Assembly: GCA_900170005.1 (NCBI GenBank)
Contig: LT827128.1
Span: 2,848,168 to 2,912,167 of the forward strand
Source of the DNA: Gordonibacter massiliensis (ex Traore et al. 2017)
GTDB lineage: Bacteria; Actinomycetota; Coriobacteriia; Coriobacteriales; Eggerthellaceae
Reading direction: 5' to 3'
DNA length: 64,000 bases
Shown: positions 1-64,000 of the stretch, one piece after another
Numbering within the stretch: position 1 is the stretch's first letter
How the letters are laid out: each line of letters starts with the position of its first letter
Position numbers and translations under genes: made by a program
The notes under the pieces: model-generated
The model's input: only the letters and a program-made list of their open reading frames with translations
Databases searched by the model: none
What the model was told of the DNA's origin: nothing

Positions 1-1
1 C

Positions 2-820
2 GGGGACGAAACGTGGACGTGGGACAAGTTGGACAAAACGCTCCCCGCCGCGTACAAGTCGATGGAGGACTACCAGAACGACGTGTACTACAGCTACCAG
101 GCGACGAACCCCGAAACGGGCAAGCCGGTTGGGTTCGGCACCACGTCGGGCAAGTGCGAGCCGTACTTCGACGGCATGACCATCATGGGGCGCACGGGCG
201 GCGTGAACGGTGCCGACGCCCAAGGGTTCACCTACCCGCCGGCGTCCGTGGACTACCTGCCGCTCCCGCATTACGTGGAGCCGACGGAGTCTCCCCTCAC
301 CGATACGGAGTACCCCCTCGTGCTCACCCAGGGCCGCATCCCCTTCTACCACCACGGCACGCTGCGCAACGTGCCCTACCTGCGCGAGCTGTACCCGGTC
401 GCGGAGATATGGGTCAACCCCCGCAACGCGAAGGACGCGGGTGTGGAGACCGGCGATTGGGTTTCCGTCGAGTCGCGCCGCGGCGCAATCAGCGCCCGGG
501 TGCTCGTCACCGAGGGCATCGCGCCGGGCGTCACATACATGGAGCGGTTCTGGAACCCGGAGCTGCTCGACTCCGACGACCCCTCGCGTTCGTGGAAGGT
601 CATGAACGTGAACGTTCTGACCAAGGGCGACGGGCCGTTCAATCCCGAGTTCGGCACGTACACGCTGCGCGGCATAACCGTGAAGATCACGAAGGTCGAC
701 GGCCCGCCCGAGGGGGTGTGGATCGAGCCTGCCGACTTCGAGCCGTGGATGCCCCAGCCGAGCGATCCCACCGGTGGCGCCGAAGCCGTTTACGACTGTG
801 GGGAGGCGAACTATGCGTAA
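2..820 (+). CDS. DmsA-like molybdopterin oxidoreductase catalytic subunit, C-terminal part
   Basis: The frame is already open at base 2, so the gene begins upstream and only its last 272 residues are visible. They match the C-terminal part of DMSO-reductase family catalytic subunits: a YPLVLTQGRIPFYHHGTLRN segment, then GDWVSVESRRG and YMERFWNP, which belong to the molydopterin-binding cap domain. The same block occurs in the complete paralogue at 50945-53782, including PEFGTYTLRGI near the end. The protein should reduce an S- or N-oxide or a related acceptor in the exported reductase complex. The substrate is unknown and the Tat signal and Fe-S motif lie outside the window. The stop codon overlaps the start of the iron-sulfur subunit gene, which implies coupled translation. 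Confidence 0.9.
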   Translation, partial: GDETWTWDKLDKTLPAAYKSMEDYQNDVYYSYQATNPETGKPVGFGTTSGKCEPYFDGMTIMGRTGGVNGADAQGFTYPPASVDYLPLPHYVEPTESPLTDTEYPLVLTQGRIPFYHHGTLRNVPYLRELYPVAEIWVNPRNAKDAGVETGDWVSVESRRGAISARVLVTEGIAPGVTYMERFWNPELLDSDDPSRSWKVMNVNVLTKGDGPFNPEFGTYTLRGITVKITKVDGPPEGVWIEPADFEPWMPQPSDPTGGAEAVYDCGEANYA

Positions 821-1400
821 CACCTTGGTTATCGATCTCGACCGGTGCATCGGCTGCTACAGCTGCGCCGTCGCATGCAAGACGGAAAACGACATCCCGT
901 TGGGCACGTATTGGAATAAGGTCATCGAGATGGGCCCGACGATCAACGATCGTGGCAAGAAAGAAACGTACTGGCTGCCCGTGCAGTGCCAGCAGTGCGA
1001 GAACGCTCCGTGCATCCACGTGTGCCCCACCGGCGCCTCCTATCGAGACGAGGAAAGCGGCATCGTGCTCATCGACAAGGAGAAGTGCATCGGCTGCAAG
1101 TACTGCATGATGGCGTGTCCCTACGGCGTGCGCACCTGGAGCGAGACCGAGCAATGCGTGGAGAAGTGCACGCTGTGCGGCCAGCGCACGTCGGCCGGCG
1201 AGCAACCTGCCTGCGTGGCCGCGTGCTGCGCCGAGGCGCGCTTCTACGGCGACCTCGACGACCCCGCGAGCGATGTCGCGCGGGCCGTGGCGGCGGCCGA
1301 TCCGAAAAGCGTGCACGCGCTCATGAACGTGGGAAACGATCCGACGACCGCCTACCTGCTCTCGGAGTCGGTCGCTGCTTGGAAAGGCGGTGATAACTGA
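813..1400 (+). CDS. dmsB: DmsB-like iron-sulfur subunit
   Basis: A 195-residue electron-transfer subunit that passes electrons from the membrane anchor to the molybdenum subunit. Four ferredoxin-type cysteine groups are visible: C12/C15/C18/C22, C59/C62/C67/C71, C92/C95/C98/C102 and C115/C119/C122/C134/C138. This is the usual four-cluster DmsB/NrfC pattern. The ATG at 813 is chosen because GGGAGGCGAA precedes it and homology begins at the following residues (MRNTLVIDLDRCIGC). An in-frame upstream ATG lies inside the preceding gene. The gene overlaps dmsA upstream by eight bases and shares one base with the anchor gene downstream. Close paralogue: 50361-50945. Confidence 0.95.
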   Translation: MRNTLVIDLDRCIGCYSCAVACKTENDIPLGTYWNKVIEMGPTINDRGKKETYWLPVQCQQCENAPCIHVCPTGASYRDEESGIVLIDKEKCIGCKYCMMACPYGVRTWSETEQCVEKCTLCGQRTSAGEQPACVAACCAEARFYGDLDDPASDVARAVAAADPKSVHALMNVGNDPTTAYLLSESVAAWKGGDN

Positions 1401-2221
1401 TGGCTGTTCAGTGGTCGCTCGTTGTATTCACGCTGCTCACCGGTGCCGCCGGTTGGTGCTTCGCGGCGTTGGCGTTCGATGCCGTGCGCGGCAAGAACCG
1501 GGACAAGGCATTCTTCGCCACGATCGTCGCGCTCGTGCTGATGGTGGTGGGCGGCGTGGCCTCCGTCACGCACTTGGCGCACCCTGGGAACATGCTCGCC
1601 GCGCTGAACAACCCTACGTCGGGCATTTTCGTCGAGGCGATGCTCGTCGGGTTGTCGTCGGTATGCATGATCGTGTTCGCCGTTCTGGTGAAGCGCGGTG
1701 CGGCGCCCACGGCAGCCAAGGTCTTCGCGGTTGCCGGCGGCGTGTTGGGCGCGGCTCTTTCGTATCTGGCAGGATCCTCCTACCTTATGGAGGCCATCTC
1801 CTCGTGGAACACCGTCGTGCTGCCCTTGGGCTATCTGGCAACGGCGGTTCCGGCCGGCATCACGCTGTACCTGGCGTTGGTGGGCAACGATGCCGAAGAC
1901 CCGCAGACCCTGCTCGTCGTCATGGTGGCTGGTGCGGTGTTGGGCGCGGTGTTCGGACTGGTTTACGCGCTCGGTAGCGGGTCGCAGGCCGATGTGACGC
2001 TGCTGCTGTACGGCGGTGTGGTCGCATGCGGTGGCCTGGTGCCGGTCGTGTGCGGTCTGCTGGCGTTCAAGCGGCGTGGGCAAATGCGCACGCTCATGGC
2101 GGTTGCCTGCGCTTGCGCGCTCGTGGGGGCCCTGTGCTTCCGCGTGATCATGTGGGAGACGTTCGTGTTGGCCGCCGCTCAGGTAGGTGCGCCGTACATC
2201 ACGGATTTCATGGTTCTGTAG
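1400..2221 (+). CDS. dmsC: DmsC-like membrane anchor subunit
   Basis: A 273-residue, strongly hydrophobic protein with about eight predicted membrane spans. It starts MAVQWSLVVFTLLTG, typical of DmsC anchors (MDIQWSLVLFT in the paralogue at 49555-50361). In the known family it anchors the DmsAB dimer to the membrane and oxidises menaquinol. The start codon shares its A with the TGA of dmsB, so translation is coupled. Conserved segments seen in both paralogues include SVTHL-HP and PTSGIF. A hairpin follows the stop codon before the next gene. Confidence 0.92.
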   Translation: MAVQWSLVVFTLLTGAAGWCFAALAFDAVRGKNRDKAFFATIVALVLMVVGGVASVTHLAHPGNMLAALNNPTSGIFVEAMLVGLSSVCMIVFAVLVKRGAAPTAAKVFAVAGGVLGAALSYLAGSSYLMEAISSWNTVVLPLGYLATAVPAGITLYLALVGNDAEDPQTLLVVMVAGAVLGAVFGLVYALGSGSQADVTLLLYGGVVACGGLVPVVCGLLAFKRRGQMRTLMAVACACALVGALCFRVIMWETFVLAAAQVGAPYITDFMVL

Positions 2222-2244
2222 CGCGGCGCTTGCGCGTTGAAGGT

Positions 2245-2278
2245 CCGTGCGGCTTCTCTTCACGGGGGAGCCGCACGG
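2245..2278 (+). terminator. Hairpin between anchor gene and NapG-like gene
   Basis: Ten-base arms CCGTGCGGCT (2245-2254) and AGCCGCACGG (2269-2278) form a strong hairpin 24 bases after the anchor stop codon. No T-run follows, so it is more likely a partial terminator or mRNA-end stabiliser than a full stop. A hairpin with different sequence occupies the same place in the second operon (49516-49546). Confidence 0.55.
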
Positions 2279-2351
2279 CGGCAGACCACTCAAAGGAGGT
2301 TTGCCGCCGTGCGAGGCGCGGAATGGAAAACGACGGGACGACGGGGGCGGT

Positions 2352-2927
2352 ATGGATCGCAGGACGTTCGTAATCGGAGGGGTCGCAACGGCGGGGTTCG
2401 TCCTGTTGGGAGGGGTGGCCACGGCGTTCGCCGGACCGGGGGACCTGCTGAGGCCGACGGGCGGGCAGGACGAGGCGGCGTTCGTCGCCCGCTGCGTCAA
2501 GTGCGACCGGTGCCGGTCGGCGTGCCCGCAGCAGTGTATCCAGACCGCGTCTTTGGAAGACGGGCTGCTCGCGGCCCGCACGCCCAAGATGAACTTCCAT
2601 CGCGGCGCCTGCGACTTCTGCGGGAAATGCGTCGAGGTATGTCCCACGCGGGCGCTCGTTCCCTTCGACCCCGAGGTCGACAAGATCGGCGTGGCGGTGG
2701 TGGACGAGAACCGGTGCCTTGCCGTGGACGGGTCGTGCCAGGTGTGCTCGGACGTGTGCCCGTATGGGGCGATCTCCTTCGCGGCGGGCGGCATGCCCGT
2801 GGTGGACGCGGCCCTGTGCAACGGCTGCGGGGTCTGCGAGTACCGGTGCCCGTCGTCGGTGCTGCGCGCGTACAGCGCCACGGGCAAACGGGGCATCAAC
2901 ATCGAGAAATGCGAGGCGGGGAGATGA
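2352..2927 (+). CDS. NapG-like periplasmic ferredoxin, Tat-exported
   Basis: A 191-residue polyferredoxin. The N-terminus MDRRTFVIGGVATAGF is a Tat-type signal with a hydrophobic stretch to about residue 27. Four cysteine groups follow: C48/C51/C54/C58, C87/C90/C93/C97, then CQVCSDVCP and CNGCGVCEYRCP. This matches NapG/MauM-type ferredoxins that work with NapH in quinol oxidation. The start at 2352 is chosen for the Tat motif and the GGGGG upstream; longer in-frame starts add an unlike N-terminus. The stop overlaps the next start (ATGA). Its place inside a dms operon suggests an extra electron route into this reductase. Paralogue at 48917-49498. Confidence 0.85.
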   Translation: MDRRTFVIGGVATAGFVLLGGVATAFAGPGDLLRPTGGQDEAAFVARCVKCDRCRSACPQQCIQTASLEDGLLAARTPKMNFHRGACDFCGKCVEVCPTRALVPFDPEVDKIGVAVVDENRCLAVDGSCQVCSDVCPYGAISFAAGGMPVVDAALCNGCGVCEYRCPSSVLRAYSATGKRGINIEKCEAGR

Positions 2928-3931
2928 AGCGCAAGATCGCGAACGTGCGCGGGGCGGTGGTGTTCGCATTAGTGATAGGCGTTACGGCTCTTGCCTGCGC
3001 CTTCGACGCGGGAACGGGAACCTTGTCGGCCCTGGGCATAGGGAGCATCGCGAGCCTCTGCCCGGTCGGAGCGCTCGAAGTCGCGGTGGGCGCCAAGTCG
3101 GTAAGCGTTCAGATGCTCCTGTGCGCGGGCGTCGCCGTGGTGCTGACGCTCGTCCTGGGCAAGGCGTTCTGTTCATGGGCGTGCCCCACGACGTACCTTC
3201 AGAGGTTCTTTCGCGGCCGCAAGGCGCGCAAGGATGCGGACCAGGGCGAGGACAGGGGCGAGCCCGCTGACGGAAGCCCCGCGCCCTTGCAAGGCGAACC
3301 CGCTTCGACCGGTCTCGGGGGCTCCGAGGTTGCCGCAGGTTTCCGGCACTCCGGCTGCGCGGCGTGCGGCGCGTGCGCGGCGCTCGAGCCGGTGGGTGGC
3401 AAGCGCAACGGTGTGCGGATAGATTCTCGCCACGTTGCGCTGGCGGGCGCCGTGGTCTCGTCGTTTTTGTTTGGGTTCCCCGTGTTCTGTCTCGTCTGCC
3501 CTGTGGGGCTTACCTTCGCTACGCTGATAGGGCTGTGGCACCTGTTCCAATACAACGAGACCACCTGGGGGCTGCTCGTGTTCCCCGCCGTGCTGCTGGC
3601 GGAGGTGCTGGTGCTGCGCCGTTGGTGCTTCAATATCTGCCCAATCTCGGCGCTTCTCGGCTTGGTGTCGGGTCTGAACAAGACGTTCAAGCCGCAGGTG
3701 GACGAGTCCCTTTGCCTGCGTCGGCAAGGCGTCGACTGCCGGGTGTGCGTGTCAGTGTGCCCGGAGCAGCTGGACCCGCATTCGGGGCGCATTCCTGAAT
3801 GCTCGAAGTGCGGGTTGTGCGTGGACGAGTGCCCTGCCGGCGCGATTGCCGTCCGGGCGCTTCCGAAAAGGCGTGCGGACGGCGAGGGGCTGCCGGCCGA
3901 AGAGCCGTTGCCTCTCGGCAAGGCGCGCTGA
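2924..3931 (+). CDS. NapH-like membrane ferredoxin
   Basis: A 335-residue membrane protein of the NapH/polyferredoxin type. Membrane spans near the N-terminus surround CPVGALE and CSWACPTTYLQR; a central hydrophobic block carries CLVCPVG and CFNICPIS. Two ferredoxin motifs lie near the C-terminus, CRVCVSVCPEQ and CSKCGLCVDECP. The family passes electrons from menaquinol to NapG-type partners. The ATG at 2924 overlaps the preceding TGA. A charged, low-complexity insert at about residues 100-150 differs strongly from the paralogue at 47712-48917, so this loop is not conserved. Confidence 0.87.
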   Translation: MKRKIANVRGAVVFALVIGVTALACAFDAGTGTLSALGIGSIASLCPVGALEVAVGAKSVSVQMLLCAGVAVVLTLVLGKAFCSWACPTTYLQRFFRGRKARKDADQGEDRGEPADGSPAPLQGEPASTGLGGSEVAAGFRHSGCAACGACAALEPVGGKRNGVRIDSRHVALAGAVVSSFLFGFPVFCLVCPVGLTFATLIGLWHLFQYNETTWGLLVFPAVLLAEVLVLRRWCFNICPISALLGLVSGLNKTFKPQVDESLCLRRQGVDCRVCVSVCPEQLDPHSGRIPECSKCGLCVDECPAGAIAVRALPKRRADGEGLPAEEPLPLGKAR

Positions 3932-3986
3932 CGCTGCGCGCCGCCTGCGGCATGGATGACGAAGCGAAGTTCGAAAGGGGAGTGCG

Positions 3987-4682
3987 ATGGGCGAGAACGA
4001 AGAAGAGGTCCAGGGCCTCGATGCGAGCGAGGTTGCCGAGCTGAGCGACGAGATGCGGGCGCGCGCGAACATGTACGCGTTCTTCTCGAAGGTGTTTCTG
4101 CGGGAATTCGATGACGAGGAGCTCGCGCGGCTCGGGTCGAGCGATGCCGTTCCGCCACTGAACGAGCGTATGGCGGACGGGTCCCGACGCCTTGCGCGCG
4201 CGGTGCGGGTGGGTGGCATAGATTACCGCACGCGGCTGGCGGCGGAGTATGCGCGCATCTTCCTGTCCGCCGGCATCTCCGAGGGGACGGCCGCCGTTCC
4301 GTTCGAGTCGGTGTACACAAGCGAAGACCACCTGGTCATGCAGGACGCGCGCGACGACGTGGTCGCGCTCTACCGGCGGCACGGGCTCGACGTCGAGCCG
4401 CAGCTGCATATGCCGGAGGACCACCTGGGTTTCGAGATGGAATTCCTCTCGAGGCTCTCCGCCCGCAGCGCCGAGGCTCTTTCGGCGGGCGACGCCGCCG
4501 CCTTCGCCGAATTGGTGCGCGTGCAACTCGGCTTCCTGGAAAGCCACGTGCTCAACTGGATCGGCGACTTGGCCGAGGACGTCGAGCAATGCGCGAAGGA
4601 CGACTTCTACCCTGCCTTGATGCAGATCGTGATCGGGTACGCGGAACTCGACGCCCAGAACCTGCGCTGCCTGCTCGAATAG
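3987..4682 (+). CDS. TorD/DmsD-family redox-enzyme chaperone
   Basis: A 231-residue, all-helical cytoplasmic protein of the TorD family, which inserts cofactor into and proofreads Tat-exported molybdoenzymes. Landmarks are RANMYAFFSKVFLREFDDEE at about residues 27-46, VPFESVYTSEDHLVMQDARD mid-protein and MPEDHLGFEMEFLS. These segments are shared with the second TorD at 54857-55645. A Shine-Dalgarno-like GAAAGGGG lies seven bases before the ATG. It closes the operon and most likely serves the catalytic subunit at its start. Confidence 0.9.
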   Translation: MGENEEEVQGLDASEVAELSDEMRARANMYAFFSKVFLREFDDEELARLGSSDAVPPLNERMADGSRRLARAVRVGGIDYRTRLAAEYARIFLSAGISEGTAAVPFESVYTSEDHLVMQDARDDVVALYRRHGLDVEPQLHMPEDHLGFEMEFLSRLSARSAEALSAGDAAAFAELVRVQLGFLESHVLNWIGDLAEDVEQCAKDDFYPALMQIVIGYAELDAQNLRCLLE

Positions 4683-4734
4683 GGCGCTCGCGTCCGTTTG
4701 GCTCCTTCATTGGCTTTTTGGTCATATTGTGCAA

Positions 4735-4770
4735 GAACCGGTCGCCCGTCGTGGCGGCCGGTTTCCTTTC
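4735..4770 (+). terminator. Probable terminator of the first dms operon
   Basis: Arms GAACCGGTCGCC (4735-4746) and GGCGGCCGGTTTC (4753-4765) form a GC-rich stem with one mismatch, followed by CTTTC. It lies 52 bases beyond the TorD stop codon. The T-run is weak. Confidence 0.55.
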
Positions 4771-4799
4771 AGGGAACTTTCAGGGTGCAGGGCTAGGAT
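4767..4799 (+). promoter_or_regulatory. Tandem 11-bp repeats and -10 box before the VTC operon
   Basis: TTTCAGGGAAC (4767-4777) is followed directly by TTTCAGGGTGC (4778-4788), then AGGGC and a -10-like TAGGAT (4794-4799). No good -35 hexamer is present. Eleven-base direct repeats over the -35 region are the usual form of PhoP/PhoB-type activator sites. A Pho link is an inference from spacing and from the polyphosphate-related gene downstream. Confidence 0.45.
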
Positions 4800-4981
4800 G
4801 CAAGGCCATGGGTTGGAAGCGAGGTCGCCCGGCGCGTCCGCTTCCACCTGAAGATCGTTCACGGGGCCGTGCCCGTGCGGCGGCGGAAGGCGGCCTAGAC
4901 CTCTCCCACTCCCTTCGACGCCCGCCCGCACCGCACGCAGCGCGGCCCCGCGAACGACCGCGAGAGAAAGGAACCGCGCCC

Positions 4982-6028
4982 ATGCCCACCTTCACTGACG
5001 TATTCGAACGAAAAGAGATCAAATACCGCCTGTCCGCACGTCAGCACCGAGCGATGCTCGCCGCCCTCGCCGGGATCATGGTCCCCGACGAATTTGGCCG
5101 CACGGACGTCGTCAGCCTGTACTTCGACACGCCCGAGCGCGCGCTCATCGACCGCTCTCTGGAAAAGCCGCTGTACAAGGAGAAGCTGCGGCTGCGCAGC
5201 TACGGCATGCCCAGCGAGAGCGACCGCGTGTTCGTGGAGATCAAGAAGAAGTACGACGGCATCGTGTACAAGCGGCGCGTGGGCATGTCGTACGCGGCGG
5301 CGCGCGCCTACCTGGGCGGCATGCCCTACGGCATGGCGTGCGCGCAGCATCCGCTGCCCGACCCGGTCATGGTCGCCGAGTCGCTTGCGCCCCGCAGCGT
5401 GCAGATCGCTCGCGAGATCGACCGGTTCATGCTGCAGCATCGCCCCCTGCGCGCGTCCATGCTCGTGGCGTGCAAGCGCACGGCCTACGTTTCCCTCGAC
5501 GCGCCCGAGCTGGGCTACGAGGCGAACGGGCTGCGCGTCACGTTCGATGCCGGCATCGCGTACCGCGACCAGTTCGCGCCGTGTCCGTCGGCCGCGCCAC
5601 AGCCGCTGCTGGACGAGGGCGAGGTGATCATGGAGGTGAAATCCTCCGGCCCGTTTCCCCGGTGGTTCGCGCAGGCGCTCGCCGCGTGCCGCGCGTACCC
5701 GTCGTCCTTCTCCAAGTACGGCGAGGCGTACCGCGCCTGCGCAGCCGAGGAACGCAAGAGCGCATCGGCCGCCGCCGAAGCGCGGTTCGACGGGGAGAGG
5801 GCTGTGGTCGGCGAAGCCTCGCGGGTTCACATCTCGGCTTCGCGGCACTCGACGCGTCCAGCTTCGGCCCCGGCATATGCGGCGAGTTCGGCGCATCCGG
5901 TTCCCCGTGCGGCCCACAGCGCGCTCGAAGAAGCGGGCGAGTGCCTGTCCGCAGGCGCCCGCGACAACCGCCATCGCCGGTTTCGCGCCCCCAACCATGC
6001 TATGAAGAAGGGAAATCGTTGTGCTTGA
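4982..6028 (+). CDS. VTC-domain protein, probable polyphosphate polymerase
   Basis: A 348-residue protein with a VTC (vacuolar transporter chaperone) catalytic-type fold over about residues 1-255. Visible marks are FERKEIKYRLS at the start, SLYFDTP, KEKLRLRSYG, VFVEIKKKYDGIVYKRR and the late VIMEVKSSGPFPRWF. In yeast Vtc4 the same basic and acidic tunnel residues make polyphosphate from ATP; bacterial relatives are mostly untested. The C-terminal 90 residues are low-complexity and rich in Ala, Arg and Ser. The ATG is set by GAGAAAGGA upstream. The gene overlaps the next one by eight bases. Confidence 0.85.
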   Translation: MPTFTDVFERKEIKYRLSARQHRAMLAALAGIMVPDEFGRTDVVSLYFDTPERALIDRSLEKPLYKEKLRLRSYGMPSESDRVFVEIKKKYDGIVYKRRVGMSYAAARAYLGGMPYGMACAQHPLPDPVMVAESLAPRSVQIAREIDRFMLQHRPLRASMLVACKRTAYVSLDAPELGYEANGLRVTFDAGIAYRDQFAPCPSAAPQPLLDEGEVIMEVKSSGPFPRWFAQALAACRAYPSSFSKYGEAYRACAAEERKSASAAAEARFDGERAVVGEASRVHISASRHSTRPASAPAYAASSAHPVPRAAHSALEEAGECLSAGARDNRHRRFRAPNHAMKKGNRCA

Positions 6029-6716
6029 TACCGCTTTGACGTCTATTTTCGGATCGGCCGAATCGCTCGTGGCGGGCGTGTCGACCGTGGACTTCCTGCT
6101 GTGCTGCCTCGCATCCATCGTGCTAGGCGCGGCCGTGGCAGCCATCTACATGTTCCGCCACACCTACTCCAAGAACTTCGTGGTCACGCTGGCGCTGCTG
6201 CCGCTCATCGTGCAGATGGTCATCACGCTGGTGAACGGCAACCTGGGCGCGGGCATCGCTGTCATGGGCGTGTTCAACCTCGTGCGCTTCCGCTCCATCC
6301 CCGGCAGCGCCAAGGATATCGGCAGCGTGTTTCTGGCCATGGCTATCGGCTTGGCCACGGGCATGGGCTTCATCGCGCTGGCGGCGCTGTTCACCGTCAT
6401 CGTGGCCGTGGTGAACGTGGGCTACGTGCTGTCGCCCTTCGGCAAGCAGAAGGAGCCGGAGAAGACGCTGAAGATAACCATCCCCGAGGACTTGGAGTAC
6501 GACGGCGTGTTCGACGACGTGCTGGCGCGCTACGCTGACGAGCACGAGCTGGTGGAGGTGCAGACCACGAACATGGGCAGCCTGTTCCAGCTGGAGTACG
6601 CGGTGCGCATGAAAGAGCCGGGGCTGGAGAAGCGCATGATCGACGAGCTGAGGTGCCGTAACGGGAACCTGAAGATCGTGTGCGGGCGGGCTGCGGCCAG
6701 CAAGGACGTGCTGTGA
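6021..6716 (+). CDS. DUF4956 membrane protein
   Basis: A 231-residue protein with a GTG start (GAAGAAGGGA upstream) and about four membrane spans in the first 140 residues, including FNLVRFRSIPGSAKDIGSVF, a hallmark of DUF4956. A soluble C-terminal domain of about 90 residues follows (KTLKITIPEDLEYDGVFDDV). DUF4956 proteins are commonly encoded beside VTC-domain proteins. A membrane partner for polyphosphate or cell-envelope work is inferred, but no biochemical role can be assigned from sequence. It overlaps the VTC gene by eight bases. Confidence 0.85.
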   Translation: MLDTALTSIFGSAESLVAGVSTVDFLLCCLASIVLGAAVAAIYMFRHTYSKNFVVTLALLPLIVQMVITLVNGNLGAGIAVMGVFNLVRFRSIPGSAKDIGSVFLAMAIGLATGMGFIALAALFTVIVAVVNVGYVLSPFGKQKEPEKTLKITIPEDLEYDGVFDDVLARYADEHELVEVQTTNMGSLFQLEYAVRMKEPGLEKRMIDELRCRNGNLKIVCGRAAASKDVL

Positions 6717-6756
6717 TGAAGAACTTGAAGGCAAGTTCGTCGCGGCTCTATCGGCG

Positions 6757-6863
6757 GGCGTTTGGGGCTGTGCCCAGTCGCTCGGGCAGCCCTGCTCGCG
6801 CAAACAGCCCACAGGGCTGTTTGGCCGTGCGGAACTCGCTTGGTGGGCACAGCCCCAAGCGCC
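6757..6863. repeat. Nested palindromic element, copy 1
   Basis: Outer arms GGCGTTTGGGGCTGTGCCCA (6757-6776) and TGGGCACAGCCCCAAGCGCC (6844-6863) pair with one mismatch. Each arm contains its own palindrome (GGGCTGTGCCC), and the centre holds another hairpin, CAAACAGCCC/GGGCTGTTTG. The design is shared with 13877-13960, 34213-34294 and 61763-61870. Confidence 0.75.
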
Positions 6864-6939
6864 AGGTCGCGGCATCGCCGCGACACCGTAGACAAGCGGG
6901 GGGGCAGCCGGCAGGGACGTGGTTTCGCGAGTGCGCGCA

Positions 6940-7100
6940 GCACAAAAATCACCGATTCTCTGCAGCGCGGGGCCCTTCCAGTGAGGCTTTGCCGTCTTCG
7001 GAATTTTACGACCTGCGAAAACACGTTCGGCGGACGAGCACCTGCATGTCGAAAGGTCCTGAAAGCGACTTCAAGCGCAGAGAATCGGTGATTTTTGTGC
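6940..7100. repeat. 161-bp element with perfect 24-bp terminal inverted repeats, copy A
   Basis: The ends are exact inverted copies over 24 bases: the left starts GCACAAAAATCACCGA (6940-) and the right ends TCGGTGATTTTTGTGC (-7100). A second copy with the same AAAAATCACCGA ends lies at 19481-19632. No ORF or transposase is present. It resembles a non-autonomous mobile element (MITE-like) or a long regulatory palindrome. No target-site duplication was convincing. Confidence 0.75.
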
Positions 7101-7185
7101 CGAACGGAACGCGCCGGCGGTTTGCCGTTTCGGGTTCGATGCGGCGTCGGCTGCCCTCACGCATTGATAGAGAGGAAAAGTTCGC

Positions 7186-9336
7186 ATGGAAAAGAGCACA
7201 AACTCCCGACACGTGGTCGGAGAGTCGGTCGGCGATGACGCTGAGAGCCCGATCGCGTTCGTAAAAGGCGTGTCCGTCCTGCTTGCCGTCTGCCTCGCCT
7301 GCATGGTGCTTTTGCAAGGCTGCACCGCCAGCGGGGTTGGAAACGGCGCCGAGGGCGCATCGGGTTCCGCATCGGCGCAGACTTCCGACGCCGTCTCGGC
7401 CGACGGCTTCGCGGCCGTGGCGGCGGCGTTCGACGCCTCGGCGCTCGACCTGGACTACAGCAAGCGCGACCTCGACGCTTCCTACGACGACGCCTCGGCT
7501 ACGCATATTGCACTGAATGGCGGCACGGTTGCCGTGGAGGGCGACGGCGCGACGGCGAACGAGTCCACCGTGACCATCGCAGAAGCAGGCACCTACGTGG
7601 TGTCGGGCACGCTCGATGACGGGCAGCTGGCGGTGGAGGCACCCGAGGACGCGAAGGTGCAGATCGTCCTTGCGGGCACGACCATCCACAACGAGGACGG
7701 GCCGGCCGTGTACGTGAAGCAGGCGGACAAGTGCTTCGTCACGTTGGCGGTCGGCACGGTGAACACGCTCACCGACGGCGCGGAGTACGCGCTGGAAGAG
7801 GGCAGCGACGAACCCTACGCCACGCTGTTCAGCAAAGACGACCTCACGCTGAACGGCTCGGGCACGCTGAACGTGACGAGCTCCTACCGGCACGCCGTGT
7901 GCTCGAAGGACGACCTGGTCATCACGGGCGGCACCTATGTGGTCGACGCGGTGGAAGACGGGTTGCGCGGGCGCGACTGCGTGAAAATATGCGACGGCAC
8001 GTTCGACGTGCGCGCCGGCGGCGACACCATCAAGTCGAACAAGGACACCGACGCGACGCGCGGGTTCGTGAGCATCGACGGCGGCACGTTCCGGCTGGAG
8101 GCTGGTGACGACGGCATCAAGGCGCAAACCTACCTGCGCATCGCCGGCGGCGACGTGAACGTGAAGGCTGCCGACGATGCCTTGCATTCCAATCTGGAAG
8201 GTTTGATGGCGGGCGGTTCGCTTACCATCGACACAGGCGACGACGCGTTCCATGCCGAGACGAAGCTCTTCATCGACGACGGCACGGTGAACGTCACGAA
8301 CTGCTACGAGGGCTACGAGGCCGAGAAGCTCTACATCAACGGAGCCGTCACGCACATCGTAGCCAGCGACGACGCGCTGAACGCGGCGGCGGCCGACCTG
8401 GGCGAGGGCGCCGATGCGGCGTCGGACGACGGCGCGACCTCCGGCACCGACGCCGCGCCGTCGATGCCGAATGGTGGCAGCATGCCCGCGCTGCCCGATG
8501 GCGAGAGCGCTCCCGAGCTTCCCGACGGCGCTATGGACGCCGGTGCTCCGCCGGCGGGTGACGGTTCCTCCACCGACGCCGCACCGCAGCTGGGCACGCC
8601 TTCCACCGGCTCCGACGACGGGCTCGATCCGTCGTCGGGCGGCGGCCGAGGCGGGCGTGGCGGCTCGGGCGAGGGCCCGAACGAAAGCGAGCTAAACGGC
8701 GGCAAGCCCGACAACGCGTTCGCCGAGGGCGGTGCGGGCGGCATGGGCATGGGCGACGAGAACTGCCTCATCCAGATCAACGGCGGGTACACGGTTCTCG
8801 AGGCCGGCGGCGACGGCGTCGATTCGAACGGCAACGTGGAAGTGACGGGCGGCGTGTTGCTGGTGTGTGGCCCCACCAGCAACAACGATGGTGCCTTCGA
8901 CTACGATCTCACGGCCACCGTCACCGGCGGCACGGTGCTCATGGTGGGCTCGACGGGCATGGCGCAGAACTTCACGAGCGGCGAGCAGCCCTTCTCGTTC
9001 ACCACGGCAAGCGGTTCGGCCGGCCAGAGCGTTGCCGTGGCCGACGACGCGGGCAACGTCCTGGTCTCGTTCACGCCCGCCAAGCAGTTCGGCATGGTGC
9101 TGGCCACAAGCCCCGCCTTCACCGAGGGCGGCACCTATTCGCTCGTTATCGGCGGCACGGTCGCCGGCGCCAACGCCGACGGCTACGCCGATACCGGCAC
9201 GGTGACCGGCGGCGCCTCCACCGAGATTACGGCCTCGACCACGGCTACCGGCGGTTTCGGCGGCCTGGGCTCCGGCGGCCCCATGGCCGCCGGCCAAGGC
9301 GGCGACGTCCAACGCGGCATGCGCGGAATGTCCTAA
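7186..9336 (+). CDS. Cthe_2159-like beta-helix carbohydrate-binding lipoprotein
   Basis: A 716-residue secreted protein. A hydrophobic signal ends in LLQGC, making Cys46 the likely lipid anchor; Gln before Gly is atypical for a lipobox. Residues about 80-400 are repeats of the GG(T/D)-x-x-V/I-x-A-x-DD-G/A type, for example GGTFRLEAGDDGIKAQTYLR and GGDVNVKAADDALHSN. This is the parallel beta-helix pattern of the Cthe_2159 family, known to bind acidic sugars or cellulose. Residues about 400-510 form a Pro/Gly/Ser linker, then the beta-helix resumes (GGDGVDSNGNVEVTGG). It follows VTC and DUF4956 genes, which suggests a joint surface function. AGAGGAA precedes the ATG. Confidence 0.85.
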   Translation: MEKSTNSRHVVGESVGDDAESPIAFVKGVSVLLAVCLACMVLLQGCTASGVGNGAEGASGSASAQTSDAVSADGFAAVAAAFDASALDLDYSKRDLDASYDDASATHIALNGGTVAVEGDGATANESTVTIAEAGTYVVSGTLDDGQLAVEAPEDAKVQIVLAGTTIHNEDGPAVYVKQADKCFVTLAVGTVNTLTDGAEYALEEGSDEPYATLFSKDDLTLNGSGTLNVTSSYRHAVCSKDDLVITGGTYVVDAVEDGLRGRDCVKICDGTFDVRAGGDTIKSNKDTDATRGFVSIDGGTFRLEAGDDGIKAQTYLRIAGGDVNVKAADDALHSNLEGLMAGGSLTIDTGDDAFHAETKLFIDDGTVNVTNCYEGYEAEKLYINGAVTHIVASDDALNAAAADLGEGADAASDDGATSGTDAAPSMPNGGSMPALPDGESAPELPDGAMDAGAPPAGDGSSTDAAPQLGTPSTGSDDGLDPSSGGGRGGRGGSGEGPNESELNGGKPDNAFAEGGAGGMGMGDENCLIQINGGYTVLEAGGDGVDSNGNVEVTGGVLLVCGPTSNNDGAFDYDLTATVTGGTVLMVGSTGMAQNFTSGEQPFSFTTASGSAGQSVAVADDAGNVLVSFTPAKQFGMVLATSPAFTEGGTYSLVIGGTVAGANADGYADTGTVTGGASTEITASTTATGGFGGLGSGGPMAAGQGGDVQRGMRGMS

Positions 9337-9360
9337 AAGGAGAGAGGCGCCTTTTAGGAC
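9330..9360 (+). terminator. Hairpin at the end of the beta-helix gene
   Basis: GTCCTAAAAGG (9330-9340) and CCTTTTAGGAC (9350-9360) are perfect arms. The left arm contains the TAA stop codon. No T-run follows, so termination strength is uncertain. Confidence 0.55.
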
Positions 9361-9427
9361 ACCTAATTGGGGCAGAGCGGTGCGCCTGAGAGGCTCCTCC
9401 GTCCAGGCGGAGGCGTCGACGAGGTGT

Positions 9428-9553
9428 CCCCTTTGCCATCCTGAGCGGAGCGCCGAAGGCGCGGAGTCGAAGGATCTTCGGAAACGGGGGGCTTTCTACG
9501 TCGAAGATCCTTCGACTCCGGCCTACGGTTTACGCTCAGGATGGCAAAAGGGG
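9428..9553. repeat. CATCCTGAGC palindromic element, copy 1
   Basis: Outer arms CCCCTTTGCCATCCTGAGC and GCTCAGGATGGCAAAAGGGG flank an inner pair of arms, TCGAAGGATCTTCG and CGAAGATCCTTCGA. The CATCCTGAGC motif recurs at 19153-19463 and 42692-42824. No coding sequence is present. Confidence 0.7.
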
Positions 9554-9622
9554 ATGCGCGCCGCGTGCCAGCCCCCCTTCCCGCACTCGCCAGCCGTTAC
9601 CCGGGAACGCGCGCGGATGCAC

Positions 9623-9716
9623 TATAATCGGAACCGGCGGGGCGCGCTGCGCTTCGCGGGTTCCGCGGTTCGGCCGGCCACCGTGCCGAATCGCCTCACG
9701 CAAAGGAGCGCGATCC
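9623..9716 (+). promoter_or_regulatory. -10 box and 5' leader before corA
   Basis: A consensus TATAAT lies at 9623-9628; no clear -35 hexamer is 16-18 bases upstream. The roughly 80-base leader ends with AAAGGAG (9702-9708) in front of a short leader ORF at 9717. I saw no recognisable M-box magnesium riboswitch. Confidence 0.5.
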
Positions 9717-9767
9717 ATGGCGATAGTCGATGCCCCCTCCCGCACGTTGCTCGGCGGATGCGCATGA
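9717..9767 (+). CDS. Leader peptide coupled to corA
   Basis: A 16-codon ORF, MAIVDAPSRTLLGGCA, has the only strong ribosome-binding site in this leader (AAAGGAG, eight bases before its ATG). Its TGA overlaps the corA ATG as ATGA (9764-9767). CorA has no good Shine-Dalgarno of its own, so its translation should depend on ribosomes finishing this peptide. Leader-peptide control is known for some magnesium-transporter genes, but this sequence is not one I recognise. A frameshifted extension of CorA is less likely, because CorA homology begins at MIEYFRT. Confidence 0.6.
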   Translation: MAIVDAPSRTLLGGCA

Positions 9768-10696
9768 TCGAGTACTTCCGCACGAACGACCAGCAGTCGC
9801 TCGAGAAGATCGACAAGGAGGAGCCCGGCTGCTGGATAGCCGCGTTCGAGCCGACCTCCGACGAGCTTGCCCAGCTGAGCGCCGAGTTCGGCTTCGAGGA
9901 AGACGACGCCCGCGCGGCGCTCGACCTGGAAGAGGTGTCGCGCATCGAGACCGATCGCGGCTACGCCATGTTCATCTTGGACACGCCCGTGCGCGACCGC
10001 TCGTCCAACGAGCGCAGCTACAAAACCATCCCCATCGCGCTGTTCGAAACGCCGCGCAACGTGGTCACCGTGTGCTCGGTGTACAAGATCCCGCTCATCG
10101 ACCAGCTCAAGGCGTCGAAGGACCTTTCATCCACCGCCGACGTGCACGCGTTCGCAGCCGACATCCTCATGGCGTCGTCCACGGCGTACTTCATGGCCCT
10201 GCGCGCCATCAACCGGCGGCGCACCGACCTCATGGCAACGGTGAAGCGCCCTTCGCGCAAGGAGCTCGAAGACCTCTACAACCTCGATTCGTCGCTGGTC
10301 TACTTCAAAACCTCGCTCGTCACCAACGATGCCATCTTCGAGAAGCACCTGCGCCGCTCGACCTTTCCCACCGAGGAGGACCGCTATCGCTTCGACGACG
10401 TGGTGGTGGAGAACCGCCAGGCGCTCGAGACGACGCAGATATACTCGGAGATACTCGACTCCACCATCGAGCACTTCAGCCTGCTCATGGAACACGACCT
10501 GAACCGCACGATGCAGGTGGTGGCCACGGTGTCGCTCGTGCTGTGCGTTCCCACGGCGGTGGCCGGGTTCTTCGGCATGAACCTGCTGGGCATACCCTTG
10601 GACACCTTTCCTTGGGGCTTCGGCGTGGTGACGGGCTGCACGGTGCTCGCTTCGCTGGGGCTTTTGTTCGTGCTGAAGAAGTTCCGCTGGTTCTAG
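9764..10696 (+). CDS. corA: CorA-family divalent cation transporter
   Basis: A 310-residue CorA/MRS2-type protein: a long cytoplasmic N-terminal domain (MIEYFRTNDQQSLEKIDKEE onward), an extended helical region and two C-terminal membrane helices. The first helix ends in the signature FFGMN at about residue 270. It imports Mg2+ and possibly Co2+ or Ni2+ as a pentamer. The start at 9764 is chosen because it overlaps the leader-peptide stop and gives the normal family length; 9758 is also in frame. A basic tail, KKFRWF, ends the protein as expected. Confidence 0.9.
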   Translation: MIEYFRTNDQQSLEKIDKEEPGCWIAAFEPTSDELAQLSAEFGFEEDDARAALDLEEVSRIETDRGYAMFILDTPVRDRSSNERSYKTIPIALFETPRNVVTVCSVYKIPLIDQLKASKDLSSTADVHAFAADILMASSTAYFMALRAINRRRTDLMATVKRPSRKELEDLYNLDSSLVYFKTSLVTNDAIFEKHLRRSTFPTEEDRYRFDDVVVENRQALETTQIYSEILDSTIEHFSLLMEHDLNRTMQVVATVSLVLCVPTAVAGFFGMNLLGIPLDTFPWGFGVVTGCTVLASLGLLFVLKKFRWF

Positions 10697-10792
10697 GGCG
10701 CAAGGGCGACGGGCGGGAGCGTTTCCTCTTGTCGCTTTCGTTAAAAATCGCCCCCTTCGCCGGAACACACGCCTCGCTTTAGCCCGTTAGAG

Positions 10793-10798
10793 TACAAT
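10793..10798 (+). promoter_or_regulatory. Possible -10 box of ilvE
   Basis: TACAAT lies 75 bases before the ilvE start. No matching -35 hexamer is visible. The leader is too short for a T-box and shows no leucine- or isoleucine-rich leader peptide. Confidence 0.3.
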
Positions 10799-10873
10799 GG
10801 GCCGACAAGCGAGAAGAGCACCCGCACGTCATGGCTTGCGCGGCGGCGCTCGAGACAGAGAAGGGATGCGATC

Positions 10874-11797
10874 ATGGCCGATATCACCGAAGTGGACTTC
10901 ATCTGGAAGAACGGGGAGATGATCCCCTGGGCCGAGGCCACCACGCATATCCTGTCCCATTCCCTGCATTACGGCTCGGGCGTGTTCGAGGGCATCCGCT
11001 GCTACCAGAACCCCGACAACGGCAAGAGCTACGTGTTCCGCCTGCGCGACCACATGGAGCGCCTGCACCGCAGCTGCAAGATCGCGCTCATCGACCTGCC
11101 GTACACGGTGGACGAGCTGTGCGACGCCACGGTGGAGCTCATCCGCAAGAACAACCTGCCGTCCTGCTACATCCGCCCCATCGTGTACCGCGGTTACGGC
11201 GTGATGGGCGTCGACCCCACCGGCGCGCCCACCGACGTGGCCATCGCCGTGTGGCCGTGGGAATCCTACCTGGGTGCCGACGCGCTGGAGCACGGCGTGG
11301 CCGTGGGCGTGTCGTCGTGGCGCCAGCGCTCGAACAACGCCATCCCGCCGGCGGTGAAGAGCACGGCTTCCTACATGAACTCCATCCTGGCGAAGCTGGA
11401 GGCCAAGGAGCACGGCTACGCCGAGGCCATCATGCTGAACGAGGCCGGCCTCGTGTGCGAGGGCACGGGCGAGAACCTGTTCATCGTGCGCGACGGCGTG
11501 CTGTCCACGCCGCCGCTGTCCGACGGCCTGTTGGAGGGCATCACGCGCGACACCATCCTCTGCCTGGCCGACGACCTGGAGATCCCGGCCATCGAGGAAA
11601 GCCTCACGCGCAGCGACCTCTACATCGCCGACGAGGTGTTCATGACCGGCTCCGCCGCCGAGCTCACGCCCATCGGCAGCGTCGACGGCCGCGAAGTGGG
11701 CAAGCCGGGCGAGATCACCCGCGCGCTGCAGGACCGCTACTTCGCCGTCGCCTACGGCCAGATCGACGAATACGCGGATTGGCTGACCGAGATTTAG
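10874..11797 (+). CDS. ilvE: Branched-chain amino acid aminotransferase
   Basis: A 307-residue class IV (fold type IV) PLP aminotransferase making valine, leucine and isoleucine from their 2-oxo acids with glutamate. Visible marks are HYGSGVFEGIRCY at about residues 33-45, YIRPIVYRGYGVMGV, the PLP lysine in PPAVKSTASYMNS (about Lys162), and the late phosphate-binding EGTGENLFIVRDG and MTGSAAELTPI. GAGAAGGG precedes the ATG. It is a single gene with its own terminator. The isoleucine-linked cimA follows, so both serve the same pathway. Confidence 0.95.
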   Translation: MADITEVDFIWKNGEMIPWAEATTHILSHSLHYGSGVFEGIRCYQNPDNGKSYVFRLRDHMERLHRSCKIALIDLPYTVDELCDATVELIRKNNLPSCYIRPIVYRGYGVMGVDPTGAPTDVAIAVWPWESYLGADALEHGVAVGVSSWRQRSNNAIPPAVKSTASYMNSILAKLEAKEHGYAEAIMLNEAGLVCEGTGENLFIVRDGVLSTPPLSDGLLEGITRDTILCLADDLEIPAIEESLTRSDLYIADEVFMTGSAAELTPIGSVDGREVGKPGEITRALQDRYFAVAYGQIDEYADWLTEI

Positions 11798-11813
11798 GAT
11801 TGCGTTTTATGGA

Positions 11814-11872
11814 GGGCGAAGCGCCCGATCGGACTGCGTAAGCGGTCGCGATCGGGACTTCGCCCCTTTTTT
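11814..11872 (+). terminator. Rho-independent terminator of ilvE
   Basis: GGGCGAAG (11814-11821) pairs with CTTCGCCC (11858-11865), extended by inner CCCGATCG/CGATCGGG arms, and is followed by six T residues. Confidence 0.88.
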
Positions 11873-11933
11873 CGTCGCGTCGGTTTCCTCCGCACGCATC
11901 GTTGTTCTGCCGACCTGAAGCAAAGGAGCATTC

Positions 11934-13517
11934 GTGGACCGCATCCTCACCTACGACAGCACGTTGCGCGACGGGGAGCAGAGCGAGGGCATCACGCTCT
12001 CGCTCGAGGACAAGCTGCGCATCGTGGAGCGGCTCGACGCGTTCGGCATCGATTTCATCGAGGGCGGTTTCCCCGCGTCGAACCCCAAGGACATCGCGTT
12101 CTTCCAGCAGGTACGCGAGATGCCGCTCGCCCACGCGCGCATCGCCGCGTTCGGCTCCACGTGCAAGAAGGGCGTGGCGGCTGAGGAGGACCAGGGTTTG
12201 GCCGACATCGTGGCCAGCGGCGCGCCCATCGCCACCATCGTGGGGAAAACGTGGGACGCCCAGGTCACGCGTGCGTTGCTCACCACGCTCGAAGAGAACC
12301 TGCGCATGGTGGCCGATTCGGTGGCGTTCCTGAAAGCCCAGGGCCTCACGGTGGTGTTCGACGCCGAGCACTTCTTCGACGGGTACAAAGCCAACCCCGA
12401 CTACGCGCTCGCCTGCGTGCGCGCCGCGAGCGAGGCGGGCGCCGACTCCATCGATCTGTGCGAGACGAACGGCGGCGCGCTGCCGCACGAGGTGGAGGCC
12501 ATCGTGCGCGCCGTGGCCGAGGCGCTGCCCGGTCAGCAGCTGGGCATCCACTGCCACAACGACTCGGGTTGCGCCGTGGCGAACACGCTGGCCGCCGTGC
12601 GCGCCGGAGCGACCCAGGTGCAGGGCACCGTCAACGGCTTCGGCGAGCGCGTGGGCAACACCGACCTGCTCACCACCATCGCCGACCTGGAGCTGAAGAT
12701 GGGCTACGTCACCGTGGGCCCCGAGAACCTGCGCCAGCTGACCAGCGTGTCGCAGTTCGTGGCCGAGACGTGCAACATGGCCGTGCCCACCCACCATCCC
12801 TACACGGGCGCGTCCGCGTTCGCGCACAAGGGCGGCCTGCACGCCAGCGCCCTCGCCCGTTTCCCCGAGGCCTACGAGCACACGCGCCCCGAGAACGTGG
12901 GCAACGCCACGCGCATGCTGGTGAGCGAGCTGGCCGGCAAGGCGTCGCTCGTGGCGAAGGCGGCCAGCTTAGGGATAGACCTGGCGCAATACCCCGATCA
13001 AACGCAGGCCATTCTCGACGACATCAAGGCGCGCGAGGCGCTGGGCTACTCCTACGAGGTGGCCGACGGCTCGCTCGCCGTGCTGCTGCAGTGGCACTTG
13101 GGCACGTACCGGCCGCACTTCACGCTGGAGAGCTTCCGCGTCATCGTAGACGACCACGAGGACACGGGCGCCCGCGCGAAGGACGCCATGAGCGAGGCCA
13201 CCATCAAGATACACGTGGGCGACGAGCGCTTCGTGGCCACGGGCGAGGGAACCGGCCCCGTGGGCGCGCTCGACAACGCGCTGCGCCTGGCCATCACGCA
13301 GTTCTTCCCCGAGGTCGCGGGCATGGAGCTGGTGGACTACAAGGTGCGCATCCTCGACGAGAACGTGGGCACGGGCGCCATCACCCGCGTCGTCATCACC
13401 ACGCGCGACGCCGAGGGAACCTGGGGCACCATCGGCGTTTCCGAGAACATCATCGAGGCGTCGTGGAACGCGCTGGTCGATTCCGTCGAATACGGCCTTA
13501 TCAGAATGGGGAAGTAG
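11934..13517 (+). CDS. cimA: (R)-citramalate synthase
   Basis: A 527-residue enzyme with a GTG start and CAAAGGAG upstream. It condenses pyruvate and acetyl-CoA to citramalate, the threonine-independent route to isoleucine. The TIM-barrel part begins [14 protein letters not shown] and carries [19 protein letters not shown] with metal-binding histidines, and [11 protein letters not shown]. The C-terminal LeuA-type regulatory domain covers about residues 380-527. Length and the early DGEQSEG favour CimA over 2-isopropylmalate synthase, but homocitrate-type substrates cannot be excluded. The next gene starts one base after its stop codon. Confidence 0.87.
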
Positions 13518-13518
13518 C

Positions 13519-13812
13519 ATGAGCGATCTCAGAACGCCGGAAGTGGAAGACCTGCTGCACGTGTTCGCCGCGCTCGACGACGAGGACACCATCTACACGC
13601 TGCTGGAGGACCTGTTCACCATTCGCGAGATCAAGGAGACGTCCCAGCGCCTGGCTGTGGCGCGCCTGTTGGACGCCGGCAAGTCCTACGCCGCCATCGA
13701 GGAGGCGACCGGGGCCTCCGCCACCACCATCGCCCGGGTGTCGAAGTGCCTGAGCTACGGCGCCGGCGGCTACAACGCCGCCCTCAACGCCCTCGACGAC
13801 GCGCGGAAATAA
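13519..13812 (+). CDS. YerC/YecD-family TrpR-like regulator
   Basis: A 97-residue, all-helical protein of the TrpR-like YerC family. The helix-turn-helix falls at about residues 37-75 (FTIREIKETSQRLAVARLL, then SYAAIEEATGASATTIARVS). It probably binds DNA as a dimer; the effector is unknown. GGGGAAG immediately precedes the start, and the gene follows cimA by one base, so the two are co-transcribed. Confidence 0.85.
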   Translation: MSDLRTPEVEDLLHVFAALDDEDTIYTLLEDLFTIREIKETSQRLAVARLLDAGKSYAAIEEATGASATTIARVSKCLSYGAGGYNAALNALDDARK

Positions 13813-13849
13813 CACCCATCGCGTTTCGCGCGCAACGCCTATAGAAAGC

Positions 13850-13960
13850 TGTATCAAAAGCTCCGCCCCGTTGGCTCCGTAGGGTAAGGGCTCTGCCCTT
13901 GCCGTCGACCTGCGGAGATTTTGCTTGTTGGTCGGCAAGGGCAGAGCCCTCGCCCTACGG
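13850..13960. repeat. Nested palindromic element, copy 2
   Basis: A lead-in TGTATCAAAAGC (13850-) is followed by arms CCGTAGGGTAAGGGCTCTGC (from 13877) and GCAGAGCCCTCGCCCTACGG (to 13960). Each arm is itself palindromic (GGGCTCTGCCC). The copy at 34186-34294 has the same lead-in and arms. The rest of this gap, to 14076, holds a small GGGCGGGC-AGCAGCCCGCCC hairpin and no gene. Confidence 0.78.
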
Positions 13961-14076
13961 GAAAGCCGCCGTGCGCCCTCGTAAGGGCGGGCAGCAGCCC
14001 GCCCGGCGCGACGCATCCGAACGAGGTGCGTCTCGCGGCGAGCGCAGAGGGATCTCGCAAAGGCTTCAGCCCCTTC

Positions 14077-14505
14077 TCACGATTCCGAACGGGCAAGGCC
14101 GCCGGTTGCCGCGCGCATGGTCCGTGCGAAGAAAGAGGGGTCGATGAGGAACGCGTCGTGCGGAAAATCCCTGCGGTTCCGCGTGATGATCGGACAACCC
14201 GTTTCGCACGAAATCTCGTAAAAGCGGCGATCATCCTCGTCCGGTATATCGACGCGGATAGGGGAAGGGCTCACGTACTCCCCGTTGTCGGCAAGCCCCT
14301 CGAGGAATTCCTCGAACACATCCACGTCGATGCGATAGCGGGCGAGCTTGGGGTAACGGGCGACGTTGCGGTACTCTGCGATGACCGATTCGTTGCAACA
14401 AACGACGATATCGCCTGCGGCCACCAATCCCACGATGAAGGCCGCCGTGCTTCGCGGTGCGATGATCCCCGAAATGATGACGTTGGTGTCGATGACGGCG
14501 TGCAT
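14077..14505 (-). CDS. PIN-domain toxin
   Basis: A 142-residue PIN-domain protein, the ribonuclease of a type II toxin-antitoxin pair. The active-site acidic residues sit in MHAVIDTNVIISG (Asp6), NESVIAEYRNV, and the late PDEDDRRFYEI with ITRNRRDF. Members usually cleave RNA with Mg2+. It is nine bases downstream of the antitoxin gene on the same strand. An alternative is a stand-alone COG1569-type nuclease, but the operon form favours a toxin. Confidence 0.85.
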   Translation of the reverse strand: MHAVIDTNVIISGIIAPRSTAAFIVGLVAAGDIVVCCNESVIAEYRNVARYPKLARYRIDVDVFEEFLEGLADNGEYVSPSPIRVDIPDEDDRRFYEISCETGCPIITRNRRDFPHDAFLIDPSFFARTMRAATGGLARSES

Positions 14506-14514
14506 GGATTGGCC

Positions 14515-14823
14515 TTATCGCATTGCGGCACGCACGGCTTCGACCGCGTCGTCAACGTCTTCAATGACCTGCGCTTCGCTCGTTTCGTCCGTTCGCTCCG
14601 TCGCGTTCGCGCGCAACGTCGCGAGGGCCTTCTGCATGGTTGCCGTTGCCCGCGAGGAGCGCGACGTCTCTCCGATAACGAAGGGAATTCTTCGTTCGCG
14701 TACCGTTTGGGCCGCGAACGAGGCCATGAGCGTGGAAGCCGGGATGCGCATTTCCGCGCAAAAGTCCTTGAAGTCGGAATACAGCTGCTCGTCCATACGG
14801 ACGTTGAGTATCTTGCTAGCCAT
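14515..14823 (-). CDS. Antitoxin with ribbon-helix-helix N-terminus
   Basis: A 102-residue protein beginning MASKILNVRMDEQLYSDFKD, the beta strand and first helix of a RelB/DinJ-like ribbon-helix-helix DNA-binding fold, then FCAEMRIPASTLMASFAAQT. The charged C-terminal half would wrap the PIN toxin. The start is chosen for AGGAGG upstream; a longer frame adds 41 unlike residues from AT-rich DNA. It probably represses its own promoter. Confidence 0.8.
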   Translation of the reverse strand: MASKILNVRMDEQLYSDFKDFCAEMRIPASTLMASFAAQTVRERRIPFVIGETSRSSRATATMQKALATLRANATERTDETSEAQVIEDVDDAVEAVRAAMR

Positions 14824-14844
14824 GCTCGGCCTCCTGTTCGACGA

Positions 14845-14925
14845 TGCAATAAAAATATACAATAGATATTGAATATATAGATAATATAGTTCAAATAGTA
14901 TCATATCAAGCTCATCGCGTCGATG
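14845..14925 (-). promoter_or_regulatory. AT-rich promoter/operator of the toxin-antitoxin pair
   Basis: About 80 bases with very low GC for this chromosome, containing GATATTGAATATATAG and related near-palindromes. On the minus strand several -10-like TATATT and TATTGT hexamers can be drawn, but no single -35/-10 pair stands out. Ribbon-helix-helix antitoxins usually bind short inverted repeats here. Confidence 0.5.
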
Positions 14926-15023
14926 CTTGCAGTCACTGCCATTCAATCTTTCTTGTTAGCAGACCCCTCGCGACCTGCGCATGAGAAGGACGCGTGAAGT
15001 TCTCTCGCATTGTCAAGGGAACG

Positions 15024-15032
15024 TGCTATAGT
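15024..15032 (+). promoter_or_regulatory. Extended -10 promoter of the NlpC/P60 gene
   Basis: TGCTATAGT combines the extended TGN element with a -10 TATAGT (15027-15032). It lies 107 bases before the start codon. I found no cyclic-di-AMP riboswitch-like fold in the leader. Confidence 0.5.
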
Positions 15033-15138
15033 CGTTGCCAATGCGTTGATTGGGAATGGTCCTTTTCCTAGAATTATTTTGACCTTGCAATACAGGGCGA
15101 GAAGCGGCTGTTTCCGAATCGCGAGGGAGGTTTACCGT

Positions 15139-16209
15139 ATGAACGAATCCACGCGCGGCCTCGACCGCCGCACGTTTTTGACCGGCGCGGCCGCTTTGGG
15201 CGCCGCCGCGCTTTTGAGGCCGGCTCTGGCGTTCGCCGAGCCCACGGCGGCCGACAAGCTGGCCGAGGCCGATGCCGTCCAAGCGCGCATCGTGGACATG
15301 CAGGCGCAGCTGGACGTGGTCACCGAGCAGTACTACCGGGCGCTCGATGAGCACGCGTCCGCCCAACAGGCCGTCGCCGACGCGCAGGCGCGCATCGACG
15401 AGGCGAACGCGAAGATCGCCGGTTTGCAAGAGAAGCTGGGCAGCCGGGCGCGCAGCATGTACCGCACCGGGCAGTCCTCGGTCTTCGACTTCATCATGGG
15501 GGCTACGACGTTCGAGGAATTCGCCCAGAACTGGGACATCCTCGAAAGGCTGAACGACAACGACGCCGATCTCGTGCAGCAAACGAAGGATCTGCGCGCC
15601 GAGGTGGAGGACGCCAAGGCCGAGCTCGAGCGCCAGGAGCAGATCGCGGCTGAGAAGGCCGACGAGGCGCAGCGCATCAAGGAAGATGCCGAGCGTTCGG
15701 TGGCGGAACTGCAGGCGTTGCTGTCCCAGCTCGACGCCGAGGCCCAGGTTCTGCTGGAGAAGGAGCAGGAGGAGGCCCGCCAAGCCGAGATCGCCGCGGC
15801 CCGCTCGCGTTCCTACGGCTATTCGGGCGCGACGTCGCCCATACCTTCGCAGGGCTCGGTGGTGGACTACGCGCTCTCGCGCATCGGCTGTCCGTACGTG
15901 TGGGCCGCGGCCGGTCCGGACACCTTCGACTGTTCGGGCCTGGTGAGATGGGCGTACCTGCAGGTAGGCATATCGCTGCCGCACCAAACCGAGGCGCTGT
16001 ACAACGTGGCCAAGGCCCGCCTTCCCGTGTCGCAGGCGCAGCCTGGCGACGTGCTGTGGGTCGGCTACGGCGACGGTTACAACGGCCATGTGGGAATCGC
16101 CTGCAACGCGGGCGGCACCCATTACGTGCACGCGCCCACGTTCGGCGCCTACGTGCGCGACACCGACGACCTCAGCTGGGCCGGTTTCACGCACGCGCTG
16201 CGGTTCTAA
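15139..16209 (+). CDS. Tat-exported coiled-coil NlpC/P60 peptidoglycan hydrolase
   Basis: A 356-residue wall hydrolase. The N-terminus DRRTFLTGAAALGAAALLRP is a Tat signal with AFA at the cleavage site. Residues about 35-215 form a PcsB/CwlO-like coiled coil containing SMYRTGQSSVFDFIMGA. Residues about 235-356 are an NlpC/P60 domain: the catalytic cysteine is in FDCSGLVRWAY and the histidine in NGHVGIAC. It should cut peptide stems during cell separation, perhaps activated through its coiled coil by an FtsEX-like partner not seen here. GAGGGAGG precedes the ATG. Confidence 0.92.
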   Translation: MNESTRGLDRRTFLTGAAALGAAALLRPALAFAEPTAADKLAEADAVQARIVDMQAQLDVVTEQYYRALDEHASAQQAVADAQARIDEANAKIAGLQEKLGSRARSMYRTGQSSVFDFIMGATTFEEFAQNWDILERLNDNDADLVQQTKDLRAEVEDAKAELERQEQIAAEKADEAQRIKEDAERSVAELQALLSQLDAEAQVLLEKEQEEARQAEIAAARSRSYGYSGATSPIPSQGSVVDYALSRIGCPYVWAAAGPDTFDCSGLVRWAYLQVGISLPHQTEALYNVAKARLPVSQAQPGDVLWVGYGDGYNGHVGIACNAGGTHYVHAPTFGAYVRDTDDLSWAGFTHALRF

Positions 16210-16320
16210 CGTTCGAATTTGCACCCGCGTCGCGTGTTCCCGCGCCGTATGCGCCCATGTCGCGCGCCGCGTATCGTCCGCACCCGCGCCGCACACCACA
16301 AAACTTTTTGCATGGTCAAA

Positions 16321-16356
16321 CGCACCCGCGCCGTTTCGGCGCGGGTGCGCTATCAT
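16321..16356 (+). terminator. Perfect GC-rich hairpin abutting a -10 box
   Basis: CGCACCCGCGCCG (16321-16333) and CGGCGCGGGTGCG (16337-16349) are perfect arms around TTT. The -10-like TATCAT (16351-16356) follows at once. It may end the NlpC transcript and restrict RNA polymerase at the next promoter. No T-run is present. Confidence 0.5.
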
Positions 16357-16401
16357 GGGGTCTGCGCTTTCCAAGGCGCCCCGCTATCGAAGGAGTTTTT
16401 C

Positions 16402-16962
16402 ATGTCAACGTTGTTCGTGAACGCCTGCATGCGCGGCGAGGATTCCCGCACGCTCGCGCTCTGTCGTGAATACCTGCAGGGTAAAGAGGACGTCGTCGAA
16501 GTCGATCTGGCCGCGCTCGACCTCAAGCCGTTCAACGCGCAGATGGTTGCGTACCGCACCGAGAAGCAGAAGGCCCGAGCATGGGACGACCCCGTGTTCG
16601 ACCTGGCGCACCAGTTCGCCGAAGCGGACGAGATCGTGGTGGGCGCGCCCTACTGGGATCTGTCGTTCCCGGCGGCGCTCAAGGTGTACATGGAGCATGT
16701 GAGCGTGTGCGATATCGCGTTCCACTACACCGAGGATGCGCGCTGCGAGGGCATCTGCAAGGCGAATCGCCTCACGTACATCGCGTCGTGCGGCGGCTTC
16801 GTGGAGGGCGCGAACTTCGGCTACGAGTACTTCTGCGGCATCGCGAAGATGTTCGGCATTCCCGAAACGCGCTTCGTGGCCGCCGAGGGATTGGACATCG
16901 TGGGCATCGACGTGGAAGCGCAGATGGACAAGGCCCGCGCGCAGATCGCCGCGCTCGATTAG
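16402..16962 (+). CDS. NAD(P)H-dependent FMN oxidoreductase (Flavodoxin_2 type)
   Basis: A 186-residue flavodoxin-fold protein resembling AzoR/NQO-type quinone reductases. The N-terminal MSTLFVNACMRGEDSRTLAL is the phosphate-binding strand-loop; VVGAPYWDLSFPAALKVYME at about residue 75 is the family-typical W-N/D-x-x-x-P block; YIASCGGF would touch the flavin ring. It likely reduces quinones, azo or nitro compounds. AAGGAG lies six bases before the ATG. The HD-domain gene follows after three bases, so the pair is co-transcribed. Confidence 0.82.
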   Translation: MSTLFVNACMRGEDSRTLALCREYLQGKEDVVEVDLAALDLKPFNAQMVAYRTEKQKARAWDDPVFDLAHQFAEADEIVVGAPYWDLSFPAALKVYMEHVSVCDIAFHYTEDARCEGICKANRLTYIASCGGFVEGANFGYEYFCGIAKMFGIPETRFVAAEGLDIVGIDVEAQMDKARAQIAALD

Positions 16963-16965
16963 ACC

Positions 16966-18342
16966 ATGACATCCGCCGCGCACGACGCAGGAGGGCTCGT
17001 GGAGGCTTCGCCTCCGCGTCTGGATCATCCGGTGAGGCTGGCCGATTACCTGGGCACGTCCGAGGTGGCCATCATGATACAGCGCGCGCTCAACGGCGTC
17101 GACCCGCGTCTCGTGGACCATGGGCTGCGGGTGGGCATGCTGTTGGACGCCATGCTCGAGGCGGCGGGGTGGCCGCAGGGCAAGCGGCGACGCGACGCGT
17201 ACCTGGTGGCCCTCATGCACGACATCGGCGCCTACCGCACCGAGGAGATCGACCGGCTCGTCGAGTTCGAAACGGACAACGTGTGGGAGCACTCGTTCTA
17301 CGGCTACCTGTTCTTCAAGGAGCTTTCACCGTTGGCCGAGTACGCCGAGGTGGTGCTGTACCACCATATGCCCTTCGCGCTGTTCACCGATCAGGAGGCG
17401 AGCGTCTGCTTCCTCGCGCAGGCGCTGCACGTGGCCGATCGGATCGACGTGCTGCTTCTGGAGCATCCGCAAGCCGACGCCTCCGCCATGGAGCGCCTGA
17501 TCGAGCAGGCTCCGGCCGGTCAGTTCTCGCCCGACGCGACCGCGCTGTTCTTCGAGGCCGAGCGTCGCCAGGGGTTGTTGGACGCGTTGCGCCGCGGCAT
17601 CGATCGCGACGAGGCCATTCGTCGCGCCGCCGACGCCGCCGAGCCCGATGCGGCTGCCGCCTTCCTCGACACGCTCGTGCACGTCATCGATTTTCGCAGC
17701 CGGCATACCGTCACCCATACCGTCACCACCGCTTGGGTTGCCTACGAGTTGGCGAGCCGCCTGATGGGGGACGAGGGCGAGGCCGGTCGCGTGTACTGCG
17801 GCGCGCTGCTGCACGACTTGGGCAAGATCGGCATCCCGCTCGGCATTTTGGAGAAGCCGGGGCGCTTGGACGCCGACGAGGTGGCCGTCATGCGCACGCA
17901 CGTGAGCTTGACGGAATCCATCGTCGAAGGTTGCGTGGCCGACGACATCGCCTTGGCGGCGGCGCGGCACCACGAGAAGCTCGACGGCTCCGGCTACCCG
18001 CGCGGGCTCGTCGCCGCCGACCTGCGGCAGGCCGATCGTATCATCGCGGTGGCCGACATCGTGAGCGCGCTCGTGGGCACGCGCAGCTACAAAGAGGCGT
18101 ATCCCAAGGAGAGGGTGCTCGAACTGCTGGCCGATCAGCGCGACCGCGGGCTCATCGACGCGGCGGTCGTCGAGGTCATGGAACGCGACTACGACGACAT
18201 CATGCGCGTGGTGCGGCGGGCGTGCCTGCCGGTGGCGGCACTGTACCGGCGCGTGCAGGACGAGTACGTTTGGCTGCTGGGCCAACTGGCGCAGGCGCGC
18301 GGCGAAGAGCCTCTGGCGGGAGTTGAGCCGCCGATCGTCTGA
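16966..18342 (+). CDS. Tandem HD / HD-GYP domain phosphohydrolase
   Basis: A 458-residue cytoplasmic protein with two HD domains. The first (about residues 50-170) has ALMHDIGAY, WEHSFYGY and YHHMP. The second (about 240-400) has HTVTHT, LLHDLGKIGIP and ARHHEKLDGSGYPRGL, a good match to the HD-GYP triad, followed by ADIVSAL. HD-GYP proteins hydrolyse cyclic di-GMP to GMP. No sensor domain is attached, so input may come through the first HD domain. A GTG at 16999 with AGGAGG just upstream is an equally possible start; the ATG at 16966 would rely on coupling to the preceding gene. Confidence 0.85.
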   Translation: MTSAAHDAGGLVEASPPRLDHPVRLADYLGTSEVAIMIQRALNGVDPRLVDHGLRVGMLLDAMLEAAGWPQGKRRRDAYLVALMHDIGAYRTEEIDRLVEFETDNVWEHSFYGYLFFKELSPLAEYAEVVLYHHMPFALFTDQEASVCFLAQALHVADRIDVLLLEHPQADASAMERLIEQAPAGQFSPDATALFFEAERRQGLLDALRRGIDRDEAIRRAADAAEPDAAAAFLDTLVHVIDFRSRHTVTHTVTTAWVAYELASRLMGDEGEAGRVYCGALLHDLGKIGIPLGILEKPGRLDADEVAVMRTHVSLTESIVEGCVADDIALAAARHHEKLDGSGYPRGLVAADLRQADRIIAVADIVSALVGTRSYKEAYPKERVLELLADQRDRGLIDAAVVEVMERDYDDIMRVVRRACLPVAALYRRVQDEYVWLLGQLAQARGEEPLAGVEPPIV

Positions 18343-18408
18343 GCGTCGAGGTGCGCTCGCTTCCTCCGGCACGATAATGGCGGCCAGAGGAAGGGGAGGA
18401 ACAAGGAT

Positions 18409-18966
18409 ATGAAACGCTTGCTTTTGGTCGTTGACTTCCAAAACGACTTCGTGGACGGCGCGCTGGGTTTTCCGGGCGCCGAGAAACTGGAAAAACCCAT
18501 CGCCGAGAAGATCGCCGCGTACCGAGCTGCCGGCGACGACGTGGCGTTCACGTTCGACACGCACCATCGCGATTATTTGGACACGCAAGAGGGCAAAAAC
18601 CTGCCGGTCGAGCACTGCCTGGAAGGCACGCCCGGACACGATCTGTACGGCGAGGTGGCTTCGCTCATGCGCGATTCCGACACGGTGTTCTACAAGCCGG
18701 CGTTCGGCTCGGCGGCGTTCTTCGAGCGTTGCCGCCAGTCGCAGCGCGCCGCCGACGAGGTGAACAAGCTGCCGTTCGAGAGCATCGAGATCGTGGGCTT
18801 GGTGTCGAACATCTGCATCATATCGAATGCCGTGCTGGCGAAGACCGCTTGCCCCGAAGTGCCGATCATCGTGGACGCGGCCTGCACCGCCTCGTTCGAC
18901 CCGGAGCTTCACGAAAAGGCCCTCGACGTCATGGAGGGCCTGCAGATACAGGTGATCAACCGGTAG
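18409..18966 (+). CDS. Isochorismatase-like cysteine hydrolase (nicotinamidase-type)
   Basis: A 185-residue protein of the isochorismatase superfamily. The catalytic triad is visible as Asp9 (VVDFQNDF), Lys96 (FYKPAFGS) and Cys136 (SNICIIS). Asp50, His52 and His69 (TFDTHH; VEHC) match a nicotinamidase metal site. Nicotinamide to nicotinate in NAD salvage is therefore the best guess, but other amidases share this pattern. AAGG precedes the ATG. It is monocistronic, with repeats downstream. Confidence 0.85.
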   Translation: MKRLLLVVDFQNDFVDGALGFPGAEKLEKPIAEKIAAYRAAGDDVAFTFDTHHRDYLDTQEGKNLPVEHCLEGTPGHDLYGEVASLMRDSDTVFYKPAFGSAAFFERCRQSQRAADEVNKLPFESIEIVGLVSNICIISNAVLAKTACPEVPIIVDAACTASFDPELHEKALDVMEGLQIQVINR

Positions 18967-19152
18967 CGGTGCGCGACGCTCCGCCCGAAGTCGCCCTGCG
19001 GCCTCTTGTCGCTTTGGGCGCTCGATGCCCTCTTTCTTGTCGGCTTAAAGGCGAGCGCGGCCGAGTCGAAGGGTTTCCGTGCAGCTCGGGCTTCCCTCGC
19101 CGCCGCTTCCCCTCCTCTTTCAAGCTCCGTGCCGCATCCCGACCTTCCTCCA
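18967..19152. other. Non-coding gap before repeats
   Basis: About 190 bases after the hydrolase gene. I see no gene, clear terminator or promoter. Confidence 0.4.
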
Positions 19153-19463
19153 TGTTAAACCAGCATCGACGTGCGCTCGGTCAGGTTGTCGCCCTGAGCA
19201 CCGGCCAGGTTGCCATCCTGAGCGGAGGCCAGGTTGTCATCCTGAGCGGAGGCGGCGAAAGCCGCCGGAGCCGAAGGATCCCGTGTGGTGCCAACCGAAA
19301 ACGCTACGGCTGCCGCCGCGCGGGATCCTTCGCCCCCGCTCCGCGGGGCCTCCCTGCGCCCGCTTTGCGTGCCCGGGGTTCGACGGTCCGCCGGACCGTC
19401 GAATGCTCCGCTCTCTCAGGATGACAACGCGCTGGCTCGCGTATTGTCAACGGTGGTTTGACA
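19153..19463. repeat. CATCCTGAGC element with TGTTAAACCA-type ends, copy 2
   Basis: Begins TGTTAAACCAGC and ends GTGGTTTGACA, imperfect inverted ends. Inside are three tandem 24-base units (19182-19205, 19206-19229, 19230-19253), each starting CAGGTTG and ending with CTGAGC plus a GC tail. Inverted GAAGGATCCCG/CGGGATCCTTCG arms follow, then a closing CTCAGGATGACAACGCGCTGG. The ends and the last block match 42692-42824. No ORF is present. Confidence 0.72.
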
Positions 19464-19480
19464 GAGAGCGACCTTCGTTC

Positions 19481-19632
19481 GGTGCAAAAATCACCGATGT
19501 CCCCCGCGTTTCGGGTCGAAAGGGCCCTTGCGGCGGGCCGTTGGTCACCTTTGGCGGACGTTTGCCCAGCTCGCGCGTTTCGAGGTGCGGCCGTAAGCTA
19601 CGGCAAATGGGGGCGTCGGTGATTTTTGCACC
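19481..19632. repeat. 152-bp element with AAAAATCACCGA inverted ends, copy B
   Basis: The left end GGTGCAAAAATCACCGA (19481-19497) and right end TCGGTGATTTTTGCACC (19616-19632) are perfect inverted repeats. The ends match copy A at 6940-7100, and both contain GGCGGACG near the middle, but the interiors otherwise differ. From 19633 to 19885 I see no intact gene, only GC-rich sequence with a CCCCGGGCGG-rich hairpin. Confidence 0.75.
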
Positions 19633-19885
19633 GAGGAGCCTCGCGCGCGTGCGCGAGCGGTTCGGCAAGCCGGCGCGCGCGTTCGCATCGGCGATATCCG
19701 AGGGGGCTCGCGCGCGAGCGGGCCCCCCGGGCGGTCCGGAGCCCCGCCCGGGGCGGAGAGGCTGTCATTCGCTCTGTTTGCCATGGTGACAATGAAGGAA
19801 AAAGGCGCCGTCAGGTTCGCACCCCTGATTTCATGCGGGGATGCGTTTCCGGGACAGACGATTCGATAGATAGACGGTTGCCGAC

Positions 19886-20047
19886 ATGGAGGCATCGGGG
19901 GAGAAGCCGCCGGTTCCCCTTGCAGGCAAAAACTATTCGGGCAAATTTCAAGTGCGCATACCGCCCGAGTTGCACCGGAGGTTGGCCATCGAGGCTGCTG
20001 AGGAGCGGGTTTCGCTTAACAGGTTGGTGACAACGCGCCTTGCCTGA
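19886..20047 (+). pseudogene. HicB-like antitoxin remnant
   Basis: A 53-codon frame starting MEASGEKPPVPLAG and continuing YSGKFQVRIPPELHRRLAIE then RVSLNRLVTTRLA. This is the C-terminal ribbon-helix-helix segment of HicB-type antitoxins. The N-terminal half is missing from this frame, a TAG lies just upstream, and no HicA toxin gene is nearby. In another frame just before it, PDFMRGCVSG resembles the middle of HicB. The likeliest reading is a decayed, frameshifted hicB. A functional small repressor cannot be excluded. Confidence 0.6.
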
Positions 20048-20056
20048 CGGCAGCGT

Positions 20057-20085
20057 TTGCTTTCAAGGTGGGACACGCGTATATT
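20057..20085 (+). promoter_or_regulatory. Probable promoter of the acetylene-hydratase-like gene
   Basis: TTGCTT (20057-20062), a 17-base spacer and TATATT (20080-20085). It lies 51 bases before the start codon. A small TTGC/GCAA inverted repeat follows in the leader. Confidence 0.5.
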
Positions 20086-20135
20086 CTGCCCATCAGGGGG
20101 TTGCGTTGACGAGATGCAACTCGTAAGGGGGAGTT

Positions 20136-22283
20136 ATGGAAACCAAGTACGCGACCTGCGTGTTCTGCGACGGTCAATGCGCCGTCAAGGCCGAAATCGA
20201 GGGGGATCGCATGCGCGTGCTCCCCGCCAACCCGGATTTCCCCGCCCTGTGCTCCAAGGCGACTATGATCGACGAGTATCGGCTGCATCCGGATCGCGTG
20301 ACCGTTCCGCTGAAGAACGTGGGCGCGCGCGGCGAAGCGCAATGGCAAGGAACGACCTGGGACCAGGCGCTCGACGAGATTGCCGAACGGCTGCAAGCGG
20401 TGGTGGACGCGCACGGCCCCGAGGCCGTGGCGTTCGCGGAGATGCCGCTCAACGTCGGCGTCGGCGGCGTCACGCGGCGGTTTATGAACTGCCTGGGCAC
20501 GCCCAACTACACGGCACCCACGCAGTTGTGCATGGGCAACACCGCGCAGGTGAACCGGGCGACGTACGGATGGTTCGTCTCCTCCGACTGGGAGCAGACC
20601 GATTGCATCGTCTACTTCGGGCAAGATCGCGATGGCGAGCGCTGGCCCGGCGAGTTTCTGGCGCTGAAGGCCGCGCTCGAGCGTGGAGCGGTGCTCATCG
20701 AAGTCGACCCGCGCGAGACGGCCACGGCTAAGTTGGCCGATTACCATCTACGCATCCGCTACGGCACCGATGCGGCGCTCATGTTGGGATGGATTAACGT
20801 CATCATCGCCGAGAATCTGTACGACCGCGCTTTCGTCGAAAGCTCGTGCATCGGCTTCGACGAGCTGGTCGAACGGGTGGCGGAGTACCCGCCCGAGCGT
20901 GTGGCCGAGCTGTGCGGGATCGATGCCGAACTCGTCCGCGAAACGGCTCGCGTGTACGCGCGGGCGCAGGCGGCCATCATCCCATGGGGCGTGGTGGGCG
21001 ACATGCAGCGCAACTCCACGTCCATGGTGCGCTGTCAATGCATTCTGCGTGCCATCTGCGGTTTCCTGAACAAGAGCGAGACGGTGTTCGGCCCGTCGCT
21101 GGGCGGTGTGACCAACGCCCAGCTGGCGGCGTTCGACCTTCTGCCACCCGAGAAACGCGCTTTGCAGCTGGGCGTGGACACGCATCCGCTGCTCACGTTC
21201 AAGGCGTCGAACCTCTACCGTTCCGCGCTCGAGCGCGAAGGCGTGCCCTACGAGCCCGACATCTTGGGCGAGTCGTGCGCCTGCGATCCCGCCACGCTGT
21301 TCGCCGCCATGCGCGGCGAGGGTCCGTACCCGGTCAAAGCCGTCTTCTGCGTGGCGAACAACACGGTCATGAGCTACGCGAACCAACCGGGCATCGTGGA
21401 CGCGTTCATGAACCAGGACCTCGTGGTGGCCTTCGAGCACTGGATGACGCCTACGGCCCAGCTGTCCGACTACGTGCTGCCAGGCGACATGTGGGCCGAG
21501 CGCGACGTGCTGGGGCCGCAGTTCGACGTGGCGCCCGTGTTCTCGTGCGGCCAGGCGTTCCGCGAGCCGGTGGGCGAATGCAAGAACTGGTACTACGTGG
21601 TGAAGGGCCTGGCCGACCGTCTGGGCTTCGCCGAGCATTTTCCGTGGGCCGACGAGCACGAGCTGTACGACTTCCGGCTGGCGCCGCTCGGGCTCACGTG
21701 GGACGAGCTGGCAGCGCAGGGTAAGACGATGACCAAGCCGGTGGCGCTCGGCCGGTTCGTCACGCCGTCCGGCAAGGTGGAGCTGGCAAGCTCCGTGCTG
21801 GCCGATCTGGGCTTCGACCCGCTGCCCTCCTACGAGGAGCCGACCGATCCCGGGTGCGAAGGCCGCACGGACGCGTTCCCGTATACGATATTCGCCGGCT
21901 TCCGCGAACGCTCGTCGTACAACACGAACCTGCACCAGATGGAGTCCCTGCGGGCGCGGCAACCCGAGCCGCAGTTCTTCATCAACCCGGCCGATGCGGC
22001 CGGCGAGGGAGTGTCCGACGGCGTGTGGTGCGTGGTGGAAACGACGTACGGCCAGGTGGAGCTGCTATCCAAGCTGGACGAGGCGCAGCCGGCGGGCACG
22101 TTGCGCGTGCCGCACGGCTGGTGGAAGCCCGAAACGGCTCAAGGCGTCGCGGTGGGGTTGAGCTCCGCCAACCTGCACAACGACGGCATGCTGTTCCCCG
22201 ACGCGGACTGGAACCTCGACCCCTCCCAAGGCGTGCCCAACCTGCGCGGCGGCATCCACGCCCGCGTGCGCGTGAAGGAGTGA
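20136..22283 (+). CDS. Acetylene-hydratase-like molybdopterin (W/Mo) enzyme
   Basis: A 715-residue DMSO-reductase-superfamily enzyme without Tat or other signal, so cytoplasmic, and without partner subunits. The [4Fe-4S] ligands are Cys8, Cys11, Cys15 and Cys39. Asp12 directly follows Cys11, the position of the catalytic Asp13 of Pelobacter acetylenicus acetylene hydratase. Cys132 in TQLCMGNTA fits its metal-binding cysteine. Trp170, Trp284 (IIPWGVVGDMQ) and Trp453 (GDMWAERD) sit where that enzyme has active-site tryptophans. The C-terminus (DWNLDPSQGVPNLRGGI) also resembles it as I remember the sequence. A non-redox hydratase or transhydroxylase-type reaction is inferred; the substrate is unknown. 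AAGGGGGAG precedes the ATG. Confidence 0.8.
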   Translation: METKYATCVFCDGQCAVKAEIEGDRMRVLPANPDFPALCSKATMIDEYRLHPDRVTVPLKNVGARGEAQWQGTTWDQALDEIAERLQAVVDAHGPEAVAFAEMPLNVGVGGVTRRFMNCLGTPNYTAPTQLCMGNTAQVNRATYGWFVSSDWEQTDCIVYFGQDRDGERWPGEFLALKAALERGAVLIEVDPRETATAKLADYHLRIRYGTDAALMLGWINVIIAENLYDRAFVESSCIGFDELVERVAEYPPERVAELCGIDAELVRETARVYARAQAAIIPWGVVGDMQRNSTSMVRCQCILRAICGFLNKSETVFGPSLGGVTNAQLAAFDLLPPEKRALQLGVDTHPLLTFKASNLYRSALEREGVPYEPDILGESCACDPATLFAAMRGEGPYPVKAVFCVANNTVMSYANQPGIVDAFMNQDLVVAFEHWMTPTAQLSDYVLPGDMWAERDVLGPQFDVAPVFSCGQAFREPVGECKNWYYVVKGLADRLGFAEHFPWADEHELYDFRLAPLGLTWDELAAQGKTMTKPVALGRFVTPSGKVELASSVLADLGFDPLPSYEEPTDPGCEGRTDAFPYTIFAGFRERSSYNTNLHQMESLRARQPEPQFFINPADAAGEGVSDGVWCVVETTYGQVELLSKLDEAQPAGTLRVPHGWWKPETAQGVAVGLSSANLHNDGMLFPDADWNLDPSQGVPNLRGGIHARVRVKE

Positions 22284-22368
22284 GAACGGACGTACCGCAC
22301 CGAGAGGACAGCGGCCTGCCCCTACGGAGATTTAGCGACAGCAGCCCGACCTGCAGGCCACCATACGT

Positions 22369-23862
22369 CTACAACACCATCATGGCCACGGTGAGCACCA
22401 CCACGCTCACTACGCCGATGACGATGATGGGCACGAGCGCCCACTTCAGCCACGTGGAATACTCCACCTTCGCCATCATGAGGCCCGGCAGGAACGCCGC
22501 CGTGGGGCTGAACAGGTTCGCCAGGCCGTTGGCAGCCACGAAGATCATCACCATGACGTCGGGCGAGAAGCCGAGCGATGCCGCCAACGATCCCATGATG
22601 GGCATGGATAGCGTGGCCAGCGCCGACGTGGACGTGATGATGAACGACAGCCCCAAGAATATGAGGTAGCACACCGGCGCGAACACGATGGCGCTCGAGC
22701 CCGCCAGCAACTGCGAGGCGTTGTCGAGGATCATGACGTCCAGATGCGTCGAGGCCATGAGGATGGAGATGGCGCGCGCCAGGCCAACCACCAGCGCCAC
22801 GCCCACCATGTCGGCGGCGCCGTCGATCCACGCGTTCACGATCTGCCGCTCGGACATGCGCGCCACCACGCCGATGACGATGGACATGATGAGGAACCAC
22901 ACGGAAGCGTCCTTGAAGTACCACTCGCCCAGCGGTGCGCCGGTTATCCACGCGCTCCACGGCAGCACGGCCCACGAGCCGTCTTCGCCCGGCACGCCGC
23001 CCAGCGTGAAGAAGTCCACGCCGAAGTTCTGCCACGGGATGAACCCGACGATCATGACCAGAAACGACAGGCCGAACAGCGCGAGCGCCACCCCTTGCGT
23101 GCGCGTCATGGCCGGCGTCGCTTCGCCCTCTCGGGCCTCCTCGCCTTTCTGGGCCTCGGTGCCGAACGCCTGCTCCATGGCATGCTGTTCCTGCAGCGAA
23201 AGGATGGTGGAACCCTTGTCGGCCTTGACTTTGCGCGCGTAGCGCATGACGAAGAACACGGCCAGTGCATAGGCCGCCGCGAGCAGCACCAGGCCGAGCA
23301 CGATGGTGGTGCCCGGATCGGCCTCGATGCCCGCCGTCTTCAGCGTGTCGATGGCCACGCCGTTGGCGAACGGGTTCACGGTGGAGCCCAAGCAGCCCAC
23401 GCCCGCGCCCAACAGTACGGTGCCCACGGCCACCATAGTGTCGAAGCCGGCTGCCACCATGGTGAGCGACAGCAACGCGTAGAAGGGCACGGCTTCCTCG
23501 CAGAACCCGTACGAGCTGCCCAGCAACGCGAAGATGGCCATGATGATGGGGATGAGCAGCAGCTCGTGGCCGTGCATCTTGCGCACCAAAGCGGTGATGC
23601 CCGCGTCAAGCGCGCCTATCTTCGTCACCATGCCCAGGCAGCCGCCCAAGATGAGCAGGAAGAACGATATCTCCGCCGCGTCGATCAGGCCCTCGACCGA
23701 CGAATCCAGAATCTGGGGCAGGCTTGCGGCGGTCACGCTCGGCGTGATGAACGAGCACACCACGGTGGCCAGGCCCACCACGATAATGATGATGAACAGG
23801 ATGCTGTAAGAAGAGAGCGGCTCGCGTTGCTTCTTCTCCTTCTTGGCTGGTGCGTCCGACAT
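22369..23862 (-). CDS. YfcC/DcuC-superfamily membrane carrier
   Basis: A 497-residue membrane protein with about twelve spans and a charged central loop (about residues 205-250). SSYGFCEEAVPFYALL and GSTVNPFANGVA in the first half, and the repeat-like STSALATLSMPIMGSLA in the second, are typical of the C4-dicarboxylate anaerobic carrier superfamily (YfcC/AbgT-like). Members carry dicarboxylates, amino acids or peptides by H+ or Na+ exchange; the substrate here is unknown. It is convergent with the acetylene-hydratase-like gene, with only 85 bases between their stops. GGGGAAGGGG precedes the ATG. Confidence 0.82.
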   Translation of the reverse strand: MSDAPAKKEKKQREPLSSYSILFIIIIVVGLATVVCSFITPSVTAASLPQILDSSVEGLIDAAEISFFLLILGGCLGMVTKIGALDAGITALVRKMHGHELLLIPIIMAIFALLGSSYGFCEEAVPFYALLSLTMVAAGFDTMVAVGTVLLGAGVGCLGSTVNPFANGVAIDTLKTAGIEADPGTTIVLGLVLLAAAYALAVFFVMRYARKVKADKGSTILSLQEQHAMEQAFGTEAQKGEEAREGEATPAMTRTQGVALALFGLSFLVMIVGFIPWQNFGVDFFTLGGVPGEDGSWAVLPWSAWITGAPLGEWYFKDASVWFLIMSIVIGVVARMSERQIVNAWIDGAADMVGVALVVGLARAISILMASTHLDVMILDNASQLLAGSSAIVFAPVCYLIFLGLSFIITSTSALATLSMPIMGSLAASLGFSPDVMVMIFVAANGLANLFSPTAAFLPGLMMAKVEYSTWLKWALVPIIVIGVVSVVVLTVAMMVL

Positions 23863-23925
23863 GGAAGACCCCTTCCCCTCGGCTGGGCATCGCAGCGCGG
23901 GGACGGCGCTCTGCGGTCTTCGAGC

Positions 23926-23931
23926 AGTATA
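23926..23931 (-). promoter_or_regulatory. -10 box of the carrier gene
   Basis: On the minus strand TATACT lies 63 bases before the carrier start. A good -35 hexamer was not found. Confidence 0.35.
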
Positions 23932-24064
23932 GAACAGGGAAGGGAAACGCTCCGGTCGGCGCCTTATCTTGAAAAGGTTATTGAATCACCGTGCGTTCGC
24001 GGTCGGTCGCGTCGCCCGGTCGGCCTGCGGCGGAATGCTCTGCACGCATCCGCGCCCTGGTCGC

Positions 24065-24685
24065 TCAGTGCCGGCGCGCGAACGCCTCCAGCACAAGCTG
24101 GGCGCGCGTGCCGATGGGCGTGGCGTTCTCGGCAAGGAAACGGGGGACGTCGCTTATGGACAGCAGGAACGGCTCGATGAACTCGGCCGGCTCGGGTTGC
24201 GCATCGGCGACGCGCTCCACCTGTGCGAACACCACGTGAACCGTCTCGTCGGTAAGGCCGGTGGACGAAAAGCCCGGCTGCGGCAGCGGGTTGATCGCCG
24301 CGCTGCCCAGGTCGGCGCGCAGGGCGAAGCCCGTCTCCTCGCGCAGCTCGCGATCGACGCAGCTGGCCAGATCCTCGCCGGGGTCGACGAGCCCTGCCGG
24401 AAACGCGATGCACCAGCTGTTCAGCGGATAGCGGAACTCGCGGATGAGCAGCAGCTGCCCGTCGGGCGTTTGCGGCACGATGCACACGGCGTCGGCCGGC
24501 GGCTTCTTGCCAGCGGCGTTGCCCTCGAGCTCGCGACGGTACGCTTCGAGCGACTTGCGCGAGGCGCTTTCGTACTCGTACGTCGAGCCGTCGGGCATGG
24601 CGTAGGTCAGCACGTACTTCTTGATCCAGCCGTCGGACTCCTGGCGAAGGTCGACGAACGTGGGGGCGGGGGTGCCGTTCGGCAT
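24065..24685 (-). CDS. Nudix hydrolase (ADP-ribose pyrophosphatase-like)
   Basis: A 206-residue Nudix protein. The Nudix box is complete: G-LVDPG-E-DLASCVD-RELREETGF at about residues 118-140. LLIREFRYPLNSWCIAFPAG just before it is typical of ADP-ribose/NADH-type pyrophosphatases. The start with AAGGAGCACCTACC upstream is preferred; the frame continues upstream without homology. It sits beside a sirtuin, which releases O-acetyl-ADP-ribose, a sensible substrate link. Confidence 0.85.
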   Translation of the reverse strand: MPNGTPAPTFVDLRQESDGWIKKYVLTYAMPDGSTYEYESASRKSLEAYRRELEGNAAGKKPPADAVCIVPQTPDGQLLLIREFRYPLNSWCIAFPAGLVDPGEDLASCVDRELREETGFALRADLGSAAINPLPQPGFSSTGLTDETVHVVFAQVERVADAQPEPAEFIEPFLLSISDVPRFLAENATPIGTRAQLVLEAFARRH

Positions 24686-24828
24686 GGTAGGTGCTCCTTG
24701 CTGCTCGTGGTTTTGGTGGGCGCATGGTTCATACGGAACATGCGCCCTTATATGGAAGCAGGCGCATGTCGAAAACCAGATGCCTCGTTCCTGTTTCGGC
24801 GTGACGAAGATCGCTCTGCCGGTCGCGG

Positions 24829-25578
24829 TCAGAAATCGAACACCTCGCCCACGTTCGCGGCAAGGCAGAGGTCGGCCTGGCGGTCGCGCGGGGTGGGCGT
24901 GCGGTTGACGATGACCAGGTGGTCGCCTTGGAAGAAGTCGATGAGCCCCGCTGCCGGGTACACGGCGAGCGACGTGCCCGCCACCACCAAAAGGGCGGCG
25001 CGCGCGATGGCGTCGACCGATGCCTGAAGCGTGCGCTCGTCCAGCGCTTCCTCGTACAGCACGACGTCGGGCTTCACGATCCCGCCGCATGCGGGGCAGC
25101 GTGGCACGCCGTCTTCGGCCCGGTCGCGTTGGGCCAGCAGCTCGTCCACCGAGTACGCTGTTTTGCACTCCATGCAGCAATTCCGCAGAACGCTGCCGTG
25201 CAGCTCGAGCACGTTAGAACTGCCGGCTTTCTGATGCAGGCCGTCGATGTTCTGCGTGACCACGGCCGACAGCGTACCGGCACGCTCGAGTTCGGCGAGC
25301 TTCCGGTGCGCCTGGTTCGGCTGCGCGTCCAGCGCGAGCATGCGGTCGCAGTAGAAGTCGAAGAATTCACGCGGATGCGCGTCGAAGAAGCTGCGGGATA
25401 TCATCTGCTCGGGCGGATGCGGGTACTTCTGCGCGTACAACCCGTCGGGGCTGCGGAAGTCGGGGATGCCGCTCTCGGTGGAAACGCCCGCGCCTCCGAA
25501 GAACACCATGCCGCCGGGAGGCGTGTCGGCTACCCACTGGCGGAACGTCTCGATATCGCGTTCGGTTTGTTCGTCCAT
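24829..25578 (-). CDS. cobB: NAD-dependent sirtuin deacylase
   Basis: A 249-residue class-U/III sirtuin. NAD-binding FFGGAGVSTESGIPDFRS lies at residues 26-43, TQNIDGLHQKAG at 108-119, the catalytic His127 in LELHGS, and the zinc cysteines Cys135/Cys138 and Cys161/Cys164 are all present. It removes acyl groups from lysines using NAD. AAAGGA precedes the ATG. It lies upstream of the Nudix gene on the same strand, with a 143-base gap, so co-transcription is possible. Confidence 0.93.
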   Translation of the reverse strand: MDEQTERDIETFRQWVADTPPGGMVFFGGAGVSTESGIPDFRSPDGLYAQKYPHPPEQMISRSFFDAHPREFFDFYCDRMLALDAQPNQAHRKLAELERAGTLSAVVTQNIDGLHQKAGSSNVLELHGSVLRNCCMECKTAYSVDELLAQRDRAEDGVPRCPACGGIVKPDVVLYEEALDERTLQASVDAIARAALLVVAGTSLAVYPAAGLIDFFQGDHLVIVNRTPTPRDRQADLCLAANVGEVFDF

Positions 25579-25647
25579 GCGCGTTCCTTTCTTGCTGCGC
25601 GGCCGTCTGCCGCCCGCGCCGGCGCTTTGCCGCTTGCCTGTCGGGGC

Positions 25648-25722
25648 TCTGCCGCAATGCCGACTGCCCGTCGCCGGTTGCCCCGCCGGTTCTGCCGCAA
25701 TGCCGGCCGCTCGTCGCCTGTG
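25648..25722. repeat. Imperfect direct repeat between sirtuin and hsp20
   Basis: Two copies of TCTGCCGCAATGCCG, each followed by a similar CGTCGCC segment, lie 43 bases apart (25648 and 25691). They sit in the non-coding gap upstream of the sirtuin start. No function is evident. Confidence 0.5.
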
Positions 25723-25743
25723 CCGGTTCCTCCCATCATAGCA

Positions 25744-25769
25744 GGAAGGCGGCCGATCGGCCGCCTTCC
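25744..25769 (-). terminator. Perfect palindrome downstream of hsp20
   Basis: A 26-base perfect palindrome with arms GGAAGGCGGCCGA and TCGGCCGCCTTCC lies 68 bases after the hsp20 stop codon. Without a T-run it is a possible terminator or mRNA stabiliser. Confidence 0.5.
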
Positions 25770-25836
25770 GGGGTGGTTCGCGTTGCGCGCCGCCGAGTTT
25801 TCGGCGCGAAGCGGGTTTTGTGTCGCCTTTGAAGCG

Positions 25837-26301
25837 CTAGCCCTCGATGGAGATGGTCTTCTTCTCTTCCAGCTTGGGCTGCTCCTGCTTTTTCGGCACG
25901 GCGATCTTCAGCACGCCGTCCTCGAACTTCGCCTTGATATCGTCGTCCTCGATGTCCTCGCCGACGTAGAACGTGCGGCTGCATTTGCCGCTGAAGCGCT
26001 CCTTGCGCACGAACGTGCCTTCGTCGTCCTTGTCCTCGGTCTCGCTCTGCGTCTGCGCGGCGATGGTGAGGTAGCCGTCCTTCAGCTCGGCCTGCACATC
26101 GTCCTTCTTGAAGCCCGGCAGGTCGATGGTCAGCTCGTAGCCGGCGTCCGTCTCCTTGATGTCGGTGCGCATCAGCGAGGGCGACATCTTCTGCATCGCC
26201 TGCATGGGCGCCGAGGCGGCGTTGAAGAACGCGTCGAACGGGTCGGTCATCAGCTCGCTCAGCAGGTTGCGATTCCTTCTCACGGGTACCATCATTGCCA
26301 T
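25837..26301 (-). CDS. Hsp20 small heat-shock protein
   Basis: A 154-residue alpha-crystallin-type chaperone that holds unfolding proteins. The N-terminus is MAMMVPVRRNRNLLSEL; the alpha-crystallin domain spans about residues 45-140 with DIKETDAGYELTIDLPGFKK and the late GVLKIAVPK. The ATG at 26301 is chosen because AGGAG lies nine bases upstream; the ATG at 26310 touches that AGGAG and is unlikely to be used. Expression should be controlled by HrcA through the CIRCE element upstream. Confidence 0.93.
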   Translation of the reverse strand: MAMMVPVRRNRNLLSELMTDPFDAFFNAASAPMQAMQKMSPSLMRTDIKETDAGYELTIDLPGFKKDDVQAELKDGYLTIAAQTQSETEDKDDEGTFVRKERFSGKCSRTFYVGEDIEDDDIKAKFEDGVLKIAVPKKQEQPKLEEKKTISIEG

Positions 26302-26405
26302 ACCAATCATCTCCTACGTGTTGTGCGGGGCTGGTTTTCCGCGTCGGGAAGAGAACCGATTGAGAAAACCTAAGCCTCTATCTATATGATTTTCTGTACG
26401 AGTAC

Positions 26406-26448
26406 GTTATAAATCGTTACGTTAGCACTGTCAAGTCGAGAGTGCTAA
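26406..26448 (-). promoter_or_regulatory. CIRCE element and sigma-70 promoter of hsp20
   Basis: TTAGCACTG (26422-26430), nine bases, GAGTGCTAA (26440-26448): the HrcA operator CIRCE with one mismatch in the left arm. On the minus strand a consensus -35 TTGACA (26429-26434), a 17-base spacer and TATAAC (26406-26411) form the promoter, with the -35 box inside the CIRCE. HrcA binding would directly block polymerase. Confidence 0.9.
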
Positions 26449-26803
26449 AAAGTCACGTATTCGTCAACTTTCACGAGGCTTGCGCGTGACTTGCAGAAGC
26501 CTCGCGAAAACTCGCAGCGCGGCTGCGCGCGCATGTTTCGAGCGACGCGCAAAGCCGCAACCTTCACTGCATGGTATCCCCGCACGAACGCGTCGCACCG
26601 ATGGGAGCCCTGCAGCTGCCAAAGCGAAAGGTCGTTGGAACGTGCCCGTTAAACGTGGCGCCGCCACAAGCGGCTCAAGGCTCGTTGCAAACTTCTCACC
26701 AGCGGAAACGGCGAAATGCCCCCACGGGGGTAATGGCCAGATCTCGACAGAGCGCGCATGATGCGAGCTCGAGGAACCATCGAAAGAAAGAATGGAGGAG
26801 GAC
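26449..26803. other. Gap upstream of the cytochrome operon
   Basis: About 355 bases between the CIRCE element and the cytochrome gene. It contains one inverted repeat, CGAGGCTT (26474-26481)/AAGCCTCG (26497-26504). A promoter for the cytochrome-flavoprotein operon must lie here, but I could not choose one. No gene is supported. Confidence 0.4.
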
Positions 26804-27457
26804 ATGGTCGACAAGGAGAACGGCGCCGACACGTCGGGTGCGAACCCGGCGGAGCCCGCGGCTTCCGAGCCGGGCATCGGCGCGGCCGGCCGCACGCCGG
26901 ACATGCCGCAGGCGAGGCGCACGAAGCGCGGCTGGATCGTGGCCGGCGTCATCGTGGCGGTGGTGCTGGTGGCCGGCATCGGGGCGTGGGTGTGGCACGA
27001 GCAGCCCAGCTTCTGCAACGCCATCTGCCACAGCCCCATGGACAAGTACGTGGAAAGCTATGGCGAGGGCGACCCGGGCAAGCTGGTCACGCAGCACGCG
27101 GCGGCGGGCGACACGTGCCTGAGCTGCCACGAAGCCGAGTTCACCACGCAGGTGTCCGAGGCCATGGCGTGGGCGTCCGACAGCTACCCCATGGACGAGG
27201 CCGGCATGCTGGCCACGGGCAAGGAGTTTGCCACCGAGGAGTTCTGCGCGCGCAGCGGCTGCCACAGCATGGACGAGGTGGTGGCCAACACGTGGGGCTT
27301 CGAGGGCAACGACGAGAAGTACAACCCGCATTCCAGCCATCAGGACTTCGCGTTGGAGTGCGGCGACTGCCACAAGGTGCACGAGAAGAGCACGCTCGTG
27401 TGCAACGAATGCCACGCGCTGACCGCGCCTGAGGGATGGGAGGCCCCGAATGAGTAA
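26804..27457 (+). CDS. Membrane-anchored multihaem cytochrome c
   Basis: A 217-residue NrfH/NapC-like quinol-side cytochrome. A single membrane helix lies at about residues 44-63. Five haem-type motifs follow: C71-x3-C75-H, C105-x2-C108-H, C148-x4-C153-H, C186-x2-C189-H and C200-x2-C203-H. Two have non-standard spacing, so the number of haems is four or five. It should pass electrons from menaquinol to the exported flavoprotein encoded next, which overlaps it by eight bases. GGAGGAG sets the start at 26804 rather than 26792. Confidence 0.88.
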   Translation: MVDKENGADTSGANPAEPAASEPGIGAAGRTPDMPQARRTKRGWIVAGVIVAVVLVAGIGAWVWHEQPSFCNAICHSPMDKYVESYGEGDPGKLVTQHAAAGDTCLSCHEAEFTTQVSEAMAWASDSYPMDEAGMLATGKEFATEEFCARSGCHSMDEVVANTWGFEGNDEKYNPHSSHQDFALECGDCHKVHEKSTLVCNECHALTAPEGWEAPNE

Positions 27458-29189
27458 CGAGCGCAGCGGACTCTCGCGCCGCAGCTTCCTCAAGGGAGCG
27501 GGCATCACTGCGCTGGGCGCCGCAGCCGCCGGCGCGCTGGCCGGATGCGGCAACGGCTACGCGGTGGAGGCCGGCGCCGCCCCCGCCAACGCACGCGTGG
27601 GGGAGACGGGCACGCCCAGCTGGTTGGGAATGCCGCCGGAGGTGGCCGAGGCCGACATCGTCGAGACGCTGGACGTGGACGTGCTGGTGGTGGGCTGCCG
27701 CACGGGCGGCCTGCCGGCCGTGATCTCCGCCGCCGAGAACGGTGCGCGCGTGCTGGGCATCGACCGCGTGTCCAAGGTGGCGAACCCGCGCGAGGACATC
27801 GGCGCCATCGATTCCGCGCTGCAGAAGGCGTCGTTCGCGGAATACCCCCAGTTCGAGATCGACAAGATGGAGGCCGTGGAAGACATCGTCCGCTACGCCA
27901 ACGGCTTCATCAACTACGATCTGGTGAAGCTGTGGGCCGACGAGTCCGGCGCCATGCTGGACTGGATCACCGGCATCGTGGAGCGCGACGGCCGCATGGT
28001 CATGAACTTCGAGGGCTCCATCGGCACGACGGGGCAGGGCGCGCGCGACAAGGCGTGGGCCACGGGCCACAGCCCCGCCAAGACCGACCTGTCGAAGGAC
28101 GACAAGAGCTTCAGCTTCGGCGTGTCGCTTATGGAGTACGCGCAGGAGAAGGGTGCTGAGTTCCGCTGGGACACCGAGCTCGTGAAGTGCGAGCAGGATG
28201 CCTCCGGACGCGTGACCGGCGTGATCGCCCGCGACGTGAAGGACCGCCACTACCTGCGCATCAACGCCGGCAAGGGCGTCATCCTGTCCACGGGCGGCTA
28301 CGGCAACAACCTGGAGATGATGGAGGCGCGCCAGCCGTGGAACCAGGCTCTGCGCATCGCGGCTCCCGGCAAGGGCGGCAACCCCACGGGAGACGGCATC
28401 AAGGCGGCGCTGTGGGCGGGCGGCCAGATGGACCCGCTCGGTGCGGCGTGCACGTTCAACCGCGCGTGCTGCAAGCCCGATCAGACGGCCGGCGACGGTA
28501 CGGTGGGCGAGTGGTTCTGGTTCGGCGAGCAGCCGTTCATGAAGGTGAATCTGAACGGCAACCGCTTCTGCAACGAGTCCGGCCCCTACGACTACATGCT
28601 GCATTCCGCCTACATGCAGCCGCATCACACGTACTGCGACATCTGGGACGCGAACTACGCCGAGCAGGTGCGCCAGATGAACGAGGTGGGCTGCTGCCGT
28701 TTGTACCCGTTCGACAACGGCGCGCCGTCGAACCGCACCATCGAGTCCATGGCGCCCGAGTTCGAGAAGCTCATCGAGGCCGGCTACATCCAGCAGGCCG
28801 ATACCATGGAAGAGCTAGCCGAGAAGCTGAACATTCCCGCCGACAACCTGGTGAAATCGTGGGAGCGCTACAACCAGTTCGCCGAGCAGGGCAAGGACGA
28901 GGACTACAACAAAGAGGCGTACCGCCTGATGAAGCTGGACACGCCGCCGTTCTACGGCGTGCGCACTGGCGCCTGGTTCCTGGCCACGCTCGACGGCGTG
29001 ATGATCGACACCGACCTGCATCCTGTGCGCGAGGACGGCTCGGCCATCGAGGGGCTGTACCTGACGGGGGACTGCTCGGGCGGTTTCTTCAGCGTGAGCT
29101 ATCCGAACCTGTTCACCGGCTTGGCGTGCGGCCGCACCATGACGTTCGGCCGCCGCGCCGGCATGCTGGCCGCCACCGGACAGGCGTAA
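27450..29189 (+). CDS. Tat-exported FAD-dependent reductase (fumarate-reductase-like flavoprotein)
   Basis: A 579-residue flavoprotein. The signal LSRRSFLKGAGITALGAA is Tat-type and ends at LAGCG, so Cys33 may be a lipid anchor. The FAD-binding start is VDVLVVGCRTGGLPAVI at about residues 76-92; the C-terminal FAD block is GLYLTGDCSGGFFSVSYPN. The family includes fumarate, urocanate and other enoate reductases that take electrons from a cytochrome partner. The C-terminal block differs from the usual fumarate-reductase GG-N-x-L form, so the substrate is probably not fumarate; it cannot be named. It overlaps the cytochrome gene. Confidence 0.85.
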   Translation: MSNERSGLSRRSFLKGAGITALGAAAAGALAGCGNGYAVEAGAAPANARVGETGTPSWLGMPPEVAEADIVETLDVDVLVVGCRTGGLPAVISAAENGARVLGIDRVSKVANPREDIGAIDSALQKASFAEYPQFEIDKMEAVEDIVRYANGFINYDLVKLWADESGAMLDWITGIVERDGRMVMNFEGSIGTTGQGARDKAWATGHSPAKTDLSKDDKSFSFGVSLMEYAQEKGAEFRWDTELVKCEQDASGRVTGVIARDVKDRHYLRINAGKGVILSTGGYGNNLEMMEARQPWNQALRIAAPGKGGNPTGDGIKAALWAGGQMDPLGAACTFNRACCKPDQTAGDGTVGEWFWFGEQPFMKVNLNGNRFCNESGPYDYMLHSAYMQPHHTYCDIWDANYAEQVRQMNEVGCCRLYPFDNGAPSNRTIESMAPEFEKLIEAGYIQQADTMEELAEKLNIPADNLVKSWERYNQFAEQGKDEDYNKEAYRLMKLDTPPFYGVRTGAWFLATLDGVMIDTDLHPVREDGSAIEGLYLTGDCSGGFFSVSYPNLFTGLACGRTMTFGRRAGMLAATGQA

Positions 29190-29310
29190 ACCTTTTTCCT
29201 GCGGCTTTCGGGCGGCGCGCTCCCCTTCGCGCCGCCCGTGCCCTCTGTCAACCCGCGCGGCGGTTCGGTCCCTTTCCCTCTTTCGTCCGAGCCTGCCGCT
29301 TCCCTCCTCG

Positions 29311-29344
29311 AACGACGCCCCGGTGCTGCAACCGGGGCGTCGTT
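29311..29344 (+). terminator. Hairpin after the cytochrome-flavoprotein operon
   Basis: AACGACGCCCCGGT (29311-29324) and ACCGGGGCGTCGTT (29331-29344) are perfect arms, about 120 bases after the stop codon. Only two T residues close the stem. From 29345 to 29480 no gene is seen. Confidence 0.6.
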
Positions 29345-29483
29345 GCGTCGATGGGCGAGGGGTCGATTGGGAGAGCGGCTGGGAAGCGTCATTAGTTTCG
29401 CCCAATTTTGCCCAGTAACCTTCCGCGCCCAGCAATTTCGCTTACGATTACTCTCGATATAAGTGGCATCGCTAAGGGGGGTT

Positions 29484-29600
29484 TGCTATAATACAGGCGG
29501 ACCGCAGGGAGGTGGTACTCCCCACGGCCCTCGAATCGCTTCGGCGGTTTGGTTTTAGTGCTGCTCCTCGTCCTTGCGGACCGGGAGCTTTTCTATTATA
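29484..29600 (+). ncRNA. Putative antisense RNA of a type I toxin-antitoxin locus
   Basis: An extended -10 promoter, TGCTATAAT (29484-29492), points into the 3' end of a small hydrophobic ORF on the other strand. The transcript would begin near 29499, form a GGGAG/CTCCC hairpin, and could end at GTCCTTGCGGAC followed by CGGGAGCTTTTC (about 29569-29595). Overlap at the 3' ends of convergent RNAs is the arrangement of known txpA/RatA-type systems. Both ends are inferred. Confidence 0.5.
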
Positions 29601-29668
29601 GCCGCAGCTAAGTGCACTGCGCTGGCGATAAGCTCGAGGATTGCTGCAATCAGAACCAAATCGGTCAT
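29555..29668 (-). CDS. Small hydrophobic peptide, candidate type I toxin
   Basis: A 37-residue ORF: MTDLVLIAAILELIASAVHL then AAAIIEKLPVRKDEEQH. It has one membrane helix over about residues 4-25 and a charged C-terminal tail, the form of membrane-acting type I toxins. GGGTGGTGG lies just before the ATG. A strong extended -10 promoter on the opposite strand faces its 3' end. I do not recognise the exact family. Confidence 0.55.
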   Translation of the reverse strand: MTDLVLIAAILELIASAVHLAAAIIEKLPVRKDEEQH

Positions 29669-29775
29669 GGTATCCACCACCCTTCCGTTTCGCCCTGCAA
29701 TAGGGGATAAGGTTGAGAAGGGGTGTGGCGCCGCGCCGCCTCCGCGCTCCGTGCATCCATCCTACAGCCGCAACC

Positions 29776-29925
29776 TTGCATGCCGACCGTAATCGAGCCG
29801 TCCCGGGATCGCCTCGAACGTGCGCCGATCTGGCGTTTCGACCGTCCCAACCTTGCACGAACCTTGCTCGTCCGCCGCGCGGATCTTGCCGTTATCTTGC
29901 ACATCCGCCGCAGAAACTTTGCATG
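29776..29925 (+). promoter_or_regulatory. Phased A[CT][CT]TTGC motifs upstream of a LuxR gene
   Basis: A-C/T-C/T-TTGC occurs six times on one strand, with TTGC at 29776, 29853, 29864, 29885, 29897 and 29919. The last five are 11, 21, 12 and 22 bases apart, close to whole helical turns. The array lies about 140-290 bases before the regulator gene. It may be a multi-site operator. Confidence 0.4.
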
Positions 29926-30052
29926 GCTGCCGCAAGTGCCGGGTCGGCCTTTTCGCATCCCGCGTGCCGCCTTTTCCGACTGTCGTTTCTTTCTCTTTCG
30001 CACCGCGCCGCCACCTGCGCGGCCGTTTGCTTTTGAGCGCCGGCGCGCATGC

Positions 30053-30066
30053 TACAATGACGGGCA
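30053..30066 (+). promoter_or_regulatory. -10 box placed for a leaderless transcript
   Basis: TACAAT (30053-30058) lies seven bases before the ATG at 30066, so transcription would start at or next to the start codon. No Shine-Dalgarno sequence precedes either ATG (30057 or 30066). Leaderless mRNAs are common in Actinobacteria. Confidence 0.45.
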
Positions 30067-31487
30067 TGACCGCTTCCCCGCAACAAACTTCCCCGCTGTT
30101 CGCTGAGCCGTTTTGGCGGGTGTGCGCGGCGCTTCTGTGCGTGCTGCTCACTACGTCGCTTATGAACGTGGTGGTATTCCCGCGCTTCGACGCGGTGTTC
30201 ACGTACGCGCGCGACGTGTCGGTGCTGGCCAACGCCGTGACGCTCATTGCCGTGGGCCTCGTGGCCACGTTCAGGCCGGCGCTTCTGCATATGAGGGCGC
30301 TCACGGCGGGATGCCTTGCGCTGCTTGCGATCGGTTCGGCGTTGCTGCCGGTGGGACTGTACGGCGGCAGCGCGGTGGCGCTGACGGCGGCGGCGTGCGC
30401 CCTGTCCATCGGGCGCGGATGGGCCATCGTGCTGACGGGCGTCGCAGCCTCGCGCTTGGAGGTGGGCCAGGCGGGCGCGTGCATCGCGCTGGCGTTCGTG
30501 GCGGAGTACGCGGCCACGGCGCTGGTCTGGGTGATCCCGGCGGGTGCGGGCACGGTGCTGTTCGCGCTGCTGCCGTTCGCCACGGTGGCGCTGGTATGGC
30601 GAACGGCGCGACCCGTGTTGCAAGCCACGGAAAGCGGCGAGGCTCCGGCCGACTTCTCCGTCACCCAGCCTTCCACGTTCTTGCCGCTGGCCAGCCAGCT
30701 GTTCGTGTGCCTGTTCCTGTTTCGCGTGGCGTTCGGCTACTCGCTGCGCTTCGGCGAGGTGGGCGGCGTGCCGGTGTCCGACTTCCTGGGCATCGTACCC
30801 GTAGCGGCGGTGGCTCTGTACGTGCTGCTGTCGCGGCGGGCGTTTCCGGCCGACCTGCTGACGCAAGTGTCGGTGCTGCTGGTGGTGGCGGGCTTTTTGG
30901 TGGTGTCGTCGGGCAGCGCGTACGCGGCTGTGGGAAGCGTGACGCTGCTTGCGGCCGGCAACGCGCTGTTCGACATGGTGGCGTGGCTCGTGCTCATCGC
31001 CGTGGCGGGACGCAACCCGTGTGCGGCCGTGGCCACGTTCGCTTGGGGCCGCGGCGTGTCCGGGCTGGGCTCCACGACGGGCGCGGCGCTGGGCGTGTGG
31101 TCGAACGACCTGTTCGGTGCGGGGTCACCGGCGGTTGCCTTCGTCACGGGCGCGCTCATCCTCGTGTTCGTGGGCTACGCGCTCATCGGGCTCAAGCGTT
31201 TCAGCTTCGCCGAGACCATCGCCGGGGTCACGCCCGTGGCCGAGGAGGTGGCGAAGTCGCCCGAGGAGAAGTTTGCGAAACGCTGCCAAGCGCTCGCCGA
31301 GCGCTACGGCCTGAGCCCGCGCGAGTTGGAGGTGTTCATGATGCTGGCGCGCGGACGCGACCGCGCCTACATTCAAGAGCAGCTGGTCGTGTCGCGCAAC
31401 ACCGTGAAGGCCCACGTCAAACACGTGTACGCGAAGCTCGATATCCACACGCACCAAGAGTTGATCGACTTGGTGGAACGCGGCTGA
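30066..31487 (+). CDS. Membrane-bound LuxR-type regulator
   Basis: A 473-residue protein: about twelve predicted membrane spans (residues about 15-385) and a C-terminal LuxR helix-turn-helix. The latter has YGLSPRELEVFMMLARGRD then IQEQLVVSRNTVKAHVKHVY and AKLDIHTHQELIDLV. Such transporter-like sensors fused to LuxR domains are abundant in Eggerthella and often lie next to reductase genes. It probably controls the upstream cytochrome-flavoprotein operon or a nearby target. The signal is unknown. The leaderless start is preferred; ATG 30057 is the alternative. Confidence 0.88.
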   Translation: MTASPQQTSPLFAEPFWRVCAALLCVLLTTSLMNVVVFPRFDAVFTYARDVSVLANAVTLIAVGLVATFRPALLHMRALTAGCLALLAIGSALLPVGLYGGSAVALTAAACALSIGRGWAIVLTGVAASRLEVGQAGACIALAFVAEYAATALVWVIPAGAGTVLFALLPFATVALVWRTARPVLQATESGEAPADFSVTQPSTFLPLASQLFVCLFLFRVAFGYSLRFGEVGGVPVSDFLGIVPVAAVALYVLLSRRAFPADLLTQVSVLLVVAGFLVVSSGSAYAAVGSVTLLAAGNALFDMVAWLVLIAVAGRNPCAAVATFAWGRGVSGLGSTTGAALGVWSNDLFGAGSPAVAFVTGALILVFVGYALIGLKRFSFAETIAGVTPVAEEVAKSPEEKFAKRCQALAERYGLSPRELEVFMMLARGRDRAYIQEQLVVSRNTVKAHVKHVYAKLDIHTHQELIDLVERG

Positions 31488-31663
31488 CCTTGCTGTGCGG
31501 CGCACTGGGGCGTCTTCGAGCGTCGGCGCGCATGAGGGCGTTCGCGCATGTGTTCGCGCCCCCGTTTCGAGGCTTTGCGTATCGGATGGGAACGGCGGGG
31601 TGCCGGACGGTCGAAGCAGACAGGCGGCCATCGCCTCTCCGCGAGCTCCACGATTTGCCGATC
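31488..31663. other. Gap after LuxR gene
   Basis: About 175 bases with no supported gene and no clear terminator. Confidence 0.4.
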
Positions 31664-31693
31664 TTGTCGTTAGGTATATATAACCAATATTGT
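31664..31693 (+). promoter_or_regulatory. AT-rich promoter with near-palindromic spacer
   Basis: TTGTCG (31664-31669), an 18-base spacer containing GGTATATATAACC, and TATTGT (31688-31693). It points toward the phosphoesterase gene 208 bases away. A second -10-like TAGAAT lies at about 31794. The rest of the gap has no gene. Confidence 0.4.
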
Positions 31694-31900
31694 AAGGGAC
31701 AAATATCGAGGCGATGGTCGATTTCGACGGCTACTGTTCGGTGCCGAATTTTCGCCATCTGGGGTTTCTTCATTTTGCGGCGATTGTTTACGCTAGAATC
31801 TTGCCATAGCTTTGAATTTTGTCCACGATGCGTTCCGTTCGATCTACGCGGCTGCCGCGCCGATGACAGCCGGGGCGCCCGACCGGAGAAAGGCCTTCGC

Positions 31901-32434
31901 ATGACCACCATCGGCATCATATCGGATACGCATGGGCAGCTGTCGGAGGCGGCGTACGCGGCGCTGGCAGACAGCGACCACATCATCCATGCGGGCGATA
32001 TCGGCAACCCGGCCATCCTGCGTGAGCTGGAGACGCTGGCCCCGGTCACGGCGGTGCTCGGCAACAACGACTTCGACGAGTACGGCGAAGCGGTCGGACG
32101 TTTCGCGCATCCCGTCATCGACGGCGTGCGTTTTCTGGTGGCTCATTATCCGCGCGACGTGAAGATCAGTTTCGCCGGTTCGGGCGCGCTCGCGCCGGGC
32201 GATCCCATTCCGCAGGTGTGCGTTCACGGCCACACCCACGTACCCGAAATCGTGACCGGTGCTGATGCGCGTCCTGCAACTTACGTCGTATGTCCCGGTG
32301 CGGCATTCCGCCCTCGCGGCGGCTTTCCGCGCTGCATCGCTAAGCTCGACGTGTCCGATGGTTGCGTGAACAGCGTGCGCGTGGAGACGCTCACCGGAGA
32401 GACGGTTATGGAAGCGGGCGGCGCGGCTCGCTGA
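31901..32434 (+). CDS. YfcE/MJ0936-type metallophosphoesterase
   Basis: A 177-residue calcineurin-like phosphoesterase. The metal ligands are in GIISDTHGQL, HAGDIG, LGNNDFD, VAHYP and VHGHTHVPE, in the order expected for the YfcE family. It cleaves phosphodiesters; the physiological substrate is not known. GGAGAAAGG precedes the ATG. The S41-type peptidase gene follows after 151 bases. Confidence 0.9.
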   Translation: MTTIGIISDTHGQLSEAAYAALADSDHIIHAGDIGNPAILRELETLAPVTAVLGNNDFDEYGEAVGRFAHPVIDGVRFLVAHYPRDVKISFAGSGALAPGDPIPQVCVHGHTHVPEIVTGADARPATYVVCPGAAFRPRGGFPRCIAKLDVSDGCVNSVRVETLTGETVMEAGGAAR

Positions 32435-32585
32435 GAGGTGCGCTCAACGCGGCGAGCCGCTCGCCGTTGAGACGCGGGCGTGCCAGCGCCGCAGTGTGTG
32501 TCGGCCGTGCGGGTTCCGATCGAATGCATATGAATACGCGGTGGATCGAGACAGAAGCGATGTACATTACCTGAAAGGTTCGAGA

Positions 32586-33896
32586 ATGTCGGAGAGCTAC
32601 GAGACGATTCTGCGCACGGTGGCGCAGGTCATCAGGGAAGACTACGCGGGCCAACCCGAATGCGCGCAGCGCGACAACGCGCAGCGATGGATCGAGGCGG
32701 TGACGGCTGCCGAGGCTGCCGGCACCCTGGACGACGAGTCGTTCGTTCGATGCGTGAGCCAATATTTGGCGGCGTTCCAGGATCCGAGCCTGTCGTTCGA
32801 AACGTCGAACAAGATTGCGTGCAAACCGACGACCTGCGGTTTCTCGGTGCGGCGCTACGGCGATGGGCTGTACGTGGTCGAAGCGCGCGAAGACGCCCGC
32901 CTCGCGCCGGGGGATGCCGTCGTGCGGCTCGATGGGCTTGCGCCCGACGATTACCTGGCGCAGCTGATCGGCAATCCCGTCAACGGGGACGATCCCGAGC
33001 GCCAGCTGTGGGACGACGTGCTGGCCTCGTGCTCGCAACTGCTGGTGCGCCATGCGAACGGCGATGAGGAAACGGTGCCGGTGGAACGCTTCCCGAAACC
33101 GGGTTTCGTCGAAGGCCTGCAGCCTCCCAGCATCGAGGTTCGCGAGGGAGCCGGCCCGAACGGCGACGAGCGGGCGGTTATCATCGCGGCGCACCATTTC
33201 GCGGACGCTTCGGTGCTGCAGGCCATGCAGCGGCATTTCGAGGATATCCAGCGGGCCGACCGCGTGATAATCGACGTGCGCGACGTGGAGGAGGGCATGA
33301 TCGGCAACGCGTTCGGCCTGATGGCGCTGTTCTTCAACCGCGAAACAAACTTGAAGGCCCTCATGGGGCAGGAGATCGTGTACGCGCGCTACACCCAGCT
33401 CAATGCGCGGATGCGCGCGATGCAGCTCGCGCGCCTCATGGACATGAGCGACGCTTCGGGCAAAGGCTGGGTGCAGGCGGAAATCGAGCACGTGGCTGCC
33501 TGTGTGGGCAAAGGGTTCGTGATGGAGGCCGAGTTCGAGGAGGACATGCTGTTTCCTCCGGCGCCCGAGGGACAGAAAACGCTGCTGCTCACGGACGTGC
33601 GCACGAGCGGTCCGGGGGAACGTTTGGTTTGCTTTGCCAAGCATGCGGCTTCTGCGGGTTGCGGCAAGGTGCGCACCGTGGGCCGTGCGACGCGGGGGAG
33701 CTTGGACTACGCGAACCTGCTGTCCGTGGCGCTTGACGAGCGGTTCTCGCTGGTGTATCCCATGGCCAAGACGGAAGCGGCGCACGAGGGCCGCGGCTCG
33801 CTCGGCCGGGGTCTCGCCCCGGACGTCCACGTGCCGTTCACTCCGGCGGAATGCACGCAGGATCTGGTGCTGCGTGCCGCACTGGTTGAGCCGTAG
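32586..33896 (+). CDS. Cytoplasmic S41-family peptidase-like protein
   Basis: A 436-residue protein of the S41 (C-terminal processing/tricorn) family. A PDZ-like segment is at about residues 80-125 (YGDGLYVVEAREDARLAPGD). The core has RVIIDVRDVEEG and LLLTDVRTSGPGERL, where the serine of TSGPGE occupies the nucleophile position, then GKVRTVGRATRGSLDY. It lacks the signal peptide usual for CtpA enzymes, so it should be cytoplasmic. Activity is uncertain, since the catalytic lysine is not obvious. GAAAGG precedes the ATG. The 3' end lies inside a tandem repeat. Confidence 0.75.
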   Translation: MSESYETILRTVAQVIREDYAGQPECAQRDNAQRWIEAVTAAEAAGTLDDESFVRCVSQYLAAFQDPSLSFETSNKIACKPTTCGFSVRRYGDGLYVVEAREDARLAPGDAVVRLDGLAPDDYLAQLIGNPVNGDDPERQLWDDVLASCSQLLVRHANGDEETVPVERFPKPGFVEGLQPPSIEVREGAGPNGDERAVIIAAHHFADASVLQAMQRHFEDIQRADRVIIDVRDVEEGMIGNAFGLMALFFNRETNLKALMGQEIVYARYTQLNARMRAMQLARLMDMSDASGKGWVQAEIEHVAACVGKGFVMEAEFEEDMLFPPAPEGQKTLLLTDVRTSGPGERLVCFAKHAASAGCGKVRTVGRATRGSLDYANLLSVALDERFSLVYPMAKTEAAHEGRGSLGRGLAPDVHVPFTPAECTQDLVLRAALVEP

Positions 33897-34100
33897 GGGA
33901 GGGACCTGGAGCTGCCGGTTAGCCTCGCTCGCGCTGATCGAGCCGTAGGGGATGACCTGCCGATTGGCTTCGTCCGCGCCGGTCAAATCGCTGGGACGGG
34001 CTACCGGTTGGCTTCGGCCGCGTTGGTCGAGCCACATGGGAATTTGCGATTGGCTCGGCGTGCTGGTCGAGCCGAAGGGGCGGGCTGCTGCCCACCCGAT
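33882..34100. repeat. Degenerate tandem repeat starting inside the peptidase 3' end
   Basis: Five imperfect units of 40-52 bases begin at 33882, 33934, 33979, 34023 and 34063. Each starts with CTGGTCGAGCCGTAGGGG or a variant, and the first four continue with CGATTGGCTTCG-like sequence. Unit 1 supplies the final codons and stop of the peptidase gene (Leu-Val-Glu-Pro-stop); unit 2 would read Leu-Ile-Glu-Pro-stop. The array looks like repeated duplication of the gene's end. Confidence 0.72.
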
Positions 34101-34185
34101 GCAAAGGCGGCGCGAATGGCCTGAATCATGGGATTGCGTCAAAAATCATCGCAACGCATGCCTTCGGCGGCCTTCGCGAAGGGGT

Positions 34186-34294
34186 TGTATCAAAAGCGCC
34201 GCCAAGTTTTTTCGTAGGGCAAGGGCTCTGCCCTTGCCGCTCGTAAAAGGAAGTATCCGCAGGTAGTCGGCAAAGGCAGAGCCCTTGCCCTACG
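34186..34294. repeat. Nested palindromic element, copy 3
   Basis: Same lead-in TGTATCAAAAGC as the copy at 13850, then arms CGTAGGGCAAGGGCTCTGCC (from 34213) and GGCAGAGCCCTTGCCCTACG (to 34294), each containing the palindrome GGGCTCTGCCC. Between this and the tandem repeat, GCGTCAAAAATCATCGC weakly resembles an end of the 150-160 bp elements. Confidence 0.78.
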
Positions 34295-34408
34295 GGACGG
34301 TTGCAGGGAATACGTGCTTTGGCGACATTTTGAAGCAGCCTCGCGACGCTTCTTTAGCGGACGATTTCGCTCCGAGCGGCTAGATGCTCTGCGAAGCCTT
34401 TCGGCCTG

Positions 34409-35107
34409 TTATGCGTCCACCGGCACGAGCTCGCCGGTGGTCGAGTCCATGACGAAACCGGCCACGCGCACACGCGGCGGCATGACGGGGTGGTTGCGTA
34501 TGAGGTCGACGCTCTTGCGCACGGACTCCTCGGTGTCGCCGAAGCCGGCGAGCCAACGGTCGAAGTCGATGCCGCAGTGCCGCGCGAACTCGATGCGCGC
34601 GTCCGACACGCCCAAACGCCGCATGTTCTCTATCATGTCCGCGCCGCTCATGTGCTGCGCGCCGCAATTCGTGTGCGCCACGACCATGATATCCTCCACG
34701 CCCAGCTCGCATACCGCGATGAGCAGCGAGCGCATGACGCTGCCGAAGGGGTGGGCCACTTCCGCGCCGGCAACCTTGATGATCTTAGCGTCGCCGTTCT
34801 TCAGCCCGAGCGCCGCCGCCAGAAGCTCGGTGAGGCGCGTGTCCATGCACGACACCACGGCCAGCTTCTTGTCGGGGTACTTGTCGGTTTCGTAGCGCTC
34901 GTACTCACCGTCCGCCACGAACGCCCGATTGTGCGCCAAGATGCCGGCAACGGTAGGGGAGGCGCTTGCCTGCGCACGGCTCACCGCGTCAGCGCCCGCC
35001 GTTGGCGCTTCGCTTTCAGTCGTCATCGGAGCCACGCCCGTGCCGTCTTTGGCACCTTCTCGCGCTTCGGTTGCCGCTTCCCTTGACGTTTCCGCCTCTT
35101 TGCTCAT
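34409..35107 (-). CDS. Beta-class carbonic anhydrase
   Basis: A 232-residue zinc enzyme interconverting CO2 and bicarbonate. The signature CMDTR gives Cys87, Asp89 and Arg91; His145 and Cys148 in HTNCG complete the zinc site. The first 45 residues are charged and low-complexity, and an internal Met28 may be an alternative start, which would give a family-typical length. The C-terminus (VRVAGFVMDSTTGELVPV) is standard. Confidence 0.92.
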   Translation of the reverse strand: MSKEAETSREAATEAREGAKDGTGVAPMTTESEAPTAGADAVSRAQASASPTVAGILAHNRAFVADGEYERYETDKYPDKKLAVVSCMDTRLTELLAAALGLKNGDAKIIKVAGAEVAHPFGSVMRSLLIAVCELGVEDIMVVAHTNCGAQHMSGADMIENMRRLGVSDARIEFARHCGIDFDRWLAGFGDTEESVRKSVDLIRNHPVMPPRVRVAGFVMDSTTGELVPVDA

Positions 35108-35181
35108 CGTCCCGCCGCCTTCCGCTCGTTATTCAACCTACTCATGGTAACGCAAGCTGCTCTCTTTCGAATGACGAACGG

Positions 35182-35197
35182 ATGTTTCACGTGAAAC
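35182..35197. other. parS centromere site
   Basis: TGTTTCACGTGAAACA is an exact 16-base match to the bacterial parS consensus bound by ParB (Spo0J). It lies in the gap between carbonic anhydrase and rubrerythrin, extended to a 22-base palindrome by flanking GGA/TCC. parS sites cluster near the replication origin. Confidence 0.9.
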
Positions 35198-35235
35198 ATC
35201 CAGCTAGATGCTGCCAGGAGCTAAACGTCGGAGGC

Positions 35236-35275
35236 CAAAAACGAAAGCAACCGCCGGTCGGGGCGGTTGCTTTCG
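35236..35275 (-). terminator. Rho-independent terminator of rubrerythrin
   Basis: On the minus strand CGAAAGCAACCGCC pairs with GGCGGTTGCTTTCG, followed by TTTTT. It lies 48 bases after the rubrerythrin stop codon. Confidence 0.85.
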
Positions 35276-35323
35276 GGGAAAAGTCGCGTTCGGTGGGAAT
35301 CGAGCGCGGGTGTTCGGCAGATC

Positions 35324-35932
35324 TTAGAATGCGGTGAACGTGGCCTTCGGGCAGAAGCAGATGGGGCACTTCTCGAAGTCCTCGCCCTTGTGGATGTAGC
35401 CGCAGATGGGGCACAGGTAGAACTTGTCATCGTCGGCGGCGTCCAGGTCGTTGTACGCGGCCAGGTAGCGCTCGGCGTGCACGGACTCGGCCAGCTTGGC
35501 GCGGGTGAACACCTGCACGGCCTTCGTGTTGCCCTCTTCCTGGGCCTTCTTGATGAAGGAGGGGTACATGTCGGACGTCTCGTAGATCTCGCCGCAGGCA
35601 CCGGAGATGAGGTTCAGGTCCGTGGCCTCGCCGGAGCAATCCGGGGCAGCGGGCTTCTCGTAGTCGGGCTCCGCCTCGGCGACCAGGGCGTACTCGAGGC
35701 CGATGTGGATCTGCTCGGCAGCCGAGGTGGCCTCGAACAGGCGGGCGATCTGGTCGTAGCCCTGCTCCTTGGCGGCCTTGGCGAACGCGGCGTACTTGGC
35801 GGAAGCGCCGGTCTCGCCGCCGATGGCGGCCTTCAGGTTCTCGAGGGTGGTGCCAACGGTCGTGGAGCTGTCGGACACGATGTCAAAGTTGGTGGAGTTT
35901 TCGACGGTGGGAACTGCGGAACGGACTTTCAT
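35324..35932 (-). CDS. Rubrerythrin
   Basis: A 202-residue non-haem iron peroxidase that reduces hydrogen peroxide in anaerobes. The ferritin-like diiron domain spans about residues 30-165, with ligands in GETGASAKY, EQIHIGLEY, GEIYETSDMYP and ESVHAERY. A C-terminal rubredoxin-like FeCys4 site uses Cys174, Cys177, Cys189 and Cys192. An extra cysteine (CFC) follows. GAAGGAG precedes the ATG. A perfect palindrome in the promoter region suggests a metal- or peroxide-sensing repressor. Confidence 0.93.
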   Translation of the reverse strand: MKVRSAVPTVENSTNFDIVSDSSTTVGTTLENLKAAIGGETGASAKYAAFAKAAKEQGYDQIARLFEATSAAEQIHIGLEYALVAEAEPDYEKPAAPDCSGEATDLNLISGACGEIYETSDMYPSFIKKAQEEGNTKAVQVFTRAKLAESVHAERYLAAYNDLDAADDDKFYLCPICGYIHKGEDFEKCPICFCPKATFTAF

Positions 35933-35967
35933 GTGCAGGGCTCCTTCTTTTGGGAATCTCGTCTCTT

Positions 35968-35992
35968 CTTATTGAGAACAAATCTCAATAAG
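35968..35992. promoter_or_regulatory. Fur/PerR-like palindrome upstream of rubrerythrin
   Basis: CTTATTGAGA (35968-35977), five bases, TCTCAATAAG (35983-35992): perfect ten-base arms. The form resembles TTGAGAAT-type Fur-family boxes. It lies 36 bases upstream of the rubrerythrin start. The flanking gap, 35993-36120, has no gene. Confidence 0.65.
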
Positions 35993-36120
35993 ATCATCTT
36001 ACGACTTTGTCTGACCTGATGCAAGAGGGTAATCGATTTAGCTTGCGCCTCCTTTGAACATTCACAGTTCGCTGGTGGAGAGGGGCTCGAAGGCTCGACC
36101 GAACAGGCGGCGATCCGCCC

Positions 36121-37710
36121 TTAGCCGTTCACCGCGTACCCGTACTTCTTGGCCTTCTTAAGCCACGTGTTGATCTTCCGTATCGCTATGGAGCGGCTTT
36201 TCAGCATGCCGGGTATCCGGTCCCAGATAGATTCGCAGAAACCGGTGAGCGCGTTGGTGTTCGTGTAGTCCTTGCAGGCGGTGCTTTTGCCTTTGGCTAT
36301 CCAGCCGATGGCCGCCACGTCGCCCCAGCAGGCGATCTGCATGGTAAGTCGTTTGAACTGGCTGTCGGGCAAGAAGCACACCTCGAAGTTTTTGTGCTCC
36401 TCCAGCGTCTTTTTCATCAGAACCAGCTGGTCAACGAGCGCCTGGGTCGCCATGATCACCCTGCGCCCGCATATGGTAGAAAGCTCGGGGCACACATGGC
36501 GGCTCTTCAAGAGCGCGTCTTCGATGTCGTTCTCGCAATACAGATGCCGCACGGGAGTTTGCGGCTCGAAGAACGCGACCGGCACGAACAACGGGCCGAA
36601 GTCCTCCAGCAGCCGTTTTCGTTCCTCTGATGACAGACCGAAGTCCTCCTGCGTGCAATCCATTCCCGCAAGCCCGAAATGGGGGAGCCGGACGAATCGA
36701 TAGTGCGCCCGGTCGGGCAACGGCGCGACGCCGCGCAGGTACGCGTCCGGCTGCTCGAACAGGTGGTAGTAAAACCGCTGTTTGGAGCGCTTCCGGTAGT
36801 CGGAGCACTCCTCCCACACCTCGGCCACCGTCGGCTCGTCGAAGTAGATGGCAGTGTAGATGCCGTTGTCGCCGCCTTGCTTGCTGTCCGTCGCCTTCAT
36901 CGCTATGCGCCCCTCGACCACTGCCATCATCTTGTCGTCGTAGGACTTGTGGAACTCGTCGAAGTAGTAGCTTCTCACATAACCCAGCAGATGAGCCACG
37001 AGCCACCGACCGGAGAACGCCGAGACGTCGGTCATCTTGTAGTCGGTGCGCAGCACGACCGAAAGGGTGTGACCCGCCGCGAACATCTCCATCATGCGAT
37101 CCATCAGCACCGCGCCGAACTTCTCGTCGCGCGTGTACATATCGAGCCCCTCGGGGCATGCGAACAGAATGTCCTGCGGCTCGGTTTGCTGCATGATCAG
37201 TTCGATGAATTGGAGAGCGCTGCCCTGCACGCCTTCCTTGCCGTACACCACGGCGTTCTTCATCGGCATTGGCTGGTGCGGTTTTTCGGGCGCGGGCGCA
37301 GGCGACGATGCCGACCGGAAGGCCTCCTTCGATGCCGCGAACTGCGCCGCCTTCGCCATGACGAGGTCGGCAAGCCCGTTTTTGCCCGTTAGATGCCGGG
37401 CTGGAAGATGCCCCACCGTCGCCAGCCATCCGATCAGGGCCTCCCTCCTCAGCGCCGGCGTTTCCAGCGCATCGTCGGGGTAGTAGGCCGAAAGCACGTC
37501 TAAGAGAACAGGCTCCTTCAGCCGCTCGTCCAGCATCAACAGATAGTCGGCCACTTTGCCCACCCAGTCGTGGCCAGGCATGAACTTCTGTTTGCCGTTC
37601 GTCCATCGGCTTACGAGGCTTTTGTCGGCGCCCACCGCTTCGCACACGTCCCGCGGGCGTGCTCCCAGCAAGCGCAACAGCATGGCGAAGTTCGTCTTCG
37701 GCTCAGACAC
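36121..37710 (-). CDS. Large helix-turn-helix protein of unknown function
   Basis: A 529-residue protein with a GTG start (CGGAGGGACGACC upstream). The N-terminus has a Cro/XRE-like helix-turn-helix, MLLRLLGARPRDVCEAVGAD followed by KSLVSRWTNGKQKF. The rest (about residues 150-529) matches no family I recognise; it is soluble and rich in aromatic residues and methionine. Its promoter faces that of the surface-protein gene at 37873, so regulation of that gene is a fair guess. Lower GC than most neighbours suggests a transferred segment. Confidence 0.6.
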   Translation of the reverse strand: MSEPKTNFAMLLRLLGARPRDVCEAVGADKSLVSRWTNGKQKFMPGHDWVGKVADYLLMLDERLKEPVLLDVLSAYYPDDALETPALRREALIGWLATVGHLPARHLTGKNGLADLVMAKAAQFAASKEAFRSASSPAPAPEKPHQPMPMKNAVVYGKEGVQGSALQFIELIMQQTEPQDILFACPEGLDMYTRDEKFGAVLMDRMMEMFAAGHTLSVVLRTDYKMTDVSAFSGRWLVAHLLGYVRSYYFDEFHKSYDDKMMAVVEGRIAMKATDSKQGGDNGIYTAIYFDEPTVAEVWEECSDYRKRSKQRFYYHLFEQPDAYLRGVAPLPDRAHYRFVRLPHFGLAGMDCTQEDFGLSSEERKRLLEDFGPLFVPVAFFEPQTPVRHLYCENDIEDALLKSRHVCPELSTICGRRVIMATQALVDQLVLMKKTLEEHKNFEVCFLPDSQFKRLTMQIACWGDVAAIGWIAKGKSTACKDYTNTNALTGFCESIWDRIPGMLKSRSIAIRKINTWLKKAKKYGYAVNG

Positions 37711-37739
37711 GGTCGTCCCTCCGTTTCGATGCGAGGGTC

Positions 37740-37769
37740 AGTATAGCGAGGAAGGCCGAAAAGCAGCAA
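37740..37769 (-). promoter_or_regulatory. Promoter of the helix-turn-helix gene
   Basis: On the minus strand TTGCTG (37764-37769), an 18-base spacer, then TATACT (37740-37745), 29 bases from the GTG start. Confidence 0.5.
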
Positions 37770-37872
37770 CTTTTTTCTCAAAACGGCTGCTATTCCAGTT
37801 CGAGGCTCGCCCTATTAGACTTATTTCATAGCTTACTGATAGCCAATAATCGCGAAGGTTTCGAGGCATCCC

Positions 37873-40800
37873 ATGAAGACGACTACGAGAAATCGACTGC
37901 TATCCCTCACGGTGACGCTGTGCCTGGTGTTCGGATCCCTGCCCGCAGCCGCCTTTGCCGCCGAAGAAGAGGTCGGGCCCTCTCGCCAACCCGAACAGGA
38001 GGAGATCGGTACTTTGCCCGATGTCGAGCGCACGGAGCCCGACATCGTCGAGCCATCGTCCGTTGCCGACGAAGCGCTCCCCGCTGCGGATGCGGCTCCG
38101 TCCGCGCCCCCGATCGCCTCGCCCTCTTCGGCTTTGTCGCGCTCCGACGCCGACAAAGCAGCGGGTGGCGCGCTCGACCTGTTGAAAACGGCGATCATGC
38201 TCTCGGGAAAAGGCCTCGCTTTCGCCGAAGGCAAGGTGAGGGAGATGAACGACAACCCGAACCCGGGGATCTTGGAGAAGCTCTTCGTGCCGACGAAGTA
38301 CTGGAGCCTGACCATACTCAACGAGCTTGCATCCGTCGAGATGACCCTGAACCAGATGGATTACGAGCTGGATGCGATCAACAGCAAGCTCGACGACCTC
38401 GAGCATATGATCGAGCAGGACGAGGCGCAAGACCGTTTCGATGTGGCGCTCAAGGACGTCCAAACGGTGACCGACCGGATCGAACCCCTCATCTCGGGCG
38501 ATAGAGGCAGCCTGAAGGCGATCAAGGCGTTCTACGAAGATCCCGAGCGCCAAGCGCGGTACGGGTACACCATAAACAAAGACGGCTCGATCAACTTCAA
38601 CGGCGATGAGGAAAGCAATCTGACCAAGGAGGATGAGGCGGCGCTCAAAGCGCTCACCGACGAGTTCCTCAACCACCTCATCCGCATCTACGGATCGAAG
38701 CAGGCCAACCCGGCCATCTCCTTCGAAGGCGACATGTTGGCGCTTTCGAAAGGGCTCTACACCGTTTCGGAGCTCAGCACGCCGACGCTGGTGGAGGCGC
38801 AGATGGAGCTGAGCTCGGTCGATGCGGTGTACGAGCACGCGCTGATCGAGGACGCCGATTACATCTTCATGCACGTTTCGCGCTACCTGTACGAGCTGGC
38901 GTTCCTCGACTCCCTCTACGCGAATTTCGTCGACGATTACTACGATGCGTGGCTGCAGGACCATGCCGGCTCCTCGCCCGCCGATTACCCGTACAAAGCC
39001 GAATACGATTCGGAGGACTGGTCGGACGCAGAGAGTCCCCTCGCTCCCAAAGCCGACGAGGCGGTCTCCCTTCAGAACCTCGCCAACTACTACCTGAACG
39101 AAGCGTCGGAAAAATGCGGCATCCTTGACCTGTTGCCCCTGTACGATTTCGGCTTCATGCTCGACGATGAGGGCAACACCATTCTCGGTCCCGACGGCGA
39201 TCCCGTACCGGCGCTTACGTATGACAACGGGGACGGACGCAAAGACCTCTTGATCGAGGACATGGAGCTTCACGGCTATATCTACGAGGGAAGCGCGGCG
39301 CGGCCGACCATAGCGACGAGCATCGAGGTCATGCGCCTGAAAACGTATGCGAACCACCAGGAAGTGCTCATGCCGACGAAGGCGATGTACGGATGGCAGT
39401 TCTCCAACATCGGCGATTTCATACGCGACACCGACAGTCCGTCCGACCCCGCATCGAGCATCGCCAACACGACGAACACCCCCTTCTACAACTCGACCTT
39501 GATGAGCAAGGACGGCAGGTTCATGATCCCCACGAGCGAGGCGTCCCTGTACGGGCTGTGGCCCGGCACGCAGCATGACCCGGTGCAGTTCTACCACAAC
39601 CTCGACGTGCCCGTTCCGGGCGGCACCATTGCGTTTCCCATCAACGACGTGTTCCTCAACGAGAAATCGCAGTACGACTATCGGCTTCTCGACGCCCGCT
39701 ACGCCGCGAGCGGCGACGCCGCCTCCGTTCCCATCGTCACCGACCTCTGCAATAACGGCACCGTCGCGCCGGGCACCTTCCCCGGCACGCCGGCCTGCAG
39801 CGGTTATGCGAACGAGGTGGCGCTGCTCCCCCTGTTCGTAGACGTCCGAGCGGGCATGAACGGCGATCGCGTGACGCCCGTCGATGATCACGGCAGCGCC
39901 GGCACGTTCGTCCCCAAGGATCCCAATCTCGGAATCGTCAGCCTGACGGACGGCGACACGCTCGACTTCACCGGGCTGCTCGGAGGCGTGTACGACTTCA
40001 GGAAATCGGTGCTCTACGTCAGCGGAAACGTGAGCGTCGTGGGAAATCCGGACGAAATGTACCGCAACCTCCAGTTCGAACTGTTGGACGGCGCGCGCCT
40101 GACCGTGCAGGGGCTCGACATCAACCAGGACTACGACGGCGGCGCCGGAGCCGCCATCCAGGCCCTGGGAAACAACGCGAGCCTGGTCCTTGCAGACGAC
40201 CTGTCGGTCACCGGAAGGCACTTCGGCGTCGCGATGGCGTCGAGCATCACCGATCACGGGCAGCTCGTTATGCATCCCACGCTTTCGGTCGATCTGCAGG
40301 GACATATGCTGTGGGCGGTCGGATGGGGGTGCCCGGTGTTCGCGGGCATCGCGTATCCGATGGGCTCGAAGTCCGACGCGGAGCTGTCGATCAGCGGGGG
40401 TAAGTTCAAGGGAAACTTCAACTCCGCGGACGAGAATTCCCCGCGGGACGCGATCGGCAACGTGACGTTCACCGACTGTGTCCTCGACTTCGCGCGAGGG
40501 ATACCCGATGCTTCCCGCATCAAGGAAAACTGCGAATCGATCGGCGCGAGCGAGTACGCCGTCACCATACAAAACGCATTCTACAAAAAAGCCGGCCTGG
40601 CCTTCCGAGACGACCTCGAACTGTCGATCACGCTTTTTGACCAGGACGATCGCCCCTCGTACGCCACCTTGCGCGGGGAAACGGATGATCCCTGGCAAGT
40701 AGGGCTGTTGACCGAGGATATAGACGAGTTTGGCTACTCCGATTGGAACGCCCTATTCACGTCAGGTTTTCCGGAAATATGCCGCATTGAGATAACCTGC

Positions 40801-42459
40801 AACCACCCCGATAGCTGGATGCCGGCATCGTTCGAGTTCAGGAACCTCTACACCACCAAGGAAGACCTGAAAACCAAACCGTTCTTCGTCAACGGCACCT
40901 TCTACGACGACGGATGGGACGTCATCCGCCTCGATCAACACGACTCCGTGTACGTCCTCCATATCGACTCGCCCCGATCCGATATGGTGGGTTTCAGGAA
41001 CACCGAAAAGCTGAACGGCACGCTGAGAGCCACCTTGCTGGGCGACGGTTCGGTTCCGAGCGTCTCCTACGATATCAGCGACTTCCTCTACTTCGGCCAG
41101 AACACGAGCGCCAAGGTCGTGCTGCCGGGCGACCGCATGCCGCTTTCGGCGCTGCAAGGGTTCTCGTTCAAATTCGACGGCGATTCGAAAAGCTGCAACT
41201 GGTTTCTCGGAAAACTTACGTCTTATTGGGAATCCAGCGGGTCGAAGAACGGGTCGACGCAGGGGGTTATCGGGGATTTCGGTTTGGCCAAGGACGTGAG
41301 AACATGGGTGAGCGGGGACGCCTATGCCCGTGTCAACCGGGACGGCAAAGACGACGAGGCTCCCCTCTACGAATACGAGGTGAAGACGGCGGACAAGCAC
41401 AACGGGGACGCCGAGCACACCAACATCCTGTTCGATCTGTGCGGGGACAAGGACATATTCATCCCGCCGATGAACGTTGGCGACGGCAACGTGTGGTCCT
41501 ACGCGCGCGGCGGCGACAGCTCTGCCTTCGAGAACGGCGTGGTCGACCGCTTCCGCGTGACGTACGAAAAGAACGTCGGCCAGATCGATGAGATGACCGT
41601 CGACCTCGACGGCGACGACTGGTACCCCGAATACATCACCGTCTCGAACGCGAACGGCCGCGACGGCACCAAGCCGGTGACCTTCGACATCGGGTTCATG
41701 CTCGAAAAGAAGCATACGTACTATTTCGACGTCACCCGCACGGAAACCGAAGCCTGCTTCGACCAAAACGGCTTCCTGGACGCGCTAAAGGTTATCGACC
41801 TGCTTGCGGGCTCGAAGCAGGAATACGTGAGCTTCGACGTCAAGAGGACCGACGTCCTCGACAAAAGCGTGCTCGCCTATCTGAAGGAAAGCGGCAAGAA
41901 CATCATCCTGAACATGAAGCTCGACGACGGCGACGCGCGGGCAAACGGCTCGCAGTCGATGCTCCGGTGGATTTTCAAGGGAGCGGACATAACCGATACG
42001 ACACGCGACGTGCGCCTCGGCTTCTCGCTGCTCACCCCAACCGAGGCGGGGATATCCCATCTTGCCGCCGACGGTTCGGCCGCATGCGTTCGATTCGCCC
42101 ACGAGGGGCCCCTTCCCGGCACGATCGAGGTGCATGCGAATCTGGAGCGCTTCGACTCGTTTGCACCCCGGCAGAAATTCTTCCTGTACCACTACGACGA
42201 AAGCAGCAACGCGCTCGAATCATGCAACCAAGACGCCGTTCTCGACAACGACCATACCGTGCCTTTCTCCATCGATCACGCCTCGACGTACGTCCTGAGC
42301 ACCGAAGATCGCAACGATCAAGGCAACGGCCCTTCCCCGATGCCGAAATCCGGCGATACCGTCAATGCTCAAGCATGGGCTTGTCTGCTGCTCGTATCGT
42401 TGGTTGTGCTCGGTGTGGCGATGCGGGCCTTGGCGGGTAGAAGGAAGGTTCGCCGCTGA
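37873..42459 (+). CDS. 1528-residue cell-wall-anchored surface protein
   Basis: A very large exported protein. The signal peptide MKTTTRNRLLSLTVTLCLVF ends at AFAA (about residue 33). Residues about 95-400 are mostly helical; about 690-880 look like a beta-helix (GDTLDFTGLLGGVYDF; GARLTVQGLDI). The C-terminus has a sortase-type signal: MPKSGD at about residue 1488, a hydrophobic helix, then RRKVRR. Ser replaces the usual Thr in LPxTG. No known adhesin or enzyme domain was recognised. No sortase gene is in the window. The divergent helix-turn-helix gene upstream is its likely regulator. The ribosome-binding site is weak. Confidence 0.75.
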   Translation: MKTTTRNRLLSLTVTLCLVFGSLPAAAFAAEEEVGPSRQPEQEEIGTLPDVERTEPDIVEPSSVADEALPAADAAPSAPPIASPSSALSRSDADKAAGGALDLLKTAIMLSGKGLAFAEGKVREMNDNPNPGILEKLFVPTKYWSLTILNELASVEMTLNQMDYELDAINSKLDDLEHMIEQDEAQDRFDVALKDVQTVTDRIEPLISGDRGSLKAIKAFYEDPERQARYGYTINKDGSINFNGDEESNLTKEDEAALKALTDEFLNHLIRIYGSKQANPAISFEGDMLALSKGLYTVSELSTPTLVEAQMELSSVDAVYEHALIEDADYIFMHVSRYLYELAFLDSLYANFVDDYYDAWLQDHAGSSPADYPYKAEYDSEDWSDAESPLAPKADEAVSLQNLANYYLNEASEKCGILDLLPLYDFGFMLDDEGNTILGPDGDPVPALTYDNGDGRKDLLIEDMELHGYIYEGSAARPTIATSIEVMRLKTYANHQEVLMPTKAMYGWQFSNIGDFIRDTDSPSDPASSIANTTNTPFYNSTLMSKDGRFMIPTSEASLYGLWPGTQHDPVQFYHNLDVPVPGGTIAFPINDVFLNEKSQYDYRLLDARYAASGDAASVPIVTDLCNNGTVAPGTFPGTPACSGYANEVALLPLFVDVRAGMNGDRVTPVDDHGSAGTFVPKDPNLGIVSLTDGDTLDFTGLLGGVYDFRKSVLYVSGNVSVVGNPDEMYRNLQFELLDGARLTVQGLDINQDYDGGAGAAIQALGNNASLVLADDLSVTGRHFGVAMASSITDHGQLVMHPTLSVDLQGHMLWAVGWGCPVFAGIAYPMGSKSDAELSISGGKFKGNFNSADENSPRDAIGNVTFTDCVLDFARGIPDASRIKENCESIGASEYAVTIQNAFYKKAGLAFRDDLELSITLFDQDDRPSYATLRGETDDPWQVGLLTEDIDEFGYSDWNALFTSGFPEICRIEITCNHPDSWMPASFEFRNLYTTKEDLKTKPFFVNGTFYDDGWDVIRLDQHDSVYVLHIDSPRSDMVGFRNTEKLNGTLRATLLGDGSVPSVSYDISDFLYFGQNTSAKVVLPGDRMPLSALQGFSFKFDGDSKSCNWFLGKLTSYWESSGSKNGSTQGVIGDFGLAKDVRTWVSGDAYARVNRDGKDDEAPLYEYEVKTADKHNGDAEHTNILFDLCGDKDIFIPPMNVGDGNVWSYARGGDSSAFENGVVDRFRVTYEKNVGQIDEMTVDLDGDDWYPEYITVSNANGRDGTKPVTFDIGFMLEKKHTYYFDVTRTETEACFDQNGFLDALKVIDLLAGSKQEYVSFDVKRTDVLDKSVLAYLKESGKNIILNMKLDDGDARANGSQSMLRWIFKGADITDTTRDVRLGFSLLTPTEAGISHLAADGSAACVRFAHEGPLPGTIEVHANLERFDSFAPRQKFFLYHYDESSNALESCNQDAVLDNDHTVPFSIDHASTYVLSTEDRNDQGNGPSPMPKSGDTVNAQAWACLLLVSLVVLGVAMRALAGRRKVRR

Positions 42460-42691
42460 GAAGCGCCGTGCATGATCGGGGCCGATGCGAATCATGGTCA
42501 CGGCGAGGTTGACGCATGCGGGGCCGGTTGCTCGACGATCGGCCCTGGAAGGATGGGGGGCCGTCTTGCAGCCTGATGGTTTGAACTGTGATGCCCTTCG
42601 ATTCGCCCATCCCCCCCCCCGTCGCTCATCTGCGATCCAGGTTGTCGCAGGCGCATCGTGCGCGATGCGCAAAATGCTCGCGTTCGTCTGC
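42460..42691. other. Non-coding gap with a ten-C tract
   Basis: Follows the surface-protein gene. Ten consecutive C residues lie at 42611-42620. I see no gene or clear terminator. Confidence 0.4.
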
Positions 42692-42824
42692 TGGTAAACC
42701 ACCATCGACATGCACCCGACCGGGTTGCCATCCTGAGCATGCAACAGTCCGCCGGACTGCCGAATGCTCCGCTCGATCAGGATGATAACGCGCTGGTTTG
42801 CGGAATGCCAAAGCTGGTTTAACA
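42692..42824. repeat. CATCCTGAGC element with GGTAAACCA/TGGTTTAACA ends, copy 3
   Basis: A short relative of 19153-19463: it begins TGGTAAACCACCATCGACATG, includes GTTGCCATCCTGAGC and the arms AGTCCG/CGGACT, then GATCAGGATGATAACGCGCTG, and ends GCTGGTTTAACAG. The middle of the longer copy (tandem units and BamHI-like palindrome) is missing here. From 42825 to 43138 no gene is seen; the M18 promoter must lie there. Confidence 0.7.
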
Positions 42825-43138
42825 GCGGCCGCGTTCGGGAAACGCACGTTTTTCGCCAGATTGTTGCATATCCGACTTCATTTGACGGCGGCGGGGTGGG
42901 GATGGGCCGGCGTTGGCCGATCTTCGCAAACTCCCACGCCTATGATCAGGGGTTTTCGCATCGGGAGTTCCTTTGACCTTTTCTGGCGTCCGTGCGGATG
43001 CAACATTCTTATGAATAGTGTGCAAATTGGAGCTCTGCTTTGCATAGAAACGATAGCGAACGGCGTGCTGGCGGCACGTTTGGTGGATAATAGGCTCGAC
43101 CAAAGAAAACCCGCATACCCGATGCGAAAGGAAGCGGC

Positions 43139-44602
43139 ATGGAACACGAAACCGCATGGAAGAAGTACGACGAGGCCGATTTGGAGGCGCTCGAGCAGCT
43201 GGCGGCCGAGTACATCGAATTCATCTCCGACAACAAGACGGAGCGCGAATGCGCAGCGACGGCCATCGCGCTGGCCGAGGAGCGCGGCTACCGCTCGCTT
43301 GACGAGGCGGTGCGCGAGGGACGCGCGCTGCGCGCTGGCGACAAGGTGTGGGCGCTCGCGCACGGCAAGGCGCTCATTCTGGCGCACCTGGGTTCGGCGC
43401 CGCTCGTGGAGGGCTTCAACATCCTGGGCGCGCACATCGACTCGCCGCGCTTGGACCTCAAGCAGAACCCGTTCTCGGAGAGCAACGGCTTGGCGCACTT
43501 GGACACACACTATTATGGCGGCATCAAGAACTACCAGTGGGTCACGCTGCCGTTGGCGCTGCACGGCGTGGTGGCCAAGAAGGACGGCTCCGTGGTGGAG
43601 GTCAACATCGGCGAGGATGCGGGCGACCCCGTGTTCTGTGTGACCGACCTGCTGGTTCACCTGGCCAACAAGCAGATGCAGAAGAAGGGCAACGAAGTCG
43701 TTGAGGGCGAGGACCTGGATATCCTGTTCGGCAACCGCCCGCTCGTCATCGAGAAGGACGAAGTCGAAGGTGCCGAGAAAGCAGAGGCAGAGGATGCCGA
43801 CGCCGAAAAACCCGCCTACGAGAAGTTGGCCGAGAAGGAGCCGGTGAAGGCGTTCGCGCTCAAGCTGCTGGCGGACAAGTACGGCATCGAGGAAGAGGAC
43901 TTCCTCTCGGCCGAGATCGAGGCGGTGCCCGCCGGTCGCGCCCGCGACCTGGGGATCGACCGCAGCATGGTCATCGGCTACGGGCAGGACGACCGCGTGT
44001 GCGCCTACACGTCGCTCGCGGCCCAGCTGGCGCTGGCCGACGAGGTGCCCGCCACCACGTCGCTCACCGTGCTGGTGGACAAGGAGGAGATCGGCAGCGT
44101 GGGCGCCACGGGCATGGCCTCGCAGTTCTTCGAGAACACCGTCGCCGAGATCATGGAGCTGGCCGGCGAAGGAGGCCCGCTGCCGCTGCGCCGCGCGCTG
44201 GCGGCGTCGAGCATGCTGTCCTCCGACGTGTCCGCCGGTTTCGACCCGGCCTACGCGGCCGCCTTCGAGCCGAAGAACTCCGCCTATCTGGGCCGCGGCC
44301 TGGTGTTCAACAAGTACACGGGCTCGCGCGGCAAGAGCGGCTCCAACGACGCGTCCGCCGAGTACGTGGCGCGCATCCGCCGCGTCATGGACGACGCCGG
44401 CGTGTCGTTCCAAACCGCCGAGCTGGGCAAAGTCGACGTGGGCGGCGGCGGGACCATCGCCTACATCCCCGCGAAGTACGGCATGGACGTCATCGACTCC
44501 GGCGTGCCCGTGCTGTCGATGCACGCCCCGTGGGAGGTCACGAGCAAAGCCGACATCTACGAGGCCTTCAAGGGCTACGAGGCGTTCCTGAAGAACGCGT
44601 AA
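43139..44602 (+). CDS. M18-family aminopeptidase
   Basis: A 487-residue zinc aminopeptidase of the M18 (aspartyl aminopeptidase-like) family. Metal-binding and catalytic stretches visible are ILGAHIDSPRLDLKQNP, VDKEEIGSVGATG, SSDVSAGFDPAY and the late SMHAPWEVTSKADIYEAF. An acidic, Lys/Glu-rich insert lies at about residues 205-235. It trims N-terminal residues from peptides in the cytoplasm. GAAAGGAAG precedes the ATG; a strong terminator follows. Confidence 0.92.
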   Translation: MEHETAWKKYDEADLEALEQLAAEYIEFISDNKTERECAATAIALAEERGYRSLDEAVREGRALRAGDKVWALAHGKALILAHLGSAPLVEGFNILGAHIDSPRLDLKQNPFSESNGLAHLDTHYYGGIKNYQWVTLPLALHGVVAKKDGSVVEVNIGEDAGDPVFCVTDLLVHLANKQMQKKGNEVVEGEDLDILFGNRPLVIEKDEVEGAEKAEAEDADAEKPAYEKLAEKEPVKAFALKLLADKYGIEEEDFLSAEIEAVPAGRARDLGIDRSMVIGYGQDDRVCAYTSLAAQLALADEVPATTSLTVLVDKEEIGSVGATGMASQFFENTVAEIMELAGEGGPLPLRRALAASSMLSSDVSAGFDPAYAAAFEPKNSAYLGRGLVFNKYTGSRGKSGSNDASAEYVARIRRVMDDAGVSFQTAELGKVDVGGGGTIAYIPAKYGMDVIDSGVPVLSMHAPWEVTSKADIYEAFKGYEAFLKNA

Positions 44603-44652
44603 GGCGCCGAGGTGCGGCCATCTGCTACGGCGGTCGGCCGCACCCGATCTTC

Positions 44653-44708
44653 ATATTCGAGGAAAAGACACGCCTCGGAAGGCTGAGGCGTGTCTTTTCC
44701 TCGAATAT
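44653..44708. terminator. Perfect bidirectional terminator
   Basis: Perfect 24-base arms, 44653-44676 and 44685-44708, around GGAAGGCT. The core is AAAAGACACGCCTC/GAGGCGTGTCTTTT, giving an A-run on one side and a T-run on the other, so it works from both directions. It ends the M18 transcript. Confidence 0.85.
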
Positions 44709-44846
44709 TGATAGCAGGTAGGTGCGCCACGCCGCCCCTGCTCCGGTACGCGGTTGGCCGCTTTTGGGTTTTCCGTTACACTGCTCGCATTGCTCACACG
44801 CGCCCTTGGCGGCTATGCGGGGCGCTTTTCCATAAAGCGAGGCGAC

Positions 44847-46238
44847 ATGGCTCGAGAAAAATTCGGATCCCGATTCGGGTTCATCCTGATCAGCGCAGGG
44901 TGCGCCATCGGGCTGGGGAACGTGTGGCGCTTCCCCTACATAACGGGGCAGTACGGCGGCGCGGCGTTCGTGCTCATGTACCTGCTGTTCTTGGTGGTGT
45001 TCGCGCTGCCCATCCTGGTTATGGAGTTCTCCGTGGGACGCGCAAGCCAAAAGGGCGTCGCGCGCAGCTTCGACGAGTTGGAGCCGGCGGGGACGAAATG
45101 GCATCGGTTCAAATGGGTGGCGCTCGCGGGCAACTACCTGCTGATGATGTTCTACACCACGGTGGCCGGGTGGATGCTTGCGTTCATGGTGTTCAGCGGC
45201 ATGGGCTCGTTCGAGGGGTTGGACGCCGGCGCCGTTGAAGGCGTGTTCAACGGCTTGCTGGCGGACCCACTTTTGATGGCGGCGTTCATGCTGGCGGTGG
45301 TGCTCATCGGCGTGCTGGTGACGCGGGCGGGCCTGCGTAACGGTGTTGAGCGCATCACGAAGGTGATGATGGTGGCGCTGTTCGCCGTCCTGGCCGTGCT
45401 GGTGGTGCGCGCGGTCACGTTGCCGGGCGCCGAAGGGGGCCTGTCGTTCTACCTGATGCCCGACTTCGGCAAGCTGTTCGAAGGCGGATGGGGCACGTTC
45501 GTGGACGCGGTGTTCGCCGCCATGGGGCAGGCGTTCTTCACGGTGTCGGTGGGCGTGGGCTCCATGTCCATCTTCGGCAGCTACATCGACAAACGCTACC
45601 GCCTGACGGGCGAGGCGCTGCGCATCGCGGGGCTGGATACGCTCGTGGCCCTCATGGCGGGTCTCATCATCTTCCCGGCGTGCTTCGCGTTCGGGGTGGA
45701 GCCGGGCAGCGGTCCGGGACTCGTGTTCATCACGTTGCCGTCGGTGTTCAGCCAAATGCCGTTCGGCCAGCTGTGGGGCACGCTGTTCTTCCTGTTCATG
45801 AGCTTCGCCGCGCTGTCCACCATCATCGCGGTGTTCGAGAACATCATGAGCTTCAGCATGGACCAATGGGGCATGTCGCGCCACAAAGCGTGCCTGGTGA
45901 ACGGTGTGGCGCTGGCGCTGCTGTCGCTGCCGTGCGTGCTGGGCTTCAACCTGTGGGCCGGTTTCGAGGTTCCCGGCATCGGCAACATCCAGGCCATCGA
46001 GGACTTTCTTATGTCGAACAACGTGCTGCCGTTGGGCGCGTTGGTGTTCCTGCTGTTCTGCACCGTGAAGCGAGGCTGGGGGTGGAACGCGTTTCTGCGC
46101 GAAGCGGACACGGGCGAAGGCTCCCGCTTCCCCCGCTGGGCGCGCGGATACGTGCGCTTCGCGCTGCCCGTGCTCATCGTGGCGGTGTTCGTAGCCGGCT
46201 ACATGCCCATCGTGCAAGTGTGGCTGGGGATGGGGTAG
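44847..46238 (+). CDS. NSS-family sodium-dependent transporter
   Basis: A 463-residue, LeuT/SNF-type symporter with about eleven membrane spans. The family signature AIGLGNVWRFPYITGQYGG is near the N-terminus. GVGSMSIFGSYIDKRYR and FENIMSFSMDQWG are the usual inner motifs. It imports an amino acid or similar amine with Na+; substrates vary in the family, with tryptophan, tyrosine and alanine as examples. GCGAGGCG is the only Shine-Dalgarno-like sequence before the ATG. Confidence 0.9.
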   Translation: MAREKFGSRFGFILISAGCAIGLGNVWRFPYITGQYGGAAFVLMYLLFLVVFALPILVMEFSVGRASQKGVARSFDELEPAGTKWHRFKWVALAGNYLLMMFYTTVAGWMLAFMVFSGMGSFEGLDAGAVEGVFNGLLADPLLMAAFMLAVVLIGVLVTRAGLRNGVERITKVMMVALFAVLAVLVVRAVTLPGAEGGLSFYLMPDFGKLFEGGWGTFVDAVFAAMGQAFFTVSVGVGSMSIFGSYIDKRYRLTGEALRIAGLDTLVALMAGLIIFPACFAFGVEPGSGPGLVFITLPSVFSQMPFGQLWGTLFFLFMSFAALSTIIAVFENIMSFSMDQWGMSRHKACLVNGVALALLSLPCVLGFNLWAGFEVPGIGNIQAIEDFLMSNNVLPLGALVFLLFCTVKRGWGWNAFLREADTGEGSRFPRWARGYVRFALPVLIVAVFVAGYMPIVQVWLGMG

Positions 46239-46253
46239 AAGCGCGCTTTCTCG

Positions 46254-46316
46254 TCGAATCTAACCGAATCTCACCAACTCGATGGTTAGAATCGGTTAGA
46301 ATGGTGAGAATCGACA
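46254..46316. promoter_or_regulatory. Operator array upstream of the AlbA_2 regulator
   Basis: On one side GGTTAGAATC, GGTTAGAATG and GTGAGAATCG run head-to-tail at ten-base spacing (46285-46314); on the other two inverted copies, CGAATCTAACC and GAATCTCACC (46256-46276), face them. The half-site is about GGT[TG]AGAATC. Placement just before the regulator gene suggests autoregulation. Confidence 0.65.
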
Positions 46317-46344
46317 AGCAGCAGTGATGGGGAAGGGGCATCCC

Positions 46345-47691
46345 ATGCACGAAGGCCCGATGCTCGAACTGAAAAGGGAATGGTCCGATGGCATCAAGAA
46401 GACCATTGTCGCCTTCGCCAACAGCGAGGGCGGAACGCTGCTCGTGGGCGTCGATGACGAGGGCCGGGTCGTTGGCGTCGAAGATTGCGACCAGTGCATC
46501 GTTCGCGTCATGCAGGCTGCGGGGAACGCGATCAAGCCGGACGCCACCATGTTCGTGCATGCGGAGGTGGAGGAGCGGGAGGGAAAACCTCTTGTGCGCG
46601 TCGAGGTTCGCCGCGGGACGGCCCGTCCCTACTACCTTGCCGAGAAGGGGATTCGCCCGGAAGGGGTGTACGTCAGGCACGGCGCGCTTTCCGCTCCGGC
46701 GTCGGAAGCTGCCATCCTTGCCATGATCAAAGAAGCTGCCGGAGACTCGTACGAGAACGAGCGCTCGCTCGTGCAGGAGCTCACGTTCGAGGTGGCTGAG
46801 AAGACGTTTTGCGATGGCGGGGCGCCTCTCGAGGCCCAGCACATGCGGACGCTCGGTTTGACGGACGAAGACGGCCTGTTCACGAACCTTGCCTTGCTGC
46901 TTTCCGATCAGTGTTCGGCCACGGTGAAGGCGGCCGTGTTCCAAGGAACGGTCAAAACCACGTTCTTGGATCGATTCGAATTCGAAGGGTCGCTTTTCCG
47001 ACAGTTCGAAGAGGTGCTGCGCTTCGTGGACCGCTACAACGCCACGCGCTCGGAGATAGGGAGCGACCTGCGGCGTGTCGATGTGCGCGACTATCCTGAA
47101 GTGGCGGTGCGCGAAGCGTTGCTCAACATGTTCGTCCATCGGGAGTACGCGATACCCGGGCCGGCTTTGGTGAGCGTGTTCGACGACCGCGTCGAGTTCC
47201 TCAACATAGGGGGCCTTCGCCCCGGCATCACCGAAAACGACATGAAAGCGGGGGTTTCCGTCTCGCGAAACCCCCGTTTGGCGAACGTGCTGTATCGTTT
47301 GAAATGGGTCGAAGCGTACGGGACGGGCGTGCAGAAGATCATGGACAGCTACGCTGGCTCGGGGCAAACGCCGAGCTTCGAGGTAAGCGACAATGCGCTC
47401 AAGGTGACACTTCCCTCAATGCGAGAGGATCGCCATCCACCTGAAGCCGATCGGTTCTCCGCGGCCGGGCCTTTCTTCGACACGTCGCCTTCGTCGCCCG
47501 AGCCTGCGATCTCGCGCGTCGAATACGCCGTTGTGCAGCTTGCGAAAGAGCGCGGCGAGATCACCCGCAAAGACGTGGAGAACGAACTCGGCACCTCCCA
47601 ATCGGCTGCCATCCGTCTGTTGTCGCGACTGCAGGAGCGCGGCTTGCTGTCCCGCGTAGGCAAGGGGAAGAATACGGTGTACCTAGCGTAG
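46345..47691 (+). CDS. AlbA_2/RecG-like ATP-binding transcriptional regulator
   Basis: A 448-residue protein of the Schlafen AlbA_2 type (COG2865). The N-terminal AlbA_2 domain has LELKREWSDGIKKTIVAFAN then SEGGTLLVGVDDEGRVVGV. A GHKL-like ATP-binding segment shows VREALLNMFVHREY and LRPGITENDMKAG, followed by YRLKWVEAYGTGVQKIM. The C-terminal winged helix is EITRKDVENELGTSQSAAI to GKNTVYLA. The ATG at 46345 is set by GGGGAAGGGG; two upstream in-frame starts lack a site. It probably binds the repeat array just upstream. Confidence 0.85.
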   Translation: MHEGPMLELKREWSDGIKKTIVAFANSEGGTLLVGVDDEGRVVGVEDCDQCIVRVMQAAGNAIKPDATMFVHAEVEEREGKPLVRVEVRRGTARPYYLAEKGIRPEGVYVRHGALSAPASEAAILAMIKEAAGDSYENERSLVQELTFEVAEKTFCDGGAPLEAQHMRTLGLTDEDGLFTNLALLLSDQCSATVKAAVFQGTVKTTFLDRFEFEGSLFRQFEEVLRFVDRYNATRSEIGSDLRRVDVRDYPEVAVREALLNMFVHREYAIPGPALVSVFDDRVEFLNIGGLRPGITENDMKAGVSVSRNPRLANVLYRLKWVEAYGTGVQKIMDSYAGSGQTPSFEVSDNALKVTLPSMREDRHPPEADRFSAAGPFFDTSPSSPEPAISRVEYAVVQLAKERGEITRKDVENELGTSQSAAIRLLSRLQERGLLSRVGKGKNTVYLA

Positions 47692-47711
47692 TCGGATAGG
47701 AAGTAGGGTCG

Positions 47712-48917
47712 CTATCTTTTCGGCAGCAGTTTGATGTCGATGGCACCGGCAGGGCAGGCTTCCACGCAGGCTCCGCACTTCGAGCATTCGGGGATGCGGG
47801 GGCTATGGGGATCGACCTGCTCGGGGCATGCGTCGACGCAGACGCGGCAATCCGTGCCGGACGTGCGCAGACACGCTTCGCTGCGCACACGGGGGCGCAG
47901 CGTGCGGTTCGCGCTGGCAATGAGCGACACGAGGGCGCTCACAGGGCATATCTTCGCGCACCACTTCCGCAGGAACACCACCTCCAGCGCGAGGATGGCG
48001 GGGAAGATGACGAGCCCCCACGACGTCTCGTTGAACTGGAACAGGTGCCAGAGCCCTATGAACGTGGCGAACGTGAGGCCGATGGGGCATACGAGGCAGA
48101 ACACCGGGAAGCCGAACACGGCCGTGGCGCCCAGCGCTCCCAGCAGCGTGGCGTGGCGCGTGTCGAGGCGGACGCCGTCGCGCTTTCCGCCCACCGGATC
48201 GAGCGCGCAGGTGGAGCAGCGGCGGGCATCGGCGCTGGTACAGGAGCAGGTTTCGTACGGGGCGCCCGCGCCCTTGACGACGTCGGTTTTGCAGGCGCGG
48301 ACGTTTTTCACGGCGGAGTTGACGGCGAGGGCCGAACGCGGCGCGTCGGCGGCATGTTCGCTTGCGTTCTCTGCTGCTGGGATCTCTTCGACGGCTGGGG
48401 ACTCGAGCGCCGCTTCGCTCGTTCCGTTGCGGTGCGCACTCTCGTTGACCTTCGTTTTCGCCTTCTTTCGAGGCCGAATGAGCCGCTGCAGCCAAGGGGC
48501 GGGGCACATCCAAGCGCAGAAGGCCTTGCCTACCACCGCCACAACCACCACCATGCCGGCAAGCAGCAGCAACGGATGCAACATGACCTCGCGCGCGCCC
48601 AACATGGTTTCGAGGGCTCCCAGCGGACAGAGCGCGGCGACTGCGTCCCATCCGAACGACGAGGGCGTGCCCGTGCCGGTTCGGAAGGCGAGCCCCACCG
48701 CCACAAGCGCGACCACGGCGGCGAAGGCTAGGGCGCGCGCCCTCTTGAAGGGGAAGGGGTGCGCTTTCCCGCCTGTTTGCGCGCAGTTGTCGCCCCCAGG
48801 TGTTTCATGCGAGATATCGGCTCGGTTTTCGGGCAAAGCGGCTGCCGTTTCCGCTGCATCGCCCGCGGTACCAGCGGGGCTTTGCGTTGCCTCGGGCCGC
48901 TCTTCGAAGCCGTCCAT
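47712..48917 (-). CDS. NapH-like membrane ferredoxin (second operon)
   Basis: A 401-residue paralogue of the protein at 2924-3931. It has a Pro/Ala-rich cytoplasmic extension of about 60 residues, membrane helices with CPLGALE and CAWMCPAPWLQR, a long variable loop containing CSCTSADARRCSTCALDP, CLVCPIG, CAKICPVS, and C-terminal ferredoxin sites CRVCVDACPEQ and CSKCGACVEACP. The loop holds six cysteines absent from most NapH proteins and may bind an additional metal. AAAGGAG precedes the ATG, which overlaps the preceding TGA. Last gene of the operon. Confidence 0.85.
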   Translation of the reverse strand: MDGFEERPEATQSPAGTAGDAAETAAALPENRADISHETPGGDNCAQTGGKAHPFPFKRARALAFAAVVALVAVGLAFRTGTGTPSSFGWDAVAALCPLGALETMLGAREVMLHPLLLLAGMVVVVAVVGKAFCAWMCPAPWLQRLIRPRKKAKTKVNESAHRNGTSEAALESPAVEEIPAAENASEHAADAPRSALAVNSAVKNVRACKTDVVKGAGAPYETCSCTSADARRCSTCALDPVGGKRDGVRLDTRHATLLGALGATAVFGFPVFCLVCPIGLTFATFIGLWHLFQFNETSWGLVIFPAILALEVVFLRKWCAKICPVSALVSLIASANRTLRPRVRSEACLRTSGTDCRVCVDACPEQVDPHSPRIPECSKCGACVEACPAGAIDIKLLPKR

Positions 48918-49498
48918 CAGGCGCTCCTTTCCACGTTGATGCCGCGTTTGCTGCCGCCGGCGAACGACCGATACGTGTTCGACGGACAGCGGTACTCGCA
49001 CACGCCGCATCCGTTGCAACGCTTCTCGTCCACTACGGGACGGCCGGAGGCGTCGGCCGACAACGCATCGTAAGGGCACGCGTCCACGCACACGCGGCAG
49101 CTTCCCTGGATCCAAGCGATGCAGCGCTCCTCGTCGATGATGGCCGTGCCGATGCGGTTCACGGCGGCGTCGACGCCCGCGACGGCCTCGGTGGGGCACA
49201 CGTCCTCGCAGCGGCCGCAGAAATCGCAGAGCCCCCGATGGAAATCCATGATGGGCGTGCGCCAGTTCAGCAGGCCGTCCTCCAGAAGCCCAGTGCGGAT
49301 GCATCCCTGCGGGCACACGGATCGGCAGCGGTCGCACTTCAGGCAGAGGGCGCGGAAACGATCCTCGTCCTGCGCGCCGGGCGGTCGCAGGGGAGTTGCG
49401 CCGCCGTCGAGTGCCGTGGCCGCTCCGCCCACGGCAAAGCTCGCGGCGGCAAGCGCGCCGCCGGCGACGAGAGATCTGCGTGAGAGCGATGGGGGCAT
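48917..49498 (-). CDS. NapG-like periplasmic ferredoxin (second operon)
   Basis: A 193-residue Tat-exported polyferredoxin (SRRSLVAGGALAAASF), paralogous to 2352-2927. Four clusters: CLKCDRCRSVCP, CDFCGRCEDVCP, CRVCVDACP and CNGCGVCEYRCP. It likely passes electrons between NapH and the reductase. No strong ribosome-binding site is visible; an upstream hairpin separates it from the anchor gene. Its TGA overlaps the NapH ATG. Confidence 0.85.
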   Translation of the reverse strand: MPPSLSRRSLVAGGALAAASFAVGGAATALDGGATPLRPPGAQDEDRFRALCLKCDRCRSVCPQGCIRTGLLEDGLLNWRTPIMDFHRGLCDFCGRCEDVCPTEAVAGVDAAVNRIGTAIIDEERCIAWIQGSCRVCVDACPYDALSADASGRPVVDEKRCNGCGVCEYRCPSNTYRSFAGGSKRGINVERSA

Positions 49499-49515
49499 GA
49501 CGTGGCTCAGCGAGC

Positions 49516-49546
49516 CATCTCCCCGGCAACGATCGCCGGGGAGATG
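49516..49546 (-). terminator. Hairpin between anchor and NapG-like gene (second operon)
   Basis: CATCTCCCCGGC (49516-49527) and GCCGGGGAGATG (49535-49546) are perfect arms, eight bases after the anchor stop codon. No T-run follows. The position matches the hairpin at 2245-2278, though the sequence does not. Confidence 0.6.
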
Positions 49547-49554
49547 CGGGTTCG

Positions 49555-50361
49555 CTAGATCAGCCCGAAGAAGTCGTAGAGCCCCGCGCCGATCACCCAC
49601 ATGGCACAGCGGAACGCCACGGAACCGGCGAGCGCGGCCACGAGGGCCACTGCGCCTCCGGCAACTGCGCTGCCCGGTTTCTTCCACACGAAGGCGCCGC
49701 AGGCAGCAGGCACCGCGCCGCCGCACAGCGCGGCCGCGCCCACCAGTAGCGCGGCGTTGCCGGCGAACGCGCCGGACGCCGCACCGTAGGCCAACGTGGT
49801 GACGAGCGCCGCGCAGCCGCCTGCCAGCGTCGTGAGGCCCGCGAACGACACGGCCGCCTCATCGGCCTTCTGCACGGCGATCAGCAGCAGCCAGGCCGCC
49901 GCACCCGAGGCGGCCGCCGTGCCCAGGTAGCCGAGCGGCAGCAGCTCGGTGTTCCAAGCCGCGATGGCCGGCATGAGGTAGCTCTGCCCCGCCATGAACG
50001 GCATGAGCGCGCCCAGCGCCATGCCGATGACGGCCACCGCCTTGAGCGGCGTGCCCGTCAGGGAGCGCTTCAGCATGACCAAAAACGCCACCAGCACGAT
50101 GCACAGCAGGCCCACGAGCACGGCCTCGGTGAAGATTCCCGATGTGGGGTGCTGCAGCGCGCCCAGCATGCGGTCGGGATGCGACAGGTGCGTGACCGAG
50201 GCGCAACCGCCCACCACGGTCAGCGCGAGCGCCGCCACGGTTCCGGCGAACGCGCCCTTGTCGGTCTTTCCCACGAGCACGTTCAGCCCAACGAAGAAGA
50301 AGAGCCAGCCGCCCAACCCGGTGAGGGCGGTGAAGAGCACCAGTGACCATTGGATGTCCAT
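49555..50361 (-). CDS. dmsC: DmsC-like membrane anchor subunit (second operon)
   Basis: A 268-residue, roughly eight-span membrane protein beginning MDIQWSLVLFTALTG and sharing ASVTHLSHPDRMLGALQHPT with the anchor at 1400-2221. It should oxidise menaquinol and hold the catalytic dimer at the membrane. AAGGAGGAG precedes the ATG, which overlaps the TAA of the iron-sulfur gene. Confidence 0.92.
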   Translation of the reverse strand: MDIQWSLVLFTALTGLGGWLFFFVGLNVLVGKTDKGAFAGTVAALALTVVGGCASVTHLSHPDRMLGALQHPTSGIFTEAVLVGLLCIVLVAFLVMLKRSLTGTPLKAVAVIGMALGALMPFMAGQSYLMPAIAAWNTELLPLGYLGTAAASGAAAWLLLIAVQKADEAAVSFAGLTTLAGGCAALVTTLAYGAASGAFAGNAALLVGAAALCGGAVPAACGAFVWKKPGSAVAGGAVALVAALAGSVAFRCAMWVIGAGLYDFFGLI

Positions 50362-50945
50362 TAGTCGATCTCCTCCTTCCATGCAGCGTACTTAGAAGAC
50401 AGGATGTAGGCGGTCTGCGGAGCGTTGCCCACGTCCTTCAGGCGGTGCACCGCGTTCGCACCGGCCGCCGCGAGCGCCTTCGACGCGTCGGAGGCCGGAT
50501 CGTCCAGGTCGCCGTAGAAACGTGCCGACCCGCAGCAAGCCGCCACGCACTTGGGCTGCTCGCCCACGCTGGTCAGTTGGCCGCACAGCGTGCACTTCTC
50601 CACCACGTTCTCGGACGGGCTCCACGAGCGAACGCCGTAGGGGCAGGCCATCATGCAATACTTGCAGCCGATGCACTTCTCTTTGTCCACCAGCACCACG
50701 TTGTTCTCGTCGCGGTACGACGCGCCCGTGGGGCACACGTGCGTGCAGGGGGAGTCGGCGCACTGCTGGCACATGACCGGCAGGAAGTACTGTTGCAGGT
50801 GCGGGTAGTCCCCGAACGGGCCCACCTGCACCACCTTGTTCCAGAACGAGCCCAGCTCCACCTCGTTCTCGTTCTTGCAGGCGATCTCGCAGCCGTGGCA
50901 GCCGATGCAGCGGTCGAGGTCGACGACGATAGCGTAATGCGACAT
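50361..50945 (-). CDS. dmsB: DmsB-like iron-sulfur subunit (second operon)
   Basis: A 194-residue four-cluster ferredoxin subunit. Cysteine groups are CIGCHGCEIAC, CQQCADSPCTHVCP, CIGCKYCMMACP and CTLCGQ with CVAACC. It is close to the paralogue at 813-1400. Its start and stop overlap both neighbours as TAATG, so catalytic, iron-sulfur and anchor subunits are made in step. GGAGGAGG precedes the ATG. Confidence 0.95.
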   Translation of the reverse strand: MSHYAIVVDLDRCIGCHGCEIACKNENEVELGSFWNKVVQVGPFGDYPHLQQYFLPVMCQQCADSPCTHVCPTGASYRDENNVVLVDKEKCIGCKYCMMACPYGVRSWSPSENVVEKCTLCGQLTSVGEQPKCVAACCGSARFYGDLDDPASDASKALAAAGANAVHRLKDVGNAPQTAYILSSKYAAWKEEID

Positions 50946-53782
50946 TATGCGGCACCTCCTCCGGTGTTCTCAGACGGTTGCGGCAGCCAAGGCGCGAAGT
51001 CGGTCGGCTCGTACCACACGCCGTCGGGGCGTGCGGCCTTCTCGATCTTCACGTTGATGCCGCGCAGGGTGTACGTGCCGAACTCGGGGTTGTAGTAGCC
51101 CGTGTTCTTCGTCAGCACGTTCATGTTGCAGGTGGTCCAACTCTTGCGGGGGTCTTGCCCCTCTTCCAGGAACTCGGGGTTCCAGAAGCGCTCCATGTAC
51201 GCGCAATCCTTCGCGATGCCCTCCGTTACGTGGGCTACGCCGTAGACGCCGTCGGCCACGATGCGTTGCCCCTCGGCCGTGAGCTCCTCGCCGGTGTCCA
51301 GGTTGCTGAACACGTCCAAGCCGTCGGTGCGGGGCGACTTCACGTTCACCCAGTCGCCGTTGGAGATGCCGTGCTCGGCGGCGTACTCGGGGCTGATCCA
51401 CACCTCGGGTGCGGGGTAGATCTCGCGGATGTAGGGGTTGTTGCGCAGCGTGCCATGGTGGAAGTACGGGATGCGGCCCTCGGTGAGCACGAGCGGATAG
51501 TCGTCGCCGTACTCCTGGATGTCCTCCGGCTCCCGATAGTAGGGCATGGGCAGGTACTCGGTGGAAGCGGCCGGCATATCGAACTTCTCGGCACCATGGC
51601 GGCCGATGTAGGTCATGACGTCGCCGTAGGGGCCGCACTTCTTGGGGTTGTCCTTGATGTCGCCGGCGGCGCAGCCGGAAAAGCCCGCGTACGCGCTGTC
51701 GCCGGGCTCGCCGTCCCTGCCCTGCGCGAGGCCCTTGTAAGCCTGCTCATACGGGGCGTTCCAATACTCTTCGGGCTCGACGTCGTTGTACGGCGCTTTC
51801 GCCACCAGCTCGTCCCAGGTCATACCGACGTTGGAGGCTACGAACTCATAGTATTCCTCCAACGTGTTCCAGTAGGTGGGGGTCGACCCGCATGCTTCGG
51901 GGTCGAACGCCTTCTGCATGCCCACGTGGCCGCGCTCGGCCAGCGCCTTGGCAAGCACGGACCAGATGAACGTCTCGTCGATGCACTCGAAGAGGTTCGT
52001 CACCGGCTGGCGCAACAGCACGGCGTACAGGCGCCCTTGGAGGAAAGCCGTTTCCAGCCACTCGGCCGTGGGCAGCAGGATGTCGGCCGCTTCGGTGGAG
52101 AACGAGGTGGGGTACATGTACATGTGCACGATCAGGTCGAGTTTGGGGAACGCGTCCACCCACGATGCCGAGTTGCCCAGCATGGCCATCTTGTTGCCGG
52201 AGCGTTCGATCCAGATATGCGGCTGGTAGGGCTCGCCGGTGAGGATGGCGTTCAGGATCGTGGGAATGTGGCTGTGCATCCAGCCGCCGAGCCCCTTATG
52301 CTCCACGTATCCCAGGCGGTTCGTGATGTTCTCGGGCGTTTGGAACTGGTAAGGGGCCGTTCCCATGAAGCCGTCGGGGAACACGGTGGACTCTGCGGAG
52401 TGCGGGAAGCTGTTCGCGGGGCTGCCCGGCTTGTCGATATAGCCCATCATGCAGTCGAGCGCTGCTGCGCCGATGGCGGCCTGCGCAGACTGCGGGTACT
52501 GATCGGTCGCCACACCAAGGCTGATGCCGCCCGATTCGCATTCGGCATACAGGCGGATGGCCTTTTCCAAGTCGTCGGCGTTCACGCGGCAGATTTCGGC
52601 CACGTGCTCCAGCGTGTACTCTTCGGCTTGCTCCTGGTAGGCGGTGAACGCCGTCTTGGCCTTCACGGTGCTGCCGTCGGCCAACGTCACATCGAACGTG
52701 CCGAAGAGCGCGGGATGGTAGGACGTCTCGTTGTCGGGGGCCAACGCGAACGCCTTCGCCACTTTGCCGGAGGCCTCGTCGTAGTAGACGTAGCCCTCGT
52801 TCTCGGCGGTCACGTCGGAGAACACCTTGCTTGCGCGCAGCAGCGCTCCGGCAGGGTCGCTCGGATCCACGAGGAACGGCAGGTTCGTCCACGTTGCGCA
52901 GAAGTCCTTGTCGTAGAGCTTGTTCTCAATGAGGTAGCGCATCCAGCCCAGCATCATGGCCACGTCGGTGCCGGGGCGGACGGGCAGCCACACGTCGGCG
53001 CGCGCGGCGTCGGGTGTGAAACGTGGGTCGATAACCACGGTCTGCGTGCCCGCGGCGCGTAGCTCCACCACGGCGCGGCCGGCCGACGAGGGCGCGTGCT
53101 GCGCGGGGCCGGTGCCCCACATGACGTAGGTGTCGATGGACACGTTCGGGTTGTACAGCTCGGCGCAGTTCGAGTCGGCGATGGACGTGTCGCCCACGCC
53201 GTTGATGAGCGGCATGGTGTAGCTGCGCGGCAGGTAGCACTGCGCGCAGCCCGGCTCGAACACGTTGCCTGCGCCCCAGAAGTTGCGGAAGCGCGGAGGG
53301 CTGAAGAACTGCGGGTTGCCGCCGCCTCCGGTGGAGAGGAGCAGGCCCTCCAAGCCCGTCTTCTCTTTCATGTCCATGAGCGCGTCGGCTATGGTGTCGA
53401 TGGCTTCTTCCCAGGTGATGCGCTCCCACTGGTTGCCACCGCGATCGCCCACGCGCTTCATGGGGTACTTGTTGCGGTTGGGGTGGTAGAGCGCCTGGAT
53501 GCCCGACAGGCCCTTCGGGCACACGCGGCCCTCCGACATGGGGTCGGCGGGGTCGCCTTCCAGCTTCACCACGCGGCCGTTCTGCACGTGCGCGATGACG
53601 CCGCAGTTCGAGATGCAGGCGCGGCACGACGTGTGAACGAGCTTGACCTCGTCGGCCGCGTACGCCTTGTCGCTTGCCACCAGATTGCTCACCGTAGCGA
53701 CGCCGCTGCTCAAGGCCGCCGCGCCGGCGGCGAGGGCCGAGGCCTTCACGAAGCTGCGTCGGGTGAGGTTCGTACTCGACAT
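50945..53782 (-). CDS. dmsA: DmsA-like molybdopterin oxidoreductase catalytic subunit
   Basis: A complete 945-residue catalytic subunit. The Tat signal is LTRRSFVKASALAAGAA, cleaved near AYAAD. The [4Fe-4S] ligands are Cys53, Cys56, Cys60 and Cys88 (CRACISNC; VCPKG). Long molybdopterin-binding domains follow, with FGTYTLRGI near the end. It is somewhat longer than E. coli DmsA. The substrate cannot be named; sulfoxides, N-oxides and oxidised organic molecules are used by relatives in this group. GGAGGGAAC precedes the ATG. The gene of unknown function at 53852 lies just upstream. Confidence 0.93.
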   Translation of the reverse strand: MSSTNLTRRSFVKASALAAGAAALSSGVATVSNLVASDKAYAADEVKLVHTSCRACISNCGVIAHVQNGRVVKLEGDPADPMSEGRVCPKGLSGIQALYHPNRNKYPMKRVGDRGGNQWERITWEEAIDTIADALMDMKEKTGLEGLLLSTGGGGNPQFFSPPRFRNFWGAGNVFEPGCAQCYLPRSYTMPLINGVGDTSIADSNCAELYNPNVSIDTYVMWGTGPAQHAPSSAGRAVVELRAAGTQTVVIDPRFTPDAARADVWLPVRPGTDVAMMLGWMRYLIENKLYDKDFCATWTNLPFLVDPSDPAGALLRASKVFSDVTAENEGYVYYDEASGKVAKAFALAPDNETSYHPALFGTFDVTLADGSTVKAKTAFTAYQEQAEEYTLEHVAEICRVNADDLEKAIRLYAECESGGISLGVATDQYPQSAQAAIGAAALDCMMGYIDKPGSPANSFPHSAESTVFPDGFMGTAPYQFQTPENITNRLGYVEHKGLGGWMHSHIPTILNAILTGEPYQPHIWIERSGNKMAMLGNSASWVDAFPKLDLIVHMYMYPTSFSTEAADILLPTAEWLETAFLQGRLYAVLLRQPVTNLFECIDETFIWSVLAKALAERGHVGMQKAFDPEACGSTPTYWNTLEEYYEFVASNVGMTWDELVAKAPYNDVEPEEYWNAPYEQAYKGLAQGRDGEPGDSAYAGFSGCAAGDIKDNPKKCGPYGDVMTYIGRHGAEKFDMPAASTEYLPMPYYREPEDIQEYGDDYPLVLTEGRIPYFHHGTLRNNPYIREIYPAPEVWISPEYAAEHGISNGDWVNVKSPRTDGLDVFSNLDTGEELTAEGQRIVADGVYGVAHVTEGIAKDCAYMERFWNPEFLEEGQDPRKSWTTCNMNVLTKNTGYYNPEFGTYTLRGINVKIEKAARPDGVWYEPTDFAPWLPQPSENTGGGAA

Positions 53783-53851
53783 GTTCCCTCCTTCTTGTTT
53801 CTCTCGTCTCGCATGCTGTTGCTATGGGATGGGCGCGTCAGCCCGCCCCTG

Positions 53852-54568
53852 TCAAACCGAGGCTAGAAAGCGCTTTCCGGCTTCGGTGATGACCCAAGAT
53901 CCGTCCCAGACGAGGCCCCCGGCCTCGGTCAGGCGGTCGATGAAGTAAACGGCGTGCAGCCGCTGCCCGCCGGAGCGCGCGGTCGGCTCGAGCGCGGGAT
54001 GTCCGTCTAGCAGGCGCTTCACGCTGTCGAGCGAGCGCGGCTCGCGGCAGTGCTCCAGCAGGCGCACGAACGCGTCGCGGCGCGCGGGCCCCGCGTTCGC
54101 GCAAGCGGCGATGCGACGCTCGGGATCGAGCAGCACCACGGCAGCACGCCCTGCGGGGGTCGTCGTCACCGTGCGGCGCACCGCGAGCGCGGCCACGGCG
54201 TCGTCGTCGAGCCCTTGGGCGGCCAGCTCGGCCCGGCGCGTGCTGTCGAGCACGGCGCCGGCGGCGTCGTAGCGCGTTTGCACGAGGCCGCCGGCTGCCA
54301 CGAGGGAGTGCACGAGTGCATAGGGCGTTTGCAACGCCTGCGCCTGCTCGAGCTGGGTCTGCAGATAGGATTCGACTTCGCTCTCGTCACGCTCCTCGCC
54401 GCAGAGGGCGAGCGTCTTGTACAGCAGCTCGCGATGGCGCGGGTGGTTGCAGATGCAGTCGACGACGCGCGCGACGTCCTCCTCGGCGGGCTGGTTCTCC
54501 TGGCGGGCCTGAAGGCCGGCGGCGACTGCGGACACGGGTTCGGTCGTGCTGGCGTGCGATGCGGTCAT
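53852..54568 (-). CDS. Conserved-context protein of unknown function heading the second dms operon
   Basis: A 238-residue soluble protein that I do not recognise. It is helical and Ala-rich; residues about 25-90 (CICNHPRHRELLYKTLALCG, then ESYLQTQLEQAQALQTPY) resemble a winged-helix start, and the C-terminus LHAVYFIDRLTEAGGLVWDG resembles another. It might be a regulator or an assembly factor for the reductase. GGGGGAAG sets the ATG at 54568 over an upstream in-frame ATG. It is 69 bases upstream of the catalytic gene on the same strand, so they are probably one transcript. Confidence 0.6.
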   Translation of the reverse strand: MTASHASTTEPVSAVAAGLQARQENQPAEEDVARVVDCICNHPRHRELLYKTLALCGEERDESEVESYLQTQLEQAQALQTPYALVHSLVAAGGLVQTRYDAAGAVLDSTRRAELAAQGLDDDAVAALAVRRTVTTTPAGRAAVVLLDPERRIAACANAGPARRDAFVRLLEHCREPRSLDSVKRLLDGHPALEPTARSGGQRLHAVYFIDRLTEAGGLVWDGSWVITEAGKRFLASV

Positions 54569-54611
54569 GGTGTCGCTTCCCCCTTCTTGCTTGCAGGTAC
54601 GGGCGGCTTCC

Positions 54612-54631
54612 TGCAAGAGGATGCAAGAGGA
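54612..54631. repeat. Two tandem copies of TGCAAGAGGA
   Basis: TGCAAGAGGA repeats twice, head to tail, in the divergent promoter region of the second dms operon. It may be part of a regulator site or chance. Confidence 0.35.
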
Positions 54632-54730
54632 GCCGGCGGCGCTGCGGTTTGACGGTGTTCAGGCTACGGCGTGCTCGATGGCGGCGCATCGTCAGCGGCG
54701 TTCTAAATCGCGGAGGGACGTGGGCGGCTT

Positions 54731-54749
54731 CTAGTCAATCGCTGACTAG
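54731..54749. promoter_or_regulatory. Palindromic operator in the divergent promoter region
   Basis: CTAGTCA (54731-54737), ATCGC, TGACTAG (54743-54749): perfect seven-base arms. It lies between the reductase operon and the TorD-LuxR genes. The nearby LuxR-type protein is a natural candidate to bind it. Confidence 0.6.
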
Positions 54750-54856
54750 TCCTTGTGTGCGCGGCCGGCAAGATAGAACGCAACGGCCGATTCGCCGCCG
54801 TTGCGGCGGTACTACCATGGGAACCGTCGTAAACGCAGGATCGAAGGGAGAGGGCA

Positions 54857-55645
54857 ATGGACGAGAGCACGCTGGAAGAGCTGCGCGCCGCCGCCGAGGC
54901 GCGTGCGGCGTTCTACCGCACGCTGGCATCGCTGTACTTCAAGGAATTGGACCAACAGGGGATCGACCGCTTGGCGGCCGCCGACCTGGCGGCCGTCGAC
55001 GGGGGCGACCCACTCATGAACGAAGGCTACGCCGACATGGCCGCCTATTTGGCGTGCCGCGACGGCGGCACGCGTCAGGAGCTCGCGAGCGACTTCGCGG
55101 GCGCCATCCTGGGTGCCGGCTCGTACGAGGAGCGGCGGGCAACGCCCTTCGAGAGCGTGTTCACGAGCGAGTCCGGGCTGCTCATGCAGGAGGCGCGCGA
55201 CGATGTGTACCGCCTGCTGTGCGAGGCGCATCTGGCGGTGGACGAGGGGCTGCGCACGCCGGAGGACCATCTGAGCTTCGAGTTCGAATACATGGCCGTG
55301 CAGGCCGAGCGCCTGGCGGAGGCGTTGGCGCAGGGCGATGTCGGGCGCGCCGCCCGTGTGCTGGACGAGCAGCGCGCGTTCCATGCCGCGCACCTGCTCA
55401 ACTGGATAGACGCGTACTGCGACTGTCTGGACGGCTGCGCGCGCACGCGGTTCTACCGGGGCGTGTCGAAGGTCACGCGCGGCTTCGTCCACGCCGACGA
55501 GGCGCTCATGGCCGAGGCGGCCGTCGCGCTGGGCGTTGGCGAAGACGAGTCGGCGGAGGACGCCGTGCGTTTCGGGGGTCGTGCCGAGGGCGTCCACGCC
55601 GTTGCGGGCGACGCCTGCGGCGGCGTGGCGGCCGCAGTGTGCTAG
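54857..55645 (+). CDS. TorD/DmsD-family chaperone (second operon)
   Basis: A 262-residue TorD-type chaperone. It shares FYRTLASLYFKELDQQG, TPFESVFTSESGLLMQEARD, RTPEDHLSFEFEYMA and AAHLLNWIDAYCDCLDGC with the family and with 3987-4682. It should mature the catalytic subunit of the operon transcribed away from it. An extra Gly/Ala-rich C-terminal tail of about 50 residues has no clear role. GAAGGGAGAGG precedes the ATG. Confidence 0.9.
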   Translation: MDESTLEELRAAAEARAAFYRTLASLYFKELDQQGIDRLAAADLAAVDGGDPLMNEGYADMAAYLACRDGGTRQELASDFAGAILGAGSYEERRATPFESVFTSESGLLMQEARDDVYRLLCEAHLAVDEGLRTPEDHLSFEFEYMAVQAERLAEALAQGDVGRAARVLDEQRAFHAAHLLNWIDAYCDCLDGCARTRFYRGVSKVTRGFVHADEALMAEAAVALGVGEDESAEDAVRFGGRAEGVHAVAGDACGGVAAAVC

Positions 55646-55711
55646 GATTGCCGCAAGGAGCCTGTTAAAACGCGGCGGGAGGGCCGCGTTGACGCAAAGG
55701 GGAGGAGAGCC

Positions 55712-57328
55712 ATGCCGGCAAGGGAGGGGCAGGATGAAAGGCGCCGCGTCGAACGCCTCGACGCGCGCGGCTGCATAGCGTTGCTTGACGACCGCATGCC
55801 CCTGTTGAAGTTTTTCGGGTTCGGGTTCTGGGTTGCGTGGTTCAGCGTGGCTTACAAGAGCTCGGTGTGGGTGAACGGCGTGGAGGCCACGGCCACCGTC
55901 GTGTCGAGCATGTTCTTCGCATCTACCATCTCGCATGCCTGCACACTGCTGGTGATGGCCGTGTTCTACCGGCGCGTGGCTGCATTTGCACAGCGTTTGT
56001 GGTTCGTGGTGGGCGGCGGCTTGGTCGCCGCGCTCGGATGCGTGCTCATCATCGCGGCGGGACCCGCTTTTCTGCCGTCTCAAGCGCTGTTCTTCGTCGG
56101 CTCCGCCTTGACGGGCATCGGCACCGCGGCGCTCGCTTTGAACGCCGGATTGCTGTTGTGCTCGGTGCGCCCGCGCCGGGCGCTGAAGATCATTTTGTAC
56201 TGCGAGCTGGTGGCGGCTCTCATGCAGTTCATGGTGCTGGGTCTGCCGCAACCGTGGAGCGGAGCGCTGTTCGTGCTGTTGCCGCTCGTCTCGGCTGCCT
56301 GCTTCGCGGTGGGCTTGACCAAGCGCGCGGTGCCGGCCGTGTCCGAAAGCCAGCGTCTGAAGCCGGCGCGGGCATTTTACCGGTTCTTGGTGGTGGTGGG
56401 CATTCTGGGCGTGACGGCCTACTTCGGCAAGGGGATGTACCAGGTTGTGGTGAGCCCCGCCCAGCTGGCCGAAAACGGCAGCGTCACCGCGTTCGTCACG
56501 GCGGTTTGCTTGGTGGTGTTCGTTATCGCGGCCGCGTTGAAGTCCAGCGACTTCAACTTCGGGCACCTGTTCTACCCCATGGCCCTCGTCATCATCTTCT
56601 CGCTGTTGCTGACGCATTTCTTTCCCGGCAACGTCAGCGCGAGCGTGGTGCTGTCAGGCGTGGCCTTCGAGCTGTTCGATGTGCTCATGTGGTACTTGTT
56701 CTCCTATATCGTGTTCCAGTCCAAGGCATCGGCCGTGCTCGTGGTGGCGTTGGGCCGTGCGGTCATCGCCCTCGGCGTGACCGTGGGCAACGCCTTGGGC
56801 GCCGTGAGCATGACGGCGGACGCGAATGCGCTGCCCGCCTCCACGGTGGTGTTCGTCATCCTGTTCGTCGCTGCCATAACGGTATTCTTCCTGTTTCCGG
56901 AGAAGCAGGTCGACCGGTTGCTGTTGCCCATCCCCGACGAGGACGAACCGGATGCGGGGGTTGTCGACGGTCTTGGCGACGGCAACGGCGCGGGCATGCC
57001 CGCGGAATCGGGTTCGAGTGCAGGAGAAAGCTCGGAAGAGCACGAGGGCGGCGACGGGGCCACGGGTGGCACCGCGCGCGTCGGCCGCTGGAAGCGGGCG
57101 TGCTTGCGGTTGGCCGACGAGGCCCAGCTCACCGAGCGCGAGCGGGAGGTGCTGGTGCTGCTGGCGCGGGGCAGGGGCTCGCAGTCCATCTCCGACGAGC
57201 TCACCATCTCGCTGTACACGACGCGTGCCCACACGCGCAACATCTACGCGAAGCTCGACGTGCACTCGCGCCAGGAGCTGGCCGATCGCGTGAGGGCGTG
57301 TGCCGAAGACGAAAGGCCTCGCATATGA
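55712..57328 (+). CDS. Membrane-bound LuxR-type regulator (second operon)
   Basis: A 538-residue protein: about twelve membrane spans (residues about 30-400), a Gly/Glu/Ser-rich linker (about 405-455), and a LuxR helix-turn-helix at the end: LTEREREVLVLLARGRGSQS, ISDELTISLYTTRAHTRNIY, AKLDVHSRQELADRV. It has the same architecture as 30066-31487. It probably senses a respiratory substrate or redox state and regulates the divergent dms operon. GGGGAGGAGAG precedes the ATG. The TorD gene is 66 bases upstream, likely in the same transcript. Confidence 0.88.
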   Translation: MPAREGQDERRRVERLDARGCIALLDDRMPLLKFFGFGFWVAWFSVAYKSSVWVNGVEATATVVSSMFFASTISHACTLLVMAVFYRRVAAFAQRLWFVVGGGLVAALGCVLIIAAGPAFLPSQALFFVGSALTGIGTAALALNAGLLLCSVRPRRALKIILYCELVAALMQFMVLGLPQPWSGALFVLLPLVSAACFAVGLTKRAVPAVSESQRLKPARAFYRFLVVVGILGVTAYFGKGMYQVVVSPAQLAENGSVTAFVTAVCLVVFVIAAALKSSDFNFGHLFYPMALVIIFSLLLTHFFPGNVSASVVLSGVAFELFDVLMWYLFSYIVFQSKASAVLVVALGRAVIALGVTVGNALGAVSMTADANALPASTVVFVILFVAAITVFFLFPEKQVDRLLLPIPDEDEPDAGVVDGLGDGNGAGMPAESGSSAGESSEEHEGGDGATGGTARVGRWKRACLRLADEAQLTEREREVLVLLARGRGSQSISDELTISLYTTRAHTRNIYAKLDVHSRQELADRVRACAEDERPRI

Positions 57329-57446
57329 TGCCCCGCCCGGCGTCCGCCAGGCGGATGCCAAGACCGACGGCCGCTCGGTGCCGGCTCTCGCGCGAATATT
57401 TCTTCACATTCGGCGCTCTTGCTCCCGCTCGCCGTGCGTCCGTGGC

Positions 57447-57452
57447 TATAAT
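57447..57452 (+). promoter_or_regulatory. -10 box of guaB
   Basis: TATAAT lies 117 bases before the guaB start. No -35 hexamer at normal spacing is convincing. I found no purine riboswitch in the leader. Confidence 0.45.
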
Positions 57453-57568
57453 AGCGGATAACACCTGAGCAACGGATGCTTGACGGGGGAGCCTGCGGCT
57501 TGACGCCGCGCCGATCGCATCCGCGCACCCACCCGCGCAGACCGCGCCGACCGCAGATGGAGGAGTTC

Positions 57569-59089
57569 ATGGCCTACTATTTCGAAGAGCCGTCCCGCAC
57601 GTTCAACGAGTACCTGCTTGTTCCCGGTTACTCGTCGTCCGAGTGCATCCCGCAGGACGTGAGCTTGAAAACGCCGCTCGTGAAGTACAAGCGCGGCGAG
57701 GAGCCGGCCATCTCGCTGAACATCCCCATGGTGTCGGCCATCATGCAGGCCGTGTCCGACGACGGCATGGCCATCGCGCTGGCCACCGAGGGCGGCCTGT
57801 CGTTCATCTACGGCTCCCAGACCATCGAGGACCAGGCGGCCATGGTCGCTCGCGTTAAGGACTACAAGGCCGGCTTCGTCACGAGCGACGCGAACCTTTC
57901 GCCTTCCATGACGCTGGCCGACGTGGTGGCTCTCAAGGAAGAGCACGGCCACTCCACCATGCCCGTCACCGAGGACGGCTCGGCGCACGGCAAGCTCGTG
58001 GGCGTGGTCACCGACCGCGACTACCGCCTGTCGCGCATGTCCATGGATCAGAAAGTGGAGAGCTTCATGACGCCGCGCGAGAGCATGATCGTGGCGCCCC
58101 TGGACACCAGCCTGAAGGTGGCCAACGACATCATCTGGGACAACAAGCTGAACTCGCTGCCCATCGTGGACGACGAGGACCACTTGATGTACCTCGTGTT
58201 CCGCAAGGACTACGACTCGCACAAGTCGAACCCCAACGAGATGCTGGACTCCCACAAGCGCTACCAGGTGGGCGCGGGCATCAACACGCGCGACTACGCC
58301 GAGCGCGTGCCGGCGCTGGTGGAGGCCGGTGCCGACGTGCTGTGCATCGACAGCTCCGAGGGCTATTCCGACTGGCAGAAGTTCACCATCGAATGGATTC
58401 GCGAGCACTACGGCGACTCCGTGAAGGTGGGCGCGGGCAACGTGGTGGACGCCGAGGGCTTCCGCTTCCTGGCCGACGCGGGCGCCGACTTCATCAAGAT
58501 CGGCATCGGCGGCGGCTCCATTTGCATCACGCGCGAGCAGAAGGGCATCGGCCGCGGTCAGGCCACCGCTACCATCGAGGTGGCGAAGGCGCGCGACGAG
58601 TACTTCGAGGAGACGGGCGTGTACATCCCCATCTGCTCCGACGGCGGCATCGTGTACGATCATCACCTCACGTTGGCTTTGGCCATGGGTGCGGACTTCG
58701 TCATGCTGGGCCGCTACTTCGCCCGCTTCGACGAGAGCCCCACGAACAAGGTGAACATCAACGGCTCCTACATGAAGGAGTACTGGGGCGAGGGATCGGC
58801 CCGCGCGCGCAACTGGCAGCGCTACGACCTGGGCGGCGACAAGAAGAGCATGTCGTTCGAGGAGGGCGTGGACAGCTACGTGCCGTACGCCGGCTCGCTC
58901 AAGGACAACCTGGACCTCACGCTGTCCAAGGTGAAGTCCACCATGTGCAATTGCGGCGCTTTGACGATCCCCGAGTTGCAGCAGAAGGCGAAGCTCACCG
59001 TGGTGTCGTCCACGTCCATCGTGGAAGGCGGCGCGCACGACGTGGTGCTGAAGGACAAGACGCCTTACGTGAGCAATACCATTCACTAA
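57569..59089 (+). CDS. guaB: IMP dehydrogenase
   Basis: A 506-residue enzyme oxidising IMP to XMP, the committed step to GMP. The active-site loop is [20 protein letters not shown], with the catalytic cysteine in SICIT. Two CBS domains lie at about residues 95-225 ([30 protein letters not shown]). GSTV-like glycine and [15 protein letters not shown] are typical of the C-terminal half. GGAGGAG sets the start at 57569 over the ATG at 57557. A terminator follows. It is a divergent IMPDH (GGG instead of GPG before SIC). Confidence 0.9.
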
Positions 59090-59114
59090 ACCGAGGTTGG
59101 TTGTTCCGATGGGT

Positions 59115-59148
59115 AAAGCGCCGTCTCACGATGAGGCGGCGCTTTTTT
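59115..59148 (+). terminator. Rho-independent terminator of guaB
   Basis: AAAGCGCCGTCTCA (59115-59128) and TGAGGCGGCGCTTT (59132-59145) with one mismatch, followed by a six-T run (59143-59148). Confidence 0.9.
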
Positions 59149-59161
59149 CGTTCCAAGAGAT

Positions 59162-60100
59162 TTAGGCATCCTGTTGCGACGGCAACGCCGACACGCTGGG
59201 ATTCGCGCTGATGATGGCGTGCAGCTCGTCGATGTAGCGCAGCAAGAGCGGGCTCGGGCGGCGTTCGTTGTGCATGATGTAGCCCACCTGCATGCGCTCG
59301 TCCACGTCGAGGGGGATGCTCGCGATGCCCGACTGCATTTCGGCCGATAGCACGCCGGTGGATAGGGTGTAGCCGTTGTGGCTGGTCAGCAAGTTGGTGA
59401 GCGTGCCGCGATCCGAGATGCGGATGTTGCGGGCGTGCGGCAGGTAGCTTAGGGGCTCCTCGGAATAGTAGAACGAGTTCGCCGTGCCCTGCTCGAACGA
59501 GTAGCGCGGGTAAGGTTCCAGATCCTCCGGGGCCAACAGCCGGGCGCCCGCCAGCGGGTGATGCTCGCCCACGAATACGTGCACGCGCGCGTCGAACAGG
59601 GGGGCGTAGGCCACGTCGGCGTCATCGAACGCCTTCTGCAGCACGCGGCGGTTGAAGCCGTCGGTGTAGAGCACGCCCACCTCGCTGCGGAACGTGCGCA
59701 CGTCGTCGATGATCTCGCCGGTGGCGCTCTCGCGCAGGATGAACTCGTAGTCGTCCCCCTCGCATTGTTCCACCACGTTCACGAACGCCTGCACGCTGAA
59801 CGCGTAGTGCTGCGTGGACACGGCGAGCCGCAGGTGCTGGTCAGTGCCGGTGGCGTAACGGTGCTCCAGCATGTCGGCCTGCTCGATGACCTGGCGCGCG
59901 TAGCCCAGAAGCTCCGTGCCGTCGTTCGTGAGCGTGACGCCGCGGTTGCTGCGCGTGAACACGGTGATGCCCAGCTCCTGCTCCAGCTCTTTGATGGCCG
60001 TGGACAGGTTCGACTGCGAGGCGTACAGGTTCTGCGCGGCCGCGTTGATGGAGCCGTATTCGGCTATCGCTATGAGGTAACGCAGCTGCTGAAGGGTCAT
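59162..60100 (-). CDS. LysR-family transcriptional regulator
   Basis: A 312-residue LysR protein. The winged helix is at residues 1-60 (MTLQQLRYLIAIAEYGSINA; YASQSNLSTAIKELE). The effector domain follows from about residue 90 (HLRLAVSTQHYAFSVQAFVN). It most likely regulates the divergently transcribed MFS gene at 60431. GGAG precedes the ATG. Its effector domain resembles the orphan domain at 63609-64000. Confidence 0.9.
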   Translation of the reverse strand: MTLQQLRYLIAIAEYGSINAAAQNLYASQSNLSTAIKELEQELGITVFTRSNRGVTLTNDGTELLGYARQVIEQADMLEHRYATGTDQHLRLAVSTQHYAFSVQAFVNVVEQCEGDDYEFILRESATGEIIDDVRTFRSEVGVLYTDGFNRRVLQKAFDDADVAYAPLFDARVHVFVGEHHPLAGARLLAPEDLEPYPRYSFEQGTANSFYYSEEPLSYLPHARNIRISDRGTLTNLLTSHNGYTLSTGVLSAEMQSGIASIPLDVDERMQVGYIMHNERRPSPLLLRYIDELHAIISANPSVSALPSQQDA

Positions 60101-60430
60101 GAGGTGCTCCGAAGGCTCGCGGGGGTGGTGTTTCCGTCATTGTACCCGGTTATCGCCTGCAACGATAGCCTCGTCGGGGCGGGCAGCAGCCTGCCCCGAT
60201 GGGGGCTTCCTCATCCGACGATGCGGTCGTGCGCGGCGCAGCGTGTTCTCACGATGCCGGTATGAAAGCGGAGGATATCACTCGGGCAGCCATACGAACC
60301 GACGCAGGCTTCGGCGACAATGCATGCGAAAAGAAGTGTCGTTCTGCAAGGGTTGCCGGCGCGCGTCGCTGCGGCCACGAGCGAGGGGGCTCGAAGGGGC
60401 GGCATCAACTCGCAACGGAGGGGGAGCTCC
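60101..60430. promoter_or_regulatory. Divergent control region between LysR and MFS genes
   Basis: A TCGGGGCGGGCAG/CTGCCCCGA-type hairpin lies at 60174-60199. LysR boxes (T-N11-A) must lie here but could not be singled out. No gene is seen. GGGGGAG precedes the MFS start. Confidence 0.4.
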
Positions 60431-61711
60431 ATGTCCGAAACGACGGTTGCCCGTGTGAAGTCCGAACGCATGCGCACGTTGGCGTGCTCGACGTTCGCCC
60501 TGCTGTTCCTGGGGCTCATCTACGCGTTCTCCATGTTCGCGGCGCCTATGAGCGCGGCGTTCGAGCTGGAGAAGGGCGCGATCGGCCTCACGTTCAACAT
60601 CATGATGATCGCGTTCTGCATCGGTGCCGTGGTGGGTTCCCAAGTGGAGCGGCGCATCGGCGTGAAGGGGGCCATCGTCATCTCGGCGGTGCTGTTCTTC
60701 GCGGGTTTCGCGGGAACGGGCCTGCTGGCGAAGGGGAGCATCGCTGTGGTGTACCTATGCTACGGCGTGCTGGGCGGCTTAGGCGTGGGCATGGGGTACA
60801 ACACCATCGTGTCCACGACGAACCTGTGGTTTCCCGACAAGGTGGGCTTCTCGTCGGGCGTGCTCATGATGGGGTTCGGTTTGGGGTCGCTTATTTTGGG
60901 AACGTTGTCGGTGAACCTCGTTCCGCTGTTCGGCTTGGGAACCGTGTTCGTGGGCGTGGGCGCGGCGGGTGGCGTGGTGGCGGTGGCTGCGGCGTTCATG
61001 CTGCGCCGTCCGCCGGAGAACATCGTGGCGCTCACGGCGCCCGAGCAGGCGGCCGGCGCCGCAGCGAGCAGGGGCGGCACCGACGAGCGGTTTCTGCTCA
61101 AGACCCCCATCCTGTACCTGTTCTGGATATGGGCCGTCATCGTGGTAGCCATTGGGCTGGCCACCATCGGCAACTGCGCGGCCAACGCCCAGCTCGTCGG
61201 CCTCGACGCAGCGTTCGCCACGCTGCTCGTGGGCCTGGTGTCCACGTGCAACGGGCTGGCGCGCGTGGTGGTGGGCATGATCTACGACCGCACCAACGTG
61301 AAGGTAACCATGTTCGTGGACGGCGCCGTGGCCGCCGTGGCCTGCGCCTGCATTATCGGCGCTTTCGCCACCGGCACGCCGGCGCTCTTCGTCGCCGGTG
61401 CCCTGTGCTGCGGCTTCGCTTACGGCGGGGAGCCCGTGGTGGCGTCGGCCTTCGCGCGCCAGCGCTACGGCTCCGCGAAGTACCCGCTCAACCTGTCCGT
61501 CATCAACACGTCCATCATCTACGGCTCGCTGCTCAGCATGGCCGCGCAGGCGGCGGCGGGCGGCGTGGATAGCCCGCTGGCCGTGTTCACCATCCTGGGC
61601 GTGCTCTCGGTGGTGGCGCTGGTCGACGTGCTGCCGTTCTCGAAGAAGTGGAACGCCGATCTGCGGACGCGCGATGCGGGTGCTGCCGCGCTTCCGGCCA
61701 AGGACGCGTAG
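60431..61711 (+). CDS. MFS transporter (OFA-like)
   Basis: A 426-residue, twelve-span major facilitator protein resembling the oxalate/formate antiporter group. Marks include FALLFLGLIYAFSMF near the start, GVLGGLGVGMGYNTIVSTTN in span 4, WFPDKVGFSSGVLMMGFGLG and ARVVVGMIYDRTNVK. The substrate is unknown; OFA members exchange carboxylates. It is divergent from a LysR gene. Confidence 0.85.
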   Translation: MSETTVARVKSERMRTLACSTFALLFLGLIYAFSMFAAPMSAAFELEKGAIGLTFNIMMIAFCIGAVVGSQVERRIGVKGAIVISAVLFFAGFAGTGLLAKGSIAVVYLCYGVLGGLGVGMGYNTIVSTTNLWFPDKVGFSSGVLMMGFGLGSLILGTLSVNLVPLFGLGTVFVGVGAAGGVVAVAAAFMLRRPPENIVALTAPEQAAGAAASRGGTDERFLLKTPILYLFWIWAVIVVAIGLATIGNCAANAQLVGLDAAFATLLVGLVSTCNGLARVVVGMIYDRTNVKVTMFVDGAVAAVACACIIGAFATGTPALFVAGALCCGFAYGGEPVVASAFARQRYGSAKYPLNLSVINTSIIYGSLLSMAAQAAAGGVDSPLAVFTILGVLSVVALVDVLPFSKKWNADLRTRDAGAAALPAKDA

Positions 61712-61762
61712 CCGTCCTGAGCGTTCGACGGAGGCCATAAGCCCTTGCTGTTACCGTTTCTT

Positions 61763-61870
61763 CCGTAGGGGCGCTCTCCAGAGCGCCCGCTCGCGCGCAG
61801 CGCGAGAACGCGGTCCTCGGCTGCTTTTCCGGCTTCGCCGGAACGGGCGCTCTGGAGAGCGCCCCTACGG
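61763..61870. repeat. Nested palindromic element, copy 4
   Basis: Arms CCGTAGGGGCGCTCTCCAGA (from 61763) and TCTGGAGAGCGCCCCTACGG (to 61870) are inverted copies, each containing GGGCGCTCTCCAGAGCGCCC. Centre: CTCGCGCGCAGCGCGAG and CCGGCTTCGCCGG hairpins. A half copy of the left part lies at 63544. Confidence 0.78.
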
Positions 61871-62011
61871 GGGTTCCCCTGCGCCCCATCTTGGGCATCG
61901 ATTCGGGACATTCGCTTCCTCATTCCGCCGAGCTATCTAATGGAGCGATAGCAAAGCATCAAAACATCGAATGACGTGCATGGTTGTATTTGGTGCCCAT
62001 TAGTGGTTTCA

Positions 62012-62020
62012 TGCTATACG
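62012..62020 (+). promoter_or_regulatory. Extended -10 promoter of the PaaK-like gene
   Basis: TGCTATACG gives an extended TGN and a -10 TATACG, 32 bases before the start. A TTGGTG at 62000-62005 is too close for a -35 hexamer. AAGGAG precedes the ATG. Confidence 0.45.
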
Positions 62021-62051
62021 CTGCAAAAACGGAACCGAGCAAGGAGCAACC

Positions 62052-63395
62052 ATGGCGAAGGATATCCCCGTATCCCAGAAATACTACGATCCGGAGATCG
62101 AGTGCATGCCGCGGCCCGAGCTGGAAGCGCTGCAACTGCAACGCCTGAAGGACATGGTCGCCTACGCATACGAGAACACGGTGTACTACAAGCGCGCGTT
62201 CGACGAGGCCGGCGTGAAGCCGGGCGACATCGAGACGCTGGCCGACATAGCGAAGTTCCCGTTCATCGACAAGAAGACCGAGCGCGAGACCCAGCATGTG
62301 GGCTCGTTCTTCGGCGAGATGTGCTCCGTGCCCGAGGAGGACGTCATCTTCATGGCCACCTCGTCCGGCTCCACGGGCGTGCCCACGGTGAGCCCCTTCA
62401 CGCAGGAGGACTTCGACCTGTGGCAGGACACCGAGGCGCGCCTGTTCTGGCAGGCCGGCATGCGCCCGAACGACCGCTACGTGCACGCGCTCAACTTCGC
62501 GCTGTACGTGGGCGGGCCCGACGTTATCGGCGCGCAGCGTCTGGGCGCGCTGGCCATCTGGGTGGGCGCCGTGCCCTCCGACCGCCTGCTGTTCGTGTTG
62601 AAACAATACCAGCCCACCGTTATCTGGACGTCGCCGTCCTACGCCTGGCACCTGGGCGAGGTGGCGAAGGAGAAGGGCTACGACCCCAAGGCCGACTTCA
62701 ACATCCACACCATCATCGTAGCCGGTGAGGCAGGCGGGTCCATCCCGTCCACGCGCGAGGCCATCGAGAACCTGTGGGGCGCGAAGGTGGTCGACTTCTA
62801 CGGCCTGTCCGACATCTACGGCGCGTGCGCGGCCGCCTGCGAGGCGCACGACGGCCTGCACATCGTGGAGGACCAGATACTCGTGGAGACGGTGGACGTG
62901 CGCACGGGCGAGGTGCTGGCTCCCGGCGAGACGGGTGAGTTGGTGTACACCACGCTTTCCAAGAAGGCCCGCCCCATGATCCGCTTCCGCACGGGCGACA
63001 TCGGCTACGTGTCTACCGACACGTGCGAATGCGGCCGCACGCTGGCGCGCATCCACGTGACCGGTCGCAAGGACGAGATGTTCATCGTGAGCGCCGTCAA
63101 CGTGTTCCCCACCGACATTGAGTACGTGGTGCGCGGTTTGGACGGTCTGACCGGCGAGTACTCCATTCGCGTGTACGAGCAGGACTTCACCTGCAAGTAC
63201 GAGGTGTCCGTCGAGCGCGCGCTGGGCAGCGACGAGCCCTACGACGAGGTGGCGAAGCGCACGATGGCCGCCATCAAGGCCCACGTGGGCGTGCGTCCGC
63301 AGAAGGTTATCGTGTATGATGCGGGCAAGCTGGGCACGTCGTCCGAGCACAAGGCCAGTCGTTTCATTGATGAGCGCGGCTGCCAGACGAGATAG
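62052..63395 (+). CDS. PaaK-like phenylacetate-CoA ligase family enzyme
   Basis: A 447-residue adenylate-forming ligase. The AMP/ATP loop is ATSSGSTGVPT at about residues 103-113; VDFYGLSDIYG, RFRTGDIGYV and the C-terminal VSAVNVFPTDIEYVV and LGTSSEHKASRF are in order. Members activate aryl or related acids to CoA thioesters; an exact substrate cannot be assigned. Clustering with MFS and LysR-type genes suggests a catabolic or transport island for aromatic acids, which is inference. Confidence 0.87.
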   Translation: MAKDIPVSQKYYDPEIECMPRPELEALQLQRLKDMVAYAYENTVYYKRAFDEAGVKPGDIETLADIAKFPFIDKKTERETQHVGSFFGEMCSVPEEDVIFMATSSGSTGVPTVSPFTQEDFDLWQDTEARLFWQAGMRPNDRYVHALNFALYVGGPDVIGAQRLGALAIWVGAVPSDRLLFVLKQYQPTVIWTSPSYAWHLGEVAKEKGYDPKADFNIHTIIVAGEAGGSIPSTREAIENLWGAKVVDFYGLSDIYGACAAACEAHDGLHIVEDQILVETVDVRTGEVLAPGETGELVYTTLSKKARPMIRFRTGDIGYVSTDTCECGRTLARIHVTGRKDEMFIVSAVNVFPTDIEYVVRGLDGLTGEYSIRVYEQDFTCKYEVSVERALGSDEPYDEVAKRTMAAIKAHVGVRPQKVIVYDAGKLGTSSEHKASRFIDERGCQTR

Positions 63396-63543
63396 GGAAG
63401 CGGCCGGCCAAGCCGCACCGGCCGCCTAGCCCGACGCATCGCGCCGGCTGCTTCGTTTGCCGGTCTGCAACGATCGTTTCGCTTGCTGACCTGCGTCGAC
63501 CGCCTTGTTTATTGCTATTGCACCAACTGCTTTGCCTGTTGAA
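63396..63543. other. Short gap after PaaK-like gene
   Basis: GCGGCCGG (63400-63407)/CCGGCCGC (63418-63425) may form a terminator hairpin. No gene is seen. Confidence 0.4.
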
Positions 63544-63591
63544 CCGTAGGGGCGATCTCCAGATCGCCCCGCTCGCGCGAAGCGCGAGCAC
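63544..63591. repeat. Half copy of the nested palindromic element
   Basis: CCGTAGGGGCGATCTCCAGA then TCGCCCCGCTCGCGCGAAGC match the left half of 61763-61870 with few differences. The right arm is missing; a gene start follows 18 bases later. Confidence 0.7.
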
Positions 63592-63608
63592 AAGAAAGGA
63601 CCACGCGC

Positions 63609-64000
63609 ATGATCACTACCACCTTCGCCGTTTCCGGCCAGCACTACCTGTTCAACGTGCAGACGTTCGCCCACACCGTGCTGGCGCTGGGCGGCGACTC
63701 CTTCGCCTACGCGCTGCGCGACCGCACGACCCAGGGCGTCATCGACGACGTTGCGAGCGGAAGAAGCGAGCTGGGCGTGCTGTTCCAGACCTCGGCCACG
63801 GCCGACGAGGTGAACGCCGCGCTCGACGCCGCGGGCCTCGAGTTCGTGGAGCTTATCCGGTCCGCCCCGCGCGTGGCGCTGCCGGCGAGCCACCCCATGG
63901 TGAACGCCGCGAGCCTCACGCTCGAGGACATGGAGGACTACCCGTACCTGTACTTCGAGCAGGATGAGGACTCGCCGGTCGCCTTCGCCGAGGAGGCTCT
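63609..64000 (+). CDS. LysR effector-binding domain without DNA-binding domain, partial
   Basis: The frame runs to the end of the window, so only the first 130 residues are seen. They correspond to the effector domain of LysR proteins: FAVSGQHYLFNVQTFAHTVL aligns with AVSTQHYAFSVQAFVNVV of the LysR at 59162, followed by GVIDDVASGRSELGVLFQTS. An in-frame TGA 69 bases upstream excludes an N-terminal helix-turn-helix in this frame, and AGAAAGGA makes the ATG at 63609 a real start. It may be a decoy, a sensor subunit or a truncated regulator. Confidence 0.7.
   Translation, partial: MITTTFAVSGQHYLFNVQTFAHTVLALGGDSFAYALRDRTTQGVIDDVASGRSELGVLFQTSATADEVNAALDAAGLEFVELIRSAPRVALPASHPMVNAASLTLEDMEDYPYLYFEQDEDSPVAFAEEA

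Follow-up and report, generated by a model that had tools for sequence, protein, structure and literature searches.

The window, a stretch of 64,000 nucleotides of Gordonibacter DNA, carries at positions 20136..22283 (+ strand, ATG start) a gene for a leaderless protein of 715 aa that is homologous to acetylene hydratase (AH, PDB 2E7Z), shares its predicted fold and conserved catalytic residues, and has an altered substrate pocket. The best reading of these features is a stand-alone cytoplasmic hydratase-type enzyme acting on a substrate other than acetylene. More specifically, and by analogy with AH, we regard as about evenly poised the proposal of a soluble, single-subunit enzyme of the AH subfamily in which D12 would act as acid/base in the non-redox hydration or dehydration of an unsaturated molecule, probably not acetylene. 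The genus agrees with the gut-type actinobacterium that had been suspected as the host in an earlier, sequence-only reading of this DNA.

The presence of AH-like proteins in Gordonibacter is not new as a statement, since AH orthologues account for most of the 73 molybdoproteins of G. pamelaeae 7-10-1-b according to a 2018 survey, which also predicted tungsten (PMC6147048). What is added here is that, in this related genome, the catalytic Asp was observed in one frame only, which is a member of the AH lineage with a changed pocket; the annotation is thereby sharpened from "most" molybdoproteins to one frame. A literature search on AH together with Eggerthella, Gordonibacter and gut homologs returned no report of this protein in the titles, abstract beginnings and passages that it covered. 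The mechanism of AH is disputed (PMC12096430, PMC6013536), and a related lineage with the same core and a different pocket would make it possible to ask which residues decide between hydration and redox reactions and which ones determine the substrate.

The gene product and its fold

The genomic open frame comprises 718 codons versus 715 in the ORF, therefore no twin-arginine or Sec leader can be hidden upstream, and the absence of an export signal proposed in the sequence-only reading holds. The 715-aa protein contains the Pfam domains Molybdopterin and Molydop_binding. All 25 NCBIfam matches listed for it remained below their respective cut-offs; formate dehydrogenase alpha (TIGR01591) scored 227 bits versus a cut-off of 666 bits, and thiosulfate reductase PhsA (NF012032) 213 bits versus 694 bits. 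The dN/dS values of 0.19 and 0.27 calculated against two Gordonibacter orthologues are indicative of purifying selection, and the gene is therefore maintained. A sigma-70 promoter scan yielded no sites, and four terminator-like sites were seen versus 3.0 expected by shuffling.

Among proteins of solved structure, the best relative by sequence is AH (2E7Z), with 684 bits over residues 4–710, followed by the thiosulfate/polysulfide reductase 2VPW with 173 bits. The identity to 2E7Z in the multiple alignment is 47% over the full length. An AlphaFold2 model, built from 38 sequences (the window protein and 37 loci), has a mean pLDDT of 92.1 and a pTM of 0.93, with residues 286–289, just after W284, below 50. 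When this model was superposed with VIA-align 2 on 999 chains that Foldseek had pre-ranked, 2E7Z came out at the top (Z 57.3, 1.5 A, 710 residues), the runner-up being 2VPW (Z 35.0, 2.8 A, 662 residues). The likeness to AH that had been noted for the C-terminal part was thus borne out and extends over the whole chain, both in sequence and in superposition. The domain arrangement of AH is described in the review PMC6013536 as different from that of other family members, and the whole-chain superposition of the model suggests that the window protein has this arrangement in common with AH. The formate dehydrogenase and thiosulfate/polysulfide reductase identities are disfavoured by the NCBIfam scores, the search among sequences of solved structures, and the model superposition.

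Catalytic core and substrate pocket

Residues were compared in an alignment of the window protein, 2E7Z, 15 close loci (L021–L035, 54–86% identity to the window protein) and 65 distant loci (L036–L100, about 41–45%), with AH numbering anchored by Cys9/12/16/46, Asp13 and Cys141; all correspondences given below were taken from this sequence alignment. Locus L035 starts at residue 170, hence 14 close rows cover the early positions, and L034 was retained despite an in-frame stop close to its end.

A CxxCDxxC motif (20157..20180, +) supplies the cluster cysteines C8, C11 and C15, with D12, directly after the second of them, aligned with Asp13 of AH and G13 aligned with Ile14. The fourth cluster cysteine, C39 (20250..20252, +), corresponds to Cys46, and C132 and M133 (20529..20534, +) correspond to the metal ligand Cys141 and to Ile142. 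L105 (20448..20450, +) stands at the Ile113 position, W170 (20643..20645, +) and W284 (20985..20987, +) match Trp179 and Trp293, and F463 (21522..21524, +) is found where AH has Trp472. Ile14, Ile113, Ile142 and Trp293 are pocket positions of AH. Asp13, Cys141, Trp179 and Trp472 are named as AH residues in PMC12096430.

Cys9, Cys12, Asp13, Cys46 and Cys141 are conserved in 14/14 covering close rows and 65/65 distant rows, Cys16 in 14/14 and 64/65 (Phe in L079), and Trp179 and Trp293 in 15/15 and 65/65. The pocket is different. The Ile14 position is Gly in the window protein and 12/14 close rows, the Ile113 position Leu in the window protein and 9/14 close rows, and the Ile142 position Met in the window protein and 11/14 close rows, the other three having Val. 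None of the 15 close rows has W at the Trp472 position, and the nearby W453 of the window protein aligns with a different position, AH residue 462. Therefore, the catalytic core is fixed while the pocket is not, and since the pocket positions vary even within the close clade, one common substrate for its members is not assured.

Asp12 next to the second cluster cysteine, Cys132 as a candidate metal ligand, and Gly13 and Met133 as replacements of pocket isoleucines had all been pointed out beforehand and were confirmed by the alignment, which adds L105 to the replacements. Of the three tryptophans said to match the active site, two did so and the third did not, being F463 in this protein. The earlier observation and its interpretation as an AH-like enzyme consequently stand in their gene, core, pocket and leader parts and fall short in the three-tryptophan claim. 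Since neither the isoleucine set (G13, L105 and M133 in place of Ile14, Ile113 and Ile142) nor the tryptophan set of the acetylene pocket is intact, a non-acetylene substrate becomes more likely. According to the review PMC6013536, changing Asp13 of AH to Ala almost abolished activity, and a single change of a pocket Ile to Ala reduced it markedly. Production of AH in E. coli succeeded with a NarG N-terminal fusion (PMC6013536), and Gordonibacter urolithinfaciens has been developed into a heterologous host (PMC11887054).

In the mechanism proposed for the hydratase-type enzyme, a bis-MGD metal centre (W or Mo) would be held by C132, and a [4Fe-4S] cluster on C8, C11, C15 and C39 would lie next to it, as judged by homology. 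By analogy with AH, the metal, reduced and ligated by two MGDs and C132, would hold a water molecule under D12, and D12 would shuttle protons during the addition of water to a multiple bond, or its removal, with no net redox change. Because G13 and F463 are smaller than the AH residues, the pocket is expected to be wider, and a larger or differently shaped substrate is the reading that we favour. Tungsten use in this genome is plausible, as four AFOR_N matches were found and PMC6147048 describes the AFOR family as dependent on tungsten almost throughout, although this evidence is circumstantial because the E. coli control genome likewise matches.

Phylogenetic position and the other MopB genes

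Two phylogenetic trees were constructed, a quick one of 56 rows (14 of the 15 close loci, 16 of the 65 distant loci, 24 paralogues and one AH sequence) and a careful one of 32 rows (11 close loci, 12 distant loci, 7 paralogues and one AH sequence). In the quick tree the window clade has a support of 100 and its grouping with AH 97; in the careful tree the grouping of AH with the window clade has 96/95 and the distant group 96/94. AH, the window clade and the distant group are together set apart from the paralogues at 100. A tree in which AH was forced to join the distant, proteobacterial group was worse by 9.8 log units but could not be rejected (AU p 0.121), and forcing the window clade to join the distant group was rejected (p 0.024). 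The view of the protein as AH-like, and probably with a different substrate, rather than a formate dehydrogenase or reductase therefore survived the grouping test, with 2E7Z by far the best structure; the phylogeny favours AH as the sister of the window clade but leaves the proteobacterial alternative standing.

The position beside AH, the closest characterised relative and one with the same catalytic core, would suit a true acetylene hydratase converting acetylene to acetaldehyde. We nevertheless consider this identity improbable, given the replacement of three pocket isoleucines and of Trp472 and the effect that one Ile-to-Ala change already had on AH. In addition, we are not aware of any source of acetylene in the gut. 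A search for closer relatives of AH, with thresholds of 1e-160 and 1e-180, covered 398 genomes from the phylum to which L034 belongs and 297 from that of L046, each set being a sample of a larger group; besides the two entry genomes, above-threshold matches were found in six genomes only, all of the CxxCH type. PMC7858054 describes a Coriobacteriales acetylenotroph, which was not identified among the genomes searched.

The genome (3.95 Mb, one contig) contains the very large number of 85 Molybdopterin-domain matches, of which three pairs look like pieces of one frame. Besides the window gene, 84 non-redundant frames match the AH-clade profile, although some of the fetched stretches may cut gene ends. 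CxxCDxxC is absent from the first 330 residues of all these 84 MopB frames, none carries Asp in the position 13 column of the profile alignment (28 His, 14 Gly, 17 other letters, 25 gaps; 59 thus have a letter there), and none combines D13, C141, W179 and W293. The nearest paralogues, for example in L101 and L103, show CxxCH. At L101, from 1 to 3500 or so (G000:C1, about 1.5685–1.5720 Mb), there is a large CRISPR-like array with 46 copies of one repeat family, spaced mostly 65–69 nt; it precedes the best-scoring paralogue, a MopB gene of the CxxCH type, by about 0.5 kb.

Catechol dehydroxylases are reported in PMC7028382 to be nearest to AH among known enzymes and, since Gordonibacter has many MopB genes, membership of this class or a close relative of it had to be considered. 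It appears very improbable. Eleven paralogues resembling these enzymes make up a clade of their own at 100 in the quick tree, and the window protein lies outside it; the resemblance was judged from gene layout and the published descriptions (PMC7028382, PMC12771579), the rows of the tree including no named dehydroxylase. These paralogues have GCH..GC motifs instead of CxxCD, mostly with His at the Asp13 position, and their first cluster cysteine appears to be missing; this is in keeping with the statement in PMC11574389 that Gordonibacter dehydroxylases are without an FeS motif of the Eggerthella ones. Genes for 4Fe-4S partners have been reported for gut catechol dehydroxylases (PMC12771579), and an FeS-motif ORF of 111–114 aa was present in 6/10 paralogue loci, while no such partner gene adjoins the window gene in the 3 kb on each side.

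A redox function is a more serious, though still doubtful, alternative to hydration. According to PMC12096430, AH stands alone among Mo/W enzymes in catalysing a reaction that is not redox, and the other proteins of its subfamily are uncharacterised, so the prior odds favour redox chemistry. The window protein could then reduce or hydroxylate a small organic molecule, receiving or passing electrons via its single [4Fe-4S] cluster, the ligands of which are retained, and a soluble carrier such as ferredoxin. Many of the 85 Molybdopterin-domain matches resemble reductive dehydroxylases by gene layout, which would fit such a role. However, the window protein has Asp at the AH position, where paralogues with a letter have His, Gly or others, and its model superposes on AH along the whole chain.

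Distribution, gene neighbourhood and known systems

At a strict cut-off of E <= 1e-200, one match each was found in 16 of 138 Eggerthellaceae genomes, representing 7 of 48 genera. The gene is present in four of the five Gordonibacter genomes G000–G004, with no match above this cut-off in G004. At 1e-150, matches were obtained in 19 of the 396 genomes sampled from the class, and the three matches outside Eggerthellaceae (L122, L126 and L129) are of the CxxCH type. Sheep ileum, goat jejunum and roe deer jejunum are among the origins given in the titles of records with close loci. One could tentatively propose a second, gut-associated lineage of non-redox W/Mo hydratases, in which an AH site with a wider pocket would hydrate or dehydrate a larger unsaturated dietary, drug or host substrate, and of which scattered Eggerthellaceae would have one copy per genome.

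In L021, L024 and L207, the Gordonibacter loci that were compared, the gene is flanked by nicotinamidase on one side and Nudix/Sir2/Hsp20 genes on the other. In G004 the nicotinamidase is kept and no AH-like gene match was found in the syntenic stretch; at this site (G004:C49:62000-74000, L206) a flavoprotein match, 35% identical to the flavoprotein of the window, lies between the nicotinamidase and Nudix matches. A gene for a DcuC-type transporter (22369-23862) is convergent with the window gene; a match to it adjoins the gene in L024, and none was found in the L021 and L207 stretches. The 1.17 kb gap preceding the gene contains three tandem copies of a 24-base unit (19182-19253). Also upstream of the gene is a truncated remnant of a HicB-type antitoxin gene (19886-20047, +; Pfam HicB 63.8 bits); a longer HicB-type gene, 92% identical over the remnant, occupies that site in Gordonibacter sp. 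28C (L024 7589-7912). Elsewhere in the window, at 26792-29189 (+) and 29820-31487 (+), a cytochrome c3-type gene is followed by a gene of the FAD_binding_2 flavoprotein, the start of which resembles a twin-arginine leader, and by a LuxR-type regulator gene.

A motif scan detected no FeS-motif ORF within 3 kb of the window gene, in agreement with the proposed lack of a partner subunit, and none in 12 of the 15 close loci, four loci having cut flanks; L028 has a 90-aa ORF of this kind some 2.4 kb upstream of the gene and in the same orientation, and L032 and L033 have one of 323 aa on the opposite strand. None was found in the 65 distant loci (38 with full flanks), while 9/10 paralogue control loci contain one, the exception being L101. 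PMC7858054 states that, with one exception, the putative and reference AH genes compared there, Pelobacter included, have a gene of an Fe-S-binding protein in a nearly adjacent position, which could be taken in favour of redox chemistry in this clade. The window gene has no such neighbour; its context therefore differs from that of AH genes, and the absence of a partner speaks only weakly for a non-redox reaction.

Clustering of neighbours in 79 of the 80 loci L021–L100 (L047 was left out) revealed no family present in at least four loci that took in a close locus. The shared neighbours seen among close loci were those of the Gordonibacter loci with one another and of the near-identical L032, L033 and L035 with one another, and no clues to the substrate were found in the gene neighbourhood. 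Within six genes of the distant relatives, HxlR-type regulators occur in 13 loci (11 matches being directly upstream and divergent), enoyl-CoA hydratase in 11, MaoC in 10 and acyl-CoA dehydrogenase in 7, and flavin-oxidoreductase genes occur near them in some genomes. The acyl-CoA-type and flavin-oxidoreductase neighbours could reflect redox lipid chemistry in these relatives, a further point for the redox alternative.

Of the known systems, AH of Syntrophotalea (Pelobacter) acetylenica (2E7Z, EC 4.2.1.112) is the closest, sharing full-length homology, the predicted fold, Cys9/12/16/46, Asp13, Cys141, Trp179 and Trp293; both are single chains without a leader, as judged for the window protein from sequence and neighbourhood. 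The two differ in the changes Ile14 to G13, Ile113 to L105, Ile142 to M133 and Trp472 to F463, and in the Fe-S gene reported near Pelobacter AH genes (PMC7858054), which has no counterpart adjoining the window gene. The uncharacterised AH-clade proteins of Proteobacteria, Myxococcota and others (L036–L100) likewise share Asp13, Cys141, Trp179 and Trp293 in 65/65 rows. However, besides their lower identity to the window protein, they form a separate clade in the rows treed, and have Ala (49/65) or Met (16/65) at the Ile142 position, Trp (48/65) at the Ile113 position, and W in only 2/65 rows (with a gap in 20/65) at the Trp472 position. The gut catechol dehydroxylases, including Cldh, Dodh, Vadh and Eadh of Gordonibacter, belong to the same bis-MGD superfamily and occur in the same genus, but the paralogues assigned to this class by gene layout differ from the window protein in their separate clade and in having mostly His in place of the Asp.
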